Source: a virus | Length of the DNA: 48,155 nt | Direction: 5' to 3' (one strand) | IMG/VR virus record: IMGVR_UViG_3300035698_002941 | Location: 1 to 48,155 of that record | In this document: one piece after another, positions 1-48,155 of the stretch | Numbering within the stretch: position 1 is the first letter of the stretch | Layout of the letters: every line of letters starts with the position of its first letter | Notes under the pieces: model-generated | The model's input: the letters and a program-made list of their open reading frames with translations, nothing else | Told to the model about the DNA's origin: nothing | Database searches by the model: none | Program-made: the position numbers and the translations under genes

Positions 1-187
1 CCGACCATGCTGCTGTAGTCGTGCATGCTGCTGTAGCCGTGCATGCTGCTGTTGCCGTGCATACTGCTGTTGCCGTACATGCGGCTGTTGCCGACCATGC
101 TGCTGTAGTCGTGCATGCTGCTGTAGCCGTGCATGCTGCTGTTGCCGTGCATACTGCTGTTGCCGTACATGCGGCTGTTGCCGACCA
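1..187. repeat. 90-bp tandem repeat inside the hexapeptide gene
   Basis: Bases 1-90 and 91-180 are identical, and 181-187 begin a third copy before the sequence diverges. Each unit encodes, on the minus strand, five hexapeptides (MVGNSR, MYGNSS, MHGNSS, MHGYSS, MHDYSS). The unit is itself built of degenerate 18-bp subunits. Because 90 is divisible by 18 and by 3, gain or loss of a unit keeps the frame open. Confidence 0.95.
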
Positions 188-335
188 TGCGGCTGTTGCC
201 GTACAGCCAGCAATCACCATCCTGGAATAGATTGTCAGAGTTATCGACTCTACCGCCTACTGTACCTACTGGTCCCCATGGACCCTCTCTAACTGCGACA
301 ATTCGGTTGTCACTATTGATGCTGTATTTGCTCAT
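1..335 (-). CDS. Hexapeptide-repeat solenoid protein, N-terminal part (continues at the right end of the window)
   Basis: The start is an ATG at 335-333, preceded by a GGAG ribosome-binding site. About 42 unique residues are followed by hexapeptides of the form M-x-G-N-S-S/R, and the frame stays open through base 1. It is in the same frame as the minus-strand gene ending at 47782 once the 97-base terminal overlap is removed, giving a single protein of about 203 residues with about 14 hexapeptides. Six-residue periodicity with small residues at fixed positions resembles the x-V-x-G-N-A hexapeptide solenoids (left-handed beta-helix type) seen in other phage and bacterial hypothetical proteins. 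No enzymatic motif is visible and the function is unknown. The gene lies third in the leftward early unit. Repeat copy number may have been altered by assembly. Confidence 0.75.
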   Translation of the reverse strand, partial: MSKYSINSDNRIVAVREGPWGPVGTVGGRVDNSDNLFQDGDCWLYGNSRMVGNSRMYGNSSMHGNSSMHGYSSMHDYSSMVGNSRMYGNSSMHGNSSMHGYSSMHDYSSMV

Positions 336-398
336 AGGTTATAACTCCGGTGGTTGATTGAGTAACTATAGTTGATTGAGTGATGATAGTTGCTACCG

Positions 399-689
399 TT
401 AGTCGGGGAATGTTGAGGACATAACCGCTAAGAACTCTAATTGAATTAACGGCAATAAATCACTGTCCATTAATTCAGCGTAGGTAGCGTCCGGCCATCG
501 TGCAATGAGTCGAGCGGCATCAAGATCGTAGTCCGACGCATGCATGCGAACACGGTCGAGATACCGGTAGGGGCCGTAGCAATTACATTTGTGCCACACG
601 AGCAGGTGGTGATATTCCGGCATAGTGTTAATGAAATAGTTCATACCTCTAAATGTCAGCGTTACTCCGCTGTTCAGTTTAATTTTCAT
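399..689 (-). CDS. Hypothetical protein, 96 aa
   Basis: The start codon at 689 overlaps the stop of the upstream zinc-ribbon gene (TAATG), so it is probably translated by reinitiation. The product is rich in Tyr, His and Asp and has no membrane segment or signal peptide. A short Cys-Asn-Cys stretch near residue 35 is too little for a zinc site by itself. It lies between the four-module zinc-ribbon gene and the hexapeptide gene in the early unit. I do not recognise the family. Confidence 0.65.
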   Translation of the reverse strand: MKIKLNSGVTLTFRGMNYFINTMPEYHHLLVWHKCNCYGPYRYLDRVRMHASDYDLDAARLIARWPDATYAELMDSDLLPLIQLEFLAVMSSTFPD

Positions 690-1528
690 TAGTGTTTATC
701 TCGTTGAGATGCTTGGCAGTGGGGACAACCACCATTACGTTCGCTCAAGTGAAGTTCAGGAGTGGTGAGAAAATCACCGTGCGATGGGTTAGTGCAACGG
801 ATGGTGACGATGTGACCGGACGGTACTGGCTCGTTGTACGTAAAGCGGTGTTCATATTTGTTCTTAGCTTTACTAACCCATTTGCACTGATAACAACCGC
901 CGTAAGGTGATAGCAAATGTTTGAATGGTGCAATTAAAAAAGAATGCTTATGATTGACGCACGTCACCGTCGAGGGGGTGACTCGATCAATGTAATCAGT
1001 ACCATAGTCGAATCGATAGGCATGTTTGTGACGTGCCGTTTTCACCCAGCGAACTCGCAACGATGGTTGCCTGGCGGGTTGACGACACTGGTTGCAGTTA
1101 CCGCTGGGTGAATTCATGTGAGACTTAAGGGTTGCCATGAACGGCCCATGCTCTCTACAAATGATGGTCACCTCTACGTCTCGCGAAATGTAATTGGTGA
1201 TTTGAGAATAAGTAAACCTGCCATCAAACTTGCGGGTGGCCCTGGTTGTAATAGCGGTAAGTCTTGAGTGATTGCGGCAGGACTCACAACCACCGTAGAT
1301 CGAATTGACATGACGGAAAGGTGTAGTGGTGAACTCGATCTTAGGATGTTTAATACACCGCACTAACATCTCATCACTGGCGCGAATGCGACCATCGTTG
1401 TGAACTCTGATCTTATAGAAGAATTTATCTTTACCGTGAGTCTTGTTGAACACGAAGTGAAAGTATGAGATTTCCCGATATTCGCTCATCGGGAGTGTAA
1501 AATGTCTTGGCATTGGACGCTCGATCAT
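689..1528 (-). CDS. Four-module zinc-ribbon array protein
   Basis: The first gene of the leftward unit, about 279 aa. Four successive modules of about 50 residues each carry an aromatic F/Y-x-Y strand, then a C-x(2-4)-H-H/G-x-F stretch, a conserved His, and a final G-G-C-x-x-C (or G-N-C-x-x-C) pair. This treble-clef-like pattern is known from zinc-binding segments beside phage and mobile-element endonucleases (DUF723-like), but no nuclease domain is fused here. DNA or RNA binding is inferred. A paralogue with three modules is at 47147-47785. The start is uncertain: ATG 1528 is used, but the frame is open to a TTG at 1570, and neither has a good ribosome-binding site. Confidence 0.75.
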   Translation of the reverse strand: MIERPMPRHFTLPMSEYREISYFHFVFNKTHGKDKFFYKIRVHNDGRIRASDEMLVRCIKHPKIEFTTTPFRHVNSIYGGCESCRNHSRLTAITTRATRKFDGRFTYSQITNYISRDVEVTIICREHGPFMATLKSHMNSPSGNCNQCRQPARQPSLRVRWVKTARHKHAYRFDYGTDYIDRVTPSTVTCVNHKHSFLIAPFKHLLSPYGGCYQCKWVSKAKNKYEHRFTYNEPVPSGHIVTIRCTNPSHGDFLTTPELHLSERNGGCPHCQASQRDKH

Positions 1529-1566
1529 AGTAGTTTTTTTAACATTATCATAACGGTCGTGGACGG

Positions 1567-1636
1567 TCAAACATAGTACTTAGTTGACGAAAACACCCCC
1601 ATTATTATTTTTAACGACACGCTCTAATTAGGTAGT
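1567..1636. repeat. Left arm of 70-bp inverted repeat
   Basis: The reverse complement of this arm matches 1789-1858 at 67 of 70 positions. The three mismatches are clustered in a six-base patch, where this arm has a run of five C on the plus strand. The outer end is TCAAACATAGTACT, the inverted form of the 14-mer shared by three sites here. Confidence 0.92.
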
Positions 1637-1669
1637 ATTTTCACAACGCTCTCAACGATAACCGACACC

Positions 1670-1683
1670 TCAAACATAGTACT
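1670..1683 (-). promoter_or_regulatory. Third copy of the AGTACTATGTTTGA motif, leftward
   Basis: On the minus strand this 14-mer is followed after exactly 10 nt by ATCGTTGAGAG (1659-1649). The same two-part arrangement occurs in the opposite orientation at 1845-1858 and 1869-1879. The shared spacing suggests a promoter/operator unit used in both directions. The embedded TACTAT could be a -10 element, but the -35 match is weak. Confidence 0.5.
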
Positions 1684-1788
1684 TTGTTCATTATTACATT
1701 AGAATCATTCTAAAAATACGACCATTGATTTCATTGAAGTTTTTATTAATATTATCATTTTCTAAGAGAGTATATAGTAATTGAGAAA

Positions 1789-1858
1789 ACTACCTAATTA
1801 GAGCGTGTCGTTAAAAATAATAATGTAGATGTTTTCGTCAACTAAGTACTATGTTTGA
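1789..1858. repeat. Right arm of 70-bp inverted repeat
   Basis: This arm pairs with 1567-1636 across a 152-bp AT-rich centre. It ends in AGTACTATGTTTGA (1845-1858), and ATCGTTGAGAG follows at 1869-1879, just before the small terminase gene. Confidence 0.92.
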
Positions 1859-1919
1859 GCATACGGCCATCGTTGAGAGTATTTTTTCGCCATCGATAAT
1901 TACCACTTTTCGTGAATAA

Positions 1920-2522
1920 TTGAATGACGATCATAAAACTAGAGATTTGAGAGGCGGTTATCGTTTTAAATCCGACCAGTGGTACACTACTCAAAACGTA
2001 ATTGAGTGTCTTAAAATGACTGCCGAATTTTCACCGCTTCAGACTGAAGCATTTTGTCGCCACTTTGTGCAGGAAAAGCTGTGCGCTCCAGGTGAGGTCA
2101 CATTGAATGAATGCTGTGCGGCCTCTAACATTGCCGTTGAGCGTGGTGTGATCATGATGAACGATCTAACAACTCAGGTAAGGATTGAAGAATTGAAAGC
2201 TGAGATGTACGACGTGCTCAAGATATCACCCAATCGCACGCTGGTAGAAGTGAACCGGCTGGCGATGTCGAGCCTGAAAGATGTGCAGAATGAATGGGGC
2301 GGCATACTACCGCCTGCTATGATGGATGATGATGTTGCCGCCACCGTTAAGAAGTACAAAGTGATTGATGGTAAGTTCGGCAGCAGCACTGAGATCGAGC
2401 TTCACGACAAGAAAGGTTCGCTCGACATGTTGATGAAACACTTCAACCAATACGAAGCGCACAAGCAAGCGGGCAGCAGTGACATTCATGTGACCATAAG
2501 CGATAAAGATGCTCAGCTCTGA
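1920..2522 (+). CDS. Terminase small subunit (putative)
   Basis: The first gene of the rightward late unit, 200 aa. It directly precedes and overlaps the large terminase gene by 14 nt, the usual place for the small, DNA-recognising subunit of the packaging motor. The product is mostly helical and charged: residues about 35-75 look like a helix-turn-helix-type region, and the middle (90-120) is a further helical segment. The frame opens at a TTG at 1920 with no strong ribosome-binding site, and no ATG in frame lies near, so the exact N-terminus is uncertain. The assignment rests mainly on position and size. Confidence 0.75.
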   Translation: MNDDHKTRDLRGGYRFKSDQWYTTQNVIECLKMTAEFSPLQTEAFCRHFVQEKLCAPGEVTLNECCAASNIAVERGVIMMNDLTTQVRIEELKAEMYDVLKISPNRTLVEVNRLAMSSLKDVQNEWGGILPPAMMDDDVAATVKKYKVIDGKFGSSTEIELHDKKGSLDMLMKHFNQYEAHKQAGSSDIHVTISDKDAQL

Positions 2523-3876
2523 CACAAACTTTACTCTCACTAAGGCACAAGATCGTGCGATGGACGTGCTCGCAAGTGACGCGCTTCACATCGCAATTGG
2601 TGGTGGCGCGCGCAGTGGTAAAACGTTCATGCTATGCCGCGCTGTATTGGTCAGAGCCATTCGCGCACCAGGATCACGTCACGCAATTTTTCGTCATACG
2701 TTCACTGCACTGAAGGCGGCGATCATTTATGAAACGATGCCTGATGTGATCGCTGCGTGCTTCCCAGGCTTGCCATCAATGGACATTATGCTGAATAAAT
2801 CAGACTGGTTCATGACGTTGCCTAACGGCAGTGAGATATGGTTCTGTGGATTGGACAGCAAGGAACGTACTGAGAAAGTTTTAGGAAAAGAATACTGCAC
2901 GATCTACTTTAACGAAGCGTCCGAAATTCCGTACAGCTCTATCGTTATCGCATTGACGCGACTCGCGCAAAAGTCGCCAGTGCTGCGACTGAAAAGCTAC
3001 ACTGACTTTAACCCACCATCAAAAGTTCACTGGACGTACAAACGATTCATTGAACATGAAGATCCTATCGATCGCACGCCGTATCCTGATCCGTTCAAGT
3101 TTCGATACTTTAGAATGAATCCGAAAGATAACGCGGTGAACTTAGCGCCCGAATATTTGAGTGAATTAGACAACTTACCGGAGCGTGCTCGTAAGCGTTT
3201 TCGTGACGGTGAATTCGCTGATGCTGCGGTCGGTGCGTTATGGACTGTCGAAGACTTGGCACTGCACAGAAAGCTAGGACATGATGAAGACAATCCACTG
3301 CCGCAATGGGTGCGCATTGTCGTTGCTGTTGATCCAAGTGGAACGACTGGTGATATCGATTCTCGTAGCGATGATATCGGCATTGTGGTCGCTGCGTTAG
3401 GTCACGATAATCACGGCTACATGCTCGAAGATTTAACAGGTCAGTACTCGCCGGAAGAGTGGGGCTTGTTGGTCGGTGAAACATACAAACGTCACATGGC
3501 TGACTGCGTGGTTGGCGAGTCTAACTATGGGGGTGATATGGTCAGAGCGATCGTTCACGCTCATGATGATACGATCAATTACAAGCCCGTTGTGGCCACT
3601 CGCGGCAAGACGATCAGGGCTGAACCGATCTCATCATTGGCCGCTCAAGGCAAGATTCACATGGTCGGACACCACACATTGCTTGAGGATGAGCTAACAG
3701 GTATGACCACCAACGGTTACACTGGCACACGATCGCCTAACCGCGCTGACGCCTATGTTTGGGCGTTCACAGAGCTATTCCCAGGTATCGTAGCCCAGCA
3801 TGAGAAGCACGGCGACAAGCCACCTAGAGTCATTACACCCCCTTCTGGTGCCTCACGATTTGACCGTTCGATCTGA
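2509..3876 (+). CDS. Terminase large subunit (packaging ATPase/nuclease)
   Basis: 455 aa, a usual size for this family. The ATPase domain shows Walker A GGGARSGKT at 31-39 and a Walker-B-like stretch ending in Glu136 (YFNEASEI). The C-terminal RNase-H-like nuclease domain shows candidate metal ligands Asp275 (VAVDPSG), Glu337 (VVGESNYGG) and Asp414 (NRADAYVWAF). The enzyme drives DNA into the procapsid at the portal and cuts the concatemer. Its ATG at 2509 lies inside the end of the small-subunit gene. No truncation is seen. Confidence 0.95.
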   Translation: MLSSDTNFTLTKAQDRAMDVLASDALHIAIGGGARSGKTFMLCRAVLVRAIRAPGSRHAIFRHTFTALKAAIIYETMPDVIAACFPGLPSMDIMLNKSDWFMTLPNGSEIWFCGLDSKERTEKVLGKEYCTIYFNEASEIPYSSIVIALTRLAQKSPVLRLKSYTDFNPPSKVHWTYKRFIEHEDPIDRTPYPDPFKFRYFRMNPKDNAVNLAPEYLSELDNLPERARKRFRDGEFADAAVGALWTVEDLALHRKLGHDEDNPLPQWVRIVVAVDPSGTTGDIDSRSDDIGIVVAALGHDNHGYMLEDLTGQYSPEEWGLLVGETYKRHMADCVVGESNYGGDMVRAIVHAHDDTINYKPVVATRGKTIRAEPISSLAAQGKIHMVGHHTLLEDELTGMTTNGYTGTRSPNRADAYVWAFTELFPGIVAQHEKHGDKPPRVITPPSGASRFDRSI

Positions 3877-3889
3877 CAAGGTGTATCAT
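3860..3889 (+). promoter_or_regulatory. Putative sigma70-type promoter before the 81-aa gene and portal
   Basis: TTGACC (3860-3865), an 18-nt spacer and TATCAT (3884-3889) match host-type -35 and -10 elements at five of six bases each. The -35 lies in the end of the terminase gene. The 13-mer CCCGACGAACGGT follows at 3899-3911 and recurs inverted in the capsid leader at 7024-7036. Confidence 0.45.
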
Positions 3890-3921
3890 CTCGCCATTCC
3901 CGACGAACGGTAGTACCCACT

Positions 3922-4167
3922 ATGGCCAACTCACTTGGTGACATGCGCAAGATTATGTTCGACCCTTTAGGTATCATGAAGGAGGGTACACTTGTCGATA
4001 AGCTCGCTGACCCATTGAATTTGTTTGGTGAATTGGAAGAAGAAAAAGCGCCCGTTGTCGTACCCCTTGGCGACCAGGAAGCCAGTGAGAAAGCGACCAA
4101 ACGAAAGCGTAAGGCCAACACCGGTCGAGCGTCCACCGTATTGTCAGGTAGCTCCACTCTTGGCTAA
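3922..4167 (+). CDS. Conserved small phage protein upstream of the portal, 81 aa
   Basis: The ATG at 3922 follows a short intergenic gap. The product is polar, with a mid-protein EEEK patch and a basic KRKRK stretch. It ends in R-A-S-T-V-L-S-G-x-S-x-L-G, a tail reminiscent of small proteins (R-x-S-T-I-L-x-G) coded next to the portal in podoviruses. This suggests a head-completion or assembly accessory, but the function is not known. The stop overlaps the likely TTG start of the portal by 8 nt. Confidence 0.75.
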   Translation: MANSLGDMRKIMFDPLGIMKEGTLVDKLADPLNLFGELEEEKAPVVVPLGDQEASEKATKRKRKANTGRASTVLSGSSTLG

Positions 4168-5731
4168 GCTCACACTCAATGATTTAAAGCAGCGCGACAG
4201 TGACATGTTCACGAAGCATTCGCGCATCCTTTCACTATGGCAAACGCTCGCAAATAACTTCTATCCTGAGCGCGCTGACTTCACGGTCGTTCGCAATTTA
4301 GGTAACGAGTTAGCCGACCATCTTGTCGATTCAACTCCCATCATGTTTAGGCGTGATCTTGGCAACTCTTTTAGTGCCATGTTGCGCAGTGGTGACTGGT
4401 TCGATATGGCCGTCGAAGAGACTGATCATTCAGGTCAAGAATGGCTTGAGTCTCGCACCGATGGTTTGCGATTTTTAATTGACGATCGTAAGGCTGGATT
4501 CGTTCGCAGCACTAAGCAAGGCGATCATGATTACGCCACGTTCGGTCAGTGCGTCATTAGCGTTGAGATGAACAAATATCGCACCGGATTGTTGTATCGC
4601 AATTGGCATCTACGTGACGTTGCGTGGTTCGATGATGAGGCCGGTGATGTCTGCGGTGTGAGCCGTCGATGGAAGCCGTCAGTGCGTGATCTGATTCAAT
4701 ACTTCGGTGCTGATAAAGTTCACAAACGTGTAGTTGAAAAAATGAGCACAAAGCCAATGGCTGACTGCAACATTCGTCACATGGTTTTACCGATGGACAT
4801 GTACGACCCTGATCTTGAAGGTCAATACCCGTACATGTCAGTATTCTTTGATCTCGACAACGATCACATCATTGAAGAGATGCCCATCAATCACAAGATG
4901 TACGTGATACCACGATTCCAAACTATTGCCGGTTCACCTTACGCTTACTCACCAGCGACCATCATTGCCTTACCGGACGCTCGAACGTTACAGGCAATGA
5001 CGTACACATTGCTCGAAGCGGCTGAACGTTATGCACGACCGCCCATTATCGCTACGCAAAAGGTGATCAGGGGTGACGTTGATCTTAGCGCTAACGGTGT
5101 GACGTGGGTTGATAAAGAATATGACGAACGATTAGGATCAGCATTACGAACGTTGCCGCAAGATCGCGGCGGCTTTCCCATTGGTGACAGTCAGCGTAAT
5201 GAGATCAAAGATATATTGAGCAGCGCGTTCTATCTCAACAAAATATCGCTACCTGACATGGGTCGCGAGATGACCGCCTATGAAGTCAGCGAGCGTATGA
5301 AGCAATACCGTCGCGAGAACCTTCCCCTATTCGCACCACTTGAGAGTGAGTACAACGGTCAACTGTGTGAGCTATCGTTCGACATCGCCTTCAGTAACGG
5401 ACTGTTAGGATCACCAGCTGACATACCCGAATCATTGCAAGGCGCTGACGTTGAGTTCAAATTCAAGTCACCATTGAGTGAGGCTGAAGAAGAACAGCGC
5501 GCCGCACAATTCAAGAACGTGGCCGGATTGCTCGCAGAAGCCGCCGCTGTCGATCCTGGCAGCATTCAACACTTTGACGTTGATGAGGCTTTACGTGAGG
5601 CCATTGCAGGCATTGGAGCACCGGCAGCATGGTTGCGTGATCCAGAAGAGGTCCAGCAACGCAGACAAGCTGAAGCAATGCAGCAGATGGCCGCTATGGC
5701 CGCTGAGGCTGGACCGCCACCAGCTGCATGA
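4160..5731 (+). CDS. Portal / head-to-tail connector protein (T7 gp8-like)
   Basis: About 523 aa, close to the usual 500-540 for T7-type connectors. The dodecameric portal sits at one capsid vertex, docks the terminase during packaging and later joins the tail. The N-terminal region is typical of the head-tail connector family, with a helix beginning K-x-x-L-x-x-R-x-x-x-L-W and an NF-x-P segment. The C-terminus is a long Ala/Gln-rich helix ending in a Pro-rich tail. The frame is open further upstream to 4025, but that stretch lies inside the preceding gene. TTG 4160 overlaps that gene's stop and follows an AGGTAG element, so it is preferred. Confidence 0.92.
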   Translation: MAKLTLNDLKQRDSDMFTKHSRILSLWQTLANNFYPERADFTVVRNLGNELADHLVDSTPIMFRRDLGNSFSAMLRSGDWFDMAVEETDHSGQEWLESRTDGLRFLIDDRKAGFVRSTKQGDHDYATFGQCVISVEMNKYRTGLLYRNWHLRDVAWFDDEAGDVCGVSRRWKPSVRDLIQYFGADKVHKRVVEKMSTKPMADCNIRHMVLPMDMYDPDLEGQYPYMSVFFDLDNDHIIEEMPINHKMYVIPRFQTIAGSPYAYSPATIIALPDARTLQAMTYTLLEAAERYARPPIIATQKVIRGDVDLSANGVTWVDKEYDERLGSALRTLPQDRGGFPIGDSQRNEIKDILSSAFYLNKISLPDMGREMTAYEVSERMKQYRRENLPLFAPLESEYNGQLCELSFDIAFSNGLLGSPADIPESLQGADVEFKFKSPLSEAEEEQRAAQFKNVAGLLAEAAAVDPGSIQHFDVDEALREAIAGIGAPAAWLRDPEEVQQRRQAEAMQQMAAMAAEAGPPPAA

Positions 5732-6009
5732 ACGAACAATGCTTTGCTATTGAACCGTTAGATGATATCGATAAGCGCGCCATTCGTGCGTTACAGTCGG
5801 GTGAAGCTACTCCAGCACAACAACAACTGGCGATCCACGTAATCGTCAATAAGCTATCGCGGTCGCATGACGTACTGTTCGTGCCCAACGACCATGATCA
5901 AACTGCCTTCCTAGCCGGTCGTGGTTATGTCGGGCAGCAAATACTTAAAATATGCAAAACGCCAATAGGAAAATTTGAAGATGTGGAATCTAAAGCACCG
6001 ATTGTTTAA
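5728..6009 (+). CDS. Bbp19-like phage protein, 93 aa
   Basis: The ATG overlaps the portal stop (ATGA). The product has the pattern L-Q-S-G-E-A-T-P-x-Q-Q followed by a helix and a C-terminal F-x-x-G-R-x-x-V-G-x-Q-I segment, as in the small Bbp19-like proteins coded between portal and scaffold in many podoviruses. Their role is not established. It overlaps the following scaffold gene by 29 nt. Confidence 0.75.
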   Translation: MNEQCFAIEPLDDIDKRAIRALQSGEATPAQQQLAIHVIVNKLSRSHDVLFVPNDHDQTAFLAGRGYVGQQILKICKTPIGKFEDVESKAPIV

Positions 6010-6994
6010 TCCAGCTGCTGAAGGTGATGGCGGTACTCCAGTCGCTCCCGTTGCACCAGTAGAGCCGGTCGCTACTCCCATTAGCGGCGAGCCTACACCA
6101 GCGGCACCTGTTACCCCAGCTGTTGCACCAGTAACACCAGCGGCACCTGTTACCCCAGCTGTTGCACCTGTCGCACCTGTTACTCCAGCCGTCGCCAGCT
6201 ACTTTGATCAGACTACGTTGCCGGAAGATTGGCGACAGCAAGCAGCGGGTGAAGATGTCGGCTTACTGAAACTGTTAGAACGTAGCCCTGATTTCGCGTC
6301 GGCAATGAAAAGCTTTAAAGATACTAAGGACATGGTTGCGGCCGGTCAGATAGCGCCCATCGCTACCGCTGACATGACTGACGAACAGTTGACCGCGTAC
6401 CGTGAACAAGCGGGCGTTCCTGAATCAGCCGACAAGTATGACATCACGTTCGATGATGGCACTGTCGTGAGTGAGGCTGATAACGCCATACTCAACCCTA
6501 TGCTTGAGATTGCACACGCTAACAACATTCCCGCTGACGCCATGACTAAAATGGCGAACGCTTTCTTTCAATCGCGTGAAGTGGAATTGCAGCAGCGCGC
6601 CGTTCAAGATCAAGTTGACACCGGCACCACTAACGCAGCGCTTAAAGAAGCGTGGGGCAATGACGTGATGGCCAACACGAACATGGTTCGCAATCTGGTC
6701 AGTCAAATGCCGGACGCTATTCGCGAAGGTGTCGCCAGTGCTCGACTGCCTGACGGTAAAGCATTGTTCAATTCGCCTGAGTTCATGGTGTTCATGAGCG
6801 ATATGGCTCGCAAAGTTAACCCTGGCGCTACTGTCGTGGGCGATGCTGTTAACCAGATGGGCACGATCAAGGAAGAGATCAAAACGCTTGAAGGCCGCAT
6901 GGGTACGCCTGGATGGCATAAAGATGAGCCAGCACAGAAGAGACTGCGTGACTTGTATGACGCTGAGACGGCCATTGAAGCGCAGAATAGGTAG
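5981..6994 (+). CDS. Capsid assembly scaffolding protein (putative)
   Basis: About 337 aa. It lies directly before the major capsid gene, as in T7-like phages, where the scaffold directs shell assembly and then leaves. Residues about 15-70 are a low-complexity V-A-P-V-T-P-A repeat acting as a flexible linker. The rest is acidic and helical, and the C-terminal 30 residues form a charged helix (E-E-I-K-x-L-E-G-R-M) likely to contact capsid. ATG 5981 follows AGGA at 5967-5970 with 10 nt spacing; a TTG at 5975 would be too close to it. Confidence 0.85.
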   Translation: MWNLKHRLFNPAAEGDGGTPVAPVAPVEPVATPISGEPTPAAPVTPAVAPVTPAAPVTPAVAPVAPVTPAVASYFDQTTLPEDWRQQAAGEDVGLLKLLERSPDFASAMKSFKDTKDMVAAGQIAPIATADMTDEQLTAYREQAGVPESADKYDITFDDGTVVSEADNAILNPMLEIAHANNIPADAMTKMANAFFQSREVELQQRAVQDQVDTGTTNAALKEAWGNDVMANTNMVRNLVSQMPDAIREGVASARLPDGKALFNSPEFMVFMSDMARKVNPGATVVGDAVNQMGTIKEEIKTLEGRMGTPGWHKDEPAQKRLRDLYDAETAIEAQNR

Positions 6995-7014
6995 TTGACA
7001 AAACGGGGCGATGG

Positions 7015-7044
7015 TTGACAAGTACCGTTCGTCGGGTTTACCAT
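7015..7044 (+). promoter_or_regulatory. Putative sigma70-type promoter for the capsid gene
   Basis: A perfect TTGACA (7015-7020), an 18-nt spacer and TACCAT (7039-7044, four of six). A second TTGACA lies at 6995-7000 with no convincing -10. The spacer contains ACCGTTCGTCGGG (7024-7036), the exact inverse of a 13-mer beside the promoter at 3860-3889. A separate capsid transcript would explain the need for high capsid yield. Confidence 0.5.
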
Positions 7045-7110
7045 CACCCCCACTTGGTAAATTGACCACGTTGAACAGCCGCTAAAACCCTGCGATTGGA
7101 CGTAACGGAC

Positions 7111-7151
7111 TCCTCAAAAGCTGAGATTATTTAACTTTTAACTTTTGAGGA
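7111..7151 (+). promoter_or_regulatory. Leader hairpin covering the capsid ribosome-binding site
   Basis: TCCTCAAAAG (7111-7120) and CTTTTGAGGA (7142-7151) form a perfect 10-bp stem with a 21-nt AT-rich loop. The GAGGA at 7147-7151 is the Shine-Dalgarno sequence of the capsid gene, 7 nt before its ATG, so the stem would hide it. No U-run follows, so a terminator is unlikely. Translational control or mRNA stabilisation is inferred. Confidence 0.7.
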
Positions 7152-7158
7152 TACTCCG

Positions 7159-7992
7159 ATGGCTGATACAGCTTATCAACGACAGTACCGTCAAGAATTT
7201 GTAGCAGGTTTTGAAAAACGTGAATCATTAATTCGGAAGACAGTTACGACTGAAACCGAAGTGAATGGTAATGAAGCGGTTTTCCTTGTTGCTGACTCTG
7301 GTGGTGCTACAGCAGTTACACGCGGATCGAATGGCGACATTCCTACCCGTCCCGACAACCTGAACCAATTCACGGCCACACTGAAAGAATGGCATGATGT
7401 TCCTGAACGTACTAAGTTCAACATCTTTGCATCTCAAGGTGACGGTCGCCGTATTATGCAGGAAACTAGCATGGCGGTTGTTAATCGCAAGATTGACGAT
7501 GACATCTACGACGCGCTCGTAACGGCCACTACTACATGGGGAGCGGCATCAGTCGTAACTCTAACGTTAGTGTCTAAAGCGAAAACTCAATTACGTAACG
7601 CAAGTGCTGGCAAAATGTCCGGTAATTTGTTTGCGGCTATCACTCCAGCCTTCCACGGCTACTTGATGGCGCTTAAAGAGTTTGCAAGTGCTGACTACAT
7701 CAAAGCACAACCATTTGAAGGCGCTTCTATGAGCGATGCGTTCAACTGGTATGGCATCAACTGGATCGTTGACGAAGCGCTTCCAGGTGTTGGCACCGCT
7801 GACTCTACTTGTTTCTTGTACGACCGTGCTGCTATCGGCCATGCTTGCGACACTGAGAGCATCGCTACTTTCGTTGGTTATGACGAAAAGAACGACAAAT
7901 CGTGGGCACGTTGTACCGCATATATGGGATCAAAACTGTTGCAAAACAGCGGCGTGATCAAGATGCGACATGACGACAGCGCACTGTCTTAA
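7159..7992 (+). CDS. Major capsid protein
   Basis: 277 aa. It has a strong GAGGA ribosome-binding site and its own leader, and lies right after the scaffold. The sequence has the character of the phage capsid protein family found in small podoviruses, probably an HK97-type fold. It opens with a Q-E-F-V-x-x-F-E-x-x-x-S-L-I-R segment, followed by a flexible Gly/Asp-rich E-loop-like region, a long spine helix around residues 95-120, and a conserved C-terminal W-A-R-C/M-G-x-K-L-L stretch. It forms the icosahedral shell. Identification rests on position and family resemblance. Confidence 0.88.
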   Translation: MADTAYQRQYRQEFVAGFEKRESLIRKTVTTETEVNGNEAVFLVADSGGATAVTRGSNGDIPTRPDNLNQFTATLKEWHDVPERTKFNIFASQGDGRRIMQETSMAVVNRKIDDDIYDALVTATTTWGAASVVTLTLVSKAKTQLRNASAGKMSGNLFAAITPAFHGYLMALKEFASADYIKAQPFEGASMSDAFNWYGINWIVDEALPGVGTADSTCFLYDRAAIGHACDTESIATFVGYDEKNDKSWARCTAYMGSKLLQNSGVIKMRHDDSALS

Positions 7993-8010
7993 ACTAACTG
8001 GAGAATTATC

Positions 8011-8289
8011 ATGGCTTATGCTACTACAAATCCTCCGCGTTTAATCGCTCAGTCAGTTGGTGCGGCTAGTGGTGCCCTTTGGTACTACACGTCCACCGAC
8101 AATGCTGCGGCAGTACGAGTTGCTAACTATTTTACTGACGGTTTCGATCTAGGTATTAAGGCTGGCGACGTACTGTTGATGGTAGACACTGACGACTTTG
8201 CGTCTGCAATAATGGTGTGTAATGCATCAGCAGACGGCGCGGTTGACTTCACTGACGGCACCGCCGTCGCTGCAACTGACACGGATTAA
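8011..8289 (+). CDS. Small head protein, probable capsid decoration protein, 92 aa
   Basis: It begins 18 nt after the capsid stop with its own GGAG site and is followed directly by a terminator, so it is co-transcribed with the capsid gene. The product is rich in Ala, Asp and Thr with beta-type alternation (V-A-N-Y-F-x-D-G-F-D-L-G, then G-D-V-L-L-M-V-D). Many phages have a cement or decoration protein in this slot. No specific motif proves the role. Confidence 0.72.
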   Translation: MAYATTNPPRLIAQSVGAASGALWYYTSTDNAAAVRVANYFTDGFDLGIKAGDVLLMVDTDDFASAIMVCNASADGAVDFTDGTAVAATDTD

Positions 8290-8315
8290 TCCGGTCATTT
8301 ATAGTTTTGGCTTGG

Positions 8316-8352
8316 AAGGCACGTTGCAGTAATGCAGGGTGCCTTTCTTTTT
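8316..8352 (+). terminator. Rho-independent terminator after the capsid cassette
   Basis: AAGGCAC (8316-8322) pairs with GTGCCTT (8339-8345), a smaller TGCA/TGCA stem is possible in the loop, and TTTCTTTTTTC follows. It would end or attenuate the capsid transcript before the tail genes, isolating capsid expression. Confidence 0.85.
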
Positions 8353-8379
8353 TCTATAACCACAAAGGTAATAACTACC

Positions 8380-8829
8380 ATGAACGCTAAAACAAAAACA
8401 GCAACACCTTTAGGTGTTAGCGCTTGCCAAATGCAACAACACGCTTTTCAAATGTGGGCTATCACAGTACCGGACAGTTTCACAGTTGAGAACGTTACCG
8501 ATCCTATAGTGTGGGTCAACATGGCTGGTAAAATCGACGTAGGCGATGAACTTCGCATCATGCCTGAGAATCAAACGTGGCTCGCCAAGGCGATCGTTAC
8601 GTACAAGGAGGGTAGTCAAGTCACTGTTGCCATTCTTGATGACTACCAGCTTGAAGAGATCACCGATGATAGTATTGGTGACAAGTCGGCATTCATTGTC
8701 GAGAACCGCAAGAAAAACAAATGGTGCGTAATTGATCGCGAGACGGGTGAGGTCGTCATTAAGATGATCGAAACTCAAGCGAAAGCGTACCAGGAACGTG
8801 ACGAATTGATCTCAGCTCGGGCAAGATAA
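8380..8829 (+). CDS. Hypothetical structural-region protein, 149 aa
   Basis: The frame is open from 8332, but that part lies in the terminator; ATG 8380 follows an AAAGG element and is preferred. The product is mixed alpha/beta with a V-W-V-N-M-A-G-K-I-x-V-G-D-E-L stretch, as in small proteins coded between capsid and tail tubular A in related podoviruses. Their function is unknown. The stop overlaps the next gene by 1 nt. Confidence 0.72.
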   Translation: MNAKTKTATPLGVSACQMQQHAFQMWAITVPDSFTVENVTDPIVWVNMAGKIDVGDELRIMPENQTWLAKAIVTYKEGSQVTVAILDDYQLEEITDDSIGDKSAFIVENRKKNKWCVIDRETGEVVIKMIETQAKAYQERDELISARAR

Positions 8830-10022
8830 TGACTACTAAACTGGCAATTTATAACGACGCACTCTTACTTCTCGGTGAACGGCAGCTTGCCGCGGTCGAT
8901 GAGAATAGGGAGCCTCGTTACAGACTCGATAGCGTTTACGATCTAGGCGCTGTTGATTTCTGCTTGGAAATTGCCAAACCTGTATTCGCCCGCAAGACAG
9001 TTGTGTTGAACACACCTTCAGCGCCACCGTCTACTCATTCAGGCTTCACTGCTGCGCACACATTGCCGTCAGATTACGTGACGATGATCATGCCGTACAG
9101 CGATGATAAGATGGATCAGAAGGTCAATCGCCAACTGATCGAAGACGGTGTTATCTACACTGACTATGATGTTGTGCATTTACGTTACGTGAGTAATTCG
9201 GTAACAGATATCGCACGGTGGTCGCCCACATTCGTTCGTACTGTCAGCTCGTACATGGCTAAAGAGTTAGCGGTACGATTGACCACTGACGAATTTGCGA
9301 ACATCAGTCAGACCTTCATGGATCGCGTTGAGGCTGTCACCTTACTCAACAAGAGTAATGAGCCTGAGATTCGATCAAGCGCATCGACCACATCGCTGAC
9401 AGGTGAATGGTTGCATTTGTACAATGACGCACTCCAGGTGATGGGACTACCTGAGATCACCAGCGCCAGCGATGACTCAAACCGCCGCCGTCAATTGGAT
9501 AGAGCGATCGATGCTAAATTAGTCGAGAGTTTGCTGGAAGATACCGGCTGGACGTTCGGGTTCACCACGATCAAAATTCAATTCGATCCAAGTGCTACAC
9601 CTGCTTATGGATTACGATACGCATTGGCCAAGCCGATCGACTTATTGCGTATCGATGGTGTCTACAGTGATGAGTATTTGCAATCACCTCTGAAGCATTA
9701 TCAAGATGAGGGTCAATACTTTTTCGCTGATTTGACTGAAATATTCTTGCAGTACGTCAGTCGTGATTATCTTAACTCGCCATCACAATGGCCAGTTCAT
9801 TTCCGTCGCCTAGTGAGCGCGAGAGCGGCTTACGATGCGTGCGCTCATCTCAAAGGTGAAGGTGCCGACTGTGATCGATCAGAGAAAGAATGGGATGAAC
9901 GATGGGCGACAGCGACCAGCAATGACGCGATGGCTGCACCCCCACGTATTTTATCAGGCGGCGATTGGATTGGCTCACGATTTAGAGGCAACTCACAAGG
10001 TCGCCCAGGTGAGGCAGGTTAG
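8829..10022 (+). CDS. Tail tubular protein A-like, two tandem copies fused (T7 gp11-like)
   Basis: 397 aa, about twice the length of T7 gp11. Two homologous halves are visible. The first begins L-A-I-Y-N-D-A-L-L-L-L-G-E near residue 4; the second begins W-L-H-L-Y-N-D-A-L-Q-V-M-G-L near residue 193. Each is followed by a charged R-R/R-x-R-L-D patch and a helical Trp-containing segment typical of the tail tubular A (adaptor) family. The family forms the ring joining portal to tail nozzle. A fused duplication could replace two adaptor rings or alter the stoichiometry. The stop overlaps the GTG of the next gene. Confidence 0.85.
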   Translation: MTTKLAIYNDALLLLGERQLAAVDENREPRYRLDSVYDLGAVDFCLEIAKPVFARKTVVLNTPSAPPSTHSGFTAAHTLPSDYVTMIMPYSDDKMDQKVNRQLIEDGVIYTDYDVVHLRYVSNSVTDIARWSPTFVRTVSSYMAKELAVRLTTDEFANISQTFMDRVEAVTLLNKSNEPEIRSSASTTSLTGEWLHLYNDALQVMGLPEITSASDDSNRRRQLDRAIDAKLVESLLEDTGWTFGFTTIKIQFDPSATPAYGLRYALAKPIDLLRIDGVYSDEYLQSPLKHYQDEGQYFFADLTEIFLQYVSRDYLNSPSQWPVHFRRLVSARAAYDACAHLKGEGADCDRSEKEWDERWATATSNDAMAAPPRILSGGDWIGSRFRGNSQGRPGEAG

Positions 10023-12634
10023 TGAAACTTTCCACACTCGTTAATAAATTCAATCGCGGCGAGATCGATCTTGACGCAATGGCGCGTGATGACGTTGATA
10101 AGGTCAATGACGCCTGTGAGTTGATGAATAATTTCCTACCACTGCGACTCGGGCCGATGATGTATCGACCTGGGACGCTCCATATTGCCGCGTTGTCCGG
10201 TCAGACTTATCAGATACCCTTTATATCCTCGACTGAGAACGCGGCAAACTTATTGTTCAGTGATGCCTTGATGCAACCGTTAGTGAGTGACGCTTTAATC
10301 ACTCGCACTGCCGTCACGAGCACGCTGACCAATGGCACCTTTGACACCGATATTAGCGGATGGACCGCTGACAATGGTGCGGGTGCTACCACTACTTTTC
10401 TGGCTGGTGGATTCGCTGCCTTGCTCGGCACTAAGACAACCGCTGCTACGCTCTATCAAACGATTGCCGATACTGAAGTGGGTGCTGAGCACGCTTTACG
10501 GCTGATCGTGGCGCGTAGCAGCGTGCGTCTACGTATTGGGACGACCGGTAACGCGAGCACTGAAATATTCGACGGTGTGCTCACTAAAGGCACTCATTCA
10601 TTGGTGTTCACGCCTGACAGCAACGTCACCATCACATTGACCAACGACAAGAACACGACCACGTTGATCGATAGCTTGGCGTTCGAAGCGGCTGGCACAT
10701 TGTCGTTGGCTACCGGTGTGGCCACCTCGCAGCTTGAGAGCTTGCGATTTGCTCAGTCGGCTGACGTTATGTTTCTTGCCTACACTGGCGGCGCTCACTT
10801 CGTTATCGAACGTCGTGGCGTTAAATCATGGTCTGTGATTGATTATCAGACTGGTGGTGGACCGTTCGGTGATATCAACGTAACTGATACTACTCTCATT
10901 CCAGGTGCGCTCACAGGCGACACAACACTCACTGCGAGCAATCCTTTGTTCTTGGCTACTGACGTGGGGTCGCTGTTTAAACTCGTGTCGAGCGGTCAGG
11001 AAGTCTCGGCGTCTGTATCTGCTGAAGATAACGGCACCAACAGCATTCGTATTACCGGCATTGGCGCATCGCGAGTGTTCACGATTGATGTCAGCGGCAC
11101 GTTCGTTGGCACCGCTACTTTGCAGCAGTCAGCTGATGATGTTATCTGGACTGACGTGGCGGACGAGACGTACACAGGTGTCACCAACAAAACGTACAAC
11201 GATGAATTGGACAACGGTATATTCTTCTATCGGTTGCACGTTAAGACCGGTGATTACACCAGTGGTACTGTTGAACTTAACTTGCAGATCAGCACTGGTA
11301 GCATTGAAGGCATCGCTCGCGTTGTCGAGTTTACATCGACCACTGTTGTTCAGATTCAAGTGCTGCAAGACTTTGGTGCCACGACCACTACTGACGATTG
11401 GTTTGCATCCATCTGGAAAGCTGACGGATTCCCCACGAGCGTTGGGTTAGATGAGGGTCGTTTATGGTGGGCCGGTCGCAACAAGCTTCGCGGCAGTGAG
11501 TCAGATGATTACTTCTCGTTCGACATCGATGCTGTAGGCGACGCTGCCAGTATTGCTAAGACGATCGGCTTCGGTCCCGTTGATAACATTCACTGGCTGA
11601 GTTCAATCAATAGACTGGTCATGGGCACCGCAAGTGAAGAGATTACCGTGCGCTCTAGTTCGTTCGGTGAGCCTTTGACACCTAGTAACACCAATCTCAA
11701 GTCGGGTAGTACTCAAGGCAGCGCTGAGACTGACATATCGAAGGTTGACGGCTACTTATACTTTGTCCAGCGATCACGTATTAAAATGTTTCAGCTGGCT
11801 TACGATACCGCTAACGATAGTAATCAGGCATTGGACCTGATGACATTAAATCAAACCATTTGCGATCCTAAGATCAGACGTATCGCGGTAGCACGTCAGC
11901 CTGAGACACGTCTGTTCTGTGTGCTTGACGATGGCACTGTTCGTATCTATCTGGTGGACCGCGCTGAGAACGTCGCAGCATGGTCACGTATGAGCACTGA
12001 CGGACTGTTTGAGAATGTGGTCGTGCTTCCAGGTGTGATCGAAGATAAGATATATTTCATTGTCAATCGCAACGGTGATCGAACGATCGAGAAGATGTCA
12101 CGCATTAGAGATGCGGCCACTGAGTATTTTGATAACGCTCTCGTGCTCACTTCTCCAGGCACGACCATCACTGGTCTGTCACAGTTCGAAGGTCAGACCG
12201 TTCACGTACATGCTGATGATCGTTACCGTGAGAGTCACACTGTGTTCGGCGGTGAAATCACTGTGTCGGATTCATGGGCGTCAGTCACTATAGGTTTGCA
12301 GTTCATTGCAGACTACAAGTCAGCCAGGTTAGGCGGCTATTTGCAACAGTCAGTATTGCGCGAGCGTAAGCGGATTGTGGCAATGGCACTCATTCTACGC
12401 AATTGGGTTCATGCTGGTTTGAAAGTTGGACCCACTACTCAATTGTTAGAAAGCCTGCCACGAATTGAGATAGGTCAGGACGTTGACAGCGAGCTATTGC
12501 AGGCTGAATATCATAAGACACCGTTCGAATTCAACGGCGCATACGAGGCTGACTCGCGTGTTGTCATTCGGGCGGATCGACCTTGTAAAATAATGGCAAT
12601 GATTTATGACATACACGGTACGGAACAGTCGTGA
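10022..12634 (+). CDS. Tail tubular protein B / tail nozzle (T7 gp12-like)
   Basis: 870 aa, starting at a GTG that shares its last base with the previous stop. The N-terminus (K-F-N-x-G-E-I, a Cys-E-L-M-N-N-F stretch and R-x-G-P-M-x-x-R-P-G-T) is the conserved opening of the nozzle family. The middle contains a W-x-A-x-G-R-x-x-L-R-G-S-E-S-D-D-Y-F-S-F signature. Residues about 95-220 look like an inserted beta-sandwich (carbohydrate-binding-like), which would explain the extra length over T7 gp12. It forms the tail tube tip, bearing the spikes. Confidence 0.88.
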   Translation: MKLSTLVNKFNRGEIDLDAMARDDVDKVNDACELMNNFLPLRLGPMMYRPGTLHIAALSGQTYQIPFISSTENAANLLFSDALMQPLVSDALITRTAVTSTLTNGTFDTDISGWTADNGAGATTTFLAGGFAALLGTKTTAATLYQTIADTEVGAEHALRLIVARSSVRLRIGTTGNASTEIFDGVLTKGTHSLVFTPDSNVTITLTNDKNTTTLIDSLAFEAAGTLSLATGVATSQLESLRFAQSADVMFLAYTGGAHFVIERRGVKSWSVIDYQTGGGPFGDINVTDTTLIPGALTGDTTLTASNPLFLATDVGSLFKLVSSGQEVSASVSAEDNGTNSIRITGIGASRVFTIDVSGTFVGTATLQQSADDVIWTDVADETYTGVTNKTYNDELDNGIFFYRLHVKTGDYTSGTVELNLQISTGSIEGIARVVEFTSTTVVQIQVLQDFGATTTTDDWFASIWKADGFPTSVGLDEGRLWWAGRNKLRGSESDDYFSFDIDAVGDAASIAKTIGFGPVDNIHWLSSINRLVMGTASEEITVRSSSFGEPLTPSNTNLKSGSTQGSAETDISKVDGYLYFVQRSRIKMFQLAYDTANDSNQALDLMTLNQTICDPKIRRIAVARQPETRLFCVLDDGTVRIYLVDRAENVAAWSRMSTDGLFENVVVLPGVIEDKIYFIVNRNGDRTIEKMSRIRDAATEYFDNALVLTSPGTTITGLSQFEGQTVHVHADDRYRESHTVFGGEITVSDSWASVTIGLQFIADYKSARLGGYLQQSVLRERKRIVAMALILRNWVHAGLKVGPTTQLLESLPRIEIGQDVDSELLQAEYHKTPFEFNGAYEADSRVVIRADRPCKIMAMIYDIHGTEQS

Positions 12635-12968
12635 AGGTGACGATATCGCTCTCAATGGAATCCGATGCGGAGGCACATACCGTGCGATCACGATCGAACG
12701 TGATGACAACGGCGCTGTTGTGGGTATGGGCGGTATTGTGTACGGTCCAGAATCAATTATCGCGTTTAGTTCACTCGATCGTAATGATCGACCAGACAAG
12801 AGGACAGTCGTTAAAGCGGCTCGACAAGTCATCAAGATCATCGCTGACTGCAATGCGCCAGTCTATGCGACAATTGATGAACACGAGCCAACGGCTGAGA
12901 AATTTTTAAGAACGATCGGTTTTGTAGATTACAACGATCAAGGGGTTTTAATATGGCAGCGGCAATAG
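12606..12968 (+). CDS. GNAT-like protein of the ejection gene cluster, 120 aa
   Basis: It overlaps the nozzle gene by 29 nt and the next gene by 16 nt. A beta strand R-A-I-T-I-E-R-D, a conserved G-M-G-G-I-V turn and a C-terminal A-E-K-F-L-R-T-I-G-F segment resemble the N-acetyltransferase fold. GNAT-like or gp13-like proteins occupy this slot in T7-type phages, where some are annotated as internal virion proteins. Whether it is enzymatically active cannot be judged; the acetyl-CoA loop is not clear. Confidence 0.7.
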   Translation: MTYTVRNSREGDDIALNGIRCGGTYRAITIERDDNGAVVGMGGIVYGPESIIAFSSLDRNDRPDKRTVVKAARQVIKIIADCNAPVYATIDEHEPTAEKFLRTIGFVDYNDQGVLIWQRQ

Positions 12969-13390
12969 GATTGGTGGGTACAGCAGCGACGGCATTGGGT
13001 CAGAGGTCGGACGGTGTGCATGCTGAAGCAGCGCGTAAGGCTGAAGCGGCACAGCTTGGTCGTAACGCTAATGCTAAGCGTGTGGCTGGTGCTGAGCAAG
13101 CTCGTGAGCAACGACGCATTGCTTCCATACGCGACTCGGCGATCAGAGCTAACGCGGCGGCTAGTGGTGTTGATGGTGCGAGCGCTGACGTGACAGCTGA
13201 GCGTGATCGAACATTGGCTGTTGGCAACAAGAATGTTAGCACCACACTGTTCAATTCTGAGACGGCTGCGCGCAGTGATGAATACGCTGGTGAAATAAAA
13301 CGCAAGCAAGGCAGACGTGCTAAGAACAACGGTAACAATGCCGCCATATCTACTGTGCTGAAAGATGCCAAAGACTACTACAATGCCTAG
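12953..13390 (+). CDS. Internal virion / ejection protein (T7 gp14-like)
   Basis: 145 aa, very rich in Ala, Arg, Glu and Asn and predicted almost wholly helical. It starts with a hydrophobic A-A-A-I-G-L-V-G-T-A-A-T-A segment that could insert in a membrane. Small Ala-rich helical proteins at the start of the T7 ejectosome block have this composition; T7 gp14 forms a pore in the outer membrane during DNA ejection. Sequence similarity is low, so the call rests on position, size and composition. Confidence 0.75.
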   Translation: MAAAIGLVGTAATALGQRSDGVHAEAARKAEAAQLGRNANAKRVAGAEQAREQRRIASIRDSAIRANAAASGVDGASADVTAERDRTLAVGNKNVSTTLFNSETAARSDEYAGEIKRKQGRRAKNNGNNAAISTVLKDAKDYYNA

Positions 13391-14978
13391 ATTACCTACA
13401 AGTGACGCGATGACTCGCGTTATCAGTCAGGGTGCCACATCTGTCATAACTGACAAAGGTGCGGGCACCGGCAATGCTGGTATCAAGATGATCGGTCAGT
13501 CGCTCACTACATTGGGCGACTCTATTGCTGACAGTCAGAATCGTTACGACTCAATCAAAGCGGAAGCATCTCTCAAGACGTTAATCGCTGAGAGTGATCA
13601 GGAAGCTAATCACGATAATGATCACACCACGTTAGCTGATCGTTATGAGGAAAACTTCACTAAAGGTGTCGGTGAAATAGCGGCTGGCATTCGTAGCCCA
13701 CGAGCGCGTTCTGAATTTGAAGCACATCATCAAGGCACCATCGCGCAAAAGCGAGCGGGTGTTGAAAAGTTAGCACATGCTAAATACAAAGACAGTGAGC
13801 GCGCTGACATTACTGACACCGTTAAGGTATTACGAGATCAAGCTGTTGCTACAGGTGACGATGAAAACATTGAATTGATCGAAGGGTTAGGATGGACGGC
13901 GCAAGGTGAAGAGATTCTCAACGCTCAAGAACGTCAAGCCATGATTGCTGATGCTAAGTTGAGCATCACTCGCGGTCGATTGGAGACGCTCGAACCGACT
14001 GAACGATTGGCAGCTATCAAAGCGGGCAAGGCTAAAGGGTTAGCGCCTGAAACTGTTGTTAAACTTGAACGTGCGGCTCGTGCTGAGATCGTAGCTCAGG
14101 GTGCGCAGAACACAGTCGATGGGTTGATGGATCAAGGGTTATCGTCTACTGAAGCTCAAGTGCAAATCGATAAGATCAGTGACGTTAAAAAACGTGATGA
14201 GGTCAACCGTCGATACCAGTATGACAACTCCAAACGTGAGCGGGCCAAGGTCGAACGTCAGAGCGACTTGTTTGAGGCTAACTACTATGATGTTCGTTCG
14301 GGCAAGCTCTCGGTTAACGACATTGATGACGCGACCGTTGATGAGATGGGCGTCAATGCCTATAAGCAACTGATCGCGGCTGAAGCTCAATTCAGTGTGC
14401 CCAGGCAATACAGTGACCCAGATGTGCAGGACATGCTGTTTCAACTTGCCGGTCGTGGCGATCGTGTGAAGCTTCGCAAGGCATTCATGGCCAACGCTGG
14501 CTCACTGAACGCATCTGATTTGAAGCGATGGTCTGAGGAAACAGCTAAAGCGGAAGGCACTATCAATCCGTTATTTACGACTCAGCAATCTATGAGCGCT
14601 AAGATCGGCAAGCTCGATCTCGGCAAGGCTGACACGGTTAAGGCCAAGCAAGTACTGACAGACAAGATGTCTAACTGGTATGAACGTGAACAAGCTGTCA
14701 ACGGTCGTGAACCTACTGAAGCGGAGACGCAAAAATTTATGGATTCAGCACTGATGGAATACAGTGTGCCTGATGCTGGCTGGTTCGGATTCGATGCTGA
14801 CAAGCGCGCCATCGAAATGACCGATGATGATTGGATTAACTTGAAACGCGATCGTGCGGCTAACAATCCTGAAGAATTCGAAGCTGTGGTTAACATGTTC
14901 AAGTCTAAAGGCATCGATCCAAGCAATGAGCAATTTGCTGAAGTACTCCAAGAGGTGATCAATCGTGCCGCTAAATGA
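13383..14978 (+). CDS. Internal virion / ejection protein (T7 gp15-like)
   Basis: About 531 aa. ATG 13383 gives an N-terminus M-P-R-L-P-T-x-x-A, the usual opening for this class; the frame is open to 13365. The product is helical and charged throughout, with a long region of regular heptad-like spacing (about 60-280) and no signal peptide. It follows the gp14-like gene with an 8-nt overlap and precedes the giant gp16-like gene with a 14-nt overlap. In T7, gp15 forms the periplasmic tunnel of the ejectosome. Confidence 0.8.
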   Translation: MPRLPTSDAMTRVISQGATSVITDKGAGTGNAGIKMIGQSLTTLGDSIADSQNRYDSIKAEASLKTLIAESDQEANHDNDHTTLADRYEENFTKGVGEIAAGIRSPRARSEFEAHHQGTIAQKRAGVEKLAHAKYKDSERADITDTVKVLRDQAVATGDDENIELIEGLGWTAQGEEILNAQERQAMIADAKLSITRGRLETLEPTERLAAIKAGKAKGLAPETVVKLERAARAEIVAQGAQNTVDGLMDQGLSSTEAQVQIDKISDVKKRDEVNRRYQYDNSKRERAKVERQSDLFEANYYDVRSGKLSVNDIDDATVDEMGVNAYKQLIAAEAQFSVPRQYSDPDVQDMLFQLAGRGDRVKLRKAFMANAGSLNASDLKRWSEETAKAEGTINPLFTTQQSMSAKIGKLDLGKADTVKAKQVLTDKMSNWYEREQAVNGREPTEAETQKFMDSALMEYSVPDAGWFGFDADKRAIEMTDDDWINLKRDRAANNPEEFEAVVNMFKSKGIDPSNEQFAEVLQEVINRAAK

Positions 14979-17900
14979 TGACCAGCTAGGATTCCTCAAC
15001 GACTTCGGCGCTAACGATGATAGCGATAATGGCAGTCAGGCCATTCTGAATCTGCATAAAGCGCAAGCTCGAACCGTTGACGATTTAAAGTTAGGTAAAG
15101 AATTGAAATTGCCGATCGATACCGTTGAGCGTAATCGGCAGCAGTTGGTTGACGATCAGAAAATGAAAGCTAACAAAGCGATCATTGGTGGCAATCCAGC
15201 GCTACAAGAATGGCTGAAGGATGAGGACAACGCGGTCGTTGCTAAAGACGATCTCAGCATTCTCGCCGGTCTTGACGAAGCTGTCGCTAAGGGCGCTGAT
15301 GGCAGTGTTGGGTTAGATGATGTGATCCTAGCATCGTTTCAAGGATTCTTTCAAGGCGCTGGTATGGGTGCCGAAGGTATCGGTCGCACGCTTGAAGTGT
15401 TCACTCGCGCTTTTACTAAAATGGGTGTCGCTAAAGCTCGCGGTGTTAAACCTTTACGATTAGATGAGGAAGTTTTACAAGGCGACGGTAAGACGATGGT
15501 CAGTGGTGGACTTCGCGCTACGGGTTCATACCTCAAAGACACGACCGCTGAATTCTATAAGCCTGGAGACAGCAACCTTGCCACCGATGTCGCGAGTGGT
15601 TTAGGTCAGCTGGGCTTTCAAATCGGTGCGACATTGGTTGCTCCCGCGGCTGCGTTTCCAATACTGTTCGGTCAGGGTGTTGATCAACAAGCCGAGCGTC
15701 AAGAAAAGTTGGGCGTGGAAGGTCAACACGACGCAGCGCTATTAGCGGGCGGTACGGTCACTGCATTGAGTGAAAAGCTAGGACTTAATTTCATTCTCAA
15801 GCGTGCGCCCCCTAAGATTAAAAACGCGGTGATGCGGCAGCTAACGGACGTTGCGCTTGCAGGCGGTGGTGAGGCCGTCTCGGAAGTGATCGAGAACATC
15901 GGTCAGTCATTGATTGAACAAGCGACCATTAATCCCGACGCTGAAATATTTAAAGGTATCGCGCACGACGGTACAGTGGCGGGCATTACCGGCTCGATCG
16001 CTCGTGGCTTGATCAATATGGCCACTCCAGGTCGTGACCGTGGTCGCGCAAATGCTGAAGTGTCTGAAGAGATTGCTCAATCTAAAAGTGATCAAGGTCA
16101 AATTGATACCATCGTAAAGCTAGCGGGCGAGAGTGAGACCGGCACGAACGATGCGGAAGCGCTCAAGAGCTTTATGCAACTGTCAGGTGGCGATCGTAAG
16201 GTGTACGTATCGGCTGAAGTGGTTGCCAATATGGACAATGCGCCGGATTACATGATCGATCAAGTTGACGGTACAGGCGTTGATGTTGAGATAGGTATGG
16301 ATCAGTTCGTGGCTGAAGTGGCACGCGATGAAGTCCTCATTGAACAGCTACGCCCCCACTTGAGATTGAGCACCAATAGCCGGTCACTGAACGAGCTGGA
16401 AAACAGTAGCGATGAACCTATACTCAGGAAGGCACAGAAGGCCGCTGAGCGACAATCTGAAGTTGATGACATCCAAGGTCGTGTGAGTGAAGCGCTTGTC
16501 GCTACAGGCAGACAAAGCAAGGCTGACGCACGTACATCAGCGAGCATTATCAGCGCCTACGTTAAATCTAAGTCTGAACAGTTAGGACTGGCGCCGACGC
16601 AAGTTTTTGAAGAGATGAATTTAGGCATCGAGATTGGACCCTCAACAGCCGATGTCAATTTGCAGCAAGCCGATAAAGAATATCAACGTGGTCGTATCGC
16701 CGCGCTTGAAGGGTTGCCGTTACCCGATGGTGCTAATGCGTCATATCAGGAAGGATTCAATGATGCGCCAGCGCCGGAAGGTGGGAATCAGGCGCGTCGC
16801 ACCACTGACTTTGCCGCACGTACTGACAGACAAGAGTATCAGCGTGGATTGAACACGGCTCAAATGAATGGTCGTGTGTCGCCTGACGCGAGTGACTCAT
16901 TCAAAGAAGGGTTCGGTGACAGTGCTACTGGCGTTGACAGTGATGTCCGTCGTGGTCGTATTGCCGCTTTATCAGGCGCTGGCATATCACCTGATGCGAG
17001 TGCTGGATTCAATGAGGGCTTCAATAGTGTTGAGCCTGACTTGATTGAAGAGATGGCCGCTGTTGAGGATAAGCGACCGACAACGCCTGCAAAAGATTGG
17101 CAGCGTGGACGATTGGCCGCACTCAACAATGGGATGATTCACCCAACGTCAAGCGTTGAATACCGTGAAGGATTCGAGAGCGTTGATAGCCCAACTACCA
17201 CACTCAATCAAACCGCTGCCGCACGTAACGCGATCGGATTGTACAGCGCGGTCGAGCAAGGCGTGCTTGAGATGAAGTTGCCGCAATGGAAGAACGACGG
17301 TGGCGCTAAAGGTAAGGACATATGGGCGAAAGTGTCGAGCTTGCCGGTCAAGAAAGAAGAGATCGAATGGTTGGGACTTGAGGACTATCTGAAGTCGAAC
17401 GCTGATGTCAAACTGACACGCGATCAAGTGGCCGCTTACGTCCGACAAAATGGCGTGGTGATCGAAGAGATCGTTGCTGATGAACAGGGTACTGACACCG
17501 ATGATCCCGATGTGTGGAGTGACGGCGAAGTCGATGATGACTCTCAGAATTGGCAGCATTTGGTAGATGACTACATGAGTGACTTTGACAATGGTAACAG
17601 CGATGACATTATTGATGCTGATCAATTCATGACTGAGTGGGTTGACAATAATCCTGACTCATTCGTTTCTAATTACTACCATGCTTTACCGTCAGACCAG
17701 CAAGAACAACTTGACGAATTGGATGAGAGTTCAGATAAAGCAGAGTGGCTGCTTGAGAACACCGATGCTGATGTAAATGATTTGCGATCAGAAGCTAGAG
17801 ATGAAATCAAAGTTGTTGTTGAAAGTGAGGCTGAAAGTCAATACCTCGACAATCCGTACATGAAGTACGAAGCTGAAATTGACGGTCGTACTTTTTACAT

Positions 17901-19269
17901 TCACGGCAATGATGACGTTGGTTACAGTCTTTTCGATAGGGTGTTAGATCAGCAACGTCGAGTTGATATAGGTGAGAATTATTCGATAGGTGAGATGATT
18001 ATTCAGGCTGGTGAGCATTTTCGTGATAACGGTCTAACCGCTGACTCTGAAAGCAGCACAGCGACCAAATGGGAAGATTACGTCATGGAAGGTGATTACG
18101 ATAACTATCGTGAGCTGAAGTTAACGCTGCCGGAAGTGGACGGCGAATTTGTCGAGAGCGCCCACTTTGATGATCCGAACATTGTGGCATTCATTCGCGT
18201 TGACGATCGTGAGTTGGGAGTAATGCCGGACACTATCATTGAGCCTGAGACAGAAGTGGTAGGCGGTATTGAGATTAATGTTGAACGTGGTGGCGAGGAT
18301 TCACGTACTCAGGTATTCGTCACTCGTGCTGACACAGGTGAAGAGATTAGCCGTGGTAATACTCCAAGCAATATAACTGATTCAACTGATCAAGAAATTG
18401 TCGATTTTTACAAAGCTAAATTGGAAAAAGGTGAAGCGAATGCAGCTAAAGGTTACAGGTACGATGTCGATACTGGCCGCGTTTTCAAAAAGGAAGTTAC
18501 CGAACCAGTTGGCCCAACTAAAGCGTACTTCATCGATGAGTTGCAATCGGATTGGCACCAGACCGGACGGCAGCAAGGTTATCAAGACGACGCATTCAAC
18601 GAGCTTGATATTGATGTAGTGAAAGAAAAGGCGATCACCACGTTTGAGCGAATGTTTCCCGATGTATCGTTCACCGATAATTACGGCAGACCTAGCGTTG
18701 ACGATGGTGTAACTAAATATCCACGCGCTCAATATAAGCGAGCGGTCGCACAGCTGTTGACTAACCCTGACCGTAAACCTCAAAGCACCAGTGAGGGTGA
18801 GTTGTTCCAGTCTGTCACTGAGTTGATCGAGGCTTATGGACCGCTAGAGCAAGCTGACATTGACGAACTAACGTCATTGGAACAAGCGATAATGACTGAT
18901 GAGAGTGGCGTGCCAGATGCTCCCTTCAAGAATGATGCGTGGCTGAGTCTTGCCATGAAGCGGGCGTTGGTTGACGCTGTTGATCAGGATTACGCGGCGT
19001 TTTCATGGGCAGATGCAAGTACATTGGTCGATCGATGGTCTGATCGCTATGAAAAGTTGTACGTAACGCAGTATGATACTAAGATGCCGTCTATCGTAAA
19101 GAAGTTGACAAAGCAGAAACCTGTCAAACATGACGGTTACTGGACCATTGAATTAACTGACGAATTGAAAGCTAAGATCAGGAAGGATAGCTTCAGTTTG
19201 TTTCAAAAGCACAACAAGCGAATTAACGTTTTAACTAAGTTGCGAGATTGTCTCGCTGGAGCAGCATAA
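14965..19269 (+). CDS. Giant internal virion protein with polyvalent-protein C-terminal domains (T7 gp16 position)
   Basis: 1434 aa from a GTG at 14965 preceded by an excellent AGAGGTGA site. The N-terminal third is Gly/Ala-rich, with hydrophobic stretches (about 190-235 and 325-345) that could cross the membrane. About residues 570-740 hold four repeats of about 45 aa with Q-R-G-R-x-A-A-L and E-G-F. Next come a domain with an L-P-Q-W-K segment and E-W-x-G-L-E-D-Y-L (about 765-835), a very acidic region, and a C-terminal domain with E-L-Q-S-D-W-H-Q near 1190. These last blocks are known from large polyvalent phage proteins that travel with the injected DNA. No lytic transglycosylase motif is seen. 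Confidence 0.8.
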   Translation: MPLNDDQLGFLNDFGANDDSDNGSQAILNLHKAQARTVDDLKLGKELKLPIDTVERNRQQLVDDQKMKANKAIIGGNPALQEWLKDEDNAVVAKDDLSILAGLDEAVAKGADGSVGLDDVILASFQGFFQGAGMGAEGIGRTLEVFTRAFTKMGVAKARGVKPLRLDEEVLQGDGKTMVSGGLRATGSYLKDTTAEFYKPGDSNLATDVASGLGQLGFQIGATLVAPAAAFPILFGQGVDQQAERQEKLGVEGQHDAALLAGGTVTALSEKLGLNFILKRAPPKIKNAVMRQLTDVALAGGGEAVSEVIENIGQSLIEQATINPDAEIFKGIAHDGTVAGITGSIARGLINMATPGRDRGRANAEVSEEIAQSKSDQGQIDTIVKLAGESETGTNDAEALKSFMQLSGGDRKVYVSAEVVANMDNAPDYMIDQVDGTGVDVEIGMDQFVAEVARDEVLIEQLRPHLRLSTNSRSLNELENSSDEPILRKAQKAAERQSEVDDIQGRVSEALVATGRQSKADARTSASIISAYVKSKSEQLGLAPTQVFEEMNLGIEIGPSTADVNLQQADKEYQRGRIAALEGLPLPDGANASYQEGFNDAPAPEGGNQARRTTDFAARTDRQEYQRGLNTAQMNGRVSPDASDSFKEGFGDSATGVDSDVRRGRIAALSGAGISPDASAGFNEGFNSVEPDLIEEMAAVEDKRPTTPAKDWQRGRLAALNNGMIHPTSSVEYREGFESVDSPTTTLNQTAAARNAIGLYSAVEQGVLEMKLPQWKNDGGAKGKDIWAKVSSLPVKKEEIEWLGLEDYLKSNADVKLTRDQVAAYVRQNGVVIEEIVADEQGTDTDDPDVWSDGEVDDDSQNWQHLVDDYMSDFDNGNSDDIIDADQFMTEWVDNNPDSFVSNYYHALPSDQQEQLDELDESSDKAEWLLENTDADVNDLRSEARDEIKVVVESEAESQYLDNPYMKYEAEIDGRTFYIHGNDDVGYSLFDRVLDQQRRVDIGENYSIGEMIIQAGEHFRDNGLTADSESSTATKWEDYVMEGDYDNYRELKLTLPEVDGEFVESAHFDDPNIVAFIRVDDRELGVMPDTIIEPETEVVGGIEINVERGGEDSRTQVFVTRADTGEEISRGNTPSNITDSTDQEIVDFYKAKLEKGEANAAKGYRYDVDTGRVFKKEVTEPVGPTKAYFIDELQSDWHQTGRQQGYQDDAFNELDIDVVKEKAITTFERMFPDVSFTDNYGRPSVDDGVTKYPRAQYKRAVAQLLTNPDRKPQSTSEGELFQSVTELIEAYGPLEQADIDELTSLEQAIMTDESGVPDAPFKNDAWLSLAMKRALVDAVDQDYAAFSWADASTLVDRWSDRYEKLYVTQYDTKMPSIVKKLTKQKPVKHDGYWTIELTDELKAKIRKDSFSLFQKHNKRINVLTKLRDCLAGAA

Positions 19270-19634
19270 TGAGTAAGCCCGAAAACACATCAATGCCGAT
19301 CGATAGTAATGGTCGTGCAATCCAAGTACTGTCGGCCACGTTGCAAGTGACCAAATCGACAGTGACCGGCACCAGTCAAGAGGTAGTGTTACCAACTCTT
19401 GTCAATGGCGATAAGGCAGCGGTTGTTGAGATCAGCAGCAATGTTGACATGTATGTTAATTGGGGCAGTAGCACTGGCGTTACCGCTACCCCGACCACGC
19501 AGTTTGTTCGCGCTGGCATGGTGGTGTACGGCACGCGCATCGAAGACATCAAAACGAGCGATGGCTTGTGGACGCACATGGCGGTAATAGCGGAGAGTGA
19601 TACGGGCGTAATGACCGTCACTGCGCTGAACTAA
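19269..19634 (+). CDS. Small probable virion protein, 121 aa
   Basis: ATG 19269 overlaps the preceding stop by 1 nt and has GGAG 7 nt upstream; an open frame further upstream is disregarded. The product is a beta-rich sequence (V-V-E-I-S-S-N-V-D-M-Y-V-N-W-G) without signal or membrane segment. It is very likely structural, given its neighbours and beta-sandwich-like pattern, perhaps a fibre or decoration component. Family not recognised. Confidence 0.68.
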   Translation: MSKPENTSMPIDSNGRAIQVLSATLQVTKSTVTGTSQEVVLPTLVNGDKAAVVEISSNVDMYVNWGSSTGVTATPTTQFVRAGMVVYGTRIEDIKTSDGLWTHMAVIAESDTGVMTVTALN

Positions 19635-19635
19635 G

Positions 19636-20271
19636 ATGCCTGCTAAGCAAGTACACTTCGATCTGCCGGTCAACATCGTACCGTCGCTATTGTCGCTACT
19701 GACCAACTGGAACATCTACCAGGAGGAAACGAAAGAGAAGGCAGCTGACGACAACTTTAGACGTACTGTGCGAATGGATAAAGATCAGCGCGACAACGCT
19801 AAGTTGTGGGATGGTATCGATTGGTCAGCTACGAACTTTGCCGTTCGCTTCTTTCATGCGGGTTCGCAATGGGCGCGATTTGTGCTGAACATTGACAAGA
19901 ATGACCTCAATACCGTTGCTGACATAACGGCTGTGTTAGCAGCACATGTTGGTAGCACAGTTGCAGGCGCGTTCGAGTATCAGGACGGGTTAGAGTTAGT
20001 GCCGTTCGGTACGTTCATTCGTGAGAGCACTAAGGTTATGGTTCGCGATCCTATCGAGTTAGCGGCTACGTTAGATGGTGGTAAAGAAAAGCGAATTGAA
20101 CTGACGGTCACTCGCGATCGCCGTGTCATCATTGGCGCACCGATCTATCCATTTTCAACCTCGTTCGATAAAGCGCGACCGTCATATATTGATGAGGATG
20201 GTGTCACTCAATTTCATGAACTTCCAAACCACTTTAGAAACAGTAATAACGGACGTAGGATTAAATTCTAA
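19636..20271 (+). CDS. Hypothetical structural protein, 211 aa
   Basis: It begins 2 nt after the previous gene and overlaps the fibre gene by 1 nt. The sequence is mixed alpha/beta, with a W-D-G-I-D-W motif near residue 55, and ends in a basic R-N-S-N-N-G-R-R-I-K-F tail. The fixed position between ejection proteins and fibre suggests a tail or fibre-attachment component, but no family is recognised. Confidence 0.65.
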   Translation: MPAKQVHFDLPVNIVPSLLSLLTNWNIYQEETKEKAADDNFRRTVRMDKDQRDNAKLWDGIDWSATNFAVRFFHAGSQWARFVLNIDKNDLNTVADITAVLAAHVGSTVAGAFEYQDGLELVPFGTFIRESTKVMVRDPIELAATLDGGKEKRIELTVTRDRRVIIGAPIYPFSTSFDKARPSYIDEDGVTQFHELPNHFRNSNNGRRIKF

Positions 20272-22493
20272 TGGCGGCAGTAACTCACGATTTTAAAATA
20301 GCCAATCCCGATGGCGCGGCGTTCGATCGTGACGGTGATCAAGCCACGGTAAAGAATTGGGAAAAACGTTTAATAACGGTTGCGGTTAATGAGGCTGCGC
20401 GCGGTGGTACTCGGGATGTAGTAAACCTGGCTAACGGTAAGACTTTAAATAATGTGGGTACTGGGGTCGCGACACTAATCTCCGGAACCAATGACGGGCC
20501 CCTTGGCGAATGGGATGTTACTGGGCTTGACACTTCGTCAGGAAACCGGGTACAAGTGACTGACGCATTTGTAAACGTCGGCGCTGGAGTAAATGACTCC
20601 TTTGTACATCGCTGGTCTATAAAGGCCACGGTAGCAGGGGACATTGGTAAAACCGTTCGCCTTGGAATGGAGGTTTTTGGTGGTACAGCGATAAACAATA
20701 TATTCGACATCGTACTCACAGAGAACTACACCAGCTATACGACGGCTCCAATAACGGCTGCAAACAATAGCAATTATCGAGTGTACGTGGTTGGTGGCAA
20801 CTCTGGCACTCCAGCAACCCAATGCACAGTGAGTGCAATACAGGTAGAAAACGTTACAGGGCAAAGCAACAAGACAGTAAGCGCCGTTGTTTCTGACCCC
20901 GTGAGCCTGGACACTCTAAACGCTAACACTGTCGATAGTGACGGTGTGGTCACTGAGAGAGTTGGGGCGAAGATTGATCAGCGTAAGTTGTTTGATGGTG
21001 TTAATGACTATGTGAGCATCCCCGAAATAGACTTGACGAACTACGAGGTTTATATTACGTCGAAGGCTAATATAGACACATCCACGGGCGCCCAAACTCT
21101 TTTAGGTCACAGCGGAGGTTCTGCCGCAGGCTCAGGTTACGTCAGAATTAACACATCTGGAAACGTTGAAACACGCGGCGGTGGAACTGAGGAAGTCGAT
21201 GGAAGCGGCTCTACTAGTTACCCGAACGATCTGAAAGATCACTATATTAAAATAACTGGTATAGGGGCAACCCATCCGAACATAGACAGGATAGCCACAA
21301 GGACAAGTAATAATTGGTCAGGTGCGATAAGTGATGTTCTTTTCATAGACACTGTTGGATCGGCCCATAGACACTACAAACTAGACGAACTAACCGGAAC
21401 AGTCGCCGTTAACTCCATTGCTCCAGGCACGAACGATGGTACTTACGTCAACATGTCGGACCCATTGCCGTTGCTTGATTCAGTGCTCATAGGCACACAG
21501 CTTGAACCTGTTAGAACTAACCGCGCCATTCACGCTCGCGATATGTCGGACGCTGCGTGGGTTAAGACGAACATTACCGCCACTAAAACTGTAAACGGTC
21601 TGGACGGTGCTGGAAGCTCCGCGAGTAGAGTGACAGCCACGGCTGGTAATGGAACGATATTCCAAACCATTACTAGCGCTAGTACTCTCCGCACATATAG
21701 TGCTGACATCAAGCGTGTGACTGGAACGGGCGTTGTAGAAATGACGGTCGATGGCGGTACTACTTACACCGCTATCACTGGCTTAATTAATACCAGTACG
21801 TACACACGTGTGCAAATACCACAGACGGTGGCTAATCCTCAAATCGGATTTAGGATTGTCACAAGTGGTGACGCTATCAACGTTGACTACAATCAGGAAG
21901 AGTCGGGAGGATACGCTACTAGTCGAATCCCAACAGAAGCCAGCGCCATAACACGTGATGCCACTGACGGTCCTGACGGAACGATTGCCGCTCACGCTGG
22001 CGACATCATTAACGGTACTCTCATATTCTCGCCTATGTTCGCGAGTGATGATGACAAGGGTTCCGATGTTGTCGTGTGGGAATTGCAGGGCGCAAGCGTA
22101 AGTGATTACTTCCATGTTAGATTGGATCAAAATGCCAACACGGTAATGCTAACGAAAACGCGTAGTGGTCAGTCACCAGTGTCGGCAGCTGTTTCGCACA
22201 CGTATGTACATGGCGATATTCTCACGGTGGTCTACAACTACACACTCGCTGATGGTTTAACCATATCGGTCAACGGTGGTACAGCGGGCGTTAACACCAC
22301 TGCTGAAGCCAAGGCTGTGTGGGCTAACCCGCTAACCACTTACGCTTACGGCAGCAAAGTGAGCAACGTTCAAGGCGGTGGTATGTTCGTTTGTGAGAAT
22401 GCGTTCACTACGGTTGTGATCGGTACTGGTGGCAGTGGTAGTCGTCAAGGTCACAGACGCTTTTACGATATGTTGAACAGGGGCAATCGTTAA
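20271..22493 (+). CDS. Fibre / adhesin with carbohydrate-binding-like beta-sandwich domains
   Basis: 740 aa. Residues about 60-200 form one beta-sandwich resembling phage carbohydrate-binding modules. Residues about 237-370 resemble a LamG/concanavalin-like domain, opening with L-F-D-G-V-N-D-Y-V-S-I-P. Residues about 420-570 are another carbohydrate-binding-like sandwich, with an N-terminal A-W-V-K and a terminal Q-E-E-S-G-G-Y-A-T-S-R-I-P-T-E motif typical of phage fibre proteins. A final LamG-like region follows. It probably binds surface sugars. The stretch 20341-22080 has only about 4 GATC sites against roughly 15 per kb in typical genes of this genome, suggesting recent acquisition. Confidence 0.75.
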   Translation: MAAVTHDFKIANPDGAAFDRDGDQATVKNWEKRLITVAVNEAARGGTRDVVNLANGKTLNNVGTGVATLISGTNDGPLGEWDVTGLDTSSGNRVQVTDAFVNVGAGVNDSFVHRWSIKATVAGDIGKTVRLGMEVFGGTAINNIFDIVLTENYTSYTTAPITAANNSNYRVYVVGGNSGTPATQCTVSAIQVENVTGQSNKTVSAVVSDPVSLDTLNANTVDSDGVVTERVGAKIDQRKLFDGVNDYVSIPEIDLTNYEVYITSKANIDTSTGAQTLLGHSGGSAAGSGYVRINTSGNVETRGGGTEEVDGSGSTSYPNDLKDHYIKITGIGATHPNIDRIATRTSNNWSGAISDVLFIDTVGSAHRHYKLDELTGTVAVNSIAPGTNDGTYVNMSDPLPLLDSVLIGTQLEPVRTNRAIHARDMSDAAWVKTNITATKTVNGLDGAGSSASRVTATAGNGTIFQTITSASTLRTYSADIKRVTGTGVVEMTVDGGTTYTAITGLINTSTYTRVQIPQTVANPQIGFRIVTSGDAINVDYNQEESGGYATSRIPTEASAITRDATDGPDGTIAAHAGDIINGTLIFSPMFASDDDKGSDVVVWELQGASVSDYFHVRLDQNANTVMLTKTRSGQSPVSAAVSHTYVHGDILTVVYNYTLADGLTISVNGGTAGVNTTAEAKAVWANPLTTYAYGSKVSNVQGGGMFVCENAFTTVVIGTGGSGSRQGHRRFYDMLNRGNR

Positions 22494-25400
22494 TGTCGCT
22501 GAAGACATGTGCTGGCAAATTAGGTAAAGCGCTCGACCCTGATGACCTCAAAGCGATTGAGGAATTAGGGGGCGACGTTGCGGCTATTGATCAGTACATT
22601 AAATCACTCGATCAAGGTGGTACTCGCGGTAGTATCGATCTGTTTGAAGATGGTCGACGCATTATTAAGTTGGGTGAAGCGGCTGATCTGTCAACCTTCG
22701 TTCATGAGTCAGGCCATTTGTTTCTTGAGATGGAAAAACATTTCGCTGACAAGTACGGCATCACGACCGATCAGCAAACCATGCTGGATTGGATGGGTGT
22801 TGATTCGTTCAATGATGTGACTCGCGATCATCACGAGAAGTTTGCTGAATCATTCGAGGTGTATCTACGTGAGGGAAAATCTCCATCGCCGCAGCTTCGC
22901 CAAGCGTTTAATTCATTTCGTAAATGGCTCGTTAATATTTATCGCGATCTTACTGATCCCCGCCTTTCTCGCGCTGATCTTACACATGACATAAGGGAAG
23001 TGTTCGATCGCTTGTTAGCGACTCAGGAAGAGATTGATTACATGGCCGCTAATCCAGCCTACGATCAATTGTTCACGTCGAAAGAACAAGCGGGCATGAC
23101 CGATAGCCAGTGGGAGTCATACCAAAAGCGCGCCAGCAAAACTAAAGTGCGCGCTGAGATGACTGTCACTGAGAAAGTAATACGTGAGTTGACCAATCAA
23201 AAGAGTGCTGAATGGGCGACCGAACGTGAAGCGTTAGCGGCTGACAATTTAGTGATCTTAAAGAACGAGCCAGTCTACCAATTGATCAGCGACAGTGTGG
23301 CCGTCAAGATGAATCGCGGCATGGTTAAGGATGCGATGGGTACTGGCGTATTTCCGAACGTAATCAAAGATCGCTTGCAAGTGGATGGCGGTGTTGATCC
23401 CGCTGTGTACGCTGAAGGTTATGGTTACACGTCAGTACCGGAAATGATTAACTCTATTCGCGAGACGCCACCCATCGAGAAAGCCGCTCGTGATATGGCA
23501 CAGCAGCAGATGCTCGACAAGTACGGCGACATGCTTAACGACGGCACGATCGCGGCTGAAGTAAACGAAGCATTGCACAACGGTGAGCGTGCCGAACTAT
23601 TACTGGCTGAGCTACAGTCACTGAAGCCTGACGCTAAGATTGACCGTGACCGATTGAAAGCTGAAGCCCGACGTATGATCGGCAGCATGAAGCAATCCGA
23701 AATTCGACCTGATCGATATTTTCGCGCACAAATTAAAGCGGCGCAAACATTAGCGATGGCAGCTAATGACACCGCGAAGTTCAACGCAAAGCTTCAGCAA
23801 TTGGCTAATCATTACTTATGGAAGGAAGCGACCGATGCGCGAGTCAAGATCGACAAGATTACCAAACGTGTTAAGAAAGTTCAGAAGCGTAAATACAACG
23901 AACGTGACGTTGATCCGTCGTTCATTGGCGCGCTAAAGAAAACCGCTAATTTATATCATCACAAGGATAAGGTCGCGCAACAAGAATCAATTGACTCATT
24001 GCTTAACTGGTACGAGAGTCAGCTGCAAGACAGTCCGATCGAAGACCTCACCTTGTACGACACGGTAATGATCGACGCTCTCAAGGCTCGACATGAGTCA
24101 CGCATCCAGGGTAATCCAGCACCACCCCATCCGTTCGTAGCGTTCAACGATATGACGGTTGATCAGTTGGAAGGATTGGATGCCATGCTGAAGCACTTGC
24201 GTGCGATCGGTGGTCAGTTGTCGGAATCATCGCGAGAAGAAGTCGCTATCAAGCGCGCTGAAATATTGGGCGAGATTGCAGCAGCCGGTGGTAAAGATAA
24301 GCACACTCCAGGTAAGCGCCAACGTGGCGATGAACTTAAACGTAATGTGGCCCACTTTTTTAACAGTCTATCCAGCCTCAAGAATATGACGCGCCGATTG
24401 ACGGGTGATTTCAAAGACAAAGGTAACGCGGTTGACGAACATATCTATCGTGTTATTGAAGGGATTAACGAAGCGAAAATAGGTCTCAATGCGGAAGTGT
24501 ACGCTCAGTTTAGTGAGACGATCGGCACCAGCGTTCACAAGTATGGCATTGTCGATAATGATCCCGTCACTTACGTATTAGCGAACGGTAAGGAATCATC
24601 GTTCACTAGTGAGCAACGTTTTATGATGGCGTTGTATTGGGGCACTGACAGCAGTCGTGATGCGATTCGTGAAGGTGAAGGAATGACCGACGCTGACGTG
24701 GCATCCATATTGAGCGACATGACTGCTGTGCAAATCGAGCTTGTTAATAAGGTGTGGGATTTAAACGAGTCGCTGTGGCCACAACTGCGCAAGGCTGGCA
24801 TCAAGCGTTACGGTGTATCACCCCCTAAATTGGACAGTGCGCCGTTCGAGATCAACGGTGTCAAAATGAAAGGCGGTCACATGCGCCTGATGTACGACTC
24901 GTACAAAATTGAAATTGAGAACGAGAAGGATGCCGCTGGCAACATGAACAGTGTGATGCCTACGAAAGCTGGATCACTTCACGCTCGTGTCGGTAGTGGT
25001 GGCTTGCCGGTCATGCTGAGTATGGATAACATTACGCGCTCGTTGAACGACAGCGTTCACTTCATTGCATCGGCTGAAGCCAGTTTTAAACTAGCACCAT
25101 TAGTCAACAACCAGGAGGTGATCAATCTAATCCAGGCTAAGCACGGCTTGGCATTTTACGAAGTGTGGGTCGACAATATCAAGTCGATCACTAAAGGTCA
25201 GAATGATAAAGATTACTCACGCGACATCGCAGCCGTCAGCAGACTCGCTCGCAAGTCAGCCACGTACAAACATTTGCTTTTCAGTCTCAAGAACGTGCTA
25301 CAGCAAGTAGGGTCACTCCCAGTTGCAGGTAAAGACGTTGGACGTAGAAAGCTGACGGCTATGATGACTAAATCACTGAATCCAGCGGAGCGCGCAAAGA

Positions 25401-26311
25401 TGCGCGATTTCGTTAGGTCACGATCTAACTTCATGAAGGAACGTGCATCGACTGTCAACCGTGAAGCGGCTGAACATTTTAAGAAGATTAAAATCGGTGG
25501 TCAGTTTGACCGAGTGGATCAATTCGCTCAAGAGTATGGCTTCATGGCTCAGACAATGATTGACGCTGAGATCGCTTTTCCAACGTGGATGATTAAGTAC
25601 GAATCAACGATGGAAGAATTTTACGCTGACAATCCAACGCCAAGTAAGAAAGAACGAAAGAGTGCTGAAGGTAGGGCGGCATCATTGGCCAACACCGTAG
25701 TCGGTCAAACTGTCGGCTCGGGCAGCGACTTGCATTTAGGGTATTACTTTCAAAGCAGTCGTAGCGAAATGGTCAAGATGGTCACTGTGTTCGGCAGCTG
25801 GTTCAACGCCTACTACCAACGCATGTATCAGAAAACAGGCGGTTGGAGTCCTGCGTACATTAAAGCTAACCCAGCGGAAGCAATTGAACCAATCCTTACC
25901 ACGGCGATTGTATCAGCGCTTGTGAGTGAATTGATCGTAGGCGGCAAACCCGCTGATGATGAAGACGAACTAGCGTGGGCTGGTAAAGTGTGGGCCTCGT
26001 TTGTATTCGGTACATTCCCAATGGTTCGATCGGTAGCCGGTCAGGTCACTCAAGGGTATGATGCAACACTGCCGCTATCGAACGGATTGAACGCTATTGG
26101 TACATTGATGGGGGTGACGGGTGATCCAGAAAAAGCATTAGATAGCCCAGGTAAAGTCGCACTCCAGGTAGTCAAGGCGGCAACTGATATCGTGCCCATT
26201 CCAGGCGCGGGCCAGATCATAAAACCATTTAATTATTTATCGCAGCATGAAGAGAAGGGCGGTGAATTCAGCGTCTTCGATATGCTCGTAACAGGAAGGA
26301 AACCCAAGTAA
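22493..26311 (+). CDS. Large virion-associated polyvalent protein with HExxH metallopeptidase motif
   Basis: 1272 aa; the ATG overlaps the fibre stop by 1 nt. Residues 69-80 read F-V-H-E-S-G-H-L-F-L-E, with His71, Glu72 and His75 forming a zincin HExxH site. Glu119 or Glu122 in H-E-K-F-A-E-S-F-E-V-Y-L is a candidate third ligand. Similar motifs are known in large polyvalent phage proteins thought to be injected and to act on host targets. The rest is long and helical, with basic coiled-coil segments (about 440-480), and a C-terminal hydrophobic stretch near 1140-1160 that may be a membrane segment. The virion location is inferred from the position before the tailspike. Confidence 0.78.
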   Translation: MSLKTCAGKLGKALDPDDLKAIEELGGDVAAIDQYIKSLDQGGTRGSIDLFEDGRRIIKLGEAADLSTFVHESGHLFLEMEKHFADKYGITTDQQTMLDWMGVDSFNDVTRDHHEKFAESFEVYLREGKSPSPQLRQAFNSFRKWLVNIYRDLTDPRLSRADLTHDIREVFDRLLATQEEIDYMAANPAYDQLFTSKEQAGMTDSQWESYQKRASKTKVRAEMTVTEKVIRELTNQKSAEWATEREALAADNLVILKNEPVYQLISDSVAVKMNRGMVKDAMGTGVFPNVIKDRLQVDGGVDPAVYAEGYGYTSVPEMINSIRETPPIEKAARDMAQQQMLDKYGDMLNDGTIAAEVNEALHNGERAELLLAELQSLKPDAKIDRDRLKAEARRMIGSMKQSEIRPDRYFRAQIKAAQTLAMAANDTAKFNAKLQQLANHYLWKEATDARVKIDKITKRVKKVQKRKYNERDVDPSFIGALKKTANLYHHKDKVAQQESIDSLLNWYESQLQDSPIEDLTLYDTVMIDALKARHESRIQGNPAPPHPFVAFNDMTVDQLEGLDAMLKHLRAIGGQLSESSREEVAIKRAEILGEIAAAGGKDKHTPGKRQRGDELKRNVAHFFNSLSSLKNMTRRLTGDFKDKGNAVDEHIYRVIEGINEAKIGLNAEVYAQFSETIGTSVHKYGIVDNDPVTYVLANGKESSFTSEQRFMMALYWGTDSSRDAIREGEGMTDADVASILSDMTAVQIELVNKVWDLNESLWPQLRKAGIKRYGVSPPKLDSAPFEINGVKMKGGHMRLMYDSYKIEIENEKDAAGNMNSVMPTKAGSLHARVGSGGLPVMLSMDNITRSLNDSVHFIASAEASFKLAPLVNNQEVINLIQAKHGLAFYEVWVDNIKSITKGQNDKDYSRDIAAVSRLARKSATYKHLLFSLKNVLQQVGSLPVAGKDVGRRKLTAMMTKSLNPAERAKMRDFVRSRSNFMKERASTVNREAAEHFKKIKIGGQFDRVDQFAQEYGFMAQTMIDAEIAFPTWMIKYESTMEEFYADNPTPSKKERKSAEGRAASLANTVVGQTVGSGSDLHLGYYFQSSRSEMVKMVTVFGSWFNAYYQRMYQKTGGWSPAYIKANPAEAIEPILTTAIVSALVSELIVGGKPADDEDELAWAGKVWASFVFGTFPMVRSVAGQVTQGYDATLPLSNGLNAIGTLMGVTGDPEKALDSPGKVALQVVKAATDIVPIPGAGQIIKPFNYLSQHEEKGGEFSVFDMLVTGRKPK

Positions 26312-28803
26312 TGGCAAGCTCATACACAACACGATTAGGCAACGCGCCAGAAGAGGGCACGAAGGCACCTTGTAAAGTAGCGAGTACCGCTAACATTGCA
26401 CTCTCGGCTGAGCAAACTATCAACTCAGTAGCGGTGGTCGCGGGTGATCGAGTACTGGTCACAGCGCAAACTGTGCCCGCTGAAAACGGCATCTATGACG
26501 TGGCTGTCGGTGCATGGTCACGGTCGATCGATTTCAATACCGCTGAGGATGTCATCAGTGGCGTTCTAATCAACGATAGCTCTACTGGACTAATGTATCA
26601 GGCCATCTTCACATCGCCGTTCGTGGCCGACACAACAGCCGTTACGATGGAATCTATCACTGTGAGCGGGTTGACCGGCAAGTTAGCGAGTCAGACCTTC
26701 CAGGCCGAATACAACGCTCGTGGTCAATACGACACCAGATACCTCAACGATCTGATCGGTGTAGACCTCTCAGCGCTCGCTGTGGGCGAATTGGTCAATG
26801 TGAGTGGTCTGAGTAGCGCAGCGGGTGTATCGCCTCTCCAGTGGCAACTGGCAGCGGTTGGCGAGTCGTCACCTGACGTGGCGACCGGCATCAACACTGA
26901 CGGCCATTTTTATACAGACGCTGGACCTAATGCCGCGTTTAGATTCGCGCTCGTGGCCGGACAGACAAAGCAATATGCAACGGTAGCGGCAATGGTCGCT
27001 GACGCGCACGTAGGACTGGGCTTGACGATGGTCACAGCTGAGTACGTGTCAGGTGCTGGTATTGGCGGCAACACGTACACGTCGGTCACAGCGGCCACTG
27101 GTACGATTGATGCCGGTCGGTACATTGCGTTGACTGGCAGTGGCATGCGAGCGCACGGTCAATTCCCAGGGCAGGCATTCAAAAGCGTTGATCAATTCGG
27201 TGCGGTGGCTGATGGCGCCACTGACGATGCGGTCGCACTGGCAGCGGCTCTCGCCATTGGTGAAACGGTCACACTGACTGACGGCAAGGTGTACGCCATT
27301 AGCGCGGGTGCTGCATTGAGTAAAGGATTGTACTGCGAAGGTGAGGCTCAGTTATTCCTATTGAGCAGCGGCTTCAGCAGCACCGATCACACCGCCAGTA
27401 AGAATGACTTCAGCCGTGCTGTATTGGTGGCCACGGCCATCGACGGTATCAAGATTGGCGGCATTCGATTTAAAGCCCAGGCGTCAACTGATGCTGTGAT
27501 CTATCCGGTGCGCGTGCTCGGCGGTATGGCGACTAAGCCAGCTGACATTGAACGACTTACGTTTGAGGATATTCCAAGCTGTAACGGTGGCTTCGTATCG
27601 ATCAATAGTGTCGGTGAGGGTGCCTATAAAGTTCGTGACTTGTTGGGCCTCAACTGTGGCAACGCTCAAGGCAGTGGTTACTGGACTGGCACACCGCAGC
27701 TAACAGTATTCGAAGTTGATAATGATCTGATCAGCAGCGTTCACTCACAACCAGGATACGCGGAGAACATTCGCGCTGAGAACGTATTGCTCACTAGCAC
27801 GGCACTGACTGACTTCGGTCAGCAGACTGACTGCGTTAATATCGCGGGTATCAGTAGTGGTGCCGATCGCAAGGGTCCAATCATCAACGGCATTTACGCT
27901 GACGGTATCGGTGAGCTGATGGATATTTTCTGCTCATACGGTGTGTTCACTGGCGTTCGTGGTCGTAACATCCAGAACGATGCTATTAAGCTTGCCCATG
28001 GGGCGCAGCACAACGTGATCAAAGCTGGAGTGATCGAAAGTGTCGGTCGTTCGGTGGTTGCTCTATTCGGTGCCAGTACCGCGCTGACTGACGTTGAGCA
28101 CAATGATATCAGTATTGAAGTGGTCAAGGGTGTTGGTGAGGTAGGATCGTTCACTGACACAGCTGTCGTGTTGTTCTCAGCGGGCACACGTAAGCCTTCT
28201 AAGAATACTGTCCACATCGGTAACGTGTTGGGTAACGGTACTGACATGGATTATGTGGTGCGCGATGGGTCAGCATCTAACAGTGGCGCTAATAGTGTTG
28301 AGGTTGATAAGGCTGAAGGATGGTTCGTATCATTCTGCTCCGCACCGCCTGCTAACGTAAGCGTTCGTTACAATGATGAAACGTTCGTCAAGGGCACTGT
28401 GGGTGTGACTCAAGCATTGACCACGACGGTTGAGGCTACCATTGAGTACAATACAGCCGGTCGTGATACTCACAGCGAATTGAACACTGTAAGCTTCACT
28501 GTTCGACCTAAATTCCCAGGCGTCAAGCGAGTGAAAGCCCAGGTTAGACTAGCCGGATTGAATGACGGTGATGACATTGTTGTCAAGCTCAAACAGAACG
28601 GTACTGTCTTGGCTCAGACGGAATACGAGTCATCAGGTGGCGGTACTGAAAAGTCTTACGATGTAGAAGCCATCATTTACATTGACGAAGATGATGCTAA
28701 CACGTCAGGTTCTGATATAATCGCGACCATTACTGTCACATCAGCTGGCAGCGTAACGGTCACTAACGCCGGTATCGGCTCATTCCTTGAGGTAGCAGCA
28801 TGA
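26311..28803 (+). CDS. Tailspike with pectate-lyase-type beta-helix
   Basis: 830 aa. The N-terminal ~110 residues (V-A-S-T-A-N-I, V-V-A-G-D-R-V-L-V, E-N-G-I-Y-D-V-A-V-G-A-W) form a domain found repeatedly at the start of phage tail fibres, probably the virion anchor. From about 293 the segment F-G-A-V-A-D-G-A-T-D-D is the classic entry to a pectate-lyase-superfamily right-handed beta-helix, which continues to about 660. A C-terminal beta-sandwich of about 130 residues may trimerise or bind sugar. It likely binds and perhaps cleaves a host polysaccharide. The catalytic residues cannot be assigned. Confidence 0.87.
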   Translation: MASSYTTRLGNAPEEGTKAPCKVASTANIALSAEQTINSVAVVAGDRVLVTAQTVPAENGIYDVAVGAWSRSIDFNTAEDVISGVLINDSSTGLMYQAIFTSPFVADTTAVTMESITVSGLTGKLASQTFQAEYNARGQYDTRYLNDLIGVDLSALAVGELVNVSGLSSAAGVSPLQWQLAAVGESSPDVATGINTDGHFYTDAGPNAAFRFALVAGQTKQYATVAAMVADAHVGLGLTMVTAEYVSGAGIGGNTYTSVTAATGTIDAGRYIALTGSGMRAHGQFPGQAFKSVDQFGAVADGATDDAVALAAALAIGETVTLTDGKVYAISAGAALSKGLYCEGEAQLFLLSSGFSSTDHTASKNDFSRAVLVATAIDGIKIGGIRFKAQASTDAVIYPVRVLGGMATKPADIERLTFEDIPSCNGGFVSINSVGEGAYKVRDLLGLNCGNAQGSGYWTGTPQLTVFEVDNDLISSVHSQPGYAENIRAENVLLTSTALTDFGQQTDCVNIAGISSGADRKGPIINGIYADGIGELMDIFCSYGVFTGVRGRNIQNDAIKLAHGAQHNVIKAGVIESVGRSVVALFGASTALTDVEHNDISIEVVKGVGEVGSFTDTAVVLFSAGTRKPSKNTVHIGNVLGNGTDMDYVVRDGSASNSGANSVEVDKAEGWFVSFCSAPPANVSVRYNDETFVKGTVGVTQALTTTVEATIEYNTAGRDTHSELNTVSFTVRPKFPGVKRVKAQVRLAGLNDGDDIVVKLKQNGTVLAQTEYESSGGGTEKSYDVEAIIYIDEDDANTSGSDIIATITVTSAGSVTVTNAGIGSFLEVAA

Positions 28804-29012
28804 ACAATCAAACTAAAGACGCACTCGACAGTAGCACTATCGTTAGCGCGATCGTCACTATCGTTGTGGCCATTGCTGGCGCGGTAGGTTATGCGCTCAG
28901 TCCGGAAGATGTGGGCATGATTACCGTGACGTTGACAATGATCGGCACCTTCATCGGTCAGGCGTTCGTCATCAAAGGGCGACTCAATGCCACGAAGAGG
29001 ATTGCGCAATGA
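28800..29012 (+). CDS. Holin-like membrane protein, 70 aa
   Basis: ATGA overlap with the tailspike. Two hydrophobic segments (about 14-33 and 38-57) are separated by a short polar S-P-E-D turn, and the C-terminus is basic: K-G-R-L-N-A-T-K-R-I. This two-helix layout and the terminal G-R-x-x-A-T-x-x-I motif match a common class of phage holins that permeabilise the inner membrane for endolysin release. The matching endolysin candidate is in the opposite unit (32064-32537). Confidence 0.78.
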   Translation: MNNQTKDALDSSTIVSAIVTIVVAIAGAVGYALSPEDVGMITVTLTMIGTFIGQAFVIKGRLNATKRIAQ

Positions 29013-29350
29013 TTAAACCCATCCTAGCAATCATGATGGCGCTGTTGCTGACAGCATGCCCGTTGGCGACCACACCGACCATCAATCAAACGGCGGTCAT
29101 TTCAGCGGGATCACTTGAGGTGGTGTCTAACAACGTCACACGATTGTTCGCCAATGACGTGATCGACTTTGAAACCGCCAACGAGTACTTCGATAAGATC
29201 GATGGTATGGGCACTGATCTCAGTAACATTGAGACATTACTTGATGCGTGCGAGACTCCCACCTGTACTGCTAACGGTCAGTTAGAATTGATGGGATTGA
29301 AGAAGCTACTCGATCAATTAGAACGTGACTTACTGGAGAATCAATCATGA
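29009..29350 (+). CDS. Lipoprotein, possible lysis accessory, 113 aa
   Basis: The N-terminus is a lipoprotein signal: a Lys, a hydrophobic run and the lipobox L-L-T-A-C, with Cys17 as the acylated residue. The mature part is acidic and helical with a possible disulfide pair in C-E-T-P-T-C. It lies between the holin and two helical genes, overlapping both neighbours by 4 nt. An outer-membrane spanin role is possible, but the sequence does not prove it. Confidence 0.7.
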   Translation: MIKPILAIMMALLLTACPLATTPTINQTAVISAGSLEVVSNNVTRLFANDVIDFETANEYFDKIDGMGTDLSNIETLLDACETPTCTANGQLELMGLKKLLDQLERDLLENQS

Positions 29351-29580
29351 GCAGCGCACTAGGTATCGTATCGGCCATCAATGCCACGCTGGAAATCCTT
29401 GCTGAGCTGAACGAGATGAGCGCCATGCTCAGTCGTGGTGAGGTTTCAGAAGAGGACGTTGATGAGGCCATCGCCGCGCTGAGAGACACGAACGAGCGCA
29501 ATCGTCAGTTAGTAGCGCGCATTAATCGTAAGCGGCGATTGCAAGTGGCGGCAGAAGCGAAGGCTTTAGCTGATGGTTGA
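29347..29580 (+). CDS. Small helical protein of the lysis cassette, 77 aa
   Basis: ATGA overlap with the lipoprotein gene. The product is an amphipathic helix rich in Ala, Glu and Leu, turning strongly basic in N-R-K-R-R-L. No signal or membrane segment is seen. It resembles small proteins of unknown function in phage lysis cassettes. It overlaps the following gene by 8 nt. Confidence 0.62.
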   Translation: MSSALGIVSAINATLEILAELNEMSAMLSRGEVSEEDVDEAIAALRDTNERNRQLVARINRKRRLQVAAEAKALADG

Positions 29581-30139
29581 TCATGACGCGCAAAGGGTTG
29601 ACGATCTTAAAGGTGAAGTCAGCAAATTGCACAGCGACGTGTCTGTCCTTGCGACCAATGTTAAAGCATTGGCGCAGGGGCAAACTGATACTAACGCCAA
29701 TATCAAACAACTGACCACTGCTGTCAATCAAGGTAATGCGTCAGATTGGAAAACCATATTCGGCGGCATCAGTGTATTGCTCACCATCGCTGGTTACATA
29801 GGCTATGTGTCAATGAAACCGGTGTACGTTGAATTCATGTACATGCAGCAAACCATCTTGGATGCTAAGGTGCAGTCGGTAGCGGGCGACGCAGGGTTGC
29901 GCAAAACCCTTGAGTGGGTGATATCTGACTACAGAGAACGAATCACAAGTGTTGACACCGATGTACAGCGTGAGATGCGATTGTTAGATGACGCCACGAT
30001 AGGGTCGATGGATAAGATAGAACGCGACATCGAAGCCCATAAAAATTCAGAAGGTCATGTCCCATTGATCAAACACACTGTCGAAAATTCCACGCGACTG
30101 GAGTTACTCGAACGTCACGCTAAACTCAGAGCGCAATAA
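29573..30139 (+). CDS. Membrane-anchored coiled-coil protein, 188 aa
   Basis: The last gene of the rightward unit. Residues about 10-55 form a heptad-like coil (V-D-D-L-K-G-E-V-S-K-L-H-S-D-V), residues about 62-82 are one hydrophobic membrane segment, and the C-terminal 100 residues are charged and helical. The layout recalls XhlA-like or spanin-like lysis accessories, with one membrane helix between coils. The exact function is unknown. Confidence 0.68.
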   Translation: MVDHDAQRVDDLKGEVSKLHSDVSVLATNVKALAQGQTDTNANIKQLTTAVNQGNASDWKTIFGGISVLLTIAGYIGYVSMKPVYVEFMYMQQTILDAKVQSVAGDAGLRKTLEWVISDYRERITSVDTDVQREMRLLDDATIGSMDKIERDIEAHKNSEGHVPLIKHTVENSTRLELLERHAKLRAQ

Positions 30140-30156
30140 CGAACTGTAGCGCCCAA

Positions 30157-30187
30157 TCACCTACTAGATATATTCCAAGGTAGGTGA
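30157..30187. terminator. Hairpin at the convergence of the two units
   Basis: TCACCTAC (30157-30164) and GTAGGTGA (30180-30187) form a perfect 8-bp stem with a 15-nt AT-rich loop. It lies 18 nt after the last rightward gene and about 115 nt after the last leftward one. No U-run follows in either direction, so it is at best a weak bidirectional terminator or an mRNA-end stabiliser. Confidence 0.45.
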
Positions 30188-30301
30188 GTGCAATTACTAC
30201 TAAGAATAATCTTCGATCTCTCAAAATAACCTCAACTGTGGTTGGTGCATTTCAGGCCACCACATCCTTTGAGACGGCCACGGCTGCAACGCATGTGATG
30301 C

Positions 30302-31144
30302 TTAGTCGCCACGCTTTTTAAACTTACGTTCGCGTGATGGTCGTGGCGCTGATGCTTCCATACTGTCAATCATGTCATGAAGGGCTTGCTTGTTAGCTTT
30401 ACCCACGATGGGTTTAAGTGAGTCATGTATTGCGTGACGTGCCGCGCTATTATCAAACGTTTGCATGAGCATCTCATGTTCGCGAGCTTTGTCAGCATCA
30501 CGAGCGGGGATAGGATCGCTGTTGCCAAGACGGGTGTTAATGTCGAACAGTGCGCCACTCATTTGAGATTCAATGATTGACCCTTGAGTAAATTGACGCG
30601 TATGCCCATAGACAGCATAAGTGATAGCCCCCACACCTAACGCTTTAGCAACATTGTCGTGATCCGCATCACTGATGTTACCTGCTTTCAGCGAACGCTC
30701 TAACGCTTTCTTTTGCGTCAACAATACCGAACGAGTGTGCGAATGTAATTTAGGTTTGGCAGTGACTGGCGGGACCGGCAGCATTGCGGCAAGGTCTTCT
30801 ATCTGAATCCATTTATTATCACCACTGAAACCAACGGGTCCAACCTCAACAGTGTAGCCGCCATCGTCAGTAACCAACTCAACGATAGCTCCAGGTAACA
30901 GACCACAGCCGGTGAGAGTATTCACGACTCTGAATGATGAGCCATCACCGTGAGCTTTCTCAAATGGTGTACGGTGGCGAGTCAGGTGGCGAGGTGCTAC
31001 CCAATATCCAGCGCCATTATTACAATGTATAACGTGAACCATTGCGCCGTTGCCAGGATCGACATTGAGTTTGACTATATCGTTAAGTTCTAACTCACCG
31101 TAGTCGTGACCGACATTGTAGCACTTGCCGATCTCAAGCTTCAT
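30302..31144 (-). CDS. Hypothetical protein, 280 aa (last gene of the leftward unit)
   Basis: ATG 31144 follows GGTGG and overlaps the preceding gene by 11 nt; a GTG at 31153 is the alternative. Residues about 1-50 and 73-105 look like two small beta-barrel (SH3-like) units, each with L-x-x-G/N-x-I-V-x-L followed by a V-x-V/H-V strand. The C-terminal half is helical with a basic tail K-F-K-K-R. No family is recognised. A nucleic-acid-binding role is possible from composition only. Confidence 0.62.
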   Translation of the reverse strand: MKLEIGKCYNVGHDYGELELNDIVKLNVDPGNGAMVHVIHCNNGAGYWVAPRHLTRHRTPFEKAHGDGSSFRVVNTLTGCGLLPGAIVELVTDDGGYTVEVGPVGFSGDNKWIQIEDLAAMLPVPPVTAKPKLHSHTRSVLLTQKKALERSLKAGNISDADHDNVAKALGVGAITYAVYGHTRQFTQGSIIESQMSGALFDINTRLGNSDPIPARDADKAREHEMLMQTFDNSAARHAIHDSLKPIVGKANKQALHDMIDSMEASAPRPSRERKFKKRGD

Positions 31145-31436
31145 TGCTGCCACCCACCAGTGCTGTAATGTTGGTCAGCTCCTCAATATACTTCTGCGGA
31201 ATTGAACGGTTCTCATTGTTGGTCGCTGTCATACCTCCCAACAATTGATCGACGCGAGTGGCATTGCAATCAATCCAATACTCATCAGCATCAGGGAAGT
31301 GATTAACGGGTTGATCTTCCGATCGCAATGTCTCATTGGCCTCAGCGAGCGCGGCGGTAATCTCTTCAATGGTGGCATTGATGTCGGCAACTGCTGTGCC
31401 ACGTACATAGGCTGCTACTATTTTACTGTTGTTCAT
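31134..31436 (-). CDS. Hypothetical protein, 100 aa
   Basis: The ATG at 31436 has AAGGA 7-8 nt upstream. The N-terminal M-N-N-S-K-I-V-A-A-Y-V-R is followed by an amphipathic helix (I-E-E-I-T-A-A-L-A-E-A-N). There is no membrane segment. It sits between the DUF3310-like gene and the last gene of the unit, with 11-nt overlap to the latter. Function unknown. Confidence 0.62.
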   Translation of the reverse strand: MNNSKIVAAYVRGTAVADINATIEEITAALAEANETLRSEDQPVNHFPDADEYWIDCNATRVDQLLGGMTATNNENRSIPQKYIEELTNITALVGGSNEA

Positions 31437-31439
31437 TTT

Positions 31440-31922
31440 TTAATCCTTCTTTAGTTTGGCTTTAATGGTGTCATCACCTGTATCGCACATGATGACAATA
31501 TTTCGTTCAGCGAACATTGTTAGCAAGGCTTCGGCGTTACCGTCAGTGCAACGATCACTCAACTCGCGCCAACCTCTAGTTGTGTAATAGATAGGTCCGT
31601 TGCGAGTGATTTTATTAACTTCAATCTCGAAAGCATTAGACATGTCGATCGCTTCGGACGGGCCTATCAGGTTGTCGATGGGTATGTGTTCATCGCTGCC
31701 ATCCTCATCACGCATCTGTAAGTAGCGCTTGAGACTGTCTTTAGCTTCCTCAATATCTCTGACGTTATCCTTACCCGCGCCACGACCGCCAGCCACTAAC
31801 AGCTTTTTGATGGCGTGTTGTAAGCAAGGGTCAGTGACGTTAAATAATTCGAGCACACGATAAACATCGATCGTATCGAGATGTTCAACGTTCTTATAAT
31901 AATGCGCGTGTTTGTTGCTCAT
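31440..31922 (-). CDS. DUF3310-like phage protein, 160 aa
   Basis: ATG 31922 overlaps the stop of the small membrane gene (ATGA). The N-terminus has H-Y-Y-K-N-V-x-H-L-D-x-I-D-V-Y, then A-I-K-K-L-L-V-A-G-G-R-G-A-G-K-D and a helix D-I-E-E-A-K-D-S-L-x-R-Y. This is the pattern of small phage proteins often labelled DUF3310 or nucleotide kinase, whose biochemical role is not settled. The C-terminal 90 residues are an added alpha/beta region I do not recognise. Confidence 0.72.
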   Translation of the reverse strand: MSNKHAHYYKNVEHLDTIDVYRVLELFNVTDPCLQHAIKKLLVAGGRGAGKDNVRDIEEAKDSLKRYLQMRDEDGSDEHIPIDNLIGPSEAIDMSNAFEIEVNKITRNGPIYYTTRGWRELSDRCTDGNAEALLTMFAERNIVIMCDTGDDTIKAKLKKD

Positions 31923-32050
31923 TGGTTGTTGTACCAGCACGAGAACGCGATAACGGCAATAGCGGTGATACCGCCAAGCCAGTTAGCGCCACACATTACT
32001 ATGAAGGCTAGTGAGAAAAATGTTACAGGTACTATCGTGTCGTTGTCCAT
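31919..32050 (-). CDS. 43-aa two-helix membrane protein
   Basis: The ATG at 32050 opens a 43-codon frame whose stop overlaps the next ATG (ATGA), the pattern of real genes in this unit. The hydrophobic segments I-V-P-V-T-F-F-S-L-A-F-I-V-M and G-G-I-T-A-I-A-V-I-A-F are separated by G-A-N-W-L. It is placed directly downstream of the M23 endopeptidase gene, so a holin or pinholin-like role is possible. The ribosome-binding site is weak. Confidence 0.6.
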   Translation of the reverse strand: MDNDTIVPVTFFSLAFIVMCGANWLGGITAIAVIAFSCWYNNQ

Positions 32051-32063
32051 GTAGTGAGTATAA

Positions 32064-32537
32064 CTAAGCATTGATTCTATTCAACCACCATTCGTCGGGA
32101 TTAATTCGTTTACCTTCCAACCACACTTCAGCATGGACGTGAAGCGGCATGCCATCGTACACAGCATCCAAGTCTTGCACCATGCCGATCACATCACCCA
32201 TATTGACATGACTGCCGACTGTTGCGTTCGGATGAGGTGATACGTAAAAGTAACGAACTTTAGTCTGTTGACCAATGTCCAATTCGACATAGCGCATTCC
32301 ACGCTTTGCCAGGAACCGTGACTTTTGTTCAGGCGTGTAATGCCCGCTAGGTCCAGCTTGGCTGTACGGGAATCCAATCTTGCTAACGGTCGCATAGAAT
32401 GGTGACACGACCGCATTGCCAACATCCGCTAAATAGTCTTGCCCGTTATGTAAGCGGCCACCACGACTTGCGCCGAAATGTCCTTGACCCCAATCATCAC
32501 TGCCGCGCTTTTTAGCGTGCGTCTGAAGTATAACCAC
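32064..32537 (-). CDS. M23-family peptidase, probable endolysin
   Basis: 157 aa from a GTG at 32537 with GGAGG 6 nt upstream, overlapping the polymerase gene by 26 nt. LytM-type zinc ligands are visible: His30 and Asp34 in R-L-H-N-G-Q-D, and the H-x-H pair His133/His135 in M-P-L-H-V-H-A-E-V-W. These enzymes cut peptide bonds in peptidoglycan. There is no signal peptide, so a holin is needed for release. The single-domain, compact form fits a Gram-negative host endolysin. It is unusual in being coded in the replication unit. Confidence 0.85.
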   Translation of the reverse strand: MVILQTHAKKRGSDDWGQGHFGASRGGRLHNGQDYLADVGNAVVSPFYATVSKIGFPYSQAGPSGHYTPEQKSRFLAKRGMRYVELDIGQQTKVRYFYVSPHPNATVGSHVNMGDVIGMVQDLDAVYDGMPLHVHAEVWLEGKRINPDEWWLNRINA

Positions 32538-34419
32538 CTGTAGCCTCCGCTAGTTCTCTAGCTTTCTGTAAGTAATAGTTGTAATTGATCGGCTCTATCG
32601 CATCGATCATGTTATTGCATTCGGTCACGCGCCAGCCACTGTCGATTGCTTCAGTGGAGTCAGCGTAGATCGACTCGTTCTTAGTGTGAATACCCTCAAC
32701 GTGAACACCTGTTTGATTGACAGCGTGATACATCGCATTAGTCACACCGTTCGCTTTTTTGTAGTCGCCAATCTTCATGCCTTTAGGGGGCGGCATTATC
32801 TTAGTCAGATAGTCACCCTCATGCGTAATGTAGTAACGACTGACACGTTGAATCTCACGGTCGCCCAGCTTCAATATTGTATTACGTGGAACTTTAACTC
32901 TTAAGCAGAAGTCGAATATGTCAGTGTGATTCAATATAGTGTGCTCCAGGCTAACACCATTCACTAGCAACTGTTCGACAGCGATAGGTACGATCATTGC
33001 TGATTGATTCTGGTGCCACTGCCGATCATGTTCGTAAGCGCCTTTCAATTTCACCTTCCCGTCAGTACCGATCGCAACGTAATTATTCACGTCACGAACG
33101 AACATTGAATCATACTCAACATGTTCAAGTTCTAACAGTGTGAATTGTTCCCATCGTTTGCACACATCTTTGACGCGAGCGTAATCGCTACGAGGTATTC
33201 GCATGGTCATGCCGTCAGTGTTGATCTGAATCATTTCAACCGCCAACCACTCAGCGAGCATACACAACAACAGTTGACCATTGATCGTAATGGCCATCGT
33301 GTACAGTGGGTCATAGAACGGTGAGTACTTGCTGTTGCTGTCACCGTACACGCCATTGAGCGCCAGCTTCAGCATGGCATTCTCAGCAGTACCCTTCGCA
33401 TAACCGCGACGCTGTTCATAAACGTCATTGTATATTTTACAAAACTCTTCGCCCAGGTGAGCGGGGTAAATCTTATTTGCGATAGCTAAGTTCGGATAGT
33501 AACTGGCGACATCGATATCAACGATCATTGTGTCATCGGTGGAGTGGAACGACTCACCTTTAACACTGCCGTGAATGCCGCCAAGACCGAACACATATTT
33601 GAAGCTGTTCACTTCACAATTTATATTGTCGAACACGCCTTTCGTTTGCGTGATGGTTTGCGACTGGAACCAACGGTGGATGCGTTTGAATTCAGGATGA
33701 TCGAATGTGACGTATGGAAACACAGCTTCGGCAAGGTTGATGGTCGGGCGTTTAGTTTGTATGGGTTGCTTATTACCGTCGAAACATTTCACACCGTGAT
33801 CTTGCAATCGCATGATGAAAAATTTCTTACCAATCTTCGTGTCGTTATAGTTGGTGAAGTCATGATCGTAACGTTCGCTCAGCTCATCACGAAAGTTAAT
33901 TTGATCCATGCTCTCAACGAGAAACTTTTTAGTTTCGTTCACGTCGTGCTTGTTGTACTCAATCAACATGTCCATCTCAGGCTCAGTCAATATCGTACCA
34001 GGAGGGAACGGTAAATCCTGAATTGAATGAGAGCGCATCGCGTATTCCAATGCTTTCAGGCTGGTGCTGCGGGCCATGTTATCGAAGTGGTGAATCTTAA
34101 ATAGATCGACCTGTCTGATCTTGATGTCCCACGGTGGCGGCATGTGCTCACGATCGTTGCACTGATTGATGATCCAATCGGCCAATTTGTACGAGTAGTC
34201 AATATCGCACACACCATTACACTCGATCATCTTGTGAATGATAGGGTAGTCGAAGTGCAAATTGTTGTACCCGACCATACGATCGTCAGTGGCCGCGAGA
34301 TGTTGAAGGTATTCCATGAGCAACGGCATATCATTGCGCCGATGTGAATACTCCCATACGTTATCTTCGATCGTGCAAGTGAAGATGTTAGGGTATGTCT
34401 CTATGTCATATACTTTCAA
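32512..34419 (-). CDS. DNA polymerase, family B, with 3'-5' exonuclease
   Basis: 635 aa, short for the family. Exo I is D5-x-E7 (Y-D-I-E-T-Y-P), Exo II is Y-N-N-L-H-F-D-Y-P at 51-59, and Exo III is Y155-N-K-H-D159. Polymerase motif A is D301-I-D-V-A-S-Y-Y-P-N, motif B is K351-L-A-L-N-G-V-Y-G, and motif C is N400-T-D-G. It replicates the phage genome together with the primase-helicase and the SSB-like protein of the same unit. The start is a TTG at 34419 preceded by an AGGTAGG site; no nearby in-frame ATG precedes Exo I. No protein-priming TPR insertions are obvious, and no terminal-protein gene is recognised. Confidence 0.92.
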   Translation of the reverse strand: MKVYDIETYPNIFTCTIEDNVWEYSHRRNDMPLLMEYLQHLAATDDRMVGYNNLHFDYPIIHKMIECNGVCDIDYSYKLADWIINQCNDREHMPPPWDIKIRQVDLFKIHHFDNMARSTSLKALEYAMRSHSIQDLPFPPGTILTEPEMDMLIEYNKHDVNETKKFLVESMDQINFRDELSERYDHDFTNYNDTKIGKKFFIMRLQDHGVKCFDGNKQPIQTKRPTINLAEAVFPYVTFDHPEFKRIHRWFQSQTITQTKGVFDNINCEVNSFKYVFGLGGIHGSVKGESFHSTDDTMIVDIDVASYYPNLAIANKIYPAHLGEEFCKIYNDVYEQRRGYAKGTAENAMLKLALNGVYGDSNSKYSPFYDPLYTMAITINGQLLLCMLAEWLAVEMIQINTDGMTMRIPRSDYARVKDVCKRWEQFTLLELEHVEYDSMFVRDVNNYVAIGTDGKVKLKGAYEHDRQWHQNQSAMIVPIAVEQLLVNGVSLEHTILNHTDIFDFCLRVKVPRNTILKLGDREIQRVSRYYITHEGDYLTKIMPPPKGMKIGDYKKANGVTNAMYHAVNQTGVHVEGIHTKNESIYADSTEAIDSGWRVTECNNMIDAIEPINYNYYLQKARELAEATGGYTSDAR

Positions 34420-34469
34420 CGTAGCCTACCTCACAGTAATTGTCTGGATGTACCACTTGCGTATTGATC

Positions 34470-34664
34470 TCACCATGGGTCATCCTCTAAGCTAACGTAA
34501 GACTCAGCATTGCAGCCTTTTGGTGGCCCACCAATGATGTCGGTGAACACTGACCTCAACAAGTGAAAGTCATCAACACCTTCAGCTATATCTTCTTGAT
34601 GCTCGTTCAAATACTGAATAATATCAACTACTGTAGTGGGTGTTACTTCAAGTGTGGCTTTCAT
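34470..34664 (-). CDS. Hypothetical protein, 64 aa
   Basis: ATG 34664 overlaps the upstream stop (TGATG) and has AAGGA 7 nt upstream. The product is acidic, with helix V-V-D-I-I-Q-Y-L-N-E-H-Q-E-D-I-A. No motif is recognised. It lies 50 nt upstream of the polymerase start. Confidence 0.6.
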   Translation of the reverse strand: MKATLEVTPTTVVDIIQYLNEHQEDIAEGVDDFHLLRSVFTDIIGGPPKGCNAESYVSLEDDPW

Positions 34665-34963
34665 CACGCATCCTTGCCATCGAGCATTATCAACTTAGGC
34701 GTGTGAGCTTTACGCAATGCGTCCGAGATGCAATACCCTATAGCGCTGTACATGTCGGCCACCAATATCGCAGCGCCATCATTGATCACCATGACATCAT
34801 CGTTAGCATCTTGCATTATGGTATAGCTTTCATCCATGAACACGAGCAATGTCTTGTCGGCACTGTCAGGCGGGATCGCAATTTTATACGCGAACTTGTA
34901 TTTAAGCTCAGCCATTAGTCTGATAACTTGACCTTGTAACGCTGTCGGTTTAGGACTCCCCAT
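34664..34963 (-). CDS. Hypothetical protein, 99 aa
   Basis: The ATG at 34963 follows GGAGAG. The sequence is mixed alpha/beta with no Cys cluster and no signal peptide; the central segment D-D-V-M-V-I-N-D-G-A-A-I-L-V-A-D looks like two strands. It overlaps both neighbours (14 nt and 1 nt). Family not recognised. Confidence 0.6.
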   Translation of the reverse strand: MGSPKPTALQGQVIRLMAELKYKFAYKIAIPPDSADKTLLVFMDESYTIMQDANDDVMVINDGAAILVADMYSAIGYCISDALRKAHTPKLIMLDGKDA

Positions 34964-35147
34964 TAATTCTCTCCGTCATACCTTCCGCGAGTTGTGATGG
35001 GCAAGTGCCACTGGCGACTTCCATTAATGCCGCGTTAACACCGTACTCAAATGCCAGCTTGCACATCTTGAGATCACGCTGAGTTGAACGACTCGCCATC
35101 GCTGATTGAAACTTGAGCCAACTTTCGTCAATCACTGGAAGGTTCAA
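34950..35147 (-). CDS. Hypothetical protein, 65 aa (TTG start)
   Basis: The frame opens at a TTG at 35147 that overlaps the MazG-like gene's stop (TTGA), with GGAGG about 9 nt upstream, so the unusual start is well supported. The product is helical (F-E-Y-G-V-N-A-A-L-M-E-V-A) without known motifs. Confidence 0.6.
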   Translation of the reverse strand: MNLPVIDESWLKFQSAMASRSTQRDLKMCKLAFEYGVNAALMEVASGTCPSQLAEGMTERINGES

Positions 35148-35488
35148 AACTCTTTACCTCCATGCTTGTGATCGCGACTGTCGTTGTACATCATTTTCGC
35201 AATGACCGCACCTGACACATCGTGATCGTAAGCTTCAGCGTAATCCATAATGCGAATGATCACGTCGGCTAACTCAACCTCCACATTTTTATAATGCTCA
35301 CAATGGTGGTCTTGTGGGTTGCCCGCACGTAAACCTTCGAGTGCTTCACTCAATTCACTGTGCATAAGGGCGATCATCTCACCCTGATTGCGTGGGCCAT
35401 CCTCCTGATCCCACCAGCCTTTACTGTGGGCGGTGGCGTGAACGTGCTCCTGCACGCTCCTCCATTCCTCTATAAAATCACCGAACAT
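35144..35488 (-). CDS. MazG-like nucleotide pyrophosphohydrolase
   Basis: 114 aa with an excellent AAAGGAG site. The catalytic pattern of the all-alpha NTP-PPase fold is present: Glu45 and Glu48 in H-S-E-L-S-E-A-L-E-G, and Glu72 and Asp75 in V-E-L-A-D-V-I-I-R-I. It also has the D-H-K-H-G-G-K-x-F tail common in phage MazG-like proteins. These enzymes hydrolyse (d)NTPs or alarmone-type nucleotides, cleaning the pool or lowering starvation signals during infection. Confidence 0.87.
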   Translation of the reverse strand: MFGDFIEEWRSVQEHVHATAHSKGWWDQEDGPRNQGEMIALMHSELSEALEGLRAGNPQDHHCEHYKNVEVELADVIIRIMDYAEAYDHDVSGAVIAKMMYNDSRDHKHGGKEF

Positions 35489-35503
35489 ACATTACTCCTT
35501 TAA

Positions 35504-36337
35504 TTATTGCCCAGGTATCCCATGCACTCCAGGCGTTAAGATCGCAGGGTTAGGTTGCCCAGGCACCACGCCAGCAACAGCAGCAACCGGTGCAGTAGGG
35601 ATCGCAGCGGCCACAGGTGCCGCAGCAACTGCCGCTGGCGCACCAAGCACAGGTGCCGCTTGCGTAGGGACTACGGGTGCTACTCCAGGTATCACTGGCG
35701 CTGCGGGTATAGCACCAGCAATGGGCGCTGCTGACATTCCGACTGGCATGTGAGCCACTGGAGCTGCTGCCAATAATGCCGCGCCATCGGGACCGAAATG
35801 AATCTCAGGACCGAAGCCCATGAACTGAACAAAATTATGATTTAGATACAATCCAGGGTCAGCCGGATCACCGTTACCCGCAACGTTGCCAATGACTCGA
35901 ACAAAGTATCCACGCTTAACTGACGCGGGGTCGATCATGACACTCGCGGCATCTTGAGCGTAGACAGTAGGTTTGAATGAGCTACCAAACTGAAACACGA
36001 AGTGACCGGCAAACCCTTCGCGCTGATTGTAAGGCTGGCCAGTACCCGTCAGTGCTGTATCACCATCCAGAAATTTCCACCGGAATGTTGGAAGGTTGAA
36101 CTGACCGCCAGGAAATGACGACTGTGCCGCTTGTGTTAACAGTGCATAGAATGCGCCAAGGTCGGGATTATCTTTAGCGATGGCTATGCCGAAGTAATAA
36201 TCTTCTCGCGGTTGACCGGCATTAGCGCCAGTTTTAAACACTAAAGGTGCGCCTTTCTTGTCGGTGGTGTTGGGGGTCCAGATGCTACCCTGAATCCAAC
36301 GTCCGACTGGTGATACAAACTCAATTGCTTCTGACAT
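35504..36337 (-). CDS. DUF2815-type single-stranded DNA-binding protein
   Basis: 277 aa; AAGGA lies 10 nt before ATG 36337. The opening P-V-G-R-x-x-x-G-S-I-W-x-P followed by K-x-G-A-P-L-V-F and Y-Y-F-G-I-A-I-A-K is the signature of DUF2815-like proteins, OB-fold ssDNA-binding proteins of phages, as is the Q-F-M-G-F-G-P-E segment. The last ~85 residues are an Ala/Pro/Val low-complexity tail unlike the acidic tail of T7 gp2.5. It should coat single strands during replication. Family assigned by resemblance. Confidence 0.8.
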   Translation of the reverse strand: MSEAIEFVSPVGRWIQGSIWTPNTTDKKGAPLVFKTGANAGQPREDYYFGIAIAKDNPDLGAFYALLTQAAQSSFPGGQFNLPTFRWKFLDGDTALTGTGQPYNQREGFAGHFVFQFGSSFKPTVYAQDAASVMIDPASVKRGYFVRVIGNVAGNGDPADPGLYLNHNFVQFMGFGPEIHFGPDGAALLAAAPVAHMPVGMSAAPIAGAIPAAPVIPGVAPVVPTQAAPVLGAPAAVAAAPVAAAIPTAPVAAVAGVVPGQPNPAILTPGVHGIPGQ

Positions 36338-36340
36338 GAT

Positions 36341-37522
36341 TTATGTTCCTTCGTGATTGTCTAAGATTCGTCTTAGTTGATTAGGGTCAGACTTCTTTAA
36401 TTTATGACCGGTAATTTTTCTAGTAATGAACGGTTCTAGCGTAGCACTATCGACGCCAGCTTTCGATAACCGTTTGTCGGATTGTGCAGGTGTGCATACT
36501 TTCACCTTCTCGCTCAGATCAACATCGAACATGTTGGCCATCGCGATCATCTCAGCATCGCTCATAGTCCATGTACGGTTGCCCATCGTGGGTGAGAGGC
36601 TGTAACCAGGGACCGGACGGTTGTTGCGCAATTCATTCTCAATGAACTCATTGACGCCGGACAATCTACCCTTGATTACTTCCATCGCTTGCTCAAGTAC
36701 TTGCTTCTCGTAGGCCATCGCTCGTGGGTCCGTCAAGTTAGTGAGCGGAATTATCTGCGTGGTCGAGAAATCAGCAGCACCAGCACTCACATCAAGGAAG
36801 GCGGGACATGCATGACGTGCTTTACAGTCACGGCAATGCGGTCCCGTTGTCGCCTTATCGAAATTGTTAATGACGTTGTGCGCTGCCGCTTGCAGAATGT
36901 TGACGTAAGCTCTCAGTTTCTCACTGTCGAACTCCCATTTACGAAAGGCACCTTGACCGTCATAGAACGATCGTGGTGCTACAACGTTGACCACGATGCG
37001 GCGAATGTACTCAGCTTGCGGCTTTGGTAATACACCGATCACGTACAATATCATCTGCCAATTTTCGAACGCATCCACACTGCGAAAGCCGAACTTAAAA
37101 TCCCATAGATATAGAACGTTGTTCGCAACATCGTACACCCACGCATCAGGCGTACCGAAACATTGATCATGCACGAGACTAATGTCGGTACGTTCTTCAA
37201 CGACCAGCGATCTAAGCAGACCATTGTCATTGCACACCTTCAGCACGTCACGAGTGTACATCTGAGCGCCGTCAGCCATCTCTTCAGTAATGACCACGCC
37301 GTTAGGTGCAATCTCACCGACAAAGCTATGAGGCAGTCTCACACTCTCACTGTTGTCCTTGAACGACAATAATGTCTCACTGCATACCCAATGCGCAGCG
37401 GTGCCATCAGCGGTATCTTCCGGCTTGTCAGGCAGACCGTGTTGCAACGTCATTGTCGGTGACGCCGCGCAGTACGCCCATTGAGCAGCGCTGCTAGGCG
37501 CTAGTAATGGTGAGTGGGACAT
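36341..37522 (-). CDS. DUF2800-type nuclease (RecB/Cas4-like PD-(D/E)XK fold)
   Basis: 393 aa; the start overlaps the upstream stop (TAATG). The conserved opening is S-S-A-x-x-W, followed by A-D-G-T-A-A-H and G-T-P-D-A-W-V. D-F-K-F-G follows in L-Y-L-W-D-F-K-F-G-F, supplying the catalytic Asp and Lys, and C-R-D-C-K-A-R-H-A-C resembles part of the Fe-S/zinc cluster of Cas4-like nucleases. DUF2800 genes are a standard partner of DUF2815 genes in phage replication modules, as here, and likely process DNA ends during recombination or replication. Confidence 0.82.
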   Translation of the reverse strand: MSHSPLLAPSSAAQWAYCAASPTMTLQHGLPDKPEDTADGTAAHWVCSETLLSFKDNSESVRLPHSFVGEIAPNGVVITEEMADGAQMYTRDVLKVCNDNGLLRSLVVEERTDISLVHDQCFGTPDAWVYDVANNVLYLWDFKFGFRSVDAFENWQMILYVIGVLPKPQAEYIRRIVVNVVAPRSFYDGQGAFRKWEFDSEKLRAYVNILQAAAHNVINNFDKATTGPHCRDCKARHACPAFLDVSAGAADFSTTQIIPLTNLTDPRAMAYEKQVLEQAMEVIKGRLSGVNEFIENELRNNRPVPGYSLSPTMGNRTWTMSDAEMIAMANMFDVDLSEKVKVCTPAQSDKRLSKAGVDSATLEPFITRKITGHKLKKSDPNQLRRILDNHEGT

Positions 37523-38205
37523 TACTCAAGCCCGAGAGTAATGAGCGCAGCGGGCAACAGATCAGGACGGCTAACCAGATCAGCAAATTGACCTAAGCCC
37601 AACGCGGTCGCCATTGCAGCCAGGGTTGCTTGATCACCTTTACCGGACGTAGTTACTTTGCTAAGGAACACAGGCCACGTTAATGCATCGCCCCCAGGTA
37701 CTGCCGGTGCTACAGGCGCGACGGGTGCTACGGCCACCGCTGGCGCTTGCTGTGAGGCCGCTGGCGCTTGCTGTGAGGCCGCTGCTGCCGCGTTAATGTC
37801 GGGTACTGCTGCTACTGCCGGTGCGGGTGCGACTTGCTCAGCGGCCACTGCTGCAACGTCAGCCGCCTTGACGCCTTTACGTTTCTTCCAGGTACCATCG
37901 GCTTTCTTAGTCTTAGTGCCCGCATGCAATCGTTCATCCCACGCAACACCAGCGCTGTCAACGTCGCCGTCAGTTAAAACTACTGTAGGCGGTGTCTCAA
38001 CGACCGGCACCACCATGACTTCAGTTTCAGGTGGTGGCATCTCAACGACCGGCACCACCGTGACTTCAGTATCAGGCGGTGGTAGGTCAGTGATCACCTG
38101 TTCAACGATCGGTTGTGTGTTGACGGCCACGTCGATCATTTGCTTTAGCATTGCTGCCTTGCTACAGCTTAGATCGTCAAGGTTAATTGTTAGTGTGTTA
38201 CTCAT
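37522..38205 (-). CDS. Low-complexity phage protein with W-D-E-R-L-H motif, 227 aa
   Basis: It lies between the VRR-NUC and DUF2800 genes with tiny overlaps to both. A central block, D-S-A-G-V-A-W-D-E-R-L-H-A-G-T-K-x-K-x-A-D-G-T-W-K, is a motif seen in small proteins of DUF2815/DUF2800 phage modules. It is flanked by a 45-bp tandem repeat (V-V-P-V-V-E-x-P-P units) and an Ala/Pro/Gln tract containing A-S-Q-Q-A-P-A twice. The C-terminal 45 residues look folded and helical. Function unknown; replication-associated by context. Confidence 0.68.
   Translation of the reverse strand: MSNTLTINLDDLSCSKAAMLKQMIDVAVNTQPIVEQVITDLPPPDTEVTVVPVVEMPPPETEVMVVPVVETPPTVVLTDGDVDSAGVAWDERLHAGTKTKKADGTWKKRKGVKAADVAAVAAEQVAPAPAVAAVPDINAAAAASQQAPAASQQAPAVAVAPVAPVAPAVPGGDALTWPVFLSKVTTSGKGDQATLAAMATALGLGQFADLVSRPDLLPAALITLGLE
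37996..38085. repeat. 45-bp tandem repeat, two units
   Basis: Units at 37996-38040 and 38041-38085 are nearly identical and encode a Pro/Val-rich 15-residue repeat in the 227-aa protein. A second short duplication (21 bp, encoding part of A-S-Q-Q-A-P-A) lies near 37740-37783. Confidence 0.85.
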
Positions 38206-38570
38206 GTTGGTAGTGCTCCAGTTGTAAAGGCAGCAATGCCGCCATGATCATTAACTATGGTAATGAATTTTAATTGTGCTTGTTCGCGTGGTGAATTGCT
38301 ATACCGCCAGTCGGAATGTTTACACTCCAGCGCTACGAATTGTCCCAGCGTTTGACCGACCATTTCCTGCGTGATCAATACAGGTCGAACACCGATCAGA
38401 TCGCTCGACTTAGTTGTCTTATTCATTTGCGCCGAGTCGTTAGCCAATCCCCATCTGATGAAGTTGCCGTTGTCATCTTGACCCGCGCCACTATTATTCT
38501 TCCATAGCACCCAACCCTGCTGTGCTGCCATCAATCTTAAATCTTTAGTGACGTTCGCTTCGCTAGTCAT
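38202..38570 (-). CDS. VRR-NUC domain nuclease
   Basis: 122 aa; ATG 38570 overlaps the upstream stop (ATGA), so the TTG at 38585 is not preferred. The pattern W-K-N-N-S-G-A, then S-S-D-L-I-G, then G-Q-F-V-A-L-E-C-K-H and Q-A-Q-L-K-F-I with G-G-I-A-A-F at the end is the VRR-NUC form of the PD-(D/E)XK fold: Asp in S-D-L, Glu and Lys in L-E-C-K. Such stand-alone nucleases act on branched or structured DNA. It sits among replication genes. Confidence 0.88.
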   Translation of the reverse strand: MTSEANVTKDLRLMAAQQGWVLWKNNSGAGQDDNGNFIRWGLANDSAQMNKTTKSSDLIGVRPVLITQEMVGQTLGQFVALECKHSDWRYSNSPREQAQLKFITIVNDHGGIAAFTTGALPT

Positions 38571-38788
38571 AATTCTGTTGTCCAATCGTGACCCTCAATG
38601 AATTTTTTAAACTTGGCAAGATCGGTAACATTGAACTTAACGCTATCCTTATATATCTCAACATCTTGTTTTAACTCCTCAAGCTTCTCTAGGTCTTCAG
38701 CATTTGAATCTAATGTAGCTTGATAGTCGCGAGACATGTCTTGAAACGCCATAGCGGTCATGGGCAGGTCGCGATCGTAGTTATCCAT
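38567..38788 (-). CDS. Acidic coiled-coil protein, 73 aa (possibly the 3' part of a frameshifted gene)
   Basis: ATG 38788 lies inside the end of the upstream 55-codon gene. The product is acidic and helical (A-E-D-L-E-K-L-E-E-L-K-Q-D-V-E). The same frame is open upstream of its ATG and reads E-R-K-N-A-E-Q-T-V-Q-T-W-M-D, a natural continuation of the coil in the upstream gene. Either two coupled genes or one gene with a frameshift is possible. The ATG has no good ribosome-binding site. Confidence 0.55.
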   Translation of the reverse strand: MDNYDRDLPMTAMAFQDMSRDYQATLDSNAEDLEKLEELKQDVEIYKDSVKFNVTDLAKFKKFIEGHDWTTEL

Positions 38789-38925
38789 CCATGTCTGTAC
38801 CGTTTGTTCGGCGTTCTTTCGCTCATCAGTTTGGCTGCATCATTCTCACGTTCCTCATGCTCGCGAAGCAGTAATAGTAATTGACTGTACTCATTTGATA
38901 GTTTTACAAAGTGTTTAAAGTTCAT
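38758..38925 (-). CDS. Small coiled-coil protein, 55 aa
   Basis: ATG 38925 is preceded by a near-perfect AAAGGAG site with 7 nt spacing. The first ~37 residues are an amphipathic, Leu-rich and charged coil (L-L-L-L-L-R-E-H-E-E-R-E). After about residue 38 the sequence changes character (basic, then I-T-T-I-A-T-C-P), as expected if translation had left the original frame. It overlaps the next gene by 31 nt. Confidence 0.55.
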   Translation of the reverse strand: MNFKHFVKLSNEYSQLLLLLREHEERENDAAKLMSERTPNKRYRHGWITTIATCP

Positions 38926-38978
38926 TGAATCACTCCTTTAATGTCGCGCCAGTCGAACACTTCCAGCGATAATTGTTT

Positions 38979-41636
38979 TCATTCACACATCCTCATTATA
39001 TATTCGCTAACACGACCGTTGAGTTGTGACGCGGCGGGCTTACCTAATGTTTGGGCGGTCATTATGTCCACACCGAACAGCAGGTAGAACATTCTGTATT
39101 GCTCACTCGTTGAACGACCGTGCTGAATTTGGAAAGCTGACCACCATGAAATGTTGTCTCGTAATGACTGTTGCGCTAATTGTTTTAGTGTTATCTGTTT
39201 AGCGGCACTGTAGGCCGCTACTGTCGGAGCACCAGCGGCCAACATATTATCGCGTGTGACGCTCGCTGGCAAATCTACTTGCTCAACGTCAGCTCTCATC
39301 GCGGCCAAAGCAGCGGGAGTCAGTTCAAGTAAGTCACCATCAACGAACTCAATTCGATCGCGGCCTTGCGGAATGTGAATTGTTTTACAGTACGGGCACG
39401 CGCTGTAGGTACGCTCGTAAGGCTGAGTGCATTCCACACAGTAGCGCAACGGTATCCCATCGTCAGGGTTAACAAACGCTGGTGTCTTCTCACGCGCATC
39501 GAGCGACCATATTCTAGGCTTGTCGGGCAGACCGTGACGCATGACATTACCAACATGATCGATGATCAATGCCATTAACTTACCTTCCAATGTGCGTAAT
39601 GAACGACCGAACATTTGCACGAAAAGTCCGTAGCTAAATGTAGGCCGCGCCATAATAACCACTTCAATAGCGGGCAGATCGAAACCCTCACCGAATAGAT
39701 CGACGTTGACCAATAGATCGAGCGCGCCATTAGCTAACTGTTTGATTGCACCTTCACGTTCGATCGTTGGCGTACCAGCGTGAACACACTTGGCGCGAAC
39801 TCCAGCGCTATTGTAACGGGCGGCCATGTCGTCAGCGGTTTCAACGTCGGTGGCAAATACGACACCTCGCTTACCCATCGCGAATCGCTTGTAGTGTTCA
39901 ACCACATCGCCCATCAGGTGAGACTTACGTACAGCGATTTTTAATTGCTTAGCTTTGAAGTCGCCGGTACTGCCTTGCTCAACTTGACTGACATCCAGGT
40001 CGGACGGTGGGCAGACAATACGATAGTCACTCAGGTAGCCTTGATCGATCAGCCAGCGCATACCTGGACCCTCAACCAATACGTCCATCAATCCGTCGGT
40101 TGCACGGCCTAATCCTTGACCGTCACTGCGCGTTGGTGTGGCGGTCACCCCCAACCCACGGCATTGAGGGTGAGTCATGTGAGCAATGGCTTTACCGAAA
40201 GTGTTAGCTTCCAGTAAATGATGCACCTCATCTTGTACCCATAGTGTGATCGATCGTAACCATGATTGCAGTTCATGAGCACGAGCGTTAAGCGTTGCGA
40301 CACCGATCACACCGTGTCGTGCTTGCGGATCGTAATAGCTGCGACCGAACCGATCGATGTGATCACGTATTATTAACTTGCGTACACCGTCCGGTGCGAT
40401 AATTTTATGAGTAACGCCGTAACTGGCGAGCGCTCTCGATATTTGCATGACCAGCTCTTGACGATGGGCAATGGCAACGGCTGCACCTTTGTGATTCATC
40501 ATGATGTGAGCGAACACGATGGTATTGTGCACCACGGTAAAATCATCAAGTAAAAATCTACTATTACCATTTACGGTGACCCCCATATAGAAGTCTTGAC
40601 CAACCTCGCTCACCGTAAATCCTGTCCTCAATAGGTTTCTGTTGGGTTTTTGGTTATGAGGTTTTCGACGCTCGACTAAAAATGGAATATCAGACCAGTC
40701 ACCTGTAATGCTCAATCTATGGTAGCCGACATCGTTGACAATTTTTACAGACCTTAAAACTCTGAACCCTAAACTTTGAGCTATGGTTTCAATACCATCA
40801 GCCACAGTCGCATGCTTCTGACATATTTCGTGAGACCCGTTATGGTAATAACCGTCAGTGTCCAGAATTCCCGCGAGCAGGCTTCGCCGCTGTTCGACCG
40901 ACCCCGTTATGGCGTAATGAGGTATCACTTTCTGAGAACCTAGACCGAAATGATCACGTAAAAAATTAAGAAAAGGATTGGGGTTTGCACCCTTCCCTGA
41001 TGAGATTGAAAATGTAGGGCAATCACCTTCTCTAATCTTCTTGCGGTGAAGCTTTAAATTATTATCGTGACAAAATTGCTCAAGGTAATGGTGAATTTCG
41101 AAATCAGCATTTGTTATTTCAGGCGTTTTAGTAGTTCCACCGCCCAACCATAAACCAATCATGTAAGGATCATACTTCCAAAGGTCGGAATGCTCCCATC
41201 CTTCAAAACCTGTAGCGTACTGTTTCAGAACATGCTTTATGAATTTGGGTAGTGACAAATATTCCTGTAAACCTATATCGTGCCGTGAGTTTTTCGTAAA
41301 ACGCTTATTAACATTAGCGTTGCAGACCAATGAAAGTATGTGACCTTGATTGCAATACCACGCCTTACCTTTCACGGGTTGAATTTTATATATCGTTGAG
41401 TACCCCAGATCGGCATTTGTTACTGTACGTGACTTGTTATCATCACCTAAAAGCAAATCACCAACCTTCAGTTCACCAGCCTTCCTGACTGTACCATCGT
41501 ACATCATGACGTTTTGATTCACCCAAAGACATTTTCCACCGCCTGTAGCGAGCACGGCGCACACATTGCGAGCGCCGTTATCCCAATGATCGTAAATGTC
41601 GTCGACTAAGTCTTGTTGGTAAGGTCTAAGTTGCAT
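38979..41636 (-). CDS. SF2 DEAD-like helicase interrupted by an intein
   Basis: 885 aa as read, about 549 aa after removal of the intein. The N-terminus L-R-P-Y-Q-Q-D-L-V and motif I A-T-G-G-G-K are separated from the following T-I-V-F-A-H by a 336-residue insertion (residues 36-371). After rejoining, the motifs are motif II D-E-V-H-H, motif III G-V-T-A-T-P-T-R and motif VI Q-M-F-G-R-S-L-R, followed by a four-Cys zinc ribbon (C-V-E-C ... C-P-Y-C). It likely unwinds DNA for replication or recombination. The gene sits in the replication unit near nuclease genes. Without splicing the Walker A loop is broken and the ATPase would be dead. Confidence 0.92.
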   Translation of the reverse strand: MQLRPYQQDLVDDIYDHWDNGARNVCAVLATGGGKCLWVNQNVMMYDGTVRKAGELKVGDLLLGDDNKSRTVTNADLGYSTIYKIQPVKGKAWYCNQGHILSLVCNANVNKRFTKNSRHDIGLQEYLSLPKFIKHVLKQYATGFEGWEHSDLWKYDPYMIGLWLGGGTTKTPEITNADFEIHHYLEQFCHDNNLKLHRKKIREGDCPTFSISSGKGANPNPFLNFLRDHFGLGSQKVIPHYAITGSVEQRRSLLAGILDTDGYYHNGSHEICQKHATVADGIETIAQSLGFRVLRSVKIVNDVGYHRLSITGDWSDIPFLVERRKPHNQKPNRNLLRTGFTVSEVGQDFYMGVTVNGNSRFLLDDFTVVHNTIVFAHIMMNHKGAAVAIAHRQELVMQISRALASYGVTHKIIAPDGVRKLIIRDHIDRFGRSYYDPQARHGVIGVATLNARAHELQSWLRSITLWVQDEVHHLLEANTFGKAIAHMTHPQCRGLGVTATPTRSDGQGLGRATDGLMDVLVEGPGMRWLIDQGYLSDYRIVCPPSDLDVSQVEQGSTGDFKAKQLKIAVRKSHLMGDVVEHYKRFAMGKRGVVFATDVETADDMAARYNSAGVRAKCVHAGTPTIEREGAIKQLANGALDLLVNVDLFGEGFDLPAIEVVIMARPTFSYGLFVQMFGRSLRTLEGKLMALIIDHVGNVMRHGLPDKPRIWSLDAREKTPAFVNPDDGIPLRYCVECTQPYERTYSACPYCKTIHIPQGRDRIEFVDGDLLELTPAALAAMRADVEQVDLPASVTRDNMLAAGAPTVAAYSAAKQITLKQLAQQSLRDNISWWSAFQIQHGRSTSEQYRMFYLLFGVDIMTAQTLGKPAASQLNGRVSEYIMRMCE
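40524..41531 (-). mobile_element. Intein with LAGLIDADG homing endonuclease in the helicase Walker A motif
   Basis: 336 residues begin with Cys (C-L-W-V-N-Q-N-V-M-M-Y-D-G) and end V-V-H-N before a Thr +1 residue, matching intein blocks A and G. Block A continues with K-A-G-E-L-K-V-G-D, block B carries C-N-Q-G-H-I-L-S, and block F is F-Y-M-G-V-T-V-N-G-N-S-R-F-L-L-D-D-F. Two LAGLIDADG-type helices are seen: Y-M-I-G-L-W-L-G-G-G and L-L-A-G-I-L-D-T-D-G. The first has lost the usual acidic residue. Only about 3 GATC sites occur here, against about 15 in a neighbouring kilobase, supporting separate origin. Confidence 0.95.
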
Positions 41637-41642
41637 TAGTAC

Positions 41643-42047
41643 TCACAATAACTCCAACGCAGCGTAAGTGATGGTTGATGGTTCGCTGTACTCCGAGTAC
41701 ACACGGTCGCGATTGTAGTCGATAGCGAACGATCGTATTTTAATCTCGACCGTGACTTCGTTATCAATCAATTGCAACAGCGGTAATGTGGTAGTGATGC
41801 ACGCCTTGATCGGTGTTTGCGGTCGGAACCACCACTTGATTTGCTCCCGCACAATTGAACCTTCCACACTGATGGCCGCTTCGATGCCTCCCAGCTCGCC
41901 CAGGTTACGGTAAGGTACTGGCGCTGCGGTAGTGGTGTACTCAATGGTAGCGCACGGCAGTGTGACGGGCACTGGTGTAGCTAACCCACCACCACTAATG
42001 ATAGCGATTGTAGCAATGACCACTTTGGATTTAGTTGGCGTCGGCAT
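41643..42047 (-). CDS. Hypothetical protein with N-terminal hydrophobic segment, 134 aa
   Basis: ATG 42047 lies within the end of the preceding gene (17-nt overlap). A basic start, K-S-K, followed by V-V-I-A-T-I-A-I-I looks like an export signal or anchor. The remainder is beta-rich with possible Ig/fibronectin-like strands (V-T-V-E-I-K-I-R-S-F-A-I-D). It pairs with the next upstream gene, which is also predicted to be exported. Function unknown. Confidence 0.62.
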   Translation of the reverse strand: MPTPTKSKVVIATIAIISGGGLATPVPVTLPCATIEYTTTAAPVPYRNLGELGGIEAAISVEGSIVREQIKWWFRPQTPIKACITTTLPLLQLIDNEVTVEIKIRSFAIDYNRDRVYSEYSEPSTITYAALELL

Positions 42048-42369
42048 ACGTCACCCCCATTACAGGTACGGGCGGTGCCAGGACAATAGGATTGATCAAC
42101 TTGGCTACCATATTGCTCAATGCACTAACGTTACCGTCAGTGTCGGTCGTGGTCATCGTGAAGGTGACTAATGTAGGTTCGTCAACAACGACCGTGTGAT
42201 CAAGTTTGGTGGTGCGTGGGTCTTCGATAGTGAGCGTCGTGCCCATCGGTGCCATCTGCACATTGTAATGGCTGACCTCTTCGATCGGTAATGCGACACC
42301 ATCCTCTCGCAGCGTTGGTATCTCCCATGACAGTAGCGCGTTAGCTAGCAGTAGTGTTGATATCATCAT
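42031..42369 (-). CDS. Fibronectin-III-like exported protein, 112 aa
   Basis: The ATG overlaps the upstream stop (ATGA) and has AGAGGG 10 nt before it. A short hydrophobic start (I-S-T-L-L-L-A-N-A-L-L) is followed by L-S-W-E-I-P-T-L-R-E-D-G-V-A-L, the typical opening of an FN3 domain, and a V-T-F-T-M-T-T-T-D-T-D-G-N-V-S-A-L-S strand pair that would be its C-terminal half. A periplasmic or surface role is inferred. Confidence 0.65.
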   Translation of the reverse strand: MMISTLLLANALLSWEIPTLREDGVALPIEEVSHYNVQMAPMGTTLTIEDPRTTKLDHTVVVDEPTLVTFTMTTTDTDGNVSALSNMVAKLINPIVLAPPVPVMGVTYADAN

Positions 42370-42755
42370 TCTATTAGCCCTCTCAATTTAGCGATCACCA
42401 TTTGCGGAGTGACCAAGTGGGCGGGCACACTACCATAGTAAGCGTGACTATTCTCATGCTTATAGCACAGCTTTCGTGCGGTAACGATGTCGATATCTAA
42501 CCAACACGCTATAGCGTCACTACCAACATGACCGTCAAACATCGGAGCGCCGGTATCAGCGTTTACTTCACCACCGTCACACCTGAAAGAATCTGACATA
42601 GCAATGTGACCACCAACGCACGCGACGGTCATTGATGACGCTCGCTGTCTTGCCTTGTGGGCGGTCATTATAACTTGCCACGACCCCACATAAAACTGAT
42701 GATCACGTGCGACATTGAGCGTTAGGATCGCATCGTTAATTCGTTCGTTATTCAT
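42366..42755 (-). CDS. Hypothetical protein, 129 aa
   Basis: ATG 42755 lies across the stop of the 56-aa membrane gene (8-nt overlap), suggesting reinitiation; starts at 42761 and 42764 are alternatives. The product contains C-V-G-G-H-I-A near residue 48, several His and Cys, and a helical C-terminus (V-I-A-K-L-R-G-L-I). No family recognised. Confidence 0.62.
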   Translation of the reverse strand: MNNERINDAILTLNVARDHQFYVGSWQVIMTAHKARQRASSMTVACVGGHIAMSDSFRCDGGEVNADTGAPMFDGHVGSDAIACWLDIDIVTARKLCYKHENSHAYYGSVPAHLVTPQMVIAKLRGLIE

Positions 42756-42918
42756 CAGCATCAAGGCTCGCTATACACCACACTATTAGTGTTAACGGCC
42801 ATAACAAAGGCATCATTGTGACCCCAAACATAACCGATGAGAAGTGGCTGTCGCGCTCAACTTTCGAACACATGAATAAAAATGTGAAGATAATTCCTGC
42901 TACGTAAATTTCGCTCAT
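42748..42918 (-). CDS. 56-aa two-helix membrane protein
   Basis: ATG 42918 overlaps the upstream stop (ATGA) and has GGAG about 8 nt upstream. Two hydrophobic segments (Y-V-A-G-I-I-F-T-F-L-F-M and V-M-F-G-V-T-M-M-P-L-L-W-P-L-T-L-I-V-W) flank a polar K-V-E-R-D-S-H loop. It belongs to a run of very short coupled genes. Function unknown. Confidence 0.68.
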   Translation of the reverse strand: MSEIYVAGIIFTFLFMCSKVERDSHFSSVMFGVTMMPLLWPLTLIVWCIASLDADE

Positions 42919-43127
42919 TTTGATAACTCCTGATCAATTTCTAATCGTAAACTTTCGAGTATTGCATTGCCCGCTTCTGGACTGATGCCTTCCTCGGCTA
43001 ACCTATCCAGAATGGTGATCATTCCTAAAGCGCCAGCGTGGAACGTTTTCTTTAGCAGCTCGACAAGTTCAGAGTCTATCAAACTGTTAGCGTAAAGCGT
43101 ATCCCATTCATCTAGTATTGTGTTCAC
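42915..43127 (-). CDS. Hypothetical helical protein, 70 aa (GTG start)
   Basis: GTG 43127 overlaps the stop of the 24-codon gene (GTGA) and has GAGG 8 nt upstream; the frame is open to an ATG at 43151. The product is a soluble acidic helix bundle candidate (L-V-E-L-L-K-K-T-F-H-A-G-A-L-G-M-I-T-I-L). Family not recognised. Confidence 0.6.
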   Translation of the reverse strand: MNTILDEWDTLYANSLIDSELVELLKKTFHAGALGMITILDRLAEEGISPEAGNAILESLRLEIDQELSK

Positions 43128-43198
43128 GGTAAAAACCTCACGCTCATACATGCGGCAATACCTGCCGTGAATATTATTGATGGTAGTTGTTTAATCAT
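43124..43198 (-). CDS. 24-aa hydrophobic peptide gene (candidate)
   Basis: ATG 43198 overlaps the upstream stop (ATGA) and has GGAG about 5 nt upstream. The stop overlaps the next GTG. The peptide has a hydrophobic core, S-I-I-F-T-A-G-I-A-A, with a Lys at the start and an Arg near the end. Its placement in an unbroken chain of overlaps is the main evidence; length alone would not support it. Confidence 0.4.
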   Translation of the reverse strand: MIKQLPSIIFTAGIAACMSVRFLP

Positions 43199-43293
43199 TG
43201 TCCTCTCCAATCACGCCACACGATGGTTGCAAGTGCGGCAATAGCGATCGCCGTTCCAGTGCCAACTAATGCAGCTTCAATATAAAATGTCAT
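43195..43293 (-). CDS. 32-aa single-helix membrane protein
   Basis: ATG 43293 overlaps the upstream stop (ATGA) and follows GAGGAAG. One hydrophobic helix (A-A-L-V-G-T-G-T-A-I-A-I-A-A-L-A-T-I-V-W) is followed by a basic R-D-W-R-G tail, a clean type of small inner-membrane protein. Function unknown. Confidence 0.55.
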   Translation of the reverse strand: MTFYIEAALVGTGTAIAIAALATIVWRDWRGQ

Positions 43294-43451
43294 TTCGATA
43301 TCTTCCTCGGTGCTGCCGGTATATGGCTTATGTTAAAACCTTTGGGCAGTGACGGTGTAAATATTCGATCACTGGAACGGCGATTGCCTTGTCGCACGGT
43401 ATCAACTTCCTTGTGAAAATTAGCGATATCATTCGCTGTCAGCTTTCTCAT
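43290..43451 (-). CDS. Basic 53-aa protein
   Basis: ATG 43451 lies 23 nt inside the upstream gene, and the stop overlaps the next ATG. The first half is helical (K-L-T-A-N-D-I-A-N-F-H-K-E-V); the rest is basic with Q-G-N-R-R-S-S-D-R. No motif recognised. Confidence 0.55.
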   Translation of the reverse strand: MRKLTANDIANFHKEVDTVRQGNRRSSDRIFTPSLPKGFNISHIPAAPRKISK

Positions 43452-43722
43452 CTATCATTTCCTCAACACGTCGACGCTTAGCGGTCAGTGCGGCGTTCCT
43501 ATCCGCTTCGTTATCGGCAGTGCGCGGTGTGACCGCTGGTTCGCCATGGCGCACTCGAACATTCTGGACCGCTTGCCTGAACTCGACACCACCGCCCCTA
43601 GATTTAACTGACGACACAGTGCTGCACACCTTACATAATGATTGAAGACCGTCGCGTTTCCTGCAATGTTTATGAAAATCATCAAGTGGCTTTAACTTCG
43701 AGCATGACGAGCATATTTTCAT
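43429..43722 (-). CDS. Small zinc-ribbon protein (HNH-associated type), 97 aa
   Basis: ATG 43722 has AGGA 7 nt upstream. The N-terminus K-I-C-S-S-C-S-K-L-K-P-L-D-D-F-H-K followed by L-C-K-V-C is the four-Cys ribbon usually found in front of phage HNH endonucleases, but no HNH motif follows. The C-terminal half is basic and probably disordered (A-K-R-R-R-V). It may be a regulator or a nuclease remnant. Confidence 0.7.
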   Translation of the reverse strand: MKICSSCSKLKPLDDFHKHCRKRDGLQSLCKVCSTVSSVKSRGGGVEFRQAVQNVRVRHGEPAVTPRTADNEADRNAALTAKRRRVEEMIDEKADSE

Positions 43723-43761
43723 AATGGTTCCTGCCCTTGATTTAATACGACTCAACTATAA

Positions 43762-44415
43762 CTAACCGGATGAGTGCGCGCCAGTACCGTTGGTCGGGAT
43801 AGGTAATAATTGAGTGGCGAGCGCGTTGGCAATACCGACGTATGTCCGGCTGCGTTCTTTCCATCGATCGTCTGACGGCCCTAATCTGTTTTGCCCGCTA
43901 TCAGTTTGATTAGACCATCGTTCAGCATTACCAACTATGCGTCCAGGCACACGCTTTGTAGGTGTGAGATGTTCGATGGGACCGTGCATAAATAGCGCTG
44001 TTTTCTTGCTGGCATCATCACCGAATTGATAAGGTTGTACGTATTGAGGTTTGGGCAATGGTGCATAGGTTTGAGTAGTTAGCACACCGATTGGGTTTTC
44101 CATCACTACACGTTTGCACCAGAATTTACACAGATAAAATAGATCGACCGTTTCTACAATGGCTCGCAATCGTTCGTCATGTCGAGGCTTACCAGCCGCG
44201 TACACATGATTACCACTAACACATAATTTAGTGCACGTCGGGTGAATGATGATCAAGTCCCAATCCAGGTGAACATAATTATGAACGTCACCTATGTAAT
44301 GATGAGGACTGTTGTCATCGCTCGATAGCAAGTCACAACTGTAAGCGTCATGACCCAACGCTCGGAACGCTTCACGAGTAACACCGCTTGTCTCACACCC
44401 TATCAGTACTCTCAT
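43762..44415 (-). CDS. Cytosine DNA methyltransferase-like protein
   Basis: 217 aa; ATGA overlap with the primase gene. The start R-V-L-I-G-C-E-T-S-G-V-T-R-E-A-F matches the SAM-binding motif I of phage C5-methylase-like proteins, with a D-L-L/D-V motif after. The catalytic-loop region reads H-P-T-C-T rather than the usual P-P-C, and M-E-N-P-I-G supplies the E-N motif. It could modify cytosines or another substrate; a catalytic Cys is present but displaced from the canonical context. No restriction partner is adjacent. Confidence 0.75.
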   Translation of the reverse strand: MRVLIGCETSGVTREAFRALGHDAYSCDLLSSDDNSPHHYIGDVHNYVHLDWDLIIIHPTCTKLCVSGNHVYAAGKPRHDERLRAIVETVDLFYLCKFWCKRVVMENPIGVLTTQTYAPLPKPQYVQPYQFGDDASKKTALFMHGPIEHLTPTKRVPGRIVGNAERWSNQTDSGQNRLGPSDDRWKERSRTYVGIANALATQLLPIPTNGTGAHSSG

Positions 44416-46841
44416 GGCAGTGGTAATGTTGGTTCACGATAGTACACGTCGAACACTGGCGTACCCGCTAGCATTCTAGGTTCGAGCTTGAAGCGTTGTG
44501 ACAGTGCGGTTTGCAGGCGTCGTGAATCTTGTTGTGTGGGTTTGTCGTAGCCTAACATTTTGAGTATTGCTGACGACGTGAGCATTTGTTGAGTAGTGCC
44601 AGGGTCGGGCGTGACGCTGTAGAATTTAGTGAAGTTATCGATCATTGGGTCTTGATCGGTGTGCGCGGTGTTGACGCTGTTGAGGTTGGATGACTCAGCG
44701 TCCGTAAGATAACATTGCTCGCCCGCTAGATAGTAAGCGTAGGCTTCGGCCCATAGCTGCGACAAATCAATACCGTGATTGAAATTAATTTCGCCCAGGC
44801 ATGGGATAGTCCAGAAACGCCGGTTGCCAGTAGGGTCATGAAGGAAGTTGCGGCTGTTGACGGTGGCCATGAATACTGTACGACGCGGATGTTGAATAGC
44901 GCGGCGATCGTAAGGTGCTCGATAGTTGTCAGTGTCGGTAGTGATGAACGACTTGAGCGATGATATAGCTGACTGTCGGAAGGTAGCGTCAAGCTCACCT
45001 AGCTCACACATCCAATACATCAACACCGTCATAATTGAATCTTTGTTCTCAGGGTTGACAGCGACGCCATCCAATCCCCATGTCGGATCAGGCAGTAGTG
45101 ATCTAAACCAACTGGTTTTACCAATACCTTGACCACCTTGCAGCACGATCAATCCGCTGGACTTAACACCACGCTCGTTCATGACAGCAGCGACCGCGCC
45201 GATCATCCAACGCATTATCATGATGCGATTGAATTGAGGGTTGGCAGTGGGTATGCAGTCAGCTAATTGAGCAATGAGTGAGTGCCCACCGGCCCAGGGC
45301 TTGTTAGCGACCAGCCAATCTTGAACAGGATGATATTGATTCTTCTCAGCGATGGCATCTAACTTTCTGGGTATGCCGTTGGTAAGCTGAATGTCGTGCC
45401 GGTTGGCTTTGGAAATGATTTCAGTGTAGTAGCTGTTTTCACTTACGTCAGGGATGACATTGCCGCTGAATTCAATCTGCTTTGTCATACGATTGTAACG
45501 AACGACAATACCGTAATGATTAAGTAGTTGTTCTACATTTTCAACCGTCATTTTAGGTTTACCAGTGGTGGTGATGTCAGGAAATGTTAACCCACCTAAC
45601 GATTGAGTATTGCCGTGCACGGGCATGATGGCCGCAATGATGGCTGACTTGCTGACGGTAATACCAACGTCTTTGCCACGAGCGTACAGTAATGCCGACA
45701 GTACGTGACGGTCTGCGTCTTCAAGTTCAGTGTCACGAATAGTACGCTGCAACTTACTCATAGCCGATGGGTTGCCTCCCAACGAATTAACCATCTCGAT
45801 CAACGTGTCCAGCGCTTCAGTGTAGTCATTGGTCTGTGCCATGTAGTCATCAACACTGTCCCGAAATGACTGCGCGGTGCCGACCAATGTGTCAGGTGTG
45901 TCGGTGCTGACATGTTCTGTAGATAGCGCCGGTGGCATGAAGGGTTGCGGCGCGTCAGTCATGGTCGATCGCTGGAGTCGTTCTATTGCCGCCGTTGGTT
46001 TGTAGCCTTGACCACGTGCACGCCATACAAGTGAGCCAATGGTGATCGGTTGTACGTCAGCCGATTTAGGCTCGGGTGACAGTGCGTAATATTGACGGCT
46101 GGCATCGGCGCTGCCTTTGTAGCTGTCGTCTGTGGCACTGGCTGACCACGCATCGAACACTTGCAAGCCTTGCTCGGGTGAACTGGAGTAATGGTTGCGC
46201 AATGCAGCAGCGACCGCCATCCAACCGGTATAGCCACGAGTGCTCGGTATGAACGTGAGCATTTCAACGATGTCGTCATGGCAGTAAATGGTGGGTGGTT
46301 GGTCGGGTGTCAATATGCTTGAGGCTTCAGGAGATGGCGCTGACGGCTTAGTAAGCATCATCACGGCCATTGGCGGCAGGACCGGCAGCATTGACGGCGT
46401 GGCGAGCTTGAGCAATCCTAGACCGTCAGGTGAGGGGGTGTAACCAGGACCGGTGGCAATGTAGCCTTTGCCGGTGGTGCGCGTGTCGAATCCCTCACCT
46501 AGAATATCAGTAAACCAATTGGTGGTTTGATGAATGGTCGCATCCGGTGGCAACGCAAATGCGTAATGTTGACCACCGTGCAATGTGCTCTGAAGATGGG
46601 CCGCTTGCCAGTTGAGTGCATGACCGAAGAGGGTGTCAATGGCCGTAGTGGTGAGCGCGGGCGATTTGTAGGTATCGAGATCAATGATGGTAACGCCTAC
46701 TGGTACGGCGATGCCGGTAAAGTCGGTATTGGATGGTATTGGGCTGGCTGACTTGAAACCGTTGCTGCCCGCTTTAGGCGTTCGATTGGCCGTCAGCGGA
46801 AATATTGAAATGCCTGCGTTGGCTAGTTGAGTGCCATTCAT
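44412..46841 (-). CDS. Primase-helicase: PrimPol domain plus VirE/SF3-type helicase
   Basis: 809 aa. The N-terminus (about 1-165) is a bifunctional primase-polymerase domain with the metal-binding pair Asp54/Asp56 in I-I-D-L-D-T-Y and a later G-G-Q-H-Y-A-F. A middle helical linker leads to a virulence-associated-E-type helicase: Walker A L-Q-G-G-Q-G-I-G-K-T-S-W near 560-572, acidic C-E-L-G-E-L-D-A near 600, sensor-type F-M-A-T-V-N-S and G-N-R-R-F-W. It primes and unwinds at the replication fork and is the key partner of the family B polymerase. No ribosome-binding site is evident before ATG 46841. Confidence 0.9.
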   Translation of the reverse strand: MNGTQLANAGISIFPLTANRTPKAGSNGFKSASPIPSNTDFTGIAVPVGVTIIDLDTYKSPALTTTAIDTLFGHALNWQAAHLQSTLHGGQHYAFALPPDATIHQTTNWFTDILGEGFDTRTTGKGYIATGPGYTPSPDGLGLLKLATPSMLPVLPPMAVMMLTKPSAPSPEASSILTPDQPPTIYCHDDIVEMLTFIPSTRGYTGWMAVAAALRNHYSSSPEQGLQVFDAWSASATDDSYKGSADASRQYYALSPEPKSADVQPITIGSLVWRARGQGYKPTAAIERLQRSTMTDAPQPFMPPALSTEHVSTDTPDTLVGTAQSFRDSVDDYMAQTNDYTEALDTLIEMVNSLGGNPSAMSKLQRTIRDTELEDADRHVLSALLYARGKDVGITVSKSAIIAAIMPVHGNTQSLGGLTFPDITTTGKPKMTVENVEQLLNHYGIVVRYNRMTKQIEFSGNVIPDVSENSYYTEIISKANRHDIQLTNGIPRKLDAIAEKNQYHPVQDWLVANKPWAGGHSLIAQLADCIPTANPQFNRIMIMRWMIGAVAAVMNERGVKSSGLIVLQGGQGIGKTSWFRSLLPDPTWGLDGVAVNPENKDSIMTVLMYWMCELGELDATFRQSAISSLKSFITTDTDNYRAPYDRRAIQHPRRTVFMATVNSRNFLHDPTGNRRFWTIPCLGEINFNHGIDLSQLWAEAYAYYLAGEQCYLTDAESSNLNSVNTAHTDQDPMIDNFTKFYSVTPDPGTTQQMLTSSAILKMLGYDKPTQQDSRRLQTALSQRFKLEPRMLAGTPVFDVYYREPTLPLP

Positions 46842-46904
46842 TCATTACTATTCATTGTAGTGGCGGTCGGTCAGTGTATAGGGTGACTGGAGATTGTTCA
46901 AACG

Positions 46905-47144
46905 TCAGTTGCGGTCATCGTCATCTATTCCTATGGGGTTGCGGTCAAGTTCACTACGGATATGTTTGGACATTGCAGGCGTGAGTGTGCCGTTATTTTT
47001 ACGCTCGACTACTTCAGCTTTGATGGCCTCAAGTTCTTGATTGTGAATTTTAACCAATTCCAGCAGCGCTAATGCGTGCTTGTAATATTGACGCCTACTG
47101 GTGCGATGAACCTTAAGTAGCTTACGCAATTCTCTATCGGTCAT
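46905..47144 (-). CDS. Basic helical protein, 79 aa
   Basis: The frame is open from 47246, but ATG 47144 has GGGGGAG about 6 nt upstream and begins just after the zinc-ribbon stop, so it is preferred. The product is helical and charged (R-E-L-R-K-L-L-K, then L-A-L-L-E-L-V-K-I-H-N-Q-E-L-E), with an acidic end D-D-D-D. It could be a small DNA- or protein-binding regulator. Family not recognised. Confidence 0.62.
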   Translation of the reverse strand: MTDRELRKLLKVHRTSRRQYYKHALALLELVKIHNQELEAIKAEVVERKNNGTLTPAMSKHIRSELDRNPIGIDDDDRN

Positions 47145-47146
47145 CG

Positions 47147-47785
47147 TCATCTCCCCCTTGATATTTTGACGCAGCGTGGGCAACCACCGTTTTTCAACTC
47201 CGCGTGGTGACGTGCCTTCACTGCAAACGGACCATGATCGCGACAAACAACCATAACGTTCTTACACCGTGAGACGTAATTAGCTCTCGTGTATATGAAT
47301 CGATCACCGTGCGCGGTAGCAGCATCCTTGAGCCATTTGATGTGATGCGGAATTTGTCGGCAGCTCGGACAACCACCGTTGGGTGACTGATGATGGTTGA
47401 TGGGCGACGTATTGAAGTCGCCGTGCGTCTCGCCGGTAATAAAATTAACACTCGTGCAAGTGTAAGTGGCTTTAGTTTGCCACTCGTCTGCTTTGAATCG
47501 GTCATACGTGAATTTATCACCGTGAATAGCTTTCGATTTTTTGACCAAATTGAATTGAGTAATTGATTTAAGACAACCAAGACAACCACCGGAATTGAGT
47601 GGTGACTCAATATGGCGCTGAGCGCGCATTATAAAGTCGCCGTGAATTGCACAAGTGATCGTTGTGTTCTCATGCGCGCTGCGGTAAGTGGCGTAGTTGT
47701 AACGAAAGCGATCACCGTGGCGCGCTTTGGCTCTCGCTATCCATTTTACTCCACGCTTCTCCAATGTTGTTAGGTTGGGATTCAT
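47147..47785 (-). CDS. Three-module zinc-ribbon array protein
   Basis: 212 aa; the start overlaps the stop of the hexapeptide gene (ATGA). Three modules repeat H-G-D-R/K-F-x-Y, then C-x(2-12)-H-G-D/P-F, a conserved His, and G-G-C-x-x-C. It is clearly a paralogue of the four-module protein at 689-1528 and resembles the zinc-ribbon segments of phage and mobile-element endonucleases, but again lacks a nuclease domain. Nucleic-acid binding is inferred. Confidence 0.77.
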   Translation of the reverse strand: MNPNLTTLEKRGVKWIARAKARHGDRFRYNYATYRSAHENTTITCAIHGDFIMRAQRHIESPLNSGGCLGCLKSITQFNLVKKSKAIHGDKFTYDRFKADEWQTKATYTCTSVNFITGETHGDFNTSPINHHQSPNGGCPSCRQIPHHIKWLKDAATAHGDRFIYTRANYVSRCKNVMVVCRDHGPFAVKARHHAELKNGGCPRCVKISRGR

Positions 47786-48155
47786 TGATCGTACCTCAAC
47801 TTGTGATGATCAGCGATGGCTTTGGCACCTTCCAAACACGCTACCGTAATGGGTCGTGATTCACGTTTACGTTCCCAATGATTGATTGCATCGGCAAGTG
47901 TGAACCAACGGCAACCTGCGCCTACCCACGCTACACCGTCAATGTCGCAAATTAATTTAGAATAACCTTCAGCATGACACCATACGGCTGTCCACCTGTG
48001 TTTACCCGCATGTAAAACACCGCCGGTCATGCTGCTGTTGCCGGTCATGCTGCTGTTGCCGACCATGCTGCTGTAGTCGTGCATGCTGCTGTAGCCGTGC
48101 ATGCTGCTGTTGCCGTGCATACTGCTGTTGCCGTACATGCGGCTGTTGCCGACCA
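47782..48155 (-). CDS. Hexapeptide-repeat solenoid protein, C-terminal part (starts at the left end of the window)
   Basis: The frame runs in from the window edge with M-x-G-N-S-S repeats, then leaves the repeat at M-T-G-G-V. The C-terminal ~80 residues read H-A-E-G-Y-S-K-L-I-C-D-I-D-G and A-G-C-R-W-F-T-L-A-D-A-I-N-H-W, a small domain that caps hexapeptide solenoids in other phage proteins. It joins the minus-strand gene starting at 335. Function unknown. Confidence 0.75.
   Translation of the reverse strand, partial: VGNSRMYGNSSMHGNSSMHGYSSMHDYSSMVGNSSMTGNSSMTGGVLHAGKHRWTAVWCHAEGYSKLICDIDGVAWVGAGCRWFTLADAINHWERKRESRPITVACLEGAKAIADHHKLRYDQ
48059..48155. repeat. 97-base overlap identical to bases 1-97
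   Basis: The final 97 bases equal the first 97 exactly. The overlap continues the reading frame of the hexapeptide gene, so it marks circular closure of the contig (circularly permuted or terminally redundant DNA) rather than a natural genome end. Because it lies in the 90-bp repeat, collapse or expansion by the assembler is possible. Confidence 0.9.

Follow-up and report, generated by a model that had tools for sequence, protein, structure and literature searches.

A Long Mirror-Image Repeat between Early and Late Genes as a Candidate Replication Origin in an Uncultured Phage

Introduction

What is the role of a long, nearly perfect inverted repeat that lies where the early and late genes of a phage diverge? 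The repeat occurs in IMGVR_UViG_3300035698_002941, an uncultured virus of bacteria (a phage), and the window analyzed here is the entire virus record of 48,155 nt. An initial annotation of this DNA suggested that the repeat could be a symmetrical promoter switch, a replication origin, a packaging site or an invertible segment. We consider that the 292-bp element, together with its flanks, is a phage replication origin, with a probability of roughly 0.6; a role solely as a promoter, as a packaging site or as an invertible segment is less likely. What makes the origin the most likely reading is that phages whose copying enzymes are related to those of this virus have repeats of similar build close to the genes for these enzymes.

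The Genome and Its Largest Gap

The record is ~97% coding and has a GC content of 49%; Rfam and tRNA scans gave no match. The rightward genes extend from ~2.0 to 30.1 kb and include the terminase, the connector, the capsid and later genes, while the leftward genes occupy the stretch between 48 and 30.3 kb as well as the first 1.53 kb of the record. The largest non-coding gap (1529-2015) is the divergent early/late junction. On its left is the first gene of the leftward operon, which encodes a repeated zinc-ribbon/HNH-like protein of phrog_559 (689-1528, minus strand). On its right are the genes for the terminase small subunit, TerS (PF03592, phrog_51; 2016-2522, plus strand), and the terminase large subunit, TerL (2509-3876, plus strand). 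The gap ends at 2015 if TerS starts at an internal ATG at 2016, and it ends at 1919 by the ORF caller, which starts the gene at 1920.

The two record ends overlap by 97 bp inside a gene made of 18-bp repeats, and therefore the circular closure of the record may rest on a repeat. These 18-bp repeats (47782-48155 and 1-335) are organised in a higher-order unit of 90 bp, and the leftward gene that contains them is split by the record ends. Nearby, zinc-ribbon-like modules (HGDxFxY ... C..HGxF ... GGCxxC) of the phrog_559 HNH family are repeated in two minus-strand genes, 689-1528 and 47147-47785.

The Repeat, Its Third Copy and Its Unstable Centre

The two 70-bp arms with 67 matches that the initial annotation described are located at 1567-1636 and 1789-1858 (67/70), and the repeat does indeed sit at the early/late divide beside the terminase, where it fills the largest gap of the record. 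As stated there, the mismatches of the 70-bp arms are confined to one small patch, at 1596, 1598 and 1599 only (CACCCCC versus CATCTAC). Ungapped extension produces arms of 77 bp (1567-1643 and 1782-1858) that match at 72/77 positions, with additional mismatches at 1637 and 1640. The centre between the extended arms (1644-1781, 138 bp) is AT-rich, as had been noticed, with 28% GC compared to 49% for the record. The inverted-repeat score is 66, whereas none of 20 shuffled versions of the region scored above 16.4, and the next-best inverted repeat outside the region in the entire window scores 16. Folded as a single strand, the element has an energy of -72.8 kcal/mol (z = -18.7).

The outer end of each arm is a 19-bp element, AACTAAGTACTATGTTTGA. 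Copy 1 (1567-1585, minus strand) is a candidate initiator site and/or leftward promoter, and copy 2 (1840-1858, plus strand) points rightward. A third copy with one mismatch lies in the loop (1670-1688, minus strand); it points leftward, in the orientation of the left arm. This third copy is part of a 40-nt unit (1649-1688, minus strand) that is 82.5% similar to 1840-1879 (plus strand), and so the repeat unit extends past the outer end of the right arm. Taken together, the third 19-bp copy and the 40-nt unit indicate that the element consists of three related blocks around an AT-rich core, two left-facing and one right-facing.

The 19-bp element has no copies in the window beyond these three, and the non-coding DNA of the window has no further iteron-like or large inverted-repeat region. 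A 277-bp gap at 43152-43428 contains an 18-nt inverted repeat (94%; 43244-43261 and 43370-43387) across 108 bp. Iteron-type origins have initiator repeats, an AT-rich unwinding element and an initiator-type protein encoded by the replicon. For the first of these, the window offers three 19-mer copies and long mirror arms without a short iteron array; the best exact 7-mer in the window has four copies. A search for degenerate short iterons found AT-rich 8-12-mers in 7-11 copies, versus a shuffle maximum of 5-8, with no clear unit.

The unstable centre of the element corresponds to the AT-rich unwinding element. By nearest-neighbour energy, positions 1677-1826 are the least stable 150 bp of the entire record by a wide margin and would be a candidate DNA unwinding element, and the least stable 60 bp are at 1740-1799. 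In fact, for window sizes of 60, 80, 120, 150, 250 and 400 bp alike, the least stable stretch of the record lies in the element. GC skew is confounded by gene direction and does not settle the position of an origin.

Replication Proteins

The initiator-type protein is encoded at 44412-46841 (minus strand) and consists of an AEP primase, a PriCT_2 domain and a VapE-like helicase. If the record is circular, this gene is ~2.8 kb from the repeat across the record ends, and we infer that its product is the cognate initiator of the repeat. The AlphaFold model of the protein has a mean pLDDT of 51, and its N-terminal primase fold alone is usable; the predicted strand-helix-helix-strands pattern at the C-terminus might, weakly, be compatible with a winged helix. 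In PrimQH-type primases, a C-terminal winged helix has been suggested to recognise the origin (PMC5862659).

Three other leftward genes (all minus strand) encode further proteins that act on DNA: a DNA polymerase of phrog_1252 (32512-34419), a Gp2.5-like single-strand binding protein (35504-36337) and an SF2-type helicase ORF (38979-41636). The last has Hint and homing-endonuclease domains near its N-terminus and so probably carries an intein.

Similar Layouts beside Related Primases

The element itself has no match elsewhere: a DNA search of phage records with the element and an exact 19-mer scan of IMG/VR gave no match, and no relative was found by a TerL search of GTDB genome contigs or with the window VapE and TerS proteins, each as a single query in IMG/VR. 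With no close relative in the collections, the element can be compared by position and layout only. The comparison across related phages that the initial annotation proposed thus came out divided: the layout recurs and the sequence does not. Several of the comparative choices described below were made post hoc, with the data already seen.

Full-length homologues of the primase (~30% identity) are encoded by Vibrio phages 1.009.O, VP16T and CKB-S1 and by Pseudoalteromonas phage PY6. Phages 1.009.O, CKB-S1 and PY6 have GGGGCAC-type repeats and an AT-rich core in a 400-600-bp gap upstream of the primase, and VP16T has GTGCAC repeats and an AT-rich core in its primase-upstream gap. The records of these four phages carry no origin annotation for the repeat regions. 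In the full-length VapE-type Vibrio homologues, the iterons are mostly on one side of the core and are not mirrored.

When the window primase and its Vibrio homologues were used to scan IMG/VR, 27 loci were obtained. In eight of these (L191-L196, L201 and L202), iterons of opposite orientation flank an AT-rich core that is 0.4-2.7 kb away from where the primase starts; the left copies mostly point left and the right copies mostly point right. Mirror arms match at 46/47 positions around a 220-bp centre in L191, at 25/26 in L193 and at 53/72 in L192. Where the proteins of mirror-armed loci were checked, the Prim-Pol and PriCT_2 half is common with the window protein, the helicase half is D5-type and the identity to the window protein is only 22-24%. 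In addition, among 25 loci, the window included, 22 have their least stable 60 bp within the repeat region; these regions were picked mainly by their repeats and their position relative to the primase or TerS, not by instability. It is this comparison that lends support to the origin reading of the initial annotation, since phages with a related primase have a symmetric repeat and an AT-rich core at a like junction or beside the primase.

Structural Relatives

Other relatives were found through their capsid and TerL proteins (TerL identity of 45-60%). Many of these structural relatives have a gap before TerS with short repeats in both orientations, the sequences of which are unrelated between loci: AGGTAACA in L021, GCCCGTA in L088, ACGGGAC in L018, GTCCTTA in L034, TACCCCGCAC and CTCCTTAAG in L090, and GGGTA-type repeats in L002, L010, L049, L059, L085 and L097. 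The fragment L034 also has mirror arms of 98 bp (78/98 matching), 36 bp before TerS. L023 has a perfect 149-bp inverted repeat (1-149 and 736-884) at a contig end, which may have arisen as a fold-back artefact of the assembly.

In many relatives the repeats adjoin a motif, AATCAANNRCTTA, that fits the IHF consensus. The motif is more specific than that consensus and is found beside the repeats of L002, L085, L088, L090, L097, L191 and others. In the loci scanned, the exact consensus, WATCAANNNNTTR, occurs at 0.43 per kb upstream of TerS versus 0.05 per kb elsewhere, a 9-fold difference. The gap of the window contains no exact site, the best having two mismatches. A lone IHF-like match near 47,030 was considered as an alternative origin and was rejected, there being no repeats around it.

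Seven of the larger structural relatives encode an NrS-1-like PrimPol-helicase (PF22763 plus PF19263). By eye, six of the seven have repeats before TerS, the seventh (L052) being weak, and the IHF motif is present in five of the seven loci with this protein versus 3/27 others. Neither exact 7-mers (3/7 versus 3/27, p = 0.086) nor instability (p = 0.18) had a significant association with the NrS-1-type protein, and a link between the repeats and this protein is suggestive only. L021, L022 and their relatives have the AGGTAACA repeats before TerS and no detectable NrS-1-type primase.

Promoters in the Gap

Could the element be a divergent promoter or operator and nothing more? The three 19-bp elements would then fire the early and late operons from a mirror-image duplication that has no role in replication. 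Both operons have to start in the gap (1529-2015), the outward TACTAT sites are ~40 bp before the leftward gene and ~160 bp before TerS, and the three 19-bp copies are found nowhere else in the window. However, the TACTAT sites lack an acceptable -35 element. The initial annotation placed a strength-setting -35 element at the mismatch patch, and this proposal did not hold up: the patch is 16 nt before the outward TACTAT, yet the match to TTGACA is at most 3/6, the candidate hexamers being GTAGAT and GGGGGT, or TGTAGA and TGGGGG at a spacing of 17 nt. Likewise, a sigma-70 consensus scan that looked for -35 and -10 elements spaced by 16-18 nt made no promoter call at the TACTAT sites. Furthermore, a promoter has no need for 77-bp arms or for the 150 bp that melt most easily in the record, and similar elements are present at non-divergent junctions in the relatives L034 and L002. 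We regard a purely promoter function as rather unlikely.

What survives of the symmetrical promoter switch is the divergent role of the outer 19-bp elements, which is compatible with the data; the sigma-70 -35 elements are the part that found no support. Because both operons need a promoter in the gap, the outer elements may double as promoters, and the divergent promoters of the early and late operons probably lie in these elements or overlap with them.

Packaging

The repeat is directly upstream of TerS, the usual location of a cos or pac site, and the repeats of many relatives are also upstream of TerS, some of them with an IHF-like motif. The arms might therefore bind TerS, with a cut made nearby, as at lambda cosB or the SPP1 and P1 pac sites. 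The neighbours of the repeat regions speak against this, as no terminase gene adjoins the region in L193, L196, the Vibrio phages or PY6. These neighbours are nucleotide-metabolism and ParB/methyltransferase genes in L193 and L196, a neck gene in the Vibrio phages and winged-helix genes in PY6. In L191, L192, L194, L195, L201 and L202, the region separates the terminase genes from the primase-side genes, and the TerL families beside the repeat region differ (phrog_2, phrog_38 and phrog_3717). Moreover, three Vibrio phage records begin at an identical GTTTGGAAT, ~125 bp before TerS, which is likely a cos end, and the Vibrio-phage repeats are ~0.8 kb and one gene away from it. Hence the repeat region tracks the primase and not the terminase, which favours an origin and makes the packaging site that had been suggested improbable.

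Inversion and Assembly Artefacts

Near-identical inverted arms around a unique centre would also be expected of a flip-flop switch or of an inserted mobile element such as a MITE. However, no integrase, invertase or transposase was found among the early proteins scanned (a host enzyme could act instead), the arm ends have no target-site duplication and the record has no second copy of the element. Inversion would swap the non-coding loop only, and each outer element would still face the gene that it faces now. The invertible segment of the initial annotation thus went unsupported, and we think it very improbable. Finally, chimeric reads in metagenome assemblies can give rise to inverted repeats, but a fold-back chimera is hardly credible for arms that differ at 5/77 sites, have different flanks and are accompanied by a diverged third copy.

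How the Origin Might Work

By analogy with the SaPI/SCCmec initiators, with ori-lambda and with the suggested winged helix of PrimQH, we propose the following mechanism for the replication origin. Copies of the primase-helicase (44412-46841) would assemble on the mirror-image arms, and this assembly would melt the AT-rich centre between them. One helicase complex would be loaded per direction, and the phage polymerase and single-strand binding protein would then carry synthesis outward in both directions, along the early operon on one side and the late operon on the other.

Each of the known systems resembles the window in part. SaPI Rep seems to bind its iterons as two hexamers, and the putative origin bound by SCCmec Cch2 contains no more than three iterons (PMC7581432). 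Like the window, these SaPI/SCCmec-type origins, with D5/DUF927 initiator helicases, combine repeats with a self-loading helicase from the same element. However, they are directly downstream of the helicase gene and have short iterons, whereas the repeat units of the window are long mirror arms and the primase starts ~2.8 kb downstream of them. In ori-lambda, a 19-bp initiator site recurs as near-perfect inverted repeats beside an AT-rich opening region (PMC5043065), and the window likewise has 19-bp inverted-repeat sites next to an AT-rich region. The differences are that the four iterons of ori-lambda all lie within gene O, to one side of the AT region, and that the helicase is the host DnaB, whereas the arms in the window flank the AT centre and the helicase is phage-encoded.

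The NrS-1 polymerase initiates at sequence motifs such as TTTGGTTA (PMC8718748). Structural relatives of the window that encode an NrS-1-like PrimPol have inverted repeats ahead of TerS, in the gap, but the window has a Prim-Pol/PriCT_2/VapE primase and other repeats. As noted above, VP16T, CKB-S1, 1.009.O and PY6 share with the window a full-length homologous primase, and they have a 400-600-bp gap, inverted repeats and an AT-rich core. They differ in that their iterons are short and are placed for the most part to one side of the core, where the window has long mirror arms.

Implications

A wider proposal, which we offer tentatively and which may well prove wrong, is that phages with AEP primase-helicases have an unnamed class of origin, in which outward mirror arrays of initiator sites surround an unwinding core, often at the junction between the terminase and early genes. 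The window would be the form with a single long mirror repeat, one helicase per direction and firing along both operons, so that the start of replication would be coupled with the early/late switch.

Origins are unknown for most phages that are available only from metagenomes. If the origin reading of the window is right, a simple rule, namely an AEP primase-helicase together with mirror repeats that surround the least stable DNA of a genome, would locate origins in many uncultured phages. The rule would also cover cultured Vibrio phages, where it is directly testable, and it would show that the repeats of an origin can change completely and that the symmetric layout is retained.
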